Assembly (NCBI GenBank): GCA_017984435.1
Contig: JAGNZK010000024.1
Span: forward strand, 1 to 40,774
Source of the DNA: Nitrosomonas sp.
GTDB taxonomy: Bacteria; Pseudomonadota; Gammaproteobacteria; Burkholderiales; Nitrosomonadaceae
Direction: 5' to 3'
Length of the DNA stretch: 40,774 nt
The stretch's first letter is position 1; each line of letters starts with the position of its first letter. Position numbers and translations under genes: made by a program. Shown here piece by piece: positions 1 to 40,774 of the stretch. The notes beneath the pieces are model-generated. The model ran no database searches. It was given only the letters and a program-made list of their open reading frames with translations, and was not told the DNA's origin.

Positions 1-1395
<1,395 letters not shown>

Positions 1396-1544
1396 CTATA
1401 ACTTTAATAGCTTTTAGAACATTACCATTAAAATATTTATACATCTTTACAACATAAGATACAATCTAACCCGATATTTCATTCATCAAAATGAATTTAA
1501 ATATACAATTCATAACGACAAAAAAAATATTTTACTATCCATTT

Positions 1545-1556
1545 TTTTAAAGAACA
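1545..1556 (-). promoter_or_regulatory. boxA-like antitermination site in the tRNA-23S spacer
   Basis: Read on the minus strand the site is TGTTCTTTAAAA, close to the bacterial rrn boxA consensus TGCTCTTTAACA. It lies between tRNA-Ala and the 23S 5' end, where a second boxA is commonly found. It would load NusB/S10 on the nascent transcript. The remainder of the 1396-1619 spacer is A/T-rich and shows no gene. Confidence 0.6.
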
Positions 1557-1619
1557 AAAAATTAAATCTCTACGGACAAAAAAAATTATATTACCACATG
1601 CCCGATATCAAAAATATCT

Positions 1620-1695
1620 TGGTGGAGGTGAACGGGATCGAACCGATGACCCCCTGCTTGCAAAGCAGGTGCTCTCCCAGCTGAGCTACACCCCC
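1620..1695 (-). tRNA. tRNA-Ala (anticodon TGC)
   Basis: A 76-nt cloverleaf reads on the minus strand from GGGGGTGTAGCTCAG to an encoded CCA end. The anticodon loop CTTTGCAAG gives TGC. The acceptor arms GGGGGTG and CACCTCC pair with one G-U. It is the second tRNA of the 16S-23S spacer, the usual place for tRNA-Ala in proteobacterial rrn operons. Confidence 0.97.
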
Positions 1696-1702
1696 TATTC
1701 TG

Positions 1703-1779
<77 letters not shown>

Positions 1780-1860
1780 TAACATATAAGCCCAAGCACC
1801 ATCCGCCGGATAAATACAAAACCGATACATAACTTTAGTTTTTTTTAATTTTGTCCATAA

Positions 1861-1883
1861 ACAATCGATAGGCTGTGAGTACT
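1861..1883 (-). repeat. Pre-16S processing stem, 3' arm
   Basis: This stretch is the inverse complement of 3559-3580 apart from one extra C, giving a 22-bp helix with a single bulge that flanks the whole 16S gene. Long stems bracketing 16S are cut by RNase III in the primary rrn transcript, so this is the 3' arm of that processing stem. Confidence 0.85.
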
Positions 1884-1897
1884 CAAATAGGATTATC

Positions 1898-3440
<1,543 letters not shown>

Positions 3441-3558
3441 TTCTGTTAAAACTCTCGCTTGACATTTTTTGATTCTGATAAAAAACCAAAATCAATCTAT
3501 TTCTTTGCGAGCACTCAATAATTTTTATGAATTCTATTTCAAACTCATTTCCACATTA

Positions 3559-3580
3559 AGTACTCACACCTATCGATTGT
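3559..3580 (-). repeat. Pre-16S processing stem, 5' arm
   Basis: This is the partner of 1861-1883. The two arms pair over 22 bp with one bulged base and bring the two ends of the 16S precursor together for RNase III. Confidence 0.85.
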
Positions 3581-3583
3581 ATT

Positions 3584-3596
3584 TTTTTAAAGAGCA
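3584..3596 (-). promoter_or_regulatory. boxA antitermination site in rrn leader
   Basis: The minus strand reads TGCTCTTTAAAAA, matching the first nine bases of the boxA consensus TGCTCTTTAACA. It lies about 40 nt downstream of the -10 box, the expected place for rRNA antitermination. Confidence 0.7.
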
Positions 3597-3636
3597 TCGC
3601 TACCTAATTAAGTATTGCTAAGCAGCGAGAAGCGGA

Positions 3637-3664
3637 ATTATACAGACTCTGTATTATCGGTCAA
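3637..3664 (-). promoter_or_regulatory. Sigma70 promoter of the rRNA operon
   Basis: On the minus strand there is TTGACC (3664-3659), a 16-bp spacer and a perfect TATAAT (3642-3637). The A/T-rich bases upstream could act as an UP element. It is the only near-consensus promoter in the leader and lies about 200 nt before the 16S 5' end. Confidence 0.85.
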
Positions 3665-3760
3665 GACATTTCTATATTTAATTTTCATATAAAAATTCCA
3701 ACAAATAAAATACTTTTAAATACAGTTATTCAGCCCTCTTTTTTTCTCTTCTTAAATTTC

Positions 3761-4868
3761 TTACTTGATCCCCTGCTTGAGGCTTGCTTCAATAAAATTA
3801 CTTAGATCTCCATCCAGGACACTTTGTGTATTCCCAATTTCTAAATTTGTTCGCAAATCCTTAATACGTGACTGATCCAACACATAGGATCGGATTTGAT
3901 GCCCCCAGCCAATATCTGTTTTAGTCTCTTCTATAGCTTGTTTTTCATCATTCCGCTTGCGTAATTCCGCCTCATACAATCTCGACTTTAGCATTGCGAG
4001 CGCATCTGCTTTGTTGCGATGCTGTGATCGCCCACTCTGACATTGCACAACTATTCCCGTTGGATTGTGTGTAATGCGAATAGCGGAATCTGTTTTGTTG
4101 ATATGCTGACCACCTGCACCCGATGCTCGGAAGGTATCTATTCTTAAATCTGCCGGATTAATTTCAATTTCTATCGTGTCATCCACTTCCGGATAAACAA
4201 ACACGCTAGCAAAAGATGTGTGTCGGCGATTGCCAGAATCAAATGGCGATTTCCTAACCAGACGATGTACACCAGTCTCAGTACGCAAATAACCATAAGC
4301 ATATTCACCAGATATTTTCAAACTGGCACTTTTAATCCCGGCAATATCACCCAGAGATTCTTCTAGAACTTCGACATTGAACCCCTGCCGCTCGCAATAA
4401 CGTAAGTACATACGCTCAAGCATTGCTGCCCAATCTTGCGCCTCTGTTCCTCCAGAGCCAGATTGAATATCCACGAAACAGTTGTTAGGATCCATTGGAT
4501 CAGAAAACATACGTCGAAATTCTAAATCTGCGATCACTTTTTCCACATTACCGACATCAGCCTCAATACTTTCAAGTGCCGCATTATCTGCTTCATCCTT
4601 GGCAATTTGAAACAATTCCTGAGTATCATGCAATTGACGCTCCATTGACCCCAGTGTAACAACGGTGTCTTCTAGTAGCTTTTTCTCTCGACCAATCTCT
4701 TGCGTGCGTTTACTATCATTCCAAATAGCTGGGTCCTCAAGTAATCGGATTAATTCATTTAGTCGGGTTTGCTTAGCATCGAAGTCAAAGAAACCTCCGT
4801 AACTCATTAGCTCGATTGTTCAAATCTTGAAGATGATTAAAGATTGCGTTGATTTGTTCTGCTTCCAT
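3761..4868 (-). CDS. prfB: Peptide chain release factor 2, with programmed +1 frameshift
   Basis: RF2 recognises UGA and UAA stop codons and triggers peptide release on the ribosome. The protein is made from two frames: 27 codons from ATG 4868-4866, then a slip at an in-frame TGA (4787-4785), then the rest to 3761; the join is complement(3761..4786, 4788..4868). The product is 368 residues, against 365 in E. coli. The SPF stop-recognition motif ([10 protein letters not shown]) and the catalytic GGQ ([11 protein letters not shown]) are both present. A start placed in the second frame (MSYGG near 4807) is an artefact. AGGTGA lies 6 nt before the ATG. The gene is divergent from ispD and is followed by the rRNA operon rather than the common lysS. 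Confidence 0.97.
4784..4800 (-). promoter_or_regulatory. RF2 autoregulatory frameshift site
   Basis: The minus strand reads ACGGAGGTTTCTTTGAC. CTT-TGA-C is the slippery Leu-stop site and GGAGG just upstream is the internal Shine-Dalgarno-like stimulator. When RF2 is scarce the UGA is read slowly and ribosomes slip +1 to GAC (Asp), restoring RF2. This arrangement is known in most bacterial prfB genes. Confidence 0.95.
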
Positions 4869-5117
4869 AATTTTCACCTAAAATTTAAATCCTTAGTTAT
4901 TCGTATTAACACGCTCAAATTTTGAGCACCTACCATTTAACGCTTTTAAGCCATCTTACCCTTTATAATTAGTAAAAACTCAGACTTATCGTTAAACATT
5001 CTCGAGCCATAGATCTGCAAAAGAAACTATAATTCTTTGCAAGCACTGCAAAGTGCATTTGCATTTTTCTTAACGTATCAGCTAATTTTCTTAACTCAAT
5101 CTTTCATAAACTCAACA

Positions 5118-5822
5118 ATGTCAAGGTTTATTGCACTTATTCCAGCAGCAGGCTCAGGTTCACGCATGGGCAATGAGCTTCCCAAACAATATTTATCATT
5201 GAACAACAAACCTATGATTTATCATGCAATAAATACGCTATGTCATAGTCAATTGATTGCAAGGATACTTGTCGTACTTGCACCCAATGATAACGAATGG
5301 TTCCACTATGATTGGTCTGAATTCTCAGAAAAACTAATTGTACTAAATTGTGGCGGCATTACTCGAGCAGAAAGCGTACTCAACGGTCTTACTGCAGCAA
5401 AACAAAAAAATCTGGTTAGTGCAGATGACTGGATATTAGTGCATGACGCTGCTCGACCTTGCTTAACTTCAGGCCAACTGGAGAAATTGATCAATGAATT
5501 AGCTGATGATAAAGTGGGCGGCTTACTAGCCGTACCGGTAGCAGATACATTAAAACGCAGTGACGCTGAAAATCGGATAGCACATACTGAGTCCAGAGAG
5601 AATTTATGGCAAGCACAAACACCACAGATGTTTCGTTATGATCTACTGACAAAAGCACTTCATAATGCAACGAATATTCATATAACAGACGATGCTAGCG
5701 CGATTGAAGCCTTAGGATTTCACCCAAAACTTGTGCTTAGCGATGCTTACAATTTCAAAGTAACTTATCCGCAAGATCTAGCTTTAGCAGAATTGATCAT
5801 ACAAAAAAGGAATAACCCGTGA
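5118..5822 (+). CDS. ispD: 2-C-methyl-D-erythritol 4-phosphate cytidylyltransferase
   Basis: IspD joins CTP to methylerythritol phosphate, the third step of the non-mevalonate isoprenoid pathway, in the cytoplasm. The product is 234 residues, the family's usual size. The nucleotide-binding motif [10 protein letters not shown] with PKQY follows at the N terminus, and VHDAARPCL and [11 protein letters not shown] are typical later motifs. The ATG at 5118 was chosen because IspD proteins begin a few residues before the PAAGxG loop; the open frame reaches back to 5037, but that stretch looks like spurious leader. No strong ribosome site is visible. Its stop overlaps the GTG start of ispF, so the two steps are translationally coupled. 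Confidence 0.95.
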
Positions 5823-6316
5823 GTACGATGAGAATTGGACAAGGTTTTGATGTGCATCAGCTAGTTGAAGGCCGTCAACTCATTATTGGTGGCGTAACGA
5901 TTCCTTACGAAAAAGGGCTGCTCGGTCATTCCGATGCAGATGTCTTATTACATGCAATTTGTGATGCGCTCATAGGTGCCGCAGCATTGGGGGATATCGG
6001 TCGACATTTCTCCGATTCTGATCCACGCTATAAAAATATTGATAGCCGCGTGCTATTACGTAATGTATACAACTTGCTAGAAAATAACGGTTATAAAATT
6101 ATCAATATTGACGCAACCATTATTACTCAAGCTCCCAAGATGGCACCTCATATTCCTGCCATGATTACCAATATTGCGCAAGATCTGAAAACACATACGA
6201 ATAATATCAATATTAAGGCCAAAACAGCCGAGCACTTGGGTGCCATTGGCCGTAAGGAAGGTATAGTGGCAGAAGTCGTATGTTTAATTGATCGCATGGA
6301 AAGCAAGATTGACTAG
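5819..6316 (+). CDS. ispF: 2-C-methyl-D-erythritol 2,4-cyclodiphosphate synthase
   Basis: IspF forms the cyclic diphosphate in the same isoprenoid pathway as ispD. Metal-binding DVH (residues 11-13 from the GTG), the [14 protein letters not shown] segment, and [13 protein letters not shown] near the C terminus are all present. The product is 165 residues. I chose GTG 5819 because AAGGA sits 7-8 nt upstream and it overlaps the ispD stop; ATG 5828 ([10 protein letters not shown]) is the alternative and matches E. coli better in length. Confidence 0.95.
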
Positions 6317-6887
6317 AAAAAATATAGATGCCGAAATAAAATCTATTCGAGTATTTTTTGCTATTTTCCCTAATAAATCTGTACAAGCACAATTGGCTCA
6401 TCAAGCTGAACTGCTAGAACTTACTTGCGGTGGCCGTAAAGTTAAAATGCAACATATCCACCTCACCTTGTTATTTCTGGGAAATGTCGCTATCCATCGA
6501 ATTGAAATGCTCCGGCAAGTCATGAAAAATGTTTCAACCCAGGAATTTGAATTTAATTTAGAGGAAATTGGCTACTGGAAACATAATCAAGTGCTTTATG
6601 TTCAGGCAAAGCAATTTCCTGCGGAACTATTTTTTCTCGTCGATTCGCTAAGCAATGCATTATCAGAAGCAGGATTCTTATTTGATAAACGTGTTTATAA
6701 ACCACACGTGACATTAATCCGGAAAGCAATTCATCCGGTAACAATCAATCTGAATGATCCCATAAAATGGCATGTCAATAAGTGGCATCTCATACAATCC
6801 AAGCAAACTGATCATGGTGTTGATTACATTTCATTGGATCACCGGGGCTTAAAACAGATTGGTATTTGTCAAAAACCCCTATCGTAA
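6309..6887 (+). CDS. thpR: RNA 2',3'-cyclic phosphodiesterase (2'-5' RNA ligase family)
   Basis: This is a member of the two-histidine (2H) phosphoesterase superfamily. The two catalytic H-x-T motifs are visible: HLTLLFLG and HVTLIRK. ThpR enzymes open 2',3'-cyclic phosphates on RNA and can ligate tRNA halves in vitro; the cellular role is not settled. The start is uncertain. TTG 6309 follows a GGAAA and overlaps the ispF stop region, while TTG 6288 would give seven more residues; no ATG fits in frame before the conserved core. It lies between isoprenoid and tRNA-modification genes and is probably co-transcribed. Confidence 0.85.
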
Positions 6888-6902
6888 ATACTCAACTTTA
6901 TC

Positions 6903-7577
6903 TTGAAAATTCTCGCCCTCGAAACCTCTACCGAATTTTGTTCCGTGGCGCTCTTCTTGAATGGCAGGATATTCAATAGGGAAGTCCTTGCTGGGCATCG
7001 CCATTCTGAAATTCTTCTGTCGATGATTCAAGAAATACTGTCAGAGGCAGAACTTACGTTGCAGCAAATAGATGGCATCGCTTTCGGTGCCGGGCCAGGC
7101 TCTTTTACCGGTTTACGCATAGCCTGTGGTGTCGCGCAAGGTCTGGCATATGCCGCCAATCTCCCCGTCGTGGGAATCAGCACGCTTGAAGCGGTTGCAC
7201 AAAAAATCGGCGAGCAGAAAATCATCGTAGCACTTGATGCCCGTATGGGTGAGATTTATCATGCTGCCTATCAGAAAGTAACAAATCACGATTGGAAAGC
7301 TATTAGTTCGCCTACACTCTGCCTCCCCCATCATGCGCCCTCAGTATCGGATAATGGATGGCATGGATGTGGCAGTGGCTTTGATGTCTATCACGAAGAA
7401 TTGTCGACACTTTACAGTAAAAATATTCAGCAAATTCACAACGGATTCCATCCTCAAGCTGGAGAAATAGCACAACTTGCACTCCCCAAATTTAGCGATG
7501 GCTCCAATACTGATCCCACTCATGCAATACCTGTTTATATACGCAACAAAGTAGCATTGAAGGAAAATGAGCGATGA
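6903..7577 (+). CDS. tsaB: tRNA N6-threonylcarbamoyladenosine (t6A) synthesis protein TsaB
   Basis: TsaB is the non-catalytic partner of TsaD in making t6A37 on ANN-decoding tRNAs. The product is 224 residues (E. coli 231). The N terminus MKILALETSTEFCSVAL is the actin-like ASKHA fold start and GAGPGSFTGLRI (63-73) is its glycine-rich hallmark. The start is TTG at 6903. Its stop overlaps the rimI ATG by 4 nt (ATGA), and tsaB-rimI adjacency is widespread. Confidence 0.95.
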   Translation: MKILALETSTEFCSVALFLNGRIFNREVLAGHRHSEILLSMIQEILSEAELTLQQIDGIAFGAGPGSFTGLRIACGVAQGLAYAANLPVVGISTLEAVAQKIGEQKIIVALDARMGEIYHAAYQKVTNHDWKAISSPTLCLPHHAPSVSDNGWHGCGSGFDVYHEELSTLYSKNIQQIHNGFHPQAGEIAQLALPKFSDGSNTDPTHAIPVYIRNKVALKENER

Positions 7578-8035
7578 ATATGACTTTGCAACAAGCGGTT
7601 GAGATCAGAACAATGCAGCCATCGGATTTGGATCGCGTTATTCTGATTGAACGGGAGATTTTTCTTTTTCCATGGTCACCAGGAAATTTTGCCGATTCAG
7701 TTAAAGCGGGATATCTATGTCAGGTTTTGGTACAAGCTGATACTATTTTTGGTTATGGCATCATGATGATGAATCCTGAGGAAGCCCATGTTCTTACTTT
7801 AGGCATCGCTGCAGATTGGCAAAAGAAAGGTTGGGGCAGAAAATTACTCCAACATTTTATTCAGCTCGCTAAAGCAGAATATGCGAAATCAATGTTCCTA
7901 GATGTACGAGAATCCAATCACGGTGCCGCACAACTCTATAAGCAAATAGGTTTTCAGCATATTGCCACGCGCAAAGGCTATTATCCTGCCATGTGCGGAC
8001 GCGAAGATGCGTTAGTCATGCAACTGATGCTATGA
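7574..8035 (+). CDS. rimI: Ribosomal protein S18 alanine N-acetyltransferase
   Basis: RimI is a GNAT-fold acetyltransferase that modifies the N-terminal alanine of ribosomal protein S18. The product is 153 residues. The acetyl-CoA pyrophosphate loop is visible as QKKGWGRKLL, after the LTLGIA strand, and LYKQIGFQ is the usual GNAT motif B. It overlaps tsaB upstream and the uracil-DNA glycosylase downstream by 4 nt each. Confidence 0.93.
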   Translation: MNMTLQQAVEIRTMQPSDLDRVILIEREIFLFPWSPGNFADSVKAGYLCQVLVQADTIFGYGIMMMNPEEAHVLTLGIAADWQKKGWGRKLLQHFIQLAKAEYAKSMFLDVRESNHGAAQLYKQIGFQHIATRKGYYPAMCGREDALVMQLML

Positions 8036-8763
8036 ATTCCAGACGCAAGCAAATACTCCAAGAATTAAATCTACTCCCTGCGTGGCGTCTAAAATCTGAT
8101 GCCTCAGAAAAAAATAGAGCGTTTGAATCACCATCGACTGAAATCAGAAATCTGATACCCCCATCTGATCCTGCAAAAGACTCTCAACAGTGCCGGGAAA
8201 TTCATCAGCTGGATTGGGATCAACTCAAATTGGCAGTCTCTCATTGTACATCCTGTTCTTTAAGCCAGACCCGCACTCAGACAGTATTTGGTGTCGGTGA
8301 TGAAAATGCAAATTGGCTGCTTGTCGGTGAAGGGCCCGGCGCGCGCGAAGATGCAACCGGTGAACCTTTTGTAGGACAGGCTGGAAAACTACTTGATCAA
8401 ATGCTGGCAGCCATCCGGTTACAACGCGGACACCAGGTCTATATCACCAATATCGTTAAATGCCGTCCACCCAATAACAGAAATCCCAACTTAAATGAAA
8501 CCAGCGAATGCGAACCTTATCTGACCCGACAAATTGCACTCATCAAACCCAAGCTGATTGTCGCATTAGGAAAGGTTGCCGCACAAAATCTGCTTAAGTG
8601 TGACGATAGCATTTCCAGTTTGCGTGGAAAACTACATGATTATTCAGGCATACCGCTGATTGTTACTTACCATCCTGCCTATTTATTGCGCGCTCTCCCA
8701 GAAAAAGCAAAAGCGTGGAAAGACTTATGTTTCGCCCGATCAACCATGCAATCACTGGTATAA
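8032..8763 (+). CDS. Uracil-DNA glycosylase, family 4 (iron-sulfur)
   Basis: This enzyme removes uracil from DNA to start base-excision repair. The product is 243 residues. Motif GEGPGAREDATGEPF (99-113) and the late motif TYHPAYLLR are those of family 4 enzymes. Four cysteines suited to a 4Fe-4S cluster are present: HCTSC (72, 75), VKC before RPPNNRNP, and SEC. The first 65 residues are a variable extension. ATG 8032 overlaps the rimI stop (ATGA); an in-frame start at 7993 inside rimI is unlikely. The gene ends the cluster and converges with lplT; no clear hairpin is seen between them. Confidence 0.93.
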   Translation: MNSRRKQILQELNLLPAWRLKSDASEKNRAFESPSTEIRNLIPPSDPAKDSQQCREIHQLDWDQLKLAVSHCTSCSLSQTRTQTVFGVGDENANWLLVGEGPGAREDATGEPFVGQAGKLLDQMLAAIRLQRGHQVYITNIVKCRPPNNRNPNLNETSECEPYLTRQIALIKPKLIVALGKVAAQNLLKCDDSISSLRGKLHDYSGIPLIVTYHPAYLLRALPEKAKAWKDLCFARSTMQSLV

Positions 8764-8810
8764 ATTACTCTTGTACTTGAATGTAACCTTATAGGACCGA
8801 ACATTAAAAC

Positions 8811-10085
8811 CTAATGTATCTTTCTTGCACCAATCAAATGCAATGAATCTTCTTTACTCTGGTTTAACAGATGCCATTTCCTGATCAATGCCATCATGAC
8901 GGATACAAACAATCCAAAAGCGACGATGACAATATAGATATGCACTTCAAATAATATCAGCATAGCATAAAGTGAAAGCATCACCAGAATACTCAAATTT
9001 TCATTGAAATTCTGCACCGCGATGGAATGCCCGGCTCCCATCAGGATATATCCGCGATGTTGTAACAAAGCATTCATTGGCACGACAAAAAAACCTGCCA
9101 ATCCACCAATCAGCATCAGCAAGATAATTGCAATCCATAGCTCTTTGACCAAAATCATCGCCATCACCACAATACCCATGGCAATACCTAATGGAATAAC
9201 TTTTACTGATTGCTTTAATGAAATCCATCGAGCTGCCATAACAGCACCGATTGCAATACCGACAGCCACCACACCTTGTAGTTGCGCAGCTTGATTGAGT
9301 GGATAATTCATCGCCACCTCAGCCCATTTCAATACAATAAATTGTAGTGTTGCACCTGCTCCCCAGAACAGTGTGGTGACCGCAAGCGATATTTGTCCCA
9401 GTTTGTCCGACCATAATAATCTTATGCAATGACTAAACTCATGAACCAAATAAAAAGGATTTTTCTTGGGAATACGGTGATCGACGCCTGTATTAGGAAT
9501 ATACAGATTAAATAATGCTGCAACCGCATAAATGATAGCTACTAAAAGAATACTACTTTCCAACGCGCTGTCTATGCCTGTGTCAATCACAGGAAAATCG
9601 AATCCCATCAGAATGGTTGCAACGGCCGGTGTAATCAAAACACCACCCAATACAGTACCTAATACAATTGACCCTACCGTTAATCCTTCAATCCATCCAT
9701 TCGCAATGACCAATTTTTCCGGTGGTAATAATTCGGTCAATATGCCATATTTAGCAGGCGAATAGGCTGCTGCACCTAAACCCACAACCGCATAAGCAGC
9801 CAATGCAAAATATTGATGCATGGCAACAAATAATAATCCGCAGCCTACGATTTTGATGGTATTGCTAATAAACATAACACGCCCTTTTGGCATAGAATCG
9901 GCAAAAGCACCAACAAAAGGGGCAAGAATGACATAGAACAGCACAAAAACAAATTTCAGCATGGGTGTTAAATAAGCGGGTGCATGCAGATCAATCAACA
10001 ATGCAATCGCTACAACCAGCAACGCATTATCTGCCAAGGAAGAAAAAAACTGCGCCGCCATAATAGTGTAAAAACCGCGTTCCAA
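8811..10085 (-). CDS. lplT: Lysophospholipid transporter LplT
   Basis: LplT is a major-facilitator permease that flips lysophospholipids across the inner membrane for reacylation. The product is 424 residues (E. coli 397) with about 11-12 hydrophobic segments. The N terminus MERGFYTIMAAQFFSSLADN is typical of the family. TTG 10085 was chosen because AAGGA sits 6 nt upstream and the family keeps the RGFY start; ATG 10061 is the fallback. In enterobacteria lplT is next to the acyltransferase aas, which is absent here, so the partner must be elsewhere. Confidence 0.9.
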   Translation of the reverse strand: MERGFYTIMAAQFFSSLADNALLVVAIALLIDLHAPAYLTPMLKFVFVLFYVILAPFVGAFADSMPKGRVMFISNTIKIVGCGLLFVAMHQYFALAAYAVVGLGAAAYSPAKYGILTELLPPEKLVIANGWIEGLTVGSIVLGTVLGGVLITPAVATILMGFDFPVIDTGIDSALESSILLVAIIYAVAALFNLYIPNTGVDHRIPKKNPFYLVHEFSHCIRLLWSDKLGQISLAVTTLFWGAGATLQFIVLKWAEVAMNYPLNQAAQLQGVVAVGIAIGAVMAARWISLKQSVKVIPLGIAMGIVVMAMILVKELWIAIILLMLIGGLAGFFVVPMNALLQHRGYILMGAGHSIAVQNFNENLSILVMLSLYAMLILFEVHIYIVIVAFGLFVSVMMALIRKWHLLNQSKEDSLHLIGARKIH

Positions 10086-10324
10086 GCTATTTCCTTGTAA
10101 TCACAACCAAATAATCAGTTATCGCGAAATTTCTTCGCTCCATACAGCCACTTAAACCTCATTACGCACTATGCTCACCATTTTGTTCATTTATCCCATG
10201 ATGATTAGCATATGATGTGTTATGGATACCAATAGATGAATCTAGATTCAGTATACGAATTTAACTTATTATAAAAATACTGCGAATAATACACTCACTT
10301 CCGCTTATTCTGGATATAAAATTA

Positions 10325-11401
10325 ATGCCACGCCCTACTCAAGCTTCTATCGATCTTTCTGCTTTAGCGCATAACCTGACCAGAGTACGCCAATATGTTC
10401 CCCACTCGCGCATCATGGCAGTCGTCAAAGCAGATGCCTATGGTCATGGATTACTCCATACTGCAAGCGCTTTAAAAGCTGTCGATGGATTTGCACTGCT
10501 GGAATTGAATGCTGCAATATGCCTACGTGATGCCGGCTATCAACAACCTATCCTGCTCCTGGAAGGCTTCTTTTCTACAGAAGAACTCGCATTGTTTGAA
10601 CAGTACCGGTTGAGCGCTGTCATTCATCACAGTGAACAAGTCTCTATGCTGCTAGATTCAAAACATCACGAACTGGATGTATTCCTAAAAATTAATACCG
10701 GCATGAATCGTTTAGGTCTCGCACCCGAGCAATTTTCAAGAACAATCAATAAACTAAAAGAAAATCAATGTGCAAACAATATCACATTGATGACACACTT
10801 TGCTTGCGCTGACGATCCTTCTGAAGAAAAAAGTGTAATTCAGCAATTACATTGTTTTGAAGCGACTACCGAGGGATACAATCACCCACGTTCACTTGCA
10901 AATTCAGCAGCGATCATACGTTACCCAAGAACGCGTACTGACTGGGTTCGTCCCGGTATTATGCTATACGGCGCATCCCCTTTTGCTGACCAAACTGCAT
11001 CAGACCTCAATCTGCAACCAGTAATGACACTATCCAGTAAAATTATTGCCATACATGATTTGAAAATTGGCGACAAAGTAGGCTATCACGGGCTTTTCCA
11101 GGCTGACCGTCCGATGCGCATCGGTATTGTTGCATGCGGCTACGCAGATGGATATCCACGTCATGCACCAACAGATACACCGGTATTGGTAAACAATCAA
11201 CGCAGTCGGCTATTGGGTCGAGTGTCTATGGATATGCTGGCTGTAGACTTAACTGAGGTTACCGATGCTGAGTTAAATAGCTCGGTCGTTCTCTGGGGAA
11301 AGGAAATATCTGTAGATGAAGTAGCGAATCGGGCTGGTACAACCAGTTATGAATTACTGTGTGCACTGGCTCCACGGGTAGAAAAGATTGCTTTGACATA
11401 A
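10325..11401 (+). CDS. alr: Alanine racemase
   Basis: Alr is a PLP-dependent enzyme that makes D-alanine for peptidoglycan. The product is 358 residues, the normal size. The PLP lysine lies in AVVKADAYGHG (about 32-42), and VGYHGLF carries the second catalytic tyrosine. RIGIVACGYADGYPR and GRVSMDM are later family motifs. It is divergent from lplT; the 239-nt gap between them contains a perfect 14-nt palindrome (10237-10250) but no promoter I would call firmly. Confidence 0.96.
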   Translation: MPRPTQASIDLSALAHNLTRVRQYVPHSRIMAVVKADAYGHGLLHTASALKAVDGFALLELNAAICLRDAGYQQPILLLEGFFSTEELALFEQYRLSAVIHHSEQVSMLLDSKHHELDVFLKINTGMNRLGLAPEQFSRTINKLKENQCANNITLMTHFACADDPSEEKSVIQQLHCFEATTEGYNHPRSLANSAAIIRYPRTRTDWVRPGIMLYGASPFADQTASDLNLQPVMTLSSKIIAIHDLKIGDKVGYHGLFQADRPMRIGIVACGYADGYPRHAPTDTPVLVNNQRSRLLGRVSMDMLAVDLTEVTDAELNSSVVLWGKEISVDEVANRAGTTSYELLCALAPRVEKIALT

Positions 11402-11446
11402 CACTAGCATCTCAATCTACCCGTGATCATTCACAATAAAGAAAAA

Positions 11447-12241
11447 CTATTCCACTTTTGCTTTACTACGCAAATCTTGCACAACTGTTGCAAATTCACG
11501 TTGCAATACACGCTGTTGTATATTTTGTTTCACTTCTTCAAATGGTGGAACTTCCATTGGGCGCGTATCCATTAATTGAATCACATGCCAACCGAAAGAA
11601 GTTTGTACAGGCTGTTCTGTCAATCCACCTTTCGATAATCTAACCAATGCCTCAGAAAAAGGCCGAACATAGGCAGCTGGTGGACTCCAGTTAAGTTCAC
11701 CGCCATTCTCCTTACTTCCGTCATCAATAGATTTTTCTTCAGCAATTTTCGCAAAATTACCACCTTTCTTGAGATTGGCAATAATATCGCGCGCCACACT
11801 TTCGCTGTCCACAAGGATATGCCGTGCTTTATACTCCTTATCGCCCATCTGCACTTTCAGCATTTCATATTCTTTGCGCAAAGTATCGTCACTAACTTTA
11901 TTATTTTTTATGTAATCAGCCTGGTACGCTCTGACAAGCACTGATTGGCGAGCTACTTCAAGCTGTGCAATAACTTCCGGATCTTTATCCAATTTCTTTT
12001 TGCCTGCTTCTTGCGCAAGAATCTCTTCAGCAATCAGATTTTCACGTAATGCTTTTCTCATTTCCGGACCATCCGGTTGACCCTGCGCAACGTTTGCCTT
12101 CACCATTAATTCCAAACGTGACTGCGGGATTACTACACCATTCACCTTAGCCACTACTCCTGTTGACTGGGCTTGGACCGATAGAGCAGCCAAGCTCAGA
12201 ATACTAACTATCACTACTTGTGAAAATTTCGTCAAACGCAT
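11447..12241 (-). CDS. Periplasmic peptidyl-prolyl isomerase, parvulin (PpiC/SurA) type
   Basis: This is a periplasmic chaperone or prolyl isomerase of 264 residues. Residues 1-24 form a Sec signal peptide ending LSVQA. An N-terminal SurA-like helical part (about 25-130) is followed by a parvulin domain (about 138-232) containing KARHILV, GELNW and FGWHVIQL. The last 30 residues are helical and charged. The family helps outer-membrane and secreted proteins fold. YciI and YciB lie upstream on the same strand after a 144-nt gap, so it may have its own promoter. Confidence 0.93.
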   Translation of the reverse strand: MRLTKFSQVVIVSILSLAALSVQAQSTGVVAKVNGVVIPQSRLELMVKANVAQGQPDGPEMRKALRENLIAEEILAQEAGKKKLDKDPEVIAQLEVARQSVLVRAYQADYIKNNKVSDDTLRKEYEMLKVQMGDKEYKARHILVDSESVARDIIANLKKGGNFAKIAEEKSIDDGSKENGGELNWSPPAAYVRPFSEALVRLSKGGLTEQPVQTSFGWHVIQLMDTRPMEVPPFEEVKQNIQQRVLQREFATVVQDLRSKAKVE

Positions 12242-12385
12242 GGAATTTCCTTTTTTGATTTGAATAAAGTTTATATTTGCCAGAATATCAGAATATATTT
12301 ACCGACGGAAAGTATACGCCTTAACTGAGTAGACGTGAATCCTTACCCATCATTATTTACTTTGAAACAACCGGATACTCTTACT

Positions 12386-12691
12386 TTATGCTGGCAATAC
12401 CTTCTTGAAAGGCTTAACGGTCACTGTCCTATAGATACCCGAACTAACATACGGATCCGCATCGGCCCAGGCCTGTGCAGCTTCCAAGGATTCAAACTCC
12501 GCCACGATCAGACTTCCTGAAAAACCTGCTGTACCCGGATCATGACTATCAATAGCAGGATACGGTCCGGCTAAAATCAAACGCCCAGCTTCTTGCAGCG
12601 CTTGAATTCTCTTTAAATGCTCTGGACGAACCGCCAATCTTTTTTCCAAACTGTTCGGAATATCTTCACCGTTGATAACATATAACATCAT
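12386..12691 (-). CDS. YciI family protein
   Basis: This is a 101-residue protein of the YciI/dehydrase-associated fold. It has the characteristic [19 protein letters not shown] and [13 protein letters not shown] segments, with the catalytic-looking His and Asp kept. Its substrate is unknown. ATG codons at 12691 and 12688 both work; the start overlaps the yciB stop, so it is coupled to yciB. The yciB-yciI pairing is common in betaproteobacteria. Confidence 0.92.
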
Positions 12692-13290
12692 CGTTCTTTA
12701 CTCGCTTTATCTTCGATTTTTCCTGCCGGATTATCCTGTCCACTAGCGGTCAACATCTGCGGTGTATCTTTCAGATATTTCCCTAACATCACCACTTGCA
12801 GTATGATAAAAGTAAGCATTAGTCCGGTAGCTCCGAATAATTTAAACGTAACCCAGGTATCTACCGAAAAACTAAATGCAACATAAAGATTAATACAACC
12901 CATGGATACAAAAAAACCTATCCAGCTCAGATTAAGCCTATTCCAGATTACTGCTGGCAGCACTATCTGCTTTTCCAGCATTGCTTGAATCAAATTTTTT
13001 CTAAAAATCAGATTTGACACCAATAAGACAATTGCAATTAGCCAGTACAACACCGTGGGTTTCCATTTAATAAACGTTTCATCTTGGGATACCAGAGTGG
13101 CTCCACCAAAAACCACAATAATCGCCAAATTTGACCACATCATTTTATCGACTTGGCGATTTCGGAACCAAAGCCAGCTAATCTGGGCAATAGCGGCCGT
13201 TATAGCAACTGCGGTCGCGACAAAGATATCGTAAACCTTGAAAGCCACAAAAAATAAAACGACTGGAAACAGATCAAATAGGAATTTCAT
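12688..13290 (-). CDS. yciB: Inner-membrane-spanning protein YciB (septation protein A family)
   Basis: This is a 200-residue polytopic protein with about five to six membrane segments beginning at residue 1 ([20 protein letters not shown]). YciB has been linked to cell-envelope synthesis and division in enterobacteria and Shigella; a mechanism is not established. The C-terminal 20 residues are hydrophilic and variable. It is translated directly ahead of the YciI-family gene. Confidence 0.92.
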
Positions 13291-13353
13291 TCTTACAGTA
13301 GTTAGTAGTTAGCACTTATATTCATAATCAATTGAAAAATGAATCATTAAACT

Positions 13354-14505
13354 TTATATCAATATTGCAGGTAATTGGGCTGTAAGATGATTCTTTTCCT
13401 TGGTCGCGGCACCCAATAAGGCATAACCCAATAGATCACCAGCTTCATCCCGATAAAGTGCTTTTACCCCATCTTTATCAGCTTCAACATACCATTCACC
13501 CTGCATACCAAAATCAGGTGGTGAGACCACTGTGGGACACGCCGGTGTTTTAACCATTACCGGCATCGCCGGATAGTGAACAAATGTTGGTTCACCGGTA
13601 AGTGTTGCCGCTAAAGCCCGCGCTGCGTGTGTAATCGGCATCACAAAAGGTAATACCTTACTTTCGACTTCTGCACAATCACCCAGAGCATAAATATTGG
13701 CAAATTGAGTCTGTAATAAGCGATTCACTACAATACCACGATTAACTTGAATACCGGTCGCTGCAGCGAGTTGAGTACGCGGACGCAGTCCCACTGATGA
13801 AAGTACCAGATCCGATTCGATTGATTCGCCATTGGTCAATGTTAAACGTAATCGCTCATGAACTTGATCAACACCCTGAGTTGCCGTATTTAAGTGAAAA
13901 ACCACACCAGCTGCTTCTAATTTCTGTTGTATAAATGCACCCGCGGCTGGCGGCAACAGTCTTCCCAGAGGTTGTGCACTAATATCAACGACATCCACCT
14001 GATACCCCGCCGTTACCAAATCATTTGCAAATTCACAACCAATTAAACCTGCACCAATGATAGTAATTCGTTTTTTTCCTATCAGTGCTTCACGAAAACT
14101 TTCGTAATCATCGAGATCATTAACAGTTAATATTTTTGCTACGCCATCTCCCTGTAATGGCAGACGCACTTGATCCGCACCTAATGCCAGAACCAGCTGA
14201 TCATAGAATATTTTCTCACCATCGACCAATGTCACTACGCTTTCAGATTGATCAATAGCAGTTACACGGCAATGAGGGCGAATGGAAATCTTCAATTGTG
14301 ATGCCATTTGAACTGCATCGCTATTTATGATCGCTGCGGGGGTCTTACCGAATGACAGAGCATTTGATAACATCGGCTTGGAATAGAAACCACCATGATC
14401 CGCAGATAGCATAGTGATCGGAATTTCTGTATTCAGTTTTCGCAGTTCACGTGCCGCAGCATAGCCAGCCAATCCACTTCCCACAATAACTACCGGATTA
14501 CCCAT
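13354..14505 (-). CDS. FAD-dependent rubredoxin-NAD(+) reductase
   Basis: This is a two-dinucleotide-fold flavoprotein that would pass electrons from NAD(P)H to rubredoxin. The product is 383 residues from ATG 14505; a GTG one codon earlier is also possible. The FAD loop GSGLAGYAAARE is near residue 9, the NAD loop GAGLIGCEFA near 150, and the FAD-closing motif IYALGDCAE near 270. The rubredoxin gene ends 3 nt before, so the two are translationally coupled and the partner is evident. The physiological electron acceptor downstream (alkane-type oxygenase, superoxide or NO reduction) is not in the window. Confidence 0.92.
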   Translation of the reverse strand: MGNPVVIVGSGLAGYAAARELRKLNTEIPITMLSADHGGFYSKPMLSNALSFGKTPAAIINSDAVQMASQLKISIRPHCRVTAIDQSESVVTLVDGEKIFYDQLVLALGADQVRLPLQGDGVAKILTVNDLDDYESFREALIGKKRITIIGAGLIGCEFANDLVTAGYQVDVVDISAQPLGRLLPPAAGAFIQQKLEAAGVVFHLNTATQGVDQVHERLRLTLTNGESIESDLVLSSVGLRPRTQLAAATGIQVNRGIVVNRLLQTQFANIYALGDCAEVESKVLPFVMPITHAARALAATLTGEPTFVHYPAMPVMVKTPACPTVVSPPDFGMQGEWYVEADKDGVKALYRDEAGDLLGYALLGAATKEKNHLTAQLPAILI

Positions 14506-14508
14506 CAC

Positions 14509-14673
14509 TCAGATCTCCATCATTTCAAAATCCGCTTTATCCACACCACATTCAGGACAAGCCCAGTTCTCTGGAATATCTTCCCAGTATGTACCGGCTT
14601 TAATACCATGCTCCAGATCACCCGTTGACTCATCATAAATAAACCCACATATATTGCATTGAAATTTTCTCAT
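14509..14673 (-). CDS. Rubredoxin
   Basis: This small iron protein of 54 residues is easily missed by length cut-offs. One Fe is bound by four cysteines: C6-x2-C9 (CNICGFIY) and C39-x2-C42 (CPECGVDK). The conserved aromatic and acidic surface (YDESTGD, WEDIPENWACP) is intact. ATG 14673 has only a weak AAAAGAA ribosome site. It is the obvious electron carrier for the reductase encoded immediately downstream. Confidence 0.96.
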   Translation of the reverse strand: MRKFQCNICGFIYDESTGDLEHGIKAGTYWEDIPENWACPECGVDKADFEMMEI

Positions 14674-14706
14674 TTCTTTTAACTCAATTTACTGAGAGAG
14701 ATATAA

Positions 14707-14757
14707 AAATAAGCACATTGATTTAGGAAAATTCTCCATCAATCAATGTGCTTATTT
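14707..14757 (-). terminator. Probable Rho-independent terminator after mlaA
   Basis: Arms 14707-14723 and 14741-14757 are perfectly complementary over 17 bp with a 17-nt loop. On the minus strand the stem is followed by TTTTTATAT, so it would stop transcription coming from mlaA before the rubredoxin gene. The stem is A/T-rich and long for a terminator, so a structured 5' leader is an alternative. The remaining 14758-14912 shows no gene. Confidence 0.65.
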
Positions 14758-14912
14758 ATTAGTAGCTTAATAGCGTTGAATAATTCTTCAACAGGAGAGA
14801 AAGAGAAATATATTCTTAAAGTTAATCTTGCCAAGTACATTCATAAAAACAGTGAAGAGTAAAAATCACCACTAAAAATCAATAACGACAATGATTAGTG
14901 TACTTCCATTTT

Positions 14913-15683
14913 TTATTTAACTTCTGCAGTATCCGTGTTATTTACTAGACTAGTTCGTCTTTGTAAATAGGCATCTCGCATGAATTCATATTTATCCAAT
15001 GCAGCTTCCTCCAATGTTTTTTCAACATCCAGTAACTGTGCGCGTGTATTGATAGTCCTCGCTGCCGCGACTGGTAAACGTAACGCCACCGAATTAAGAT
15101 AGGCAACATCGTTCACGAAAATTCCTGTTATCCCTTGTGTAACCGGATCCATAAAAAAACTATCGACACCGATTCCTACCGCATCACGCAAGGAACTTGG
15201 TCCCAGGAAAGGTAGCACTATATAAGGTCCACTGCCGATACCATAACGTCCCAATGTTTGACCAAAATCTTCATTCCGTTTACTGAGATTAACATCATTT
15301 GCCGCACCGATATCACTCGCGATATCGATCATACCAAATATCCCAAATGTGGTATTAATCAACAATCGTGCGCTGCTGACAAGTGCACTCTCATAATTTA
15401 ACTGGAGAATAGAGTTACTTAGCACCACTACATCATTCAGATTGGAGAAGAAATTACCCACCACCATTTCAATAGGATCAGGTGTAACTTTCTTATACCC
15501 TCTGGCGACCGGTTCGAATACATTGTTATCGACCATTTCATTAAAATTAAAAACAGCTCGGTTCATGGATTCCAGAGGATCCCGATAATCTTTCTGGTTA
15601 TTCGTATTTGTTGAGGCGCAACCGGTTAGAAACAAGCCTAACATCAGAATAGTAGTAGCTTTGAAGCGAATAAAATTAATCAT
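14913..15683 (-). CDS. mlaA: MlaA (VacJ) outer-membrane lipid asymmetry lipoprotein
   Basis: MlaA sits in the outer membrane with porins and removes misplaced phospholipids for retrograde transport by the Mla system. The product is 256 residues from ATG 15683, which gives a clean lipoprotein signal peptide ending in the lipobox LTGC. The open frame extends 20 residues further up, but that would bury the signal. Family motifs DPLESMNRAVFNFN and LGPSSLRDAVG are present. The mlaBCDEF genes are not adjacent. Confidence 0.94.
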   Translation of the reverse strand: MINFIRFKATTILMLGLFLTGCASTNTNNQKDYRDPLESMNRAVFNFNEMVDNNVFEPVARGYKKVTPDPIEMVVGNFFSNLNDVVVLSNSILQLNYESALVSSARLLINTTFGIFGMIDIASDIGAANDVNLSKRNEDFGQTLGRYGIGSGPYIVLPFLGPSSLRDAVGIGVDSFFMDPVTQGITGIFVNDVAYLNSVALRLPVAAARTINTRAQLLDVEKTLEEAALDKYEFMRDAYLQRRTSLVNNTDTAEVK

Positions 15684-15811
15684 GTTCTTATTTATTTTGG
15701 TAAAAATTTGATGGATCTTGCCACATTTACAAGATAGGTTCAATACATCCTGTTATAAAGTACCACCTATTCAACGTAGCATAAATGATACAACACGAAA
15801 CAGGATACAGT

Positions 15812-17911
15812 TTAACGACAGACTATTTCCATTCCATTATGCCGCAATAATGCATCCAACTCCGGTTCACGTCCACGGAACGCAATAAATGACTCTAATG
15901 CCGAACGACTTCCCCCCATCGCAAGAATTTCTTCCAGAAAGCGTGAGCCGGTTACAGCATTTACTACACCGTCTGAAGCGTTTTCTTCAAACATACTGTA
16001 CGCATCCGCTGAGAGTACTTCAGCCCATTTATAACTGTAATACCCCGCTGCATAGCCTCCTGCAAATACATGTGCAAAGCTATTTGGGAAACGATTAAAG
16101 TCAGGAGGTATAATCACAGCAATATCTCTACGGATGTCGTCAAGTAGCTGCAACACAGTCCTATCACCATTCGGCTCAAAATCAAAGTGCACATGCATAT
16201 CAAAAAGTGCAAACTCAATCTGTCGCAACATCTGTAGCCCACTCTGGAAGTTCTTGGCTCTCAACATCTTGTCAAATAGATCTCTGGGTAATGATTCTTT
16301 CGCATCAATGTGCTGCGTCATCTCAGCCAGAACGTCCCACTCCCAGCAAAAGTTTTCCATAAACTGGCTGGGCAATTCTACGGCATCCCACTCCACACCG
16401 TTAATACCGGACACACTTAAATCTTCTACTTGTGTCAGCAAGTGATGCAACCCATGCCCGAACTCATGAAACAGAACAATCACTTCATTATGAGTAAACA
16501 AAGCCGGGCGTAACTCGCTGTTCATGTTTACAGGTGCTGAGAAATTACACGTGAGGTATGCAACCGGTATTTGTATGGCTTGTTCTCCTATTTGTTGATT
16601 GTCAATGCGTCGCCGTGTAATGGCATCATCCATCCAGGCCCCCCCGCGCTTGGTAGGACGTGCATACAAATCTAGATAAAATTGGCCAATCAATTGACCA
16701 TTCGCATCGTTAATATCAAAAAACTTTACATCAGGATGCCAACATTGGATATTGCGCGAAGCCACCGCTGGAATAATACGAATACCGTAGAGCCTCTCCA
16801 CCAGTTTAAACATACCAGCCAGCACCTTATCCTCCGGAAAGTATTGTTTAATTTCCTGATCAGAAAAAGCATAGCGCTCTTCACGTAATTTTTCACTGAC
16901 GTATGCCAAATCCCAGGCTTCAAGTTTCGGCAAATTCAATTTCTCTACTGCAAATTGCTGCAGTGCATACAGATCCCGTTCAGCGTATGGTTTTGCTTTA
17001 GCCGCCAGTTTCCTAAGAAAATCTAGAACTTGCTGTGGAGAAGTTGCCATTTTCGTTGCCAATGAAACTTCAGCATAATTGTCGTAACCCAACATCCGTG
17101 CCTCTTCCTGGCGTAGTTTCATGATTCTGCTAATGAGCGGCATATTATCTTTTTCCGTCCCTGCTTGGCTATCAAACTCACTGGCGCGAGTGGCATAAGC
17201 ACGATACATTTGTTCACGAAAATTGCGATTATCGGCATATTGCATCACAGGAAGATAAGAAGGCATGTGCAAAGTAAATTTCCAGCCCGCTCTGGAATCT
17301 GCTGCTGCCAGATCTTTCGCCATTTGCAATACATCGATCGGAATACCTACTAAAGTTTTTGCATCTTCAATGAACAATGCATAGGCATTTGTGGCATCCA
17401 GTAAATTATCATTGAACTTTGAAGATAATTTTGACAACTCTTCCTGAATCTGTAAAAACCGTTGTTTCTTTTCAGCCGGTAATTCCGCACCACCTAAGCG
17501 AAAATCTCTCAGTTCATTGTCAATAATTTTCTTCCGCGTCGGGGTCAAATGATTAAATTCCGCACTTGCCCGTAATTGCTTAAGTTTCTCAAACAACAGC
17601 AAGTCTTGCGACAGTTCCGCATAAAATTGAGTAATTACCGGTAGATTTTCATTATAAATTTCCCGTAACTGCGGGCTATTCATCACCGCATTCAGATGCG
17701 ACACCTGTCCCCAAGCACGTGATAAACGTTCATTAGCATCAACCATTGGCTGTACAAAAGTTTGCCAAGTAGGCACATGATTATCGGTTTGTACTTTTTC
17801 AATGATCGTACGATTCTCTTTCAATAATGTTTCAATGGCCGGTGTAATATGCTCATTCTTTATCTCTGCAAAACGGGGTAATCCGGAAAAATCAAGTAAC
17901 GGGTTTGACAT
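15812..17911 (-). CDS. prlC: Oligopeptidase A, M3 family metallopeptidase
   Basis: This is a cytoplasmic zinc peptidase that clears peptides, including cleaved signal peptides. The product is 699 residues (E. coli OpdA 680). The zinc motif HEFGH is near residue 480, with the third ligand Glu in ELPSQFMENF about 30 residues later. No signal peptide is seen. It lies 71 nt downstream of the pyr genes on the same strand and may be read with them. Confidence 0.95.
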   Translation of the reverse strand: MSNPLLDFSGLPRFAEIKNEHITPAIETLLKENRTIIEKVQTDNHVPTWQTFVQPMVDANERLSRAWGQVSHLNAVMNSPQLREIYNENLPVITQFYAELSQDLLLFEKLKQLRASAEFNHLTPTRKKIIDNELRDFRLGGAELPAEKKQRFLQIQEELSKLSSKFNDNLLDATNAYALFIEDAKTLVGIPIDVLQMAKDLAAADSRAGWKFTLHMPSYLPVMQYADNRNFREQMYRAYATRASEFDSQAGTEKDNMPLISRIMKLRQEEARMLGYDNYAEVSLATKMATSPQQVLDFLRKLAAKAKPYAERDLYALQQFAVEKLNLPKLEAWDLAYVSEKLREERYAFSDQEIKQYFPEDKVLAGMFKLVERLYGIRIIPAVASRNIQCWHPDVKFFDINDANGQLIGQFYLDLYARPTKRGGAWMDDAITRRRIDNQQIGEQAIQIPVAYLTCNFSAPVNMNSELRPALFTHNEVIVLFHEFGHGLHHLLTQVEDLSVSGINGVEWDAVELPSQFMENFCWEWDVLAEMTQHIDAKESLPRDLFDKMLRAKNFQSGLQMLRQIEFALFDMHVHFDFEPNGDRTVLQLLDDIRRDIAVIIPPDFNRFPNSFAHVFAGGYAAGYYSYKWAEVLSADAYSMFEENASDGVVNAVTGSRFLEEILAMGGSRSALESFIAFRGREPELDALLRHNGMEIVCR

Positions 17912-17982
17912 GTTGCTCCAAATAATGGGTTAAAGACAAATAACGCAGCGATTACAGACTAACAAACAAGATCCACATAGAT

Positions 17983-19257
17983 TCAATATTCATAAACAAT
18001 ATGACCATTCACCAAGGTATACCTGATCCTACCCGGTAGTTCCATCCCCAGAAAAGGAGTATTTTTACCTTGACTGAGAATAGCTGATGGTGTCACTTTC
18101 CAATAATAATCAGGATCAAAAATACAGAGATCCGCTGCATTTCCGACAGTGATATGTCCCGCATCAATTCCCAGTATTTTCGCTGGATCCGAGGTAATCT
18201 TTGCCAAAACTTTAAGCAAGGGAAGACGCATTTCCAGCCCCCATTTTAATGTTAACGGCAGCAATAATTCCACTCCCGTTGCACCAATATCAGATTGACC
18301 GAATGGCAGCAACTTGGCGTCTTCATCCACCGGCGCATGGTCTGAACAAATTGCATCGATCGTGCCGTCCAATAGGCCATTGCGTAGCGCATCCCGATCA
18401 CTAAAGCCACGCAATGGCGGCATCAGATGACAATTAGAATCGAAGAAACCAATATCCATATCGGATAAATGCATATGATTGATCGTTACATCACACGTCA
18501 ACGGCAAGCCCTGTTGCTTGGCAACACGAATCATCGCCAGTCCTTCTGCACTGGAAATCCGGCACAGATGCACTCTCACGCCCGTTTCTTTAGCTAATAA
18601 AATAATATTGGATAATGCTATTGTTTCCGCACAGACAGGAACTGTGGGCAAACCCAATCGGGTCGCGACTTCCCCATCATGCGCCACGCCATCATTGGTT
18701 AAGCTAATCTCTTGCGGGCGCAGCCAGACGCTAAAGTCAAATGTGGAGGCATAATGCATTGCTTGCATGAGCACTCGCAGATTAGGTAACAGTCCATCCG
18801 GCTGACCAAAAACGACACATCCTGCGTCATTTAACTCGGCCATTTCGGTCAAACGTTCACCTCTTAATCCTTGCGTCAATGCGCCAATCGGATAAACATG
18901 CGCTTGGTTAAGACTCTTGGCACGATGCTTCAGCATTTCGACCAACCCAGGCTCATCTAATGGAGGGTCCGTATCCGGTGGACAAGCAAAGCTAGTTACA
19001 CCGCCCGCAACCGCTGCGCCCATTTCTGATTCAAGCGTCGCTTTATATTCCAGCCCAGGCTCACGCAAGCGCACCGACAGATCCACCAAACCTGGACATA
19101 CAACCAGCGACTTGGCATCAATCACGCGACTAGCTTGGAATTCATTGGGAGCTGCGCCTATTGCAACGATTTTACCTTTTGCAATAAAAATATCCTGAAC
19201 AACATCAACACCCTGTTTTGGATCAATCAAACGCCCATTTTTGATATGAATTTTCAT
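17983..19257 (-). CDS. pyrX: Inactive dihydroorotase-like protein (PyrC'/PyrX), partner of PyrB
   Basis: The fold is that of class I dihydroorotase, but the metal site is destroyed. The usual DxHxHLREPG reads DLSVRLREPG, so both histidines (positions 61 and 63) are Ser and Arg. The Asp/Lys ligand region reads VVFGQPDG, the HxED region reads LRPQE, and the second His region reads LCRISSAEG. Only SDHAP keeps its Asp. In Pseudomonas such a 424-residue PyrC' is non-catalytic and is needed to assemble active aspartate transcarbamoylase; the length here is also 424. It lies 10 nt after pyrB. A catalytic dihydroorotase must be encoded elsewhere. Confidence 0.92.
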   Translation of the reverse strand: MKIHIKNGRLIDPKQGVDVVQDIFIAKGKIVAIGAAPNEFQASRVIDAKSLVVCPGLVDLSVRLREPGLEYKATLESEMGAAVAGGVTSFACPPDTDPPLDEPGLVEMLKHRAKSLNQAHVYPIGALTQGLRGERLTEMAELNDAGCVVFGQPDGLLPNLRVLMQAMHYASTFDFSVWLRPQEISLTNDGVAHDGEVATRLGLPTVPVCAETIALSNIILLAKETGVRVHLCRISSAEGLAMIRVAKQQGLPLTCDVTINHMHLSDMDIGFFDSNCHLMPPLRGFSDRDALRNGLLDGTIDAICSDHAPVDEDAKLLPFGQSDIGATGVELLLPLTLKWGLEMRLPLLKVLAKITSDPAKILGIDAGHITVGNAADLCIFDPDYYWKVTPSAILSQGKNTPFLGMELPGRIRYTLVNGHIVYEY

Positions 19258-19267
19258 AAAAATGCCA

Positions 19268-20227
19268 TCAGCCCTGATTACCTGCCAAGATTGACATCAC
19301 AGCCATACGCACCGCGATGCCGAATGTCACTTGGGACAAAATCACTGACTGTTTACCATCCGCAACGACAGAATCAATCTCCACACCGCGATTCATCGGC
19401 CCAGGGTGCATAACAATTGCATCACGCCGCGCGAGTAATAGTTTTTCCGGCGTAAGACCATAGTACTTAAAATATTCCTCCGGGCTAGGCAGATTCGCAC
19501 CTTGCATGCGCTCATTCTGTAGACGCAACATCATCAACACATCAATATCTTTTAACCCTTTCGCCATATCGTGATAGACATGCACACCCAGGCGCTCCAC
19601 CATTTTGGGTAACAATGTCTTAGGTGCAATCACGCGCACTTCCGGCACACCTAATGTAGTCAACGCATGAATCTGGGAGCGCGCCACCCGGGAATGCAGA
19701 ATATCGCCGATAATCGCAACACGCAGATTATGAAAATCATGTTTGTAACGCCGAATTGTGAACATATCCAGCAAAGCTTGTGTCGGGTGCGCATGACTGC
19801 CATCGCCGGCATTGATCACATGAATGTCTGATCGAACATGTTTTGCAATCAAATGAGCCGCACCACTTTGTGCATGCCGTACGACAAACATATCCGCATT
19901 CATCGCAGATAGATTATTGACGGTATCCAGCAAAGTTTCCCCTTTGGATTGTGCAGACACTGCGATATTCAGATTAATCACATCCGCAGATAAACGCTTG
20001 GCGGCAATTTCGAATGTTGTTCGCGTACGCGTACTGGACTCAAAGAAAAGATTAAATATCGACTTTCCGCGCAATAACGGAATTTTTTTGACATCGCGTT
20101 CAGTAACGCCCACGAATGACTCGGCAGTATCCAATATATGCAGCAAAATAGAAGCCGGCAACCCTTCTGTTGTCAACAGATGCTGCAGCACGCCATGCTC
20201 ATCCAGTTGCGGATTTCTATTGATCAT
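19268..20227 (-). CDS. pyrB: Aspartate carbamoyltransferase catalytic subunit
   Basis: PyrB makes N-carbamoyl-aspartate, the committed step of pyrimidine synthesis. The product is 319 residues. The carbamoyl-phosphate motif FESSTRTR is at 62-69, and HPTQALLD and HPGPMNRG are conserved. Its ATG overlaps the pyrR stop (ATGA), and a pyrX gene follows, the arrangement of class A dodecameric ATCases (three PyrB dimers plus DHOase-like subunits). No pyrI regulatory subunit is present. Confidence 0.97.
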
Positions 20228-20730
20228 TCTGCAAGGCTCTTATCATACAAATTCAAACTTAACTTTCCGCTCTTTGCACGCTGCAATTCCAGCATCTTAT
20301 CCGCTGGCAGCTCAAGTTCTATACCGGTATATTGCGCAGCAATCGGCAATTCCCTATCACCCCGGTCAATCAGAGTGGCCAAACTGACGGAAGCAGGACG
20401 GCCATAATCAAAGAGCTCGTTGATTGCCGCGCGAATTGTCCGCCCTGTATGAAGCACATCATCGATCAATATGATATGCGCCCCTTCTACTTCAAAAGGT
20501 ATTTCCGATCGTTTAACCTGTGAATGCAAGCCGATTCTATCGAAATCATCACGATAAAAAGATACATCCAGCGTCCCTAGCGGCTGTGTAATCGCCAGTT
20601 CCTGATGCAAACGTTCAGCCAGCCACACGCCACCTGTGTGAATACCCACGAGCACAAAATCCTTGCCGCCATCGGATTGTATTTTGTTTGCAAGATTCCT
20701 AAATAAGATTTCAGCGTCCGGTAATTGCAT
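20224..20730 (-). CDS. pyrR: PyrR: pyrimidine operon regulator / uracil phosphoribosyltransferase
   Basis: PyrR has a phosphoribosyltransferase fold; in Gram-positives it is an RNA-binding attenuator of pyr operons and has some UPRTase activity. The product is 168 residues from ATG 20730. The PRPP loop [14 protein letters not shown] (87-100) is intact. TTG 20742 is a less likely start. It overlaps ruvX by 20 nt and pyrB by 4 nt. I see no attenuator hairpin ahead of pyrB, so the mode of regulation is not visible. Confidence 0.95.
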
Positions 20731-21199
20731 GTTGTTCGTCAAAAAATGATTGGAGTATTTGTTGTGCGGCTACCTGATCCAGCATTGATTTCTGATTTCT
20801 TCCGGTAATACCGACTTCACGTAACGCCGCACTGGCTGTTTGGCTGGTATAGCGTTCATCTTGCAATATCACCTTAATGTTAAAACGTCCCTGCAAGCGT
20901 CGCGCGAAGCGCTGGCTTAAATGTGTCAGCTCATGTGCGGTCCCATCACTATGCACGGGTAAGCCTACTACCAGTAAAACAACAGGTTGCCAAGTTTTGA
21001 TTAATTCGGCGATCATAGTAAAACGTCGTTCTGTCACTTCGTTATCAATGGTTACCAGGGGATGTGCGATGCCTAAAGTAGTATTACCCATAGCCACGCC
21101 AATACGTCTTTTCCCAAAATCAAAGGCAAGTACGGTTCCTGCGGGTAATTGTTCCAGTAATTGACATTCCGATAATGCACCGGTGGGATTCTCTACCAT
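20711..21199 (-). CDS. ruvX: Holliday junction resolvase-like protein RuvX (YqgF)
   Basis: This RNase H-fold protein has been implicated in processing pre-16S rRNA ends and in recombination. The product is 162 residues from ATG 21199, or 164 from TTG 21205. AFDFGKRRIGVA gives the first catalytic Asp, VGLPVHSDGT is the typical second motif, and DERYTS and DQVAAQQIL complete the site. The yqgE-ruvX-pyrR-pyrB order is widely conserved in proteobacteria. Confidence 0.95.
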   Translation of the reverse strand: MVENPTGALSECQLLEQLPAGTVLAFDFGKRRIGVAMGNTTLGIAHPLVTIDNEVTERRFTMIAELIKTWQPVVLLVVGLPVHSDGTAHELTHLSQRFARRLQGRFNIKVILQDERYTSQTASAALREVGITGRNQKSMLDQVAAQQILQSFFDEQHAITGR

Positions 21200-21212
21200 C
21201 GGCAATGGTTAT

Positions 21213-21773
21213 CTACGCATGTCCAACTTCATTGGAAAGATTGGCATCATGAATACCCAGCAATTGCATTGCAGCAGGCAGTCTCTCTTCCGATGGTATA
21301 TCAAATATCACATCTGCCGAGGCCGGTACCGTCAACCATGCATTCTGGGTTAATTCATATTCAATTTGACCGGCAGCCCAGCCAGCGTAACCCAACGCTA
21401 TCAGTGACTGATCCGGCCCGTCAGCATTCGCGATGGCTTTTAAGATATCCAGTGATGTCGTTAAACCCACTTCCTGGTTCACAGTCAGCGTTGATTGCCA
21501 CTTGCCTATGGGATGATGTAATACAAACCCACAGTCCATTTGCACAGGACCGCCAAAAAGCACAGGAACTGTTTCAATCAGAGAATCAGCTTGCGGAATA
21601 CCTAATTGTCTAAAAAGATTCACCAGCGTAAGGTCAGTAGGCCGATTAATGACAATACCAACCGCGCCCTGTTCATTATGTTCACAAATATAGGTCAATG
21701 TCTTGGAAAATATAGAATCCGCCATTGTTGGCATCGCAATTAAGAAATGGTGCGTCAGATCAATATTTTTCAT
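21213..21773 (-). CDS. yqgE: YqgE/AlgH family protein
   Basis: This is a 186-residue member of the UPF0301 family, named for an alginate regulator in Pseudomonas; its biochemical role is unknown. Conserved [20 protein letters not shown] and FGGPV segments are present. It precedes ruvX by 13 nt and lies 88 nt downstream of coq7 on the same strand. Confidence 0.94.
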
Positions 21774-21861
21774 AGCAAAAGGTTTTATCTATTGATTGCA
21801 TTACTCTTCTGGTCCATATCTTTACTCCCTATTTAACAGCCAATGAGACAGAAAACTTTGT

Positions 21862-22488
21862 TCAAACCCAATACGCTGTTTGAGTCATGATTTTTGACCC
21901 AAGTTTCATGGTGAATTTTACGGGCAACGGCAGCTCTGCGCCCCCATATGACAGCGCCATGGTCGCATGACTGGCTTCATCAATCTTCATTTGTGCCACA
22001 ATAGCGCGGCTTTTCTCGTCATTGTCAGGTAGACGTTGTAGATGGCTCGCCAAATGTGCCCCCACCTGATGCTCTGTTTCAGCTAGAAATCCCAGATTCC
22101 ATTTATCTCCCAGCAATCCTGCTACAACCCCTATGGCAAAAGATCCACCGTACCAAAGTGGATTCAATAGGCTTTTACGTCCGCCCAGCTCAGCAATACG
22201 CCGCTCTGTCCAGGCCAGATGCTCTGTTTCTTCGCGTGCAGCTTGCATCAGTGTTTGCTGCACTGTTTCATTGCGCGCTGTTAACCCCTGTCCTTGATAC
22301 AATGCCTGCGCACAAACTTCACCCACATGATTGACGCGCATCAGCGCACAGGACAGTTGTTTCTCCGCACCGGTAAGCGCTGCCTCCGGTAACTCATTAC
22401 CTGGAACAGGTCGTAAGGTTTGAGCCGGTGTTAGTAAAGTGCGTAAGGCACTGTCAAAACCAATGATAAGTTTATCAATATTGGCCAT
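21862..22488 (-). CDS. coq7: Demethoxyubiquinone monooxygenase Coq7
   Basis: Coq7 hydroxylates the ubiquinone ring in the next-to-last step of ubiquinone synthesis. The product is 208 residues from ATG 22488 (MANIDKL); the frame extends 13 residues upstream without support. A carboxylate-bridged diiron site is visible: [18 protein letters not shown] and IDEASH. It replaces UbiF of enterobacteria and supports an aerobic, ubiquinone-based respiration. Confidence 0.95.
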
Positions 22489-22645
22489 AATTTTGTATTG
22501 TATGAAGATAAAGTATTGAGCGTTCATTATAGGCTAATCTTCAAGAAATCAGCCAATTTCAGTGACTAGATAATTACTTATTTTCCCGTTACATCAATAA
22601 ATAATTAGCAAGCAAACAACAAATATCAAATAAAAATTTTTTTCA

Positions 22646-23950
22646 TTATAATTCCAAACCCATTTGCCTCGCCAATAACGTAACTGGATGCAGCACTTCG
22701 ATATCTATTTTTTTCTCGTGTAATCCATTTGCAATATGCATTGAACAACCAATATTTGAAGTAGCCAAGTACTTAGCATCACCCTCTACCACTGCAGCTA
22801 TCTTATCATTCAGCAGCATACTTGCAATCTCAGACTGATCAATAAAATAAGTTCCTGCGGCACCGCAGCATTGATCATTACCCGCCAAAGGCATCACTTG
22901 CACACCAGGTATACGTGAAAGCAATTCATAGGGATATGCCTGGCCACACAATACATTCCGTAAGGTACAGGGATCATGTACCAAAATTTTTTGTGGCAAT
23001 GGCGTTATTTCCACACTTTCCCATCCTTCTGCAGCGACTAAAAACTGATTGATGTCTACAATCTGATGATGACCGCCATCAACCACTTCGGACTCAAGTA
23101 ATTGCACACCACAACCCGATGCGGTGCTGATAATCGTGCTCATATTGAGTTCGCCAAAGGCTAATTTATTTTGTTGCGCCAATGCAACAGCTTGCTTAAG
23201 TGCACCGCTATGTTGCTGTATCGCTCCGCAACAGGTTTGATTTGACGGGACATGAACGGTATAGCCTAAGCAATTCAACACATAAATGCTCGAATTTAAT
23301 GTTACGACATCCGTTATTCGCGCCACACACCCCAAAAATAAACCGACCTCACCTCGCTTTTCTCCTTTCGCAGGATAAACCTCCCTCCAAACACTACTAA
23401 CAGCGCGTTTCTCGTCTGCAACTGCCACATATGGAAACTTAACCCAAGGAAGTTGAGCAACAAATCTAAATAATTTATTTTTTTCCAGCTGATTAAATTT
23501 CAGTAACCATCGTAGCAAACCATTTTTCTGCATAAAGTAAAACGGCCAACGCAAACGATCTAAACGAATAGGTCGAGTAAGCAGCAGCTTTTCCAGCACG
23601 ACTCTTATGCTTGACTGCTGCCGTCTTGCAAGAGACTTTGATTGATCTGCAATCAGAGCGCGAGTTTTATCAATTAAATGCCCATAGGCAACATTATTAG
23701 GACAGACTGTTTCACAAGCCCGACACGTTAAACAGCGATCCATATGCTGGATAAATCGGTCATTCAATGGAATTCGCCCACGAGCAACACCACTCATCAA
23801 AGCAATACGCCCACGCGGAGAATCCGCTTCTGATTTCAACAATCGATAAGTTGGACAATGTGGCAAACACAAGCCACATGAAACACACTGATTTGATTCA
23901 TCAATAATAAAATCTTTAGAAAACTTTGAAGACAATTTAATTAATTCCAT
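22646..23950 (-). CDS. GlcF-like (Fe-S)-binding protein with two CCG domains
   Basis: This is a 434-residue redox protein related to the iron-sulfur subunit of glycolate oxidase (GlcF) and to heterodisulfide-reductase subunits. Two 4Fe-4S motifs are at Cys 22/25/28/32 and 73/76/79/83. Two cysteine-rich CCG domains follow (TCCGAIQQHSG and QCCGAAGTY). GlcF normally works with GlcD and GlcE flavoproteins, neither of which is next to it. The substrate is therefore open: glycolate, lactate or another 2-hydroxyacid. It is divergent from the rpsP operon. Confidence 0.87.
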   Translation of the reverse strand: MELIKLSSKFSKDFIIDESNQCVSCGLCLPHCPTYRLLKSEADSPRGRIALMSGVARGRIPLNDRFIQHMDRCLTCRACETVCPNNVAYGHLIDKTRALIADQSKSLARRQQSSIRVVLEKLLLTRPIRLDRLRWPFYFMQKNGLLRWLLKFNQLEKNKLFRFVAQLPWVKFPYVAVADEKRAVSSVWREVYPAKGEKRGEVGLFLGCVARITDVVTLNSSIYVLNCLGYTVHVPSNQTCCGAIQQHSGALKQAVALAQQNKLAFGELNMSTIISTASGCGVQLLESEVVDGGHHQIVDINQFLVAAEGWESVEITPLPQKILVHDPCTLRNVLCGQAYPYELLSRIPGVQVMPLAGNDQCCGAAGTYFIDQSEIASMLLNDKIAAVVEGDAKYLATSNIGCSMHIANGLHEKKIDIEVLHPVTLLARQMGLEL

Positions 23951-24035
23951 TCAAAAATTCACGCTCGACTTTCTTCGCCGCTCCCTTTATATCCGCCAAA
24001 TAATAGAATCATCGTAAACTTGATAAGCTTATCAC

Positions 24036-24065
24036 TTGTCAGAATCAAAGAAATTACTGTAAAAT
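24036..24065 (+). promoter_or_regulatory. Probable promoter of the rpsP-rimM-trmD-rplS operon
   Basis: TTGTCA (24036-24041), an 18-bp spacer and TAAAAT (24060-24065) each match five of six consensus bases. The start codon of rpsP lies 50 nt further on. A perfect 14-nt palindrome (24021-24034) abuts the -35 box. Confidence 0.65.
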
Positions 24066-24114
24066 TACCGGTTCTTTGAAGGCTTCATATAATTATAGGC
24101 TTATAGGCGAAAAT

Positions 24115-24387
24115 ATGGTTATTATTAGATTAGCAAGAGGTGGCGCTAAGAAACGTCCGTTTTTTAATATGGTTGTTGCAAATTCTCGTGATGCGCGTGA
24201 TGGTCGCTTCATAGAACGCGTTGGTTTCTATAACCCAAGAGCTGTCGGTGGTGAAGAAGCGTTGCGCGTTCAACTGGATCGAGTTGCTTATTGGCAATCC
24301 CAAGGGGCACAACTATCAGCGACAGCGACTCGACTCATTAAACAATTCACTATCAATCACAAAGACGAAGCACCTGCAAATAGCTAA
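24115..24387 (+). CDS. rpsP: 30S ribosomal protein S16
   Basis: This 90-residue protein helps assemble the 30S subunit. ATG 24115 gives [16 protein letters not shown], the standard S16 start; the frame reaches back to 24076 but without family support. [14 protein letters not shown] is the conserved core. It leads the conserved rpsP-rimM-trmD-rplS operon. Confidence 0.97.
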
Positions 24388-24418
24388 AGTTAACACAAAC
24401 AAACAACTGATCACACCA

Positions 24419-24928
24419 ATGGTGATAATGGGGCATGTTATTGGTCCGTTTGGTGTTTATGGTTGGATTAAAGTATACCCTTACACTGAACATATTGATG
24501 GATTAATGGAATATTCATCATGGTGGGTGGGTAAAGAGAATAATGAATGGCAAGAAGTGCATGTTGTGACAGGCCACAGCAATGGCAACACTTTAAACGC
24601 AGCGTTAAAGGAATATACAGACCGTACACAAGCTCTAAAACTCAAAGGCATGCAAATAGCGATTCCACGCGACCAGTTGCCTACCCTACCGGAAGAAGGA
24701 GAATGCGGTTACTATTGGTCGGATTTGATTGGCGCTGATGTAATCAACTTAAAGAATGAAGAGATTGGCAAAGTTATAGGACTATTTGAAACTGGCGCAA
24801 ATGATGTTTTGCGCATACAGTCTCTCAACAAAAAAGAAGAAACCCTCATTCCTTTTATTGCACAAGCCATCATAAAAGTGGATTTAAAGCTTTCTCGGAT
24901 CATAGTTGACTGGGGTATAGATTATTGA
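24419..24928 (+). CDS. rimM: Ribosome maturation factor RimM
   Basis: RimM binds S19 and assists 16S rRNA processing in the 30S head. The product is 169 residues from ATG 24419. An N-terminal beta-barrel (GHVIGPFGVYGWIKVYP) is followed by a PRC-barrel (GYYWSDLIGADVIN to IIVDWG). ATG 24428 is an alternative start; no ribosome site is clear before either, so translation is probably coupled to rpsP 31 nt upstream. The long open frame into rpsP is spurious. Confidence 0.94.
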   Translation: MVIMGHVIGPFGVYGWIKVYPYTEHIDGLMEYSSWWVGKENNEWQEVHVVTGHSNGNTLNAALKEYTDRTQALKLKGMQIAIPRDQLPTLPEEGECGYYWSDLIGADVINLKNEEIGKVIGLFETGANDVLRIQSLNKKEETLIPFIAQAIIKVDLKLSRIIVDWGIDY

Positions 24929-24939
24929 GGTGATGAACA

Positions 24940-25710
24940 ATGCCATTTGAATGTGATGTCATCACCTTATTTCCAGAGATGTTCAACGCCATCACTCAAT
25001 TTGGCATAACTGGAAAAGCAAATAGAAACAACATCTTCAAACTTAACACATGGAACCCGCGTGACTTTACTCACGACAACTATCGCGCTGTAGATGACAG
25101 TCCTTATGGCGGCGGGCCAGGAATGGTTATGATGGCACAGCCATTGGAAGATGCTATCATTCAGGCCAGAACACGGCAAATTGCATTGAATATTGACACG
25201 CCTAGGGTTGTTTATCTATCACCGCAGGGCAAGCGACTGAATCATCAAATAGTCAAGCAACTCAGTGTCCTACCAGGATTAATTTTGCTCTGCGGGCGAT
25301 ATGAAGGAATAGATGAACGCTTAATTATTCGTCAAGTCGATATGGAAATCTCCATTGGAGATTATGTCGTCTCAGGCGGTGAACTGGCCGCAATGGTGTT
25401 AGTTGATTGTATCGTTAGGCAAATTCCGGGTACATTAGGTGATCCGGAATCGGCAAATCAGGATTCATTTGTAGACGGGCTATTAGATTACCCACACTAC
25501 ACACGGCCTGAAATGTATAAAGATAACCGTGTACCAGAGGTATTAATGTCAGGTCATCACGCACATATTCGCCGCTGGCGCTTACAGCAAGCTCTTGGCA
25601 GAACATGGCTAAAACGGCCTGATCTATTTGAATCAAGGTTAGCGCATGGCATGACAGTAGAAGAAGAGAAGCTTTTGGAAGAATTTAAACAATCCCGTAA
25701 ATTCAGGTAA
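24940..25710 (+). CDS. trmD: tRNA (guanine37-N1)-methyltransferase
   Basis: TrmD methylates G37 next to the anticodon and prevents +1 frameshifting. The product is 256 residues with the SPOUT trefoil knot: [20 protein letters not shown] and [28 protein letters not shown] is the family's N-terminal motif. A good GAGGTGAT ribosome site lies ahead of the ATG. It is the third gene of the operon. Confidence 0.97.
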
Positions 25711-25729
25711 AACAAGAAAGGAAGGAAAT

Positions 25730-26155
25730 ATGAACTTAATCGAACAATTAGAAGCTGAAGAAATAAAACGTCTTAACAAAAGCATACCGGATTTTTCTCC
25801 TGGAGATACAGTCATTGTCAATGTGAATGTTGTCGAGGGAGATCGTAAACGTGTACAAGCTTATGAAGGTGTAGTGATAGCCAAACGCAATCGCGGCCTA
25901 AACTCAGCCTTCACAGTCCGAAAAATTTCAAGTGGAGAAGGTGTCGAACGCACCTTTCAAACATACTCACCTTTGATAGCTAGTATAGAAATTAAGCGTC
26001 GAGGTGCGGTTTGTCGTGCAAAGCTTTATTATCTCAGAGATCGGGCTGGTAAATCAGCTCGCATTCGCGAAAAGCTACCAGCTCGTGCTAGCAGCAAAAA
26101 TCTGGCAGCCGGTGCTGAGGAACAACAAACTTCTACATCAGAAACACCCGTTTAA
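25730..26155 (+). CDS. rplS: 50S ribosomal protein L19
   Basis: L19 sits at the 30S-50S interface. The product is 141 residues; the core up to about 120 is standard ([63 protein letters not shown]). The last 20 residues, rich in Ala, Glu, Ser and Thr, are an extra tail compared with E. coli (115). A strong AAGGAAGG ribosome site precedes the ATG. A terminator follows. Confidence 0.97.
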
Positions 26156-26201
26156 TTAGCTTATTACCAGCAATAAACTAAGCACTTAAAAGAAAAAAGA
26201 G

Positions 26202-26235
26202 AAACTGTGCGTTTGTGTAGAAAAACGTACAGTTT
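26202..26235. terminator. Bidirectional terminator between rplS and the ArsC-like gene
   Basis: Arms 26202-26214 and 26223-26235 form a 13-bp stem with one G-U pair and an 8-nt loop. On the plus strand the run TTTTTT follows within and after the stem. The two flanking genes converge, so it can serve both. Confidence 0.8.
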
Positions 26236-26236
26236 T

Positions 26237-26581
26237 TTATTTGAGTAACTCCAGAACATTCTCCGGAGGGCGGCATAATTTAGCTTTGTTGCCACGCATC
26301 ACGATGGGACGCTGGATTAAATCCGGATTCTCCACCATCGCTTTAATTATTTCATCATCCGATGCAGCGCTTAAGCTACGTGCTGCCGGTTCATCACTGC
26401 GCAGAACATCACGCACCGGCATATCGAGTTTCTGAATTAATTCCCGCAACCTATCAGTTGTTAAAGGCACTTCGTAATAATTGATGGACTCAAACTCCTC
26501 ACCGCTATCGTTAAGCAGTGACAATGTCGCCTTACATTTACTGCAAGTAGGCTTCTGATACACAACTATCTTATCATCCAT
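26237..26581 (-). CDS. ArsC/Spx-family thioredoxin-fold protein (arsenate reductase-like)
   Basis: This is a 114-residue thioredoxin-fold protein. The N-terminal active site is PTCSKCKATL, with Cys at 13 and 16. RPIVMRGNKAKLCRPPE matches the anion-binding arginines of glutaredoxin-dependent ArsC. The CxxC at the active site is shared with Spx-type relatives; classic ArsC has CGTSRNT. No arsR or arsB is nearby, so arsenate reduction is unproven. Confidence 0.85.
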   Translation of the reverse strand: MDDKIVVYQKPTCSKCKATLSLLNDSGEEFESINYYEVPLTTDRLRELIQKLDMPVRDVLRSDEPAARSLSAASDDEIIKAMVENPDLIQRPIVMRGNKAKLCRPPENVLELLK

Positions 26582-26653
26582 ACGACTTTTCCCTCTATTG
26601 CTGATACCACTTCTTCAAGACAAATACTCAGACAAAGCTTCTATAGTGAATAG

Positions 26654-27169
26654 TTATTTCACACCACACTCGGACGAAATCGCTTTATAAGCAGACGATG
26701 AGCCACTCAGCCCGAAAGTATCCACTGTTTCCGTGCCACGAGACGACGCACCTTTGACTACCAGTGAACTCCCACGCTTAATAGCATCCGTTATTTTATG
26801 ATCGGTTGACTCATCCGGAGCCCAAGCGGAATCATCCTGGGTAAAAAGACGAAAACTCTGATTATTCACTGTGACTGTCGCTTCACTACCCGATTTGTAT
26901 GAATAACCGGCAATATAACTAAAGACATTTTTACTTTTCTCTGCCGGGCGATGTGTCACTAAAGCAAATACATCACCTCGTTTTGTGTAATTACCTGAAG
27001 TTTTTTTTGGCTGGCTAACCATATAGCAGACTTTGCTATTGTTCTCCATAAACATATAAGCTGTCCAGTCACCGTGTTCTCCAATCTGCTTTGGCTCAGT
27101 AGCTTGGGCGGAGTTACACAGCATCAAGATAGCACCAGAAACTATTAATTCTCTAAATTTTAACTTCAT
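26654..27169 (-). CDS. Invasion-associated locus B (IalB)-like periplasmic protein
   Basis: This is a 171-residue exported protein from ATG 27169. The signal peptide runs to about residue 23 (LCNSAQA). The mature part has the family's GDWTAY, VCYMVSQPKK and LVTHRPAEK segments and ends with a Cys (SSECGVK) that may pair with the earlier Cys. IalB was named from Bartonella invasion, but homologues are common in free-living proteobacteria and no function is settled. Nothing here points to virulence. Confidence 0.85.
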   Translation of the reverse strand: MKLKFRELIVSGAILMLCNSAQATEPKQIGEHGDWTAYMFMENNSKVCYMVSQPKKTSGNYTKRGDVFALVTHRPAEKSKNVFSYIAGYSYKSGSEATVTVNNQSFRLFTQDDSAWAPDESTDHKITDAIKRGSSLVVKGASSRGTETVDTFGLSGSSSAYKAISSECGVK

Positions 27170-27259
27170 TCGGAAACCTTCAGAATTATGGTCGATATGA
27201 TTTTGGTGATTGAGAGCGCTAAGATATGCGATTGCACCCCGAACTTTACCTACCACGCA

Positions 27260-27514
27260 TTAACAACCTTCCATCTTGTAAATATAAAAACCACTCTTGT
27301 TAATTTCATCAATGACATTTGCTGGCGCGCTCTGACTATGACAAAAGCTACATTCCTTACTGGTAACAGTCGCATCAGCTTCACCAATTGTAGCAAGCCA
27401 TTGCTTGGCGTATTCAACAGCTTTCTGATCATCTTTCACCGCAGTAAAAACATCAAAATGCATGGTATGCCCATCTTTAGCTTTAACATAAGTATCATAA
27501 ACATGAATTTGCAT
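27260..27514 (-). CDS. DUF2024 family protein
   Basis: This is an 84-residue protein from ATG 27514 (MQIHVYDTYVKAKDG); the frame extends 11 residues further without support. The N-terminal segment with HTMHFDVFT is characteristic of DUF2024. It carries a CSFCHS motif (Cys pair with a following His) in the second half and a C-terminal Cys, which suggests metal or redox binding; this is inference. It is upstream of the IalB-like gene on the same strand. Confidence 0.85.
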   Translation of the reverse strand: MQIHVYDTYVKAKDGHTMHFDVFTAVKDDQKAVEYAKQWLATIGEADATVTSKECSFCHSQSAPANVIDEINKSGFYIYKMEGC

Positions 27515-27556
27515 ATATCTTATTTCCTTAAAAAACATATCAATCACAGTACGTAA

Positions 27557-27574
27557 TGCACTGTCAACAGTGCA
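27557..27574. promoter_or_regulatory. Palindrome in the promoter region of the DUF2024 gene
   Basis: TGCACTGT-CA-ACAGTGCA is a perfect 8-bp inverted repeat with a 2-nt centre. On the minus strand it contains TTGACA, and TTGATA follows 18 nt later. It lies 43 nt before the DUF2024 start, so it may be an operator over a promoter. It could also be the end of the transcript from the glycan locus, but no U-run follows. Confidence 0.45.
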
Positions 27575-27684
27575 CTATCTTACAAGCAAACACAGCAACT
27601 ATACCAATTAATCAATTAAACCGCCATGAGAATTATACTGTCGGGAAAGCCCGCACAGCTTGATAAACCTTGCACGATCAATCG

Positions 27685-28371
27685 TTATTTTCTTCTTGCA
27701 ACCATCACACCATCGCGAGTTGGATTAATAAATGCATCAAAATCCGGATCATTAAAAATCAGTCGATTATGCGCCATGATCGCTTCTGTTGAGCCCACTA
27801 CATCATCCTGATAACTTTCCACAGCGACACGACCATGCCACAAAACATTGTCAGCAATATAAAGACCACCGGAGCGTATTCGCTGCTTGGCCATTTGCCA
27901 AATTTCCGGATAAGCCTCTTTATCGACATCGTTATAACAAATGTCAAACAAACCATCTGTTTGTGCAAAAACATCCTGTGCTATCCCGACATGGAATTCC
28001 ATACGCGACCATAAAGCAGCAGCGGAAAGATATTTTTCGGCGCGCGCGCAATTGGCTGCATCCATATCGCTACAAATGACACGCCCATCGGCGCCGACCG
28101 CGCTTGCGAACCAATAGGCCGAATAACCATAACCACTGCCAAATTCAAAAACTCGCTTTGCATTAATCATCTTCGCCTGAGTTTCAAGAAAAATACCTAC
28201 CAGACGATTAACGATCGGAAAATCTCGCTGTCTTCCAAATTCCTCCATCTCCATGAGCACCGGATGATCCGTTTGCCCCATCAAACCACGCATATAGTCT
28301 TCAATGACCGGATTAACAGGAATTAACTTCGTTGCATCATCAACAACCGAAGATTGAATATCATCACGCAT
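27685..28371 (-). CDS. O-methyltransferase, catechol-OMT/caffeoyl-CoA-OMT-like
   Basis: This is a 228-residue Rossmann methyltransferase. The SAM motif FEFGSGYGYSAYW is near residue 75, the acidic SAM loop CSDMDAANC follows, and YNDVDKEAYPE and IADNVLWHGRV are the metal-binding motifs of the cation-dependent OMT family. Its substrate is unknown. It is last in the minus-strand glycan arm, 38 nt after the preceding methyltransferase. Confidence 0.85.
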   Translation of the reverse strand: MRDDIQSSVVDDATKLIPVNPVIEDYMRGLMGQTDHPVLMEMEEFGRQRDFPIVNRLVGIFLETQAKMINAKRVFEFGSGYGYSAYWFASAVGADGRVICSDMDAANCARAEKYLSAAALWSRMEFHVGIAQDVFAQTDGLFDICYNDVDKEAYPEIWQMAKQRIRSGGLYIADNVLWHGRVAVESYQDDVVGSTEAIMAHNRLIFNDPDFDAFINPTRDGVMVARRK

Positions 28372-28409
28372 ATTTTCTCCCTATCAATAGCAGATCAAAA
28401 TGAAAGTGT

Positions 28410-29417
28410 TCACTTTGTAACCATTAATACACATTCTTCACCTGAATTTTTGTCTCTCCGAAAAACCCAACTGGCTGCAATCTGGAACCGAAATCCTCTC
28501 AAAATATCGCGAATCGTCACTAACCGATGTCCATCTTTCATTGTTACTTGCTCTGATGACAAGCTATTTTGACCGATGCCATCCGCACCGACAGGTGTCG
28601 TCCAACAGCGTTGATGGCTAAAGCCCGCTTGTTGTGAAATTTGAACCAGTGTCTCGCAGGTAAACAAGTGCAGATGTCTCGGTGGCTCGAGACCACGCCA
28701 AGTCGCACCAAATTTACGATGACCATAGCTTGCCGCGTTGGGGGTCAGTAATACCAATAAACCATTCTTTTTCAAAGCACGATTGCAAACGGTTAATAAA
28801 GCAACGGGATCATGCACATGCTCAATCACATGACTCATAATCACCACATCATATTTCTCGGTCGCTTTCATCGTCTCAAGCGGCCCCGTATGCACGTCAA
28901 TGCCTCTGGTTTTTCGCACATATTCGGAAGCGATCGGATCAATCTCCTGCCCCGTCACCTCCCAACCCAATGCCTGCAACCGCGCCAATCGCTTGCCATT
29001 ACCGCAACCCACTTCCAGCAGCCGGCCCGGCGGAACCTCATCCAAATACATACGCTTGTAACGCCGACGCTCGGCACGCAAACCCAACATCATAATGCTC
29101 AGTGTATGCAGAATGGCGCGAACTACACATGCCGACCGCGTTTGTTGCGCATCACTTGATTGACCGTGTGTATAGTACTTCTGGTAGGCTTTTCCAATTT
29201 CACTCAGTGTTGGTCTTGGATCCAGCCAGACAAGACCACACTTAGGATCAGAGCATCTCCTAAAACTCCAGTCACCGGGTGAACCGAAAAGATGATCTAC
29301 CAGATTGCGATAAAACAACTCTCCCTCTTTACCACATAAATAGCAAACAGATTTAGTTTCCGTACCAATCTGAGCGAATTGCGCTGCATTCTTGTTCACA
29401 TCCGATAAATCTTGCAT
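28410..29417 (-). CDS. Class I SAM methyltransferase with N-terminal cysteine motif
   Basis: The product is 335 residues. Residues 24-62 hold CYLCGKEG and CSDPKCGLVW, a zinc-ribbon-like pair of cysteine motifs typical of sugar or lipid methyltransferases near glycan clusters. The SAM domain follows (LLEVGCGNGKRLARL near 137, IMSHVIEHVHDP near 195). The PRHLHLFT segment is typical of Methyltransf_23 proteins. Likely target: a nucleotide sugar or the surface glycan; this is inferred from neighbours. Confidence 0.83.
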   Translation of the reverse strand: MQDLSDVNKNAAQFAQIGTETKSVCYLCGKEGELFYRNLVDHLFGSPGDWSFRRCSDPKCGLVWLDPRPTLSEIGKAYQKYYTHGQSSDAQQTRSACVVRAILHTLSIMMLGLRAERRRYKRMYLDEVPPGRLLEVGCGNGKRLARLQALGWEVTGQEIDPIASEYVRKTRGIDVHTGPLETMKATEKYDVVIMSHVIEHVHDPVALLTVCNRALKKNGLLVLLTPNAASYGHRKFGATWRGLEPPRHLHLFTCETLVQISQQAGFSHQRCWTTPVGADGIGQNSLSSEQVTMKDGHRLVTIRDILRGFRFQIAASWVFRRDKNSGEECVLMVTK

Positions 29418-29473
29418 GATTACTCCACGCTTTATTAATCCGCAATCAGATCGCTGCTAAACACCACAACTAA

Positions 29474-30658
29474 TCAACGCAACCTTCTTTGCCAGCTGAT
29501 AGCAACTGCTGTAATCATCAGTAATAAAATTTGAGTCCTGCTAAAGATCATAAAAGTATCCGTGAGTCCTGCCAGGAAAATATAACTTACCAAACCAACT
29601 CCCAATATACCCAACTGATTCTTATTAAATATTTGATACCAGCTCCAGAGCAGAAACAGTAAAGCCAATATACCTGGAATACCGATATGCATAGCGATTT
29701 CAATCCAGTCATTATGATAATGGGCTGTTTCCTCGAATTCCGGCAAGTTCTTATAAATACCATTCTTGTACGTCAGGATGGTGTTTTCGAAATAGCTTTC
29801 CGGCGCACCTGTTCCGTAGCCTAATAATGGACGCTCAGCAATACCATGCAGACCGACATCCCACATGGCAAGACGATAGCCTAAACTGGAACTGTAGTTG
29901 CCTTGCTGTAATAATTCGATATCGTTTTTTGCTTGCGTCCATCGATCCTGAAAAACAGGGCTGTTATACGCAAAAACCACAGCAATACTCAGTACGGATA
30001 ACAAAATACCCATGAATTTCCTGAATTCCATTTTATAGCGCAAGAAAGCTAGCAATAACACGGTGATCAAAGTGGCGACCAGAAAAATTCTGCCACCCTG
30101 ATAAAACTGAACAAATAGTAATGCAATCGCGACGACACACAGCGGCATTCCGAGCTTGATTGATGGACTCAAGCAAGCAAAACCGACTGCCACTACCACA
30201 CCTGTCCCAAGCATGGCTGAGAAACTCAGATAATTCATCCCCAACAGCGGAATGCCCTGAACGCCCATGACAAGCCACTGATAAATGCCGAGCGCTAAAA
30301 CGCCCAAATAGCCCGTCAGCAACCCGCCTATCGCCCACGGCAAGCGCTCTTTAGTCAGAAGAGAATAAAAGGGAATAAAGATCAATAGCATAAAATACTT
30401 CGTCCATTTCATCCGCCCATCTTCCGGCAATTCACTCCATAGTAACCCTACGAGCAAAAGCGTACATAGTAGAAGAATCGCTTGTATCAATGGCTCTTTA
30501 ATGTCCTGCTTGAATCGACGCAAGCCACCGTCAATTAACCAAGCAATCCCTAACAATGGAAAATACAAAAGACTCAACTTGGTATACCAAAATCCCAGGC
30601 AGATAAAGACCAGCGCAAACCGGATAAACAGTTCACGCCATGTAATACTCGTTTGCAT
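29474..30658 (-). CDS. O-antigen ligase / polymerase family membrane protein (Wzy_C/WaaL-like)
   Basis: This is a 394-residue polytopic protein with about 10-12 membrane segments. A large periplasmic loop lies between about 225 and 320, followed by the family motif HYHNDWIEIAMHIGIPG, whose His is essential in known ligases. The loop also has RLAMWDVGLHGIAERPLLGYGTG (quoted as separate motifs RLAMWD and LLGYGTG). WaaL-type proteins attach polymer to lipid A-core; Wzy-type polymerise repeat units. The sequence does not decide between them. Confidence 0.85.
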   Translation of the reverse strand: MQTSITWRELFIRFALVFICLGFWYTKLSLLYFPLLGIAWLIDGGLRRFKQDIKEPLIQAILLLCTLLLVGLLWSELPEDGRMKWTKYFMLLIFIPFYSLLTKERLPWAIGGLLTGYLGVLALGIYQWLVMGVQGIPLLGMNYLSFSAMLGTGVVVAVGFACLSPSIKLGMPLCVVAIALLFVQFYQGGRIFLVATLITVLLLAFLRYKMEFRKFMGILLSVLSIAVVFAYNSPVFQDRWTQAKNDIELLQQGNYSSSLGYRLAMWDVGLHGIAERPLLGYGTGAPESYFENTILTYKNGIYKNLPEFEETAHYHNDWIEIAMHIGIPGILALLFLLWSWYQIFNKNQLGILGVGLVSYIFLAGLTDTFMIFSRTQILLLMITAVAISWQRRLR

Positions 30659-30756
30659 AAAGCCAATCCATCGATATTCTTTTCATAAAATTCAGCATGG
30701 ATCCCATTGGTAAGTCCTGCTGACTATCCGGAGTAAATCTGAAAATTTAAACTGTG

Positions 30757-31773
30757 CTACCCCCATCTCTGAACTCCCAGCTTCCGCACACGAATAAAAA
30801 TGGCGAGTAAAATGCGTAGCAACCCCGAGACCCCTGGCAATATCCAAACTGCGGAAATGCGTTTATCCTCGCGCGACCAGCCACGCAACATCAATTTCAT
30901 GATTATTCTGATACTTGCCGGGCTGTTGCGCATCTGCAAACAAGATAACTGCGACAATAACGATGGTGTCAGCCAATGAATACCGCCACCCTGCCGCAAT
31001 ACCTGCTCAATCGCATGAGCAAGCTGAACCGGCAAATCGGTCAGCGTATATTGCCCCGAAACCAGCAAAATATTTTGGCGCGCTTCAGGATAACGTGAAA
31101 GATACAAAGCACGGTTACGTTGCGCCAATGATCGATACGATTGGCCACGTCCAAACGATGCTCCGCCTTCATGCTGGATAGATGCATCCGGATGCACGCC
31201 CATCCGCCACCCTTGTTGATCCAACCGGCGTCCCAAATCCGTATCCTCGAAATAACCCCGGCCAAATTGCGCATCGAATCCACCCATCGCAATAAATACA
31301 TTGCGCCGGATTAAGAAGGCATAGCCTTGAAAACGATAGGTGGCGATATATCCGCCAGGGCGCCGCAGGTATCGTGCAAAATCATATTTAGCTAAATTGT
31401 CCTGCGTAGGACTGATCACCGCTAATTCCGGATCCGCTGAAAAAGCTTCGCACAATAGCGGCAGGAAATTTTCGTAAACTGCTGTATCCGAATTCAGTAC
31501 CAATATTAAATCGGCATCGGAGCGTGCCACTGCTTCGTTCACCGATTTCCCATATCCCTGATTCTGCGGTGCGTGGTAAACATGAACTTGCGGGTAAGAT
31601 AGGCTATCAAGCATCGCGCAGGTTTCAGTGTCCGACGCATCATCCTGAATATAAATAATCCCTATTGCGGAGCCAAGATAATTGATGACTGAATCAATAC
31701 AGCGTTTTGTCAGTTCTGGTGCGTTATAGACGGGAATAATGACATCAACAGACGGGGCTATGGACGCATTCAT
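30757..31773 (-). CDS. Glycosyltransferase family 2
   Basis: This is a 338-residue GT-A enzyme. VIIPVYNAPELTKRCIDS opens the nucleotide-sugar domain, LVLNSDTAV holds the metal-binding Asp motif, and GYFEDTDLGRRL is the acceptor/base motif (ED). The profile resembles rhamnosyltransferase-type GT2. The last 50 residues include a hydrophobic stretch (LLRILLAIFIRV) that could tether it to the membrane. It sits 6 nt after the FkbM gene on the same strand. Confidence 0.88.
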   Translation of the reverse strand: MNASIAPSVDVIIPVYNAPELTKRCIDSVINYLGSAIGIIYIQDDASDTETCAMLDSLSYPQVHVYHAPQNQGYGKSVNEAVARSDADLILVLNSDTAVYENFLPLLCEAFSADPELAVISPTQDNLAKYDFARYLRRPGGYIATYRFQGYAFLIRRNVFIAMGGFDAQFGRGYFEDTDLGRRLDQQGWRMGVHPDASIQHEGGASFGRGQSYRSLAQRNRALYLSRYPEARQNILLVSGQYTLTDLPVQLAHAIEQVLRQGGGIHWLTPSLLSQLSCLQMRNSPASIRIIMKLMLRGWSREDKRISAVWILPGVSGLLRILLAIFIRVRKLGVQRWG

Positions 31774-31779
31774 ACAAAC

Positions 31780-32547
31780 TTAGGTTCTTTCAAATATCAG
31801 GTACGCCTCTCCCCAGTTCCTCGCCGATCTTTGCTTAACCTTAAGGCCAGCCTGCTCCATTAAAGCGATCGCTTTATTTTGTTCCTCATCAGTGCCCAGC
31901 TCAATGATGACCGACCGCAATGCGGAATGCGCCAATACAGATTTGGCGCCATTCAGAATAGAAATTTCTATGCCATCGACATCGATCTTCATATAATTCG
32001 GATAGGGGAATCCCCATTTTTCGCACAAATCATCCAATGTGACGCCAAACATCCCTTGGACATGCGTTGCTGATATTTTCATATTCTCGATGTCTTCATG
32101 CCCGAATTGCGACCGGTTCCCGCCAGGAATAAATTTGGGGATGTACAGTTTGGAAAATTCACTTTGACCCGATACCGCAACACAATACGATAAAATATTT
32201 TTCCCCAGGTTATTAAAAAAAATATTCTTGTTGAGTGCATAGTAATTGTTGCTTTGCGGTTCAAACGCGAAAACCTGAATTTTATCGCCGTATTTTTTGG
32301 CCGGGTACAAGGAATATTGTCCGATATTGGCGCCGATATCAAAATAGCATGAATCCGGTTCAAAACTGTCCAACCAATCCAGCGTATCCGGTTCTTTAAT
32401 TGAGTAGGTTTTTGCCCGTTGAAGGGTGCGCAAGTGATCGACCGAAATTAAAATACGCTGATCTCTAACCTGTATATCCGCATACCCGCCTTTCAGTTTA
32501 TACGCTGCCACAACCAACTCATTGAATATGTCTTTAGCTGACATCAT
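31780..32547 (-). CDS. FkbM family methyltransferase
   Basis: This protein has 255 residues from ATG 32547; GTG 32553 and ATG 32544 are alternatives. The SAM domain shows CYFDIGANIGQYSLYPAK and VFAFEPQSNNY, and MKIDVDGIEISILNGA is the FkbM signature. FkbM proteins O-methylate sugars or polyketides; here a sugar of the surface glycan is likely from context. Confidence 0.88.
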   Translation of the reverse strand: MMSAKDIFNELVVAAYKLKGGYADIQVRDQRILISVDHLRTLQRAKTYSIKEPDTLDWLDSFEPDSCYFDIGANIGQYSLYPAKKYGDKIQVFAFEPQSNNYYALNKNIFFNNLGKNILSYCVAVSGQSEFSKLYIPKFIPGGNRSQFGHEDIENMKISATHVQGMFGVTLDDLCEKWGFPYPNYMKIDVDGIEISILNGAKSVLAHSALRSVIIELGTDEEQNKAIALMEQAGLKVKQRSARNWGEAYLIFERT

Positions 32548-32607
32548 GATCACTTTATGAAATTATACGGTTAAGCCTCGGTTTTATAAGGCGGGCATGA
32601 AGGTCGC

Positions 32608-33873
32608 TCAACACGCTGATTGCTCAAGCAACGCGACATAACGGGGTAACACATCGGCATCCGGAAAATCCAGCATTTCCTTTAAAAAGCGCAGCCGATG
32701 CGCTTCAACATAAAAGGAATCGCAACCATTGGTTAAAAAACCGTTGATTTTTTCATACACATCATCGCGGCATTTCAATTCCGTCTCCGGCATGTAATAA
32801 GCCACCGTTGAACGGGCCGCGATCAAATAATCCGCAGCCAACACCGGCTTTTTTGCCCTGACCGCTTCAAATACCACCGAAGTGGCCAAATCAATAATGA
32901 CATCGGACCAATTCATCAAATGAACGGAATGCGCATCATCGCCGGCCACATGCACATTGGGCAACTGCTTTATCGAACTGTCTTTGGTTAAAGACTGCTT
33001 CCAGCCGCTACGCGTATGGGGTTTGATAATTAATTCCACGCCGGGAAACTCGGCAATCATATGCACCACTTCACCCACTTCTTCCCAGAATGTCGTGAAA
33101 TTGGCTTTTCTCAGGAACATGACAATTTTGAGGCGGCTGTCCGAACGGACGAGTGGCGAAGGCGGCATCAATCCGGAAAGTATTTTCAACCATTCTTCGC
33201 AATACCGTGGCGAGCCTAATACAGCAAGCTGGTTTTCCGCCATAAATGGGCGAAAGCGTACGGCACATAAATCGTTGGGCACTACCACCTTATCAAATAT
33301 CTTAGCTGCCGAGAATGTGACATCGGGTTCCACGCGTCTTTCACCGCGACGGATCAGTTGGCTGGCGTGCGGACTATCGCCATGCGGCAATGATACGGCA
33401 CCTAATCCCCGGCTTTTTGCCATGGCGACCACCACTTCGACCCATTCCACACAAATCACCGAATTTCGTTCAATCCAGTCAAAAGCGATCACCCCCTTAC
33501 CTGCGTGACCGAAGCTTCTCTCTAACAAGTAATTAGCAGTATGCCGCCACAACGGTTCGCGTTCTTTTTCATCGTAGCGTTCAGCCAGTCTGGTCACTAA
33601 CGGGCCGATCACTTTTATGCGTCGTACATTGCGCGTCAATAAAAACATCTGTAAGCGCCATTTGATATATTCACGCAATGAAAATAGCTCGCGCATATGC
33701 GCGACACGCACACCTTCCAGTTGACTTAAGTATTTAATACGAAAATCACGACGGAATGCTGTCGAACCGATCAGTACCACATCGCATTGATGACCCGATT
33801 TGATCCATTGGTAAATGACCGGAGTGACATGATCAATGTCGTTATAATGGCGAAGAAAAAAAAGGGCCTTCAT
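32608..33873 (-). CDS. Probable GT-B glycosyltransferase / CDP-glycerophosphotransferase-like surface glycan protein
   Basis: This 421-residue protein has no signal peptide. The N terminus (MKALFFLRHYNDIDHVTPV) starts a Rossmann-like half. The C-terminal half contains LIIKPHTRSGW, LMNWSDVIIDLATSVVFEAV and KKPVLAADYL, the pattern of CDP-glycerol glycerophosphotransferases and related polysaccharide transferases. SLPHGDSPHA near 180 is also seen in such families. The donor is unknown. It is the first gene of the minus arm and divergent from the KdsB-like gene, so a CMP-activated sugar donor is worth considering. Confidence 0.65.
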   Translation of the reverse strand: MKALFFLRHYNDIDHVTPVIYQWIKSGHQCDVVLIGSTAFRRDFRIKYLSQLEGVRVAHMRELFSLREYIKWRLQMFLLTRNVRRIKVIGPLVTRLAERYDEKEREPLWRHTANYLLERSFGHAGKGVIAFDWIERNSVICVEWVEVVVAMAKSRGLGAVSLPHGDSPHASQLIRRGERRVEPDVTFSAAKIFDKVVVPNDLCAVRFRPFMAENQLAVLGSPRYCEEWLKILSGLMPPSPLVRSDSRLKIVMFLRKANFTTFWEEVGEVVHMIAEFPGVELIIKPHTRSGWKQSLTKDSSIKQLPNVHVAGDDAHSVHLMNWSDVIIDLATSVVFEAVRAKKPVLAADYLIAARSTVAYYMPETELKCRDDVYEKINGFLTNGCDSFYVEAHRLRFLKEMLDFPDADVLPRYVALLEQSAC

Positions 33874-34151
33874 ACACTATACTATGACTGCAAAAATATT
33901 CAGAACATGCGGCATCGCTATTATTTCCCTGTGTAAACAAAAGATTCGATAAAGCGCGCCATTTTACTCTGGCAACTACCCAATTACCAGCGACATATCC
34001 ATGTCCATGAAAAATCCACAACATCGGTAAGATATCGTTTTATTTAACAATAAGTATTGCCCAAGAAACAAAAAAAACCTGATAATCAGCGAATCATTTT
34101 CGACTGTAAATTTTCAATACTCGTACTATTAACCAATCACACCATTTATCC
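33874..34151. promoter_or_regulatory. Divergent intergenic region of the glycan locus
   Basis: These 278 nt separate the minus and plus arms and must hold promoters for both. The centre is A/T-rich. I see no pair of boxes close enough to the sigma70 consensus to call. No gene or hairpin stands out. Confidence 0.5.
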
Positions 34152-34901
34152 ATGAAAACAATCGCTGTAATACCGGCCCGCATGGGTTCATCGCGTTTCC
34201 CCGGCAAACCCATCGCAAAAATATTGGGGCGCCCGATGATTGAGCATATCTACAAACGTGTCGCCATGAGTAAATCACTCGATGCTACTTATATCGCAAC
34301 CTGCGATGAGGAAATCCGGCAAGTGGCGGAAAGTTTTGGCGCGCCCGTCATCATGACAGCCGATACCCACGAACGCGCCAGTGATCGCGTGGCCGAAGCG
34401 GTCGCCCAATTGGATGCGGACCTGATCGTTATGGTGCAAGGGGATGAACCGATGACCCATCCGAACATGATTGATACCGCCGTGGCTCCCTTTAGAGATA
34501 ATCCGCAATTGGGCTGTGTCAATCTGGTGCGAAAAATTGATCGCGAAGCAGATTATCTGGATGTCAACACCATCAAGGTGGTGATGAACCAACAAGGTGA
34601 TGCCCTGTACATGTCACGCCGTCCTATCCCGACATTGGCCAAAACCGGTTTTGCCGACACTGCTGCCCATAAACAGGTTTGCATCATTCCATTCCGCCGC
34701 GCCACGCTGTTTCAATACACCCATCTGGCGCCCACGCCGCTGGAACAATTGGAATCCGTCGATATGTTGCGCCTGCTGGAGCATGGTTTCCAGGTCAAAA
34801 TGGTGCATACCGAATTCAATACACAAGCAGTTGATACCGAAGCGGATTTGGCACGTGTCGCCAAACTGATGGAAACAGACCCGTTACTCTCTCGCTATTA
34901 G
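34152..34901 (+). CDS. KdsB-like CMP-3-deoxy-ulosonate cytidylyltransferase
   Basis: This is a 249-residue cytidylyltransferase of the KdsB family (E. coli KdsB 248). PARMGSSRFPGKP (8-20) is the CTP loop, VQGDEPM the metal-binding motif, and PLEQLESVDMLRLLEHG the family's C-terminal motif. KdsB activates Kdo with CTP for lipid A-core or capsule. Differences from KdsB, such as SRRPIPTL in place of SRATIPW, may mark a different ulosonate. It begins a tight plus-strand operon. The genome should also carry a canonical kdsB elsewhere; that could not be checked. Confidence 0.87.
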   Translation: MKTIAVIPARMGSSRFPGKPIAKILGRPMIEHIYKRVAMSKSLDATYIATCDEEIRQVAESFGAPVIMTADTHERASDRVAEAVAQLDADLIVMVQGDEPMTHPNMIDTAVAPFRDNPQLGCVNLVRKIDREADYLDVNTIKVVMNQQGDALYMSRRPIPTLAKTGFADTAAHKQVCIIPFRRATLFQYTHLAPTPLEQLESVDMLRLLEHGFQVKMVHTEFNTQAVDTEADLARVAKLMETDPLLSRY

Positions 34902-34909
34902 GAAACGTC

Positions 34910-35680
34910 ATGTCATTAAAATTAAGATTGAGCCGATCTGAATTGACCATTGGTTCTTGGGTCACACTGGGACATCCATCGATTGCTGAAATCATGGCGG
35001 CAGCCGGATTTGATTGGTTGGTGCTGGACATGGAACACAGCGTGTTGGAGCTGAGTGAAGTGCAAGCCATCATCCAGGTTCTGGACGGCAAACAATGTCC
35101 GGCCATCGTGCGCCTGACCTCCAATCATCCCGATCAGATCAAACGCGTCATGGATGCCGGCGCCACCGGCGTAATGATTCCGATGATCAAGTCCGCCGCT
35201 GATGCCGAAGCTGCGGTGAGTAGCGTCTATTATCCGCCACGGGGACAAAGAGGCGTCGGTCTTGCGCGTGCTCAGGGCTATGGCGCCAGCTTCCAGGTCT
35301 ACCGGCAATGGCTGGAAGAAAATGCGGTGATCGTCGTCATGATTGAACATATCGACGCCGTCAGAGCCATTGACAACATTCTGTCTGTTCCCGGTATCGA
35401 CGCCTACATCATCGGCCCTTATGATCTATCAGGCTCAATGGGACGCCCCGGCGATCTCAATCACCCGGATGTGCAGACTGCTATCGCGCAAGTTCTGGAA
35501 GCTGGTCGCCGTGCTCACAAGCCCGGCGGCATCCACGTCATAGAACCGGACCTGCAAGCACTGCAACAACGCATTCAGGCAGGTTTTAATTTCCTCGGCT
35601 ATGGCTTGGATATTCGTATTCTGGATTCCATCTGCCGCACTCACTTACAAAGCATTCGCGCAACACTCAAAACATCATGA
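34910..35680 (+). CDS. HpcH/HpaI-family class II pyruvate aldolase
   Basis: This is a 256-residue aldolase related to GarL and HpaI. The active-site residues line up: His43 in LDMEHS, Arg68 in IVRL, metal ligands Glu146 (MIEH) and Asp172 (GPYDL). GarL has QIE where this has MIE, so specificity may differ. The family adds pyruvate enolate to an aldehyde (or the reverse), giving 4-hydroxy-2-oxo acids, which are 3-deoxy-2-ulosonates when the aldehyde is a sugar. It lies 8 nt after the KdsB-like gene and overlaps the next gene by 4 nt (ATGA). Confidence 0.9.
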   Translation: MSLKLRLSRSELTIGSWVTLGHPSIAEIMAAAGFDWLVLDMEHSVLELSEVQAIIQVLDGKQCPAIVRLTSNHPDQIKRVMDAGATGVMIPMIKSAADAEAAVSSVYYPPRGQRGVGLARAQGYGASFQVYRQWLEENAVIVVMIEHIDAVRAIDNILSVPGIDAYIIGPYDLSGSMGRPGDLNHPDVQTAIAQVLEAGRRAHKPGGIHVIEPDLQALQQRIQAGFNFLGYGLDIRILDSICRTHLQSIRATLKTS

Positions 35681-36609
35681 ACACATTGGTCATATCCACC
35701 TCTTCCTTCGATATCGATAATAATCCACCACTTCAGCAACTGCTGCGACAAGGCATGCAGATCATCACCAATCCGCATCGTCGCAAACTCACCGAAGACG
35801 AGATTATTGAATTACTGCGTGGCGGAGCGGTTGGCTTGATCGCCGGCATTGAACCACTAACCGAACGGGTTTTTCAGTCTGCCAAAAATCTCAAAGTCAT
35901 TTCACGCTGCGGTGCCGGGTTGGACAGTGTCGATTTGGTCGCAGCGAAAAATCATGGCATGACGGTTCTAAACACACCGGAAGCACCCGCACAAGCCGTA
36001 GCCGAACTCACGATGGGATTCATTTTGACCCTGCTGCGGCAAATCGGTCAGATCGATAGATCCGTACGTCAGGGCGAATGGCCGCGCACGCAAGGTCGTC
36101 TGTTGGCCGCGCAAACGGTCGGCATTATCGGCATGGGACATATCGGCCGCCGTGTTGCGCGCCTGTGTCAGGCATTTGAAGCCACCGTCATCGCGCACGA
36201 TCCTTATGCCAGTCAGGTACCTGATGTCGTCACACTGATGCCGCTGGAACAATTACTGGCCACCGCCGACATTATCACGCTACACCTACCTTACTCACCG
36301 GATACGCATCATTTACTGAATGCCAAAGCATTTGCCGCCATGAAACCCGAAGCGATTGTCGTCAACGCCGCACGCGGTGGATTGGTCGATGAAAATGCAC
36401 TCGCAGAAGCATTACAAACAGGAAAAGTCAGTGCCGCTGCGTTGGATGTGTTTGAACAGGAACCTTATCACGGCCCACTCATCGAGTGCAGCAACATCAC
36501 TTTAACATCGCATGTCGGCTCCCTCGCTAGGGAATCACGTCAGCGCATGGAAATCGAAGCGGCTGAGAATCTGCTGCAGGGTTTGATTAAAACCGGTTTA
36601 ATCAAATAA
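35677..36609 (+). CDS. D-2-hydroxyacid dehydrogenase (phosphoglycerate dehydrogenase-like)
   Basis: This is a 310-residue NAD-dependent dehydrogenase. The cofactor loop GMGHIG is at 152-157; catalytic Arg233 (ARGGLVDE), Glu262 (FEQEP) and His279 (TSHVGS) are all present. It lacks the ACT regulatory domain of SerA. Oxidising or reducing a 2-hydroxyacid or 2-keto acid would fit the ulosonate theme, but the substrate is unknown. It overlaps the aldolase stop and is followed 10 nt later by the epimerase. Confidence 0.9.
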   Translation: MNTLVISTSSFDIDNNPPLQQLLRQGMQIITNPHRRKLTEDEIIELLRGGAVGLIAGIEPLTERVFQSAKNLKVISRCGAGLDSVDLVAAKNHGMTVLNTPEAPAQAVAELTMGFILTLLRQIGQIDRSVRQGEWPRTQGRLLAAQTVGIIGMGHIGRRVARLCQAFEATVIAHDPYASQVPDVVTLMPLEQLLATADIITLHLPYSPDTHHLLNAKAFAAMKPEAIVVNAARGGLVDENALAEALQTGKVSAAALDVFEQEPYHGPLIECSNITLTSHVGSLARESRQRMEIEAAENLLQGLIKTGLIK

Positions 36610-36619
36610 CGGAAACACT

Positions 36620-37549
36620 ATGTTGAACGAAACAGTCGTGGTATTTGGCGCCAGCGGTTTCTTGGGCAGTCACGTTGCCGATGCCTTGTCGACCGCTGGC
36701 TACAAGGTACGCTTATTTGACCGCAGCCCGTCACCGTATCTTAAAAGCAATCAGGAAATGATTATTGGCGACATTATGAACCTCGATCAAGTCATCGAGG
36801 CCGCCAAAGGCACATCCATCGTTTACAACTTTGCCGCGATTGCCGACATCGATGAAGCCAACGACAAGCCCATTCCTACTGCAACCATTAATGTATTAGG
36901 CAACATGCATGCTTTGGAAGCCGCGCGCATCGCCGGCGCCCGCCGTTTTGTGTTTGCCAGTAGCATCTATGTGTATTCCGAATCCGGCTCTTTTTATCGC
37001 GCCAGCAAACAGGCCGCTGAACGTTTCACTGAAACCTATCATGACCGCTACGGCCTGGATTACAGCATTCTGCGCTATGGTTCGTTGTATGGCCGGCGCT
37101 CGGACAAACGCAACGGCATTTATCGCATGCTGCACGAAGCCGTTGCGCACCATTCCATTACCTACAAGGGCAGCGGCGATGCCATGCGGGAATATATTCA
37201 CGTGGAAGATGCCGCGCGCATGAGCGTGCAAATTTTAGCGCCTGAATTTGCCAACCGACATCTGATTCTGACCGGACAAGAAAGATTGCGTATCAAGGAC
37301 GTCATGACCATGATCTCGGAAATTCTACCGTGGCCGGTGGAATTGCATTTTGACGAAGCCAACGCCGTGCACCACTACGAGATCACGCCGTATGCATTTC
37401 AACCGCGCATCGGTCGTAAATTAGTGCTGAATGAACATGTCGATCTCGGGCAAGGGATTCTCGATTGCCTACGGGAAATTCACCAGGATTTGCATCATGG
37501 CGATGAAAATGACGACGCCACCCCCGCCACCTCGGACAACCGCGCATAA
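36620..37549 (+). CDS. NAD-dependent epimerase/dehydratase (extended SDR)
   Basis: The product is 309 residues. GASGFLG (10-16) binds NAD; the catalytic site is Ser114/115 with Tyr126-x3-Lys130 (YRASK). Such enzymes act on nucleotide sugars. Relatives include UDP-glucose epimerases and dTDP-sugar dehydratases; the sequence does not fix the reaction. The last 15 residues (DDATPATSDNRA) are low-complexity. It ends 2 nt before the HAD gene. Confidence 0.9.
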   Translation: MLNETVVVFGASGFLGSHVADALSTAGYKVRLFDRSPSPYLKSNQEMIIGDIMNLDQVIEAAKGTSIVYNFAAIADIDEANDKPIPTATINVLGNMHALEAARIAGARRFVFASSIYVYSESGSFYRASKQAAERFTETYHDRYGLDYSILRYGSLYGRRSDKRNGIYRMLHEAVAHHSITYKGSGDAMREYIHVEDAARMSVQILAPEFANRHLILTGQERLRIKDVMTMISEILPWPVELHFDEANAVHHYEITPYAFQPRIGRKLVLNEHVDLGQGILDCLREIHQDLHHGDENDDATPATSDNRA

Positions 37550-37551
37550 AC

Positions 37552-38193
37552 ATGAAAAATTTTGACTGGCAAGCGATCATTTTCGATTTTGACGGCGTAG
37601 TCGTAGAATCCGGAAAAATAAAAACCCAGGCTTTTGCGGAACTCTACCGCTCTTATGGCGAAGACATCATCGCCCAGGTCGTAGAATTCCACACCCAAAA
37701 CGGCGGCATGTCGCGCTACCGCAAATTCCGCCATTTCCAGCAACATTTTTTAAATAAGCCGCCTTTGACAGAAACGGAAGAAAAACAACTGGACATCCGC
37801 TTCTCCGAATTGGTGGTTGAAGCCGTCATCGCCGCCGAAGCCGTCCCCGGCGCGATAGAATTGATCCGCCAGCAAGCCGAAAGAATCCCATTATTTGTCG
37901 CCTCCGGCACACCGGAAACCGAACTCAAAGTCATCGTCGAACGCCGCGGCCTGACCCCTTACTTTAAAGAAGTACGCGGCGCACCGTCACTCAAACCAAC
38001 CATCATCGCGGAAATTCTATTTGCATACGCACTCAGACCCGAATCGGTGCTGATGATCGGCGACGCCATGGCGGATTTGGAAGGCGCGCAAGCCAACGGC
38101 ACCGCATTCCTGGGCCGCGTCTTTCCCGGCGATCCGAATCCTTTTCCAGCCGATGTGGAAATTGTTCCCGATCTGCGTGGATTAATCGCTTAA
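37552..38193 (+). CDS. HAD-superfamily phosphatase (subfamily IA)
   Basis: This is a 213-residue HAD hydrolase. The nucleophile motif is FDFDGVV (Asp12, Asp14), motif II is ASGTPE, motif III Lys lies in LKPTI and motif IV is GDAMADLEGA. A helical cap sits between 30 and 95. It is distinct from KdsC, which is a capless tetramer. In this operon it could remove phosphate from a sugar-acid phosphate before CMP activation; this is inference. Confidence 0.9.
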   Translation: MKNFDWQAIIFDFDGVVVESGKIKTQAFAELYRSYGEDIIAQVVEFHTQNGGMSRYRKFRHFQQHFLNKPPLTETEEKQLDIRFSELVVEAVIAAEAVPGAIELIRQQAERIPLFVASGTPETELKVIVERRGLTPYFKEVRGAPSLKPTIIAEILFAYALRPESVLMIGDAMADLEGAQANGTAFLGRVFPGDPNPFPADVEIVPDLRGLIA

Positions 38194-38209
38194 GACTATC
38201 AGTTTCCCG

Positions 38210-38890
38210 ATGCAAAGACATGTCTATCCGGATATCGAATCGTTAAGCCAAGGCTTTGCTGATTTTGCCGCAACCACGCTGCGAAACACACTGGCCCGTA
38301 AACCCCATGCCACGCTCGTCATCCCCGGCGGCAACACCCCACGCCATTACCTGCCTGTACTCGCAAAATGCCAATTGCCCTGGGATCGGATTACCGTCAC
38401 GCTCAGTGATGAGCGCTGGGTCGATATCAATCATGAACAATCCAACGAACATCTGGTGAAACAACACCTGATGAATCACCTTCCTGAAAATACACCTTTC
38501 GTCGGACTCAAAACCCAACACGACAGCCCTTTTGATGCTATTGATGAAATTCATCAACGCCTGGATCAACTATCGCTGCCACTAAGTTTGACGGTATTGG
38601 GCTTGGGAGAAGACGGGCACATTGCTTCACTGTTTCCGGGTATGAATCCTGATTTGCTCTCTACGTATCACTGTGTGGCTGTCGTACCACCGATTGCGCC
38701 ATCGCTGCGGATCAGTCTTTCGTTGGCGATGCTGGCAGGGAGTGAAAATATTGCGTTGGTTGTTACTGGTAAAAGTAAGCGACAATTGTTGGATCAGTTG
38801 TGTAAGCATCCTGATTCAAGATTACCCTTCACATGGCTGTTACGTCGTACTAATGCAACAATTACTGCTTTTGAAACGGATACTATGTAA
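38210..38890 (+). CDS. pgl: 6-phosphogluconolactonase
   Basis: The product is 226 residues of the DevB/Pgl type. LSDERWVDINHEQSNEHL and LGLGEDGHIASLFPG are the two signature motifs. It hydrolyses 6-phosphogluconolactone in the oxidative pentose-phosphate route. It lies 16 nt after the HAD gene on the same strand. Neither zwf nor gnd is nearby, so it is either a displaced central gene or acts on another sugar lactone from this operon. Confidence 0.92.
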   Translation: MQRHVYPDIESLSQGFADFAATTLRNTLARKPHATLVIPGGNTPRHYLPVLAKCQLPWDRITVTLSDERWVDINHEQSNEHLVKQHLMNHLPENTPFVGLKTQHDSPFDAIDEIHQRLDQLSLPLSLTVLGLGEDGHIASLFPGMNPDLLSTYHCVAVVPPIAPSLRISLSLAMLAGSENIALVVTGKSKRQLLDQLCKHPDSRLPFTWLLRRTNATITAFETDTM

Positions 38891-38935
38891 CACATTAAAA
38901 AAGTTACATCCTAGTGATAAGTCCAAGATAGCTCT

Positions 38936-40318
38936 ATGACACGCAATACGGAGAATAACTCTTCAACACACAGTAATCCAAAATCTAGCTGGGTTTGGCA
39001 TTGCACTGATATATCCATTGATGCCGGGCAAATATCCATTTTAGCAGTACTAGAAACAATGGTGGCTGTCGGCGTGTACTGGTGGCTTGTACTTCAATTT
39101 GAATGGCCCTGGATGGCTTTTATTACTATGGTTGCCGCACCACTATTGCTGCTACGCTCAATTGAATCCACAGCACTTGGGATCAGACTATTGCGAGCAT
39201 ACTGGACCCCTGGTTATAAAAAAAACATCAGTCAGCAAGAAAAGATATTCATTTTTATACTTATTATTACGACGGCACTCTTAGCATGCTATTGGTTCGT
39301 AATGTACGGCTTAATGAACTACACCAGTTGGCCCTTATTTTGGTGTATCACTACATTGATCATAGGTGCATTTTTAGTTGTTTTTGTAATCACAATCGTG
39401 ATTGCGGGCCCGGGGGCGCTCATGGGCAGAATTGCGGACTCTATTATTTTTAAGATGTTATTCAATTTTTTACTTTTCCCACTTCTAATAATGGGTCTTC
39501 TTATTAGAGCGTTGACTATCCGGATCTATGCAACATTGCGCCATCCGATTGCTGGATTAGCGCAATTACCGCAAAATTGGCGTGAAACGCTATTGGTGAT
39601 TGACTTTCTTCATCTACCAGAATTGCTGCCACAAGCTAGCACAATAGATCCTGCATTCGGCGTAAAAGGAGCGTGGGCAATGCAGCAGAAATTTAATTGG
39701 CCAAACAGAATAATCGGCTCTGTACAAATACTTGCCTTATACATTCCCGCCTTGATCTATCGTTGGAGCCTAAAAGCTAGTGCCTGGTTATGGCTTCCAC
39801 TCTCTGTAGGGCTCACACCACCATTACACCAAAAGAGTGCGCAAGACAGCCGCCGCCTGATGGCCATTCATCATGCATGGCACTGGCAATATCTGATCAT
39901 TGCCAGCATTGGTATTCTGTGGTTGCTATCCGCCACATCTTGGTTGGAAACATGGTCACCTTTATTGCCTGCTGAATACGCCACAATTCGCGCCAATCTG
40001 CCAGCTCCCCCTCCATTTGGTTTACGCTATGTATTGGCATGCTCAGCTTGCTTATTGATTATGCTATTGATAGTTAAATCCAGAAACCTCAAAGCCAGCC
40101 ACGGTCCAATACTGGAGTCACCTAATGAATTTAATGCATTGTCTGCGCAAGACCAGGCTGAGTTTCTATCACTAGCAAAAGGTATCGATAGAATACGTTT
40201 ACTAGTGATCGCAGCTCTAATCTTATGGGGAGAAATGATGGCACTCGGCTTCTTTCATGCACGCTACCCAGATATTGTAGAGCGATTCATTTCGCCTACA
40301 CTGCTGTTTTACTTATGA
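38936..40318 (+). CDS. Polytopic membrane protein of unknown function
   Basis: I do not recognise this 460-residue protein. It has about nine hydrophobic segments (near residues 32-55, 58-80, 101-123, 131-158, 170-195, 260-290, 318-335, 362-380 and 430-450). There is no signal peptide; the first 25 residues are hydrophilic and rich in Asn and Ser. Between segments 5 and 6 is a soluble loop with TLRHPIAGLAQLPQNWRETL. Its base composition is lower in G+C than the glycan operon just before it, and it is 45 nt after pgl. It could be transcribed with that operon or alone. Confidence 0.8.
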   Translation: MTRNTENNSSTHSNPKSSWVWHCTDISIDAGQISILAVLETMVAVGVYWWLVLQFEWPWMAFITMVAAPLLLLRSIESTALGIRLLRAYWTPGYKKNISQQEKIFIFILIITTALLACYWFVMYGLMNYTSWPLFWCITTLIIGAFLVVFVITIVIAGPGALMGRIADSIIFKMLFNFLLFPLLIMGLLIRALTIRIYATLRHPIAGLAQLPQNWRETLLVIDFLHLPELLPQASTIDPAFGVKGAWAMQQKFNWPNRIIGSVQILALYIPALIYRWSLKASAWLWLPLSVGLTPPLHQKSAQDSRRLMAIHHAWHWQYLIIASIGILWLLSATSWLETWSPLLPAEYATIRANLPAPPPFGLRYVLACSACLLIMLLIVKSRNLKASHGPILESPNEFNALSAQDQAEFLSLAKGIDRIRLLVIAALILWGEMMALGFFHARYPDIVERFISPTLLFYL

Positions 40319-40432
40319 CACGCACATTAAAGTAGGTTGCAATTTGCTTTCCTTATTAACACTCGACAACACTGAGAACCGTGATCTCAAGAAGAAAGAC
40401 TATTCAGGAATACTTATTGAGGAACAATTTCA

Positions 40433-40602
40433 ATGAAAAAACTTGATGCCCCTACAGAAAATATCCTGACCGCTTTTGAAAAAGACGAATTCAAATCAAC
40501 CCCACCTTCAGAGGAAATCTGGTTAAATTCAAAACCGCGGTTAACGCTACTTTTTCCAAGGGCAAGCGAATCAATATCCATTATCTTCGCCTAATCTATT
40601 GA
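40433..40602 (+). pseudogene. Frameshifted remnant of a small antitoxin-like (ribbon-helix-helix) gene
   Basis: The first 28 residues (MKKLDAPTENILTAFEKDEF and on to PSEE) resemble the N terminus of small chromosomal antitoxins. From about 40522 the homology continues in the next frame (VKFKTAVNATFSKGKRINI), which matches the conserved KFKxAAxATFxKxKRVNIRL of those proteins, then breaks again. The frame-1 product stops at 40594 after 53 residues; the shifted frame stops at 40602. The expected C-terminal third is missing. The family was recalled, not searched. Confidence 0.55.
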
Positions 40603-40671
40603 AAAAAATCAATATGAATGAAAACGAACATTACTACTTGTCGCTAACAGCTAATAATATATAGATAAAAC

Positions 40672-40700
40672 TTGATTTATATATAATAGTTATATACATT
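40672..40700 (+). promoter_or_regulatory. Possible promoter for the gene at the window edge
   Basis: TTGATT (40672-40677), a 17-bp spacer and TACATT (40695-40700) each match four of six consensus bases. The stretch 40595-40731 is very A/T-rich and otherwise empty. Confidence 0.35.
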
Positions 40701-40731
40701 CTATACATCATTCTCAATACAGGAGCTAATC

Positions 40732-40774
40732 ATGCCGGTCACAACTTTCAATATCGACGAAAAAATGGGAAAAA
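40732..40774 (+). CDS. Start of an unidentified small gene (cut by window edge)
   Basis: ATG 40732 follows a clear AGGAG site 6 nt upstream and opens MPVTTFNIDEKMGK. Only 14 codons are visible. The start resembles some small ribbon-helix-helix DNA-binding proteins, but this is too little to call. Confidence 0.5.
   Translation, partial: MPVTTFNIDEKMGK

Follow-up and report, generated by a model that had tools for sequence, protein, structure and literature searches.

A conserved aldolase-containing operon in Nitrosomonas, probably dedicated to a CMP-activated 2-ulosonic acid other than Kdo

In the stretch of Nitrosomonas sp. DNA considered here (contig JAGNZK010000024.1, positions 1 to 40,774, referred to as the window), the open reading frames at 34152-38193 form an operon of five intact co-directional genes. 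As judged from sequence, with a probability of roughly two in three, this operon is a dedicated aldolase-based module for a CMP-activated 2-ulosonic acid, which is probably not Kdo. This reading is based on the conservation and co-occurrence of the genes, on pocket changes specific to their subfamilies, and on the lack of KdsA over cut-off in the family and of KdsD, WaaA and LpxC in the genus sample. We infer every chemical step of the module, as well as its donor, product and acceptor: the dehydrogenase and the epimerase would prepare a keto-acid donor and/or a sugar aldehyde, the His209-type HpcH/HpaI aldolase would condense a (phospho)sugar aldehyde with pyruvate or hydroxypyruvate, the HAD phosphatase would take off the phosphate, and the cytidylyltransferase would produce a CMP-sugar, to be spent on a cell-envelope glycan by a surface glycosyltransferase (perhaps the product of 32608-33873).

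All five genes start with ATG on the forward strand, and encode a CMP-acid cytidylyltransferase of the KdsB superfamily (34152-34901), an HpcH/HpaI class II aldolase (34910-35680), a PGDH-like D-2-hydroxyacid dehydrogenase (35677-36609), an extended SDR NAD-dependent epimerase/dehydratase (36620-37549), and a HAD phosphatase of the beta-phosphoglucomutase-like subclass (37552-38193), with successive spacings of 8 nt (gap), 4 nt (overlap), 10 nt and 2 nt (gaps). The initial annotation had described a tightly packed operon of these families beside surface-glycan genes, and both points were confirmed, the first by the reading frames and profile searches, the second by the reverse-strand genes at 27685-33873, some of which encode methyltransferases, a glycosyltransferase of family 2 type and a protein with GT-B fold. 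The latter, encoded by the divergent neighbour at 32608-33873, is a candidate surface glycosyltransferase that would perhaps use the operon's CMP-sugar: it has no Pfam match and reaches just 25.9 bits with the glycosyltransferase profile NF046086 (cut-off 200), and its predicted structure (model m658c1c9ea42a, pLDDT 74.7) matches GT-B folds. Homologues occur at 71 of the 80 related loci compared (the best 80 of 130), but its assignment to the operon is unsettled, since seven of these 80 loci (L021, L024, L049, L050, L064, L066 and L069) have none although that side is sequenced. Downstream, 16 nt after the phosphatase gene, a 6-phosphogluconolactonase gene (38210-38890, forward strand; TIGR01198, 149 bits, cut-off 124.45), present at 53 of the same best 80 loci, is possibly co-transcribed with the operon, while its functional membership in the module is doubtful.

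The cytidylyltransferase matches CTP_transf_3 with 165.5 bits in profile searches, and exceeds the cut-offs of two KdsB-named subfamilies (NF009905, 309.9 against 255; NF003952, 283.5 against 193), with scores under those of a further subfamily (NF003950, 218.2 against 234) and of the KdsB equivalogs (TIGR00466, 145.6 against 155.2; NF003948, 172.4 against 281). TIGR00466 is also missed by a second KdsB-like gene near the module of a genome outside Nitrosomonadaceae (G058, locus L201), and this cut-off thus discriminates KdsB poorly. Both the conserved N-terminal residues and the CTP_transf_3 domain of KdsB are present, the alignment showing P8, A9, R10, R15, K19, R79, Q96, G97, D98 and D228 shared with the 15 KdsB-side rows. 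In the C-terminal sugar domain, the His, Tyr, Glu and Gln conserved in KdsB are replaced by Q175, I179, D204 and M205, at positions that we take to contact Kdo in KdsB. Three of these changes were counted in the alignment: His in 15/15 KdsB-side rows versus Gln in 21/21 module rows (H175Q), Glu in 15/15 versus Asp in 21/21 (E204D), and Gln in 14/15 versus Met in 21/21 (Q205M). Compared with the nearest solved relative, the capsule-specific CMP-Kdo synthetase KpsU (1gq9, 168.5 bits), the motifs KHVGIY and ESLEQLR become KQVCII and ESVDMLR in the operon enzyme. Placed in a tree, as the initial annotation had suggested, the module cytidylyltransferases form a clade separate from KdsB (100/99). 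According to PMC3149649, it is the C-terminal domain of KdsB that binds Kdo.

Could the operon simply be a new route to ordinary Kdo, in which the aldolase takes over from KdsA by joining arabinose 5-phosphate and pyruvate, the HAD phosphatase takes over from KdsC, and the cytidylyltransferase is the genome's KdsB? Its gene provides the sole CTP_transf_3 match in the source genome (92% complete), which, together with the two subfamily cut-offs passed and the proximity to KpsU, is consistent with this alternative; the fixed changes in the sugar domain nevertheless argue against it, as does the absence over cut-off of KdsD, the arabinose 5-phosphate supply (0/25 Nitrosomonas versus 15/16 order relatives), and of the WaaA domain (0/25 versus 16/16), so that we consider it unlikely. 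A second KdsB-like gene was seen in G058 and not in the source genome. The initial annotation had held that the lack of a second kdsB would make this gene the ordinary Kdo enzyme; in the source genome this test went against its proposal, but it loses force because the other Kdo genes searched are missing. KdsA, which the initial annotation had noted as missing here, is over cut-off in none of 121 Nitrosomonadaceae genomes, and LpxC was found in 0/25 Nitrosomonas genomes versus 16/16 order relatives, with LptD kept in 24 of the 25. Of nine lipid A genes, Opiyo et al. 2010 (PMC3087551) detected lpxK alone in N. europaea. The KdsA, KdsD and WaaA expected of a full Kdo pathway were thus found over cut-off neither in the source genome (92% complete) nor in its relatives (121 genomes of the family for KdsA, 25 of the genus for KdsD and WaaA). 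As in the Kdo pathway (KdsD-KdsA-KdsC-KdsB-WaaA), a KdsB-superfamily enzyme would end the route by CMP activation, with a phosphatase before it; the operon differs by these missing partners, by its changed sugar domain, and by a C-C bond that an HpcH/HpaI aldolase, rather than a PEP-dependent synthase, would form. The earlier proposal of a Kdo-like sugar made by an alternative pathway survives in its second half, favored by the lack of KdsA over cut-off and by an aldolase/cytidylyltransferase/dehydrogenase module kept outside the genus. Its first half is not supported, given the fixed differences from KdsB and the absence of KdsD, WaaA and LpxC (0/25 each), and neither is "3-deoxy", because the donor may be hydroxypyruvate, which would yield no 3-deoxy product.

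The five-gene neighborhood is found elsewhere, more often than chance would explain. Among the best 80 of 130 related loci, the first three genes occur in the same order at all 80 (some ended by contig ends), the epimerase at 76 and the HAD phosphatase at 75; the epimerase is missing on short or ending contigs (L016, L029, L044, L070), and at the additional locus without the phosphatase (L007) the epimerase ends in a run of N. Other proteobacteria carry related modules with shuffled gene order: all five activities are present on an Acuticoccus plasmid and within 9 kb in G164, and the aldolase, cytidylyltransferase and dehydrogenase trio in G172, G058 and G109. In the Acuticoccus module, a PseF/NeuA-type cytidylyltransferase (PseF match below cut-off) replaces the KdsB-like one, an indication that the function conserved in the module is CMP activation. 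This stand-in, like the proposed CMP-activated ulosonate itself, recalls the nonulosonic acid pathways (Neu, Leg, Pse). Those known use the PEP-dependent NeuB family, whereas the gene table of the Acuticoccus stretch, itself incomplete, contains no NeuB-type gene.

The dehydrogenase (2-Hacid_dh_C, 204.8 bits) has phosphoglycerate dehydrogenase as its best solved relative (202.3 bits), and scores under the PGDH equivalog cut-off (266.2 against 454). The VRSATK stretch of human PGDH, whose Arg and Lys presumably bind phosphate, aligns with IAGIEP, and this N-terminal Arg and Lys, expected of a phosphoglycerate dehydrogenase, are absent; AGxE is found in 10/10 aligned module dehydrogenases. The epimerase (Epimerase, 143.8 bits) has a YxxxK motif preceded by a short loop and homologues of 49-53% identity in L199, L204 and L209, and the HAD phosphatase matches Hydrolase (69.7 bits). 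No homologue of either was found in L200-L202, which carry SIS, Gfo/Idh or IMPase genes in their place (in L200, an inositol-monophosphatase-type gene between dehydrogenase and aldolase), and the module product may therefore differ among lineages. A PGDH-like dehydrogenase would also suit a cytidylyltransferase that activates a small acid made by aldolase and dehydrogenase (e.g., of phosphonate or glycerate type) and not an ulosonate, and PMC6697681 describes cytidylyltransferases in phosphonate tailoring. This seems quite improbable, as none of the proteins scanned around the operon was assigned to a PEP mutase family, and both module cytidylyltransferase types match families named for ulosonic acids (KdsB, and PseF below its cut-off).

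The aldolase (HpcH_HpaI, PF03328, 129.7 bits, cut-off 25) retains H43, R68, E146 and D172 (alignment, window numbering), common to generic family members and presumably its catalytic set. It thus shares the fold family and the His, Arg, Glu and Asp of class II pyruvate aldolases (HpaI, GarL, YfaU, SwHKA), and differs by its glycan-synthesis context, by Tyr171 and Phe128, and by two residues inserted at the site of HpaI Leu212 or next to it. This insertion carries His209 in 89/89 module aldolases, 82 of which belong to one lineage, versus 0/20 generic ones. The two metal-binding acids of SwHKA are described in PMC11194214. Module neighbors accompany 6/6 His209-bearing aldolase loci versus 0/22 loci without it (the 20 generic loci plus two more); at one outside locus with this mark (L204), a cytidylyltransferase match was not found in the 12 kb examined of a 14.3 kb contig. 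The catabolic enzymes GarL, HpaI and YfaU being among the nearest solved aldolases, GarL/HpaI-type sugar-acid or aromatic catabolism with an incidental cytidylyltransferase might be envisaged, but is very improbable given scores under all four listed catabolic equivalog cut-offs for HpaI, GarL and RhmA (188.6 against 368.8, 175 against 406.75, 174 against 393, 147.5 against 441), the lack of module partners at those 22 loci, the adjoining glycan genes, and an aldolase match kept in 118/121 Nitrosomonadaceae genomes, including some of 1.0-1.5 Mb, in a family of ammonia oxidizers of which N. europaea is described as an obligate chemolithoautotroph (PMC3087551).

No description of an aldolase route to a CMP-activated acidic sugar was found in one open-access library, and to our knowledge the established pathways leading to CMP-activated Kdo and to CMP-activated sialic, legionaminic and pseudaminic acids use PEP-dependent synthases. 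A broader and rather unlikely proposal is that Nitrosomonadaceae lack classical lipid A-Kdo, and that LptD exports another envelope glycolipid or glycan carrying the module's sugar acid, which may be a 3-hydroxy ulosonate from hydroxypyruvate supplied via the PGDH-like dehydrogenase; the operon would then replace Kdo functionally throughout the family, by a chemistry of its own. If the dedicated-module reading is true, a CMP-activated acid that is built by an aldolase and retained in 118 of 121 genomes would represent a second chemical solution, and the operon a handle on the outer membrane composition of ammonia oxidizers that lack LpxC (25/25 Nitrosomonas) yet retain LptD (24/25).

The plus strand of the window carries, at 34152–38193, five genes found intact by ORF analysis, which family profile matches identify in order as a KdsB-superfamily cytidylyltransferase (34152–34901), an HpcH/HpaI aldolase (34910–35680), a D-2-hydroxyacid dehydrogenase (35677–36609), an extended SDR epimerase (36620–37549) and a HAD phosphatase (37552–38193). 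They are co-directional and spaced by 8, −4, 10 and 2 nt, so that the tightly packed set described in the initial annotation stands, with the families named there. With a probability of about two in three, this operon encodes a dedicated aldolase-based pathway whose product would be a CMP-activated ulosonic acid distinct from Kdo, while any named product deserves lower confidence. No published description of such an operon was found in the open-access literature, where most subscription papers are missing.

The source genome (2.8 Mb, 92% complete) is far from alone in carrying these genes. Among the best 80 of 130 related stretches, 75 of them named Nitrosomonas, Nitrosospira, Nitrosovibrio or Nitrosomonadaceae, the cytidylyltransferase, aldolase and dehydrogenase occur in the same order at all 80 loci, the epimerase at 76 and the HAD phosphatase at 75, which bears out the five-gene neighbourhood that the initial annotation proposed to look for elsewhere. 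The four loci lacking the epimerase (L016, L029, L044, L070) lie on contigs that are short or end there, and at the fifth lacking the HAD gene (L007) a run of N within the epimerase precedes its position. In this set the closest relatives of the window aldolase are from Nitrosomonas (94% in a MAG, 90–93% in N. oligotropha and N. ureae). Of the 121 family genomes searched, 118 gave a match to the aldolase at E ≤ 1e-60 (99 of the 100 of good quality), once per positive genome, those of 1.0–1.5 Mb included, and three of these matches are partial (G469, G530, G531). The operon is real and nearly universal in Nitrosomonadaceae. A 6-phosphogluconolactonase gene (38210–38890) directly follows it and is also downstream at 53 of the 80 loci, but no copy turned up at the Nitrosospira loci L053, L065, L067 and L078.

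The aldolase belongs to a distinct subfamily. The residues H43, R68, E146 and D172 (window numbering) are common to 89 module members (the window, the 80 loci, L208 and seven rows from outside the family) and 20 generic aldolases. His209, inside a two-residue insertion, and Phe128 are present in 89/89 module members versus 0/20 generic ones, Tyr171, adjoining D172, in 89/89 versus 1/20, and His147 and Tyr231 each in 88/89 versus 0/20, 82 of the 89 being from one lineage and hence not independent. The aldolases at L203 and L205 lack His209, yet have His147. His209 or its counterpart is aligned by phmmer with the Leu of the HpaI GIL motif (Leu212, 4b5s numbering), and placed by MAFFT in the insertion just before it. 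This Leu212 can be equated with Leu214 of AbHpaI, which lines the aldehyde pocket (PMC8560999).

Aldolase matches at E ≤ 1e-40 occur in 44 of 398 Pseudomonadota genomes (two of them Nitrosomonas), and neighbours were compared at loci for the best 30 of these 44 (again two Nitrosomonas). Outside the family, one or more module partners lie no further than about 1.5 kb from the aldolase at 6/6 loci where it carries His209 (L171–L174, L176, L179), versus 0/22 where it does not (L175, L177, L178, L180–L198), a split expected by chance about 3 times in a million, with G058 and G172 from the same genus and a few flanks shorter. Larger stretches were compared for nine non-Nitrosomonas genomes and one Acuticoccus plasmid. 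G164 has all five activities inside 9 kb; G172, G058 and G109 have the trio of aldolase, cytidylyltransferase and dehydrogenase, with no epimerase or HAD homologue found in the stretches around the aldolase (L200–L202). In the stretches searched, G192 has aldolase, HAD, epimerase and dehydrogenase with no cytidylyltransferase match, G208 aldolase and cytidylyltransferase at a contig end, and G097, G215 and G376 the aldolase alone. In Acuticoccus the set of five activities is complete, running from aldolase through cytidylyltransferase, dehydrogenase and HAD to an oxidoreductase 51% identical to the window epimerase; because this copy sits on a plasmid (L209, NZ_CP094833.1, 30701–51459), where UDP-sugar dehydrogenase and glycosyltransferase genes are near, the module may be mobile between lineages. 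Its cytidylyltransferase, at 82.5 bits under the PseF cut-off of 205.7, is a PseF/NeuA-type enzyme, suggesting that what is conserved in function is CMP activation itself.

The trio is the most recurrent gene set, and the dehydrogenase within it bears on the chemistry. One option is that it would supply hydroxypyruvate as aldolase donor, so that the product would not be a 3-deoxy acid. SwHKA, of the HpcH/HpaI family, is described as converting hydroxypyruvate (PMC10099721). The dehydrogenase is PGDH-like, but the Arg and Lys in the N-terminal part of PGDH are missing from it, and a non-phosphorylated substrate would therefore fit. Alternatively, as initially proposed, the aldolase would join pyruvate and a sugar-derived aldehyde into a 3-deoxy acid, but plain pyruvate leaves a dedicated dehydrogenase hard to explain. 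The epimerase keeps YxxxK, and because the loop ahead of it is short relative to the best solved relative, its substrate is possibly not a UDP-sugar but a sugar or sugar acid in free form. The variant at L201 (3266–11910) may be a pointer to acceptor chemistry: transketolase, module cytidylyltransferase, Gfo/Idh oxidoreductase, GmhA-like SIS isomerase, dehydrogenase, aldolase, methyltransferase-like and second KdsB-like genes adjoin there. The Gfo/Idh-type gene recurs in L200 and the SIS gene in L200 and L202 (both L200 copies judged by resemblance to L201; the two SIS genes scanned score 108–110 bits, under the gmhA cut-off of 209), and in L200 the dehydrogenase and aldolase genes are separated by one of inositol-monophosphatase type.

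Could the operon simply contain the ordinary Kdo enzyme? In 21 module cytidylyltransferases (Acuticoccus excluded) versus 15 KdsB-side rows, position 51 is C (21/21) versus D (15/15), 175 Q (21/21) versus H (15/15), 179 I (20/21) versus Y (14/15), 204 D (21/21) versus E (15/15) and 205 M (21/21) versus Q (14/15). The changed positions within 175–205 are presumably Kdo-contacting residues in KdsB; they fall in the C-terminal domain. This domain binds Kdo in KdsB (PMC3149649). Both kinds coexist at L201, and a tree splits them with support of 100/99, under a long-branch warning that concerns the L201 KdsB above all. Each of 25 Nitrosomonas genomes has one CTP_transf_3 match of 145–172 bits, and further matches, in 13, do not exceed 76 bits. 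The initial annotation held that, with no second kdsB, this gene would be the ordinary Kdo enzyme; on its face that describes the window genome, but the test loses its meaning because the canonical Kdo genes searched for are missing. No match to KdsA above its cut-off was found in Nitrosomonas (0/25, versus 15/16 order relatives) or in any of 121 family genomes from four genera; weak matches to its model in 99 of these (at most about 111 bits versus a cut-off of 314) would be other synthases of the superfamily. KdsD is found in 0/25 versus 15/16, and KdsC over cut-off in 4/25 versus 16/16. These four KdsC-like matches share one open frame (392–453 aa) with a second CTP_transf_3 domain (G003:C353:11206-12333, G006:C1:1742464-1743579, G011:C38:21256-22371, G018:C89:59351-60463), and are for that reason probably bifunctional sialate-type, nonulosonate enzymes.

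The WaaA domain and LpxC are likewise each found in 0/25 Nitrosomonas versus 16/16 order relatives. LpxK is present in 25/25 (G000:C14:122227-123180 in the window genome) and LptD in 24/25 (G000:C83:3555-4661), the sole miss being a genome 75% complete. The LpxK P-loop GNxxxGGxGKTP, intact in 14 of 14 order relatives compared, is altered in all 16 Nitrosomonas loci examined (L139–L144, L146–L153, L155, L156), with DS or DG for GN and GG lost, and judging from sequence this is perhaps a repurposed or decaying kinase. Opiyo et al. 2010 (PMC3087551) report lpxK alone for N. europaea, and cite lpxA alone in Nitrosospira multiformis.

Divergent from the operon, the minus-strand gene at 32608–33873 is a candidate surface glycosyltransferase. 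A homologue is found at 71 of the same best 80 of 130 loci; it is frequent but not obligate there, because it is missing at seven with sequence on that side (L021, L024, L049, L050, L064, L066, L069), two further absences (L036, L075) being contig ends. Its protein gave no Pfam match, an NCBIfam glycosyltransferase match only below cut-off, and no PDB sequence match at E ≤ 0.1; the model predicted from 19 sequences (pLDDT 74.7, pTM 0.75) has a GT-B fold. Independently of the operon, which the data do not tie to Lpt, Nitrosomonas might export some other kind of glycolipid through Lpt, given that LptD is kept while LpxC and WaaA are lost.
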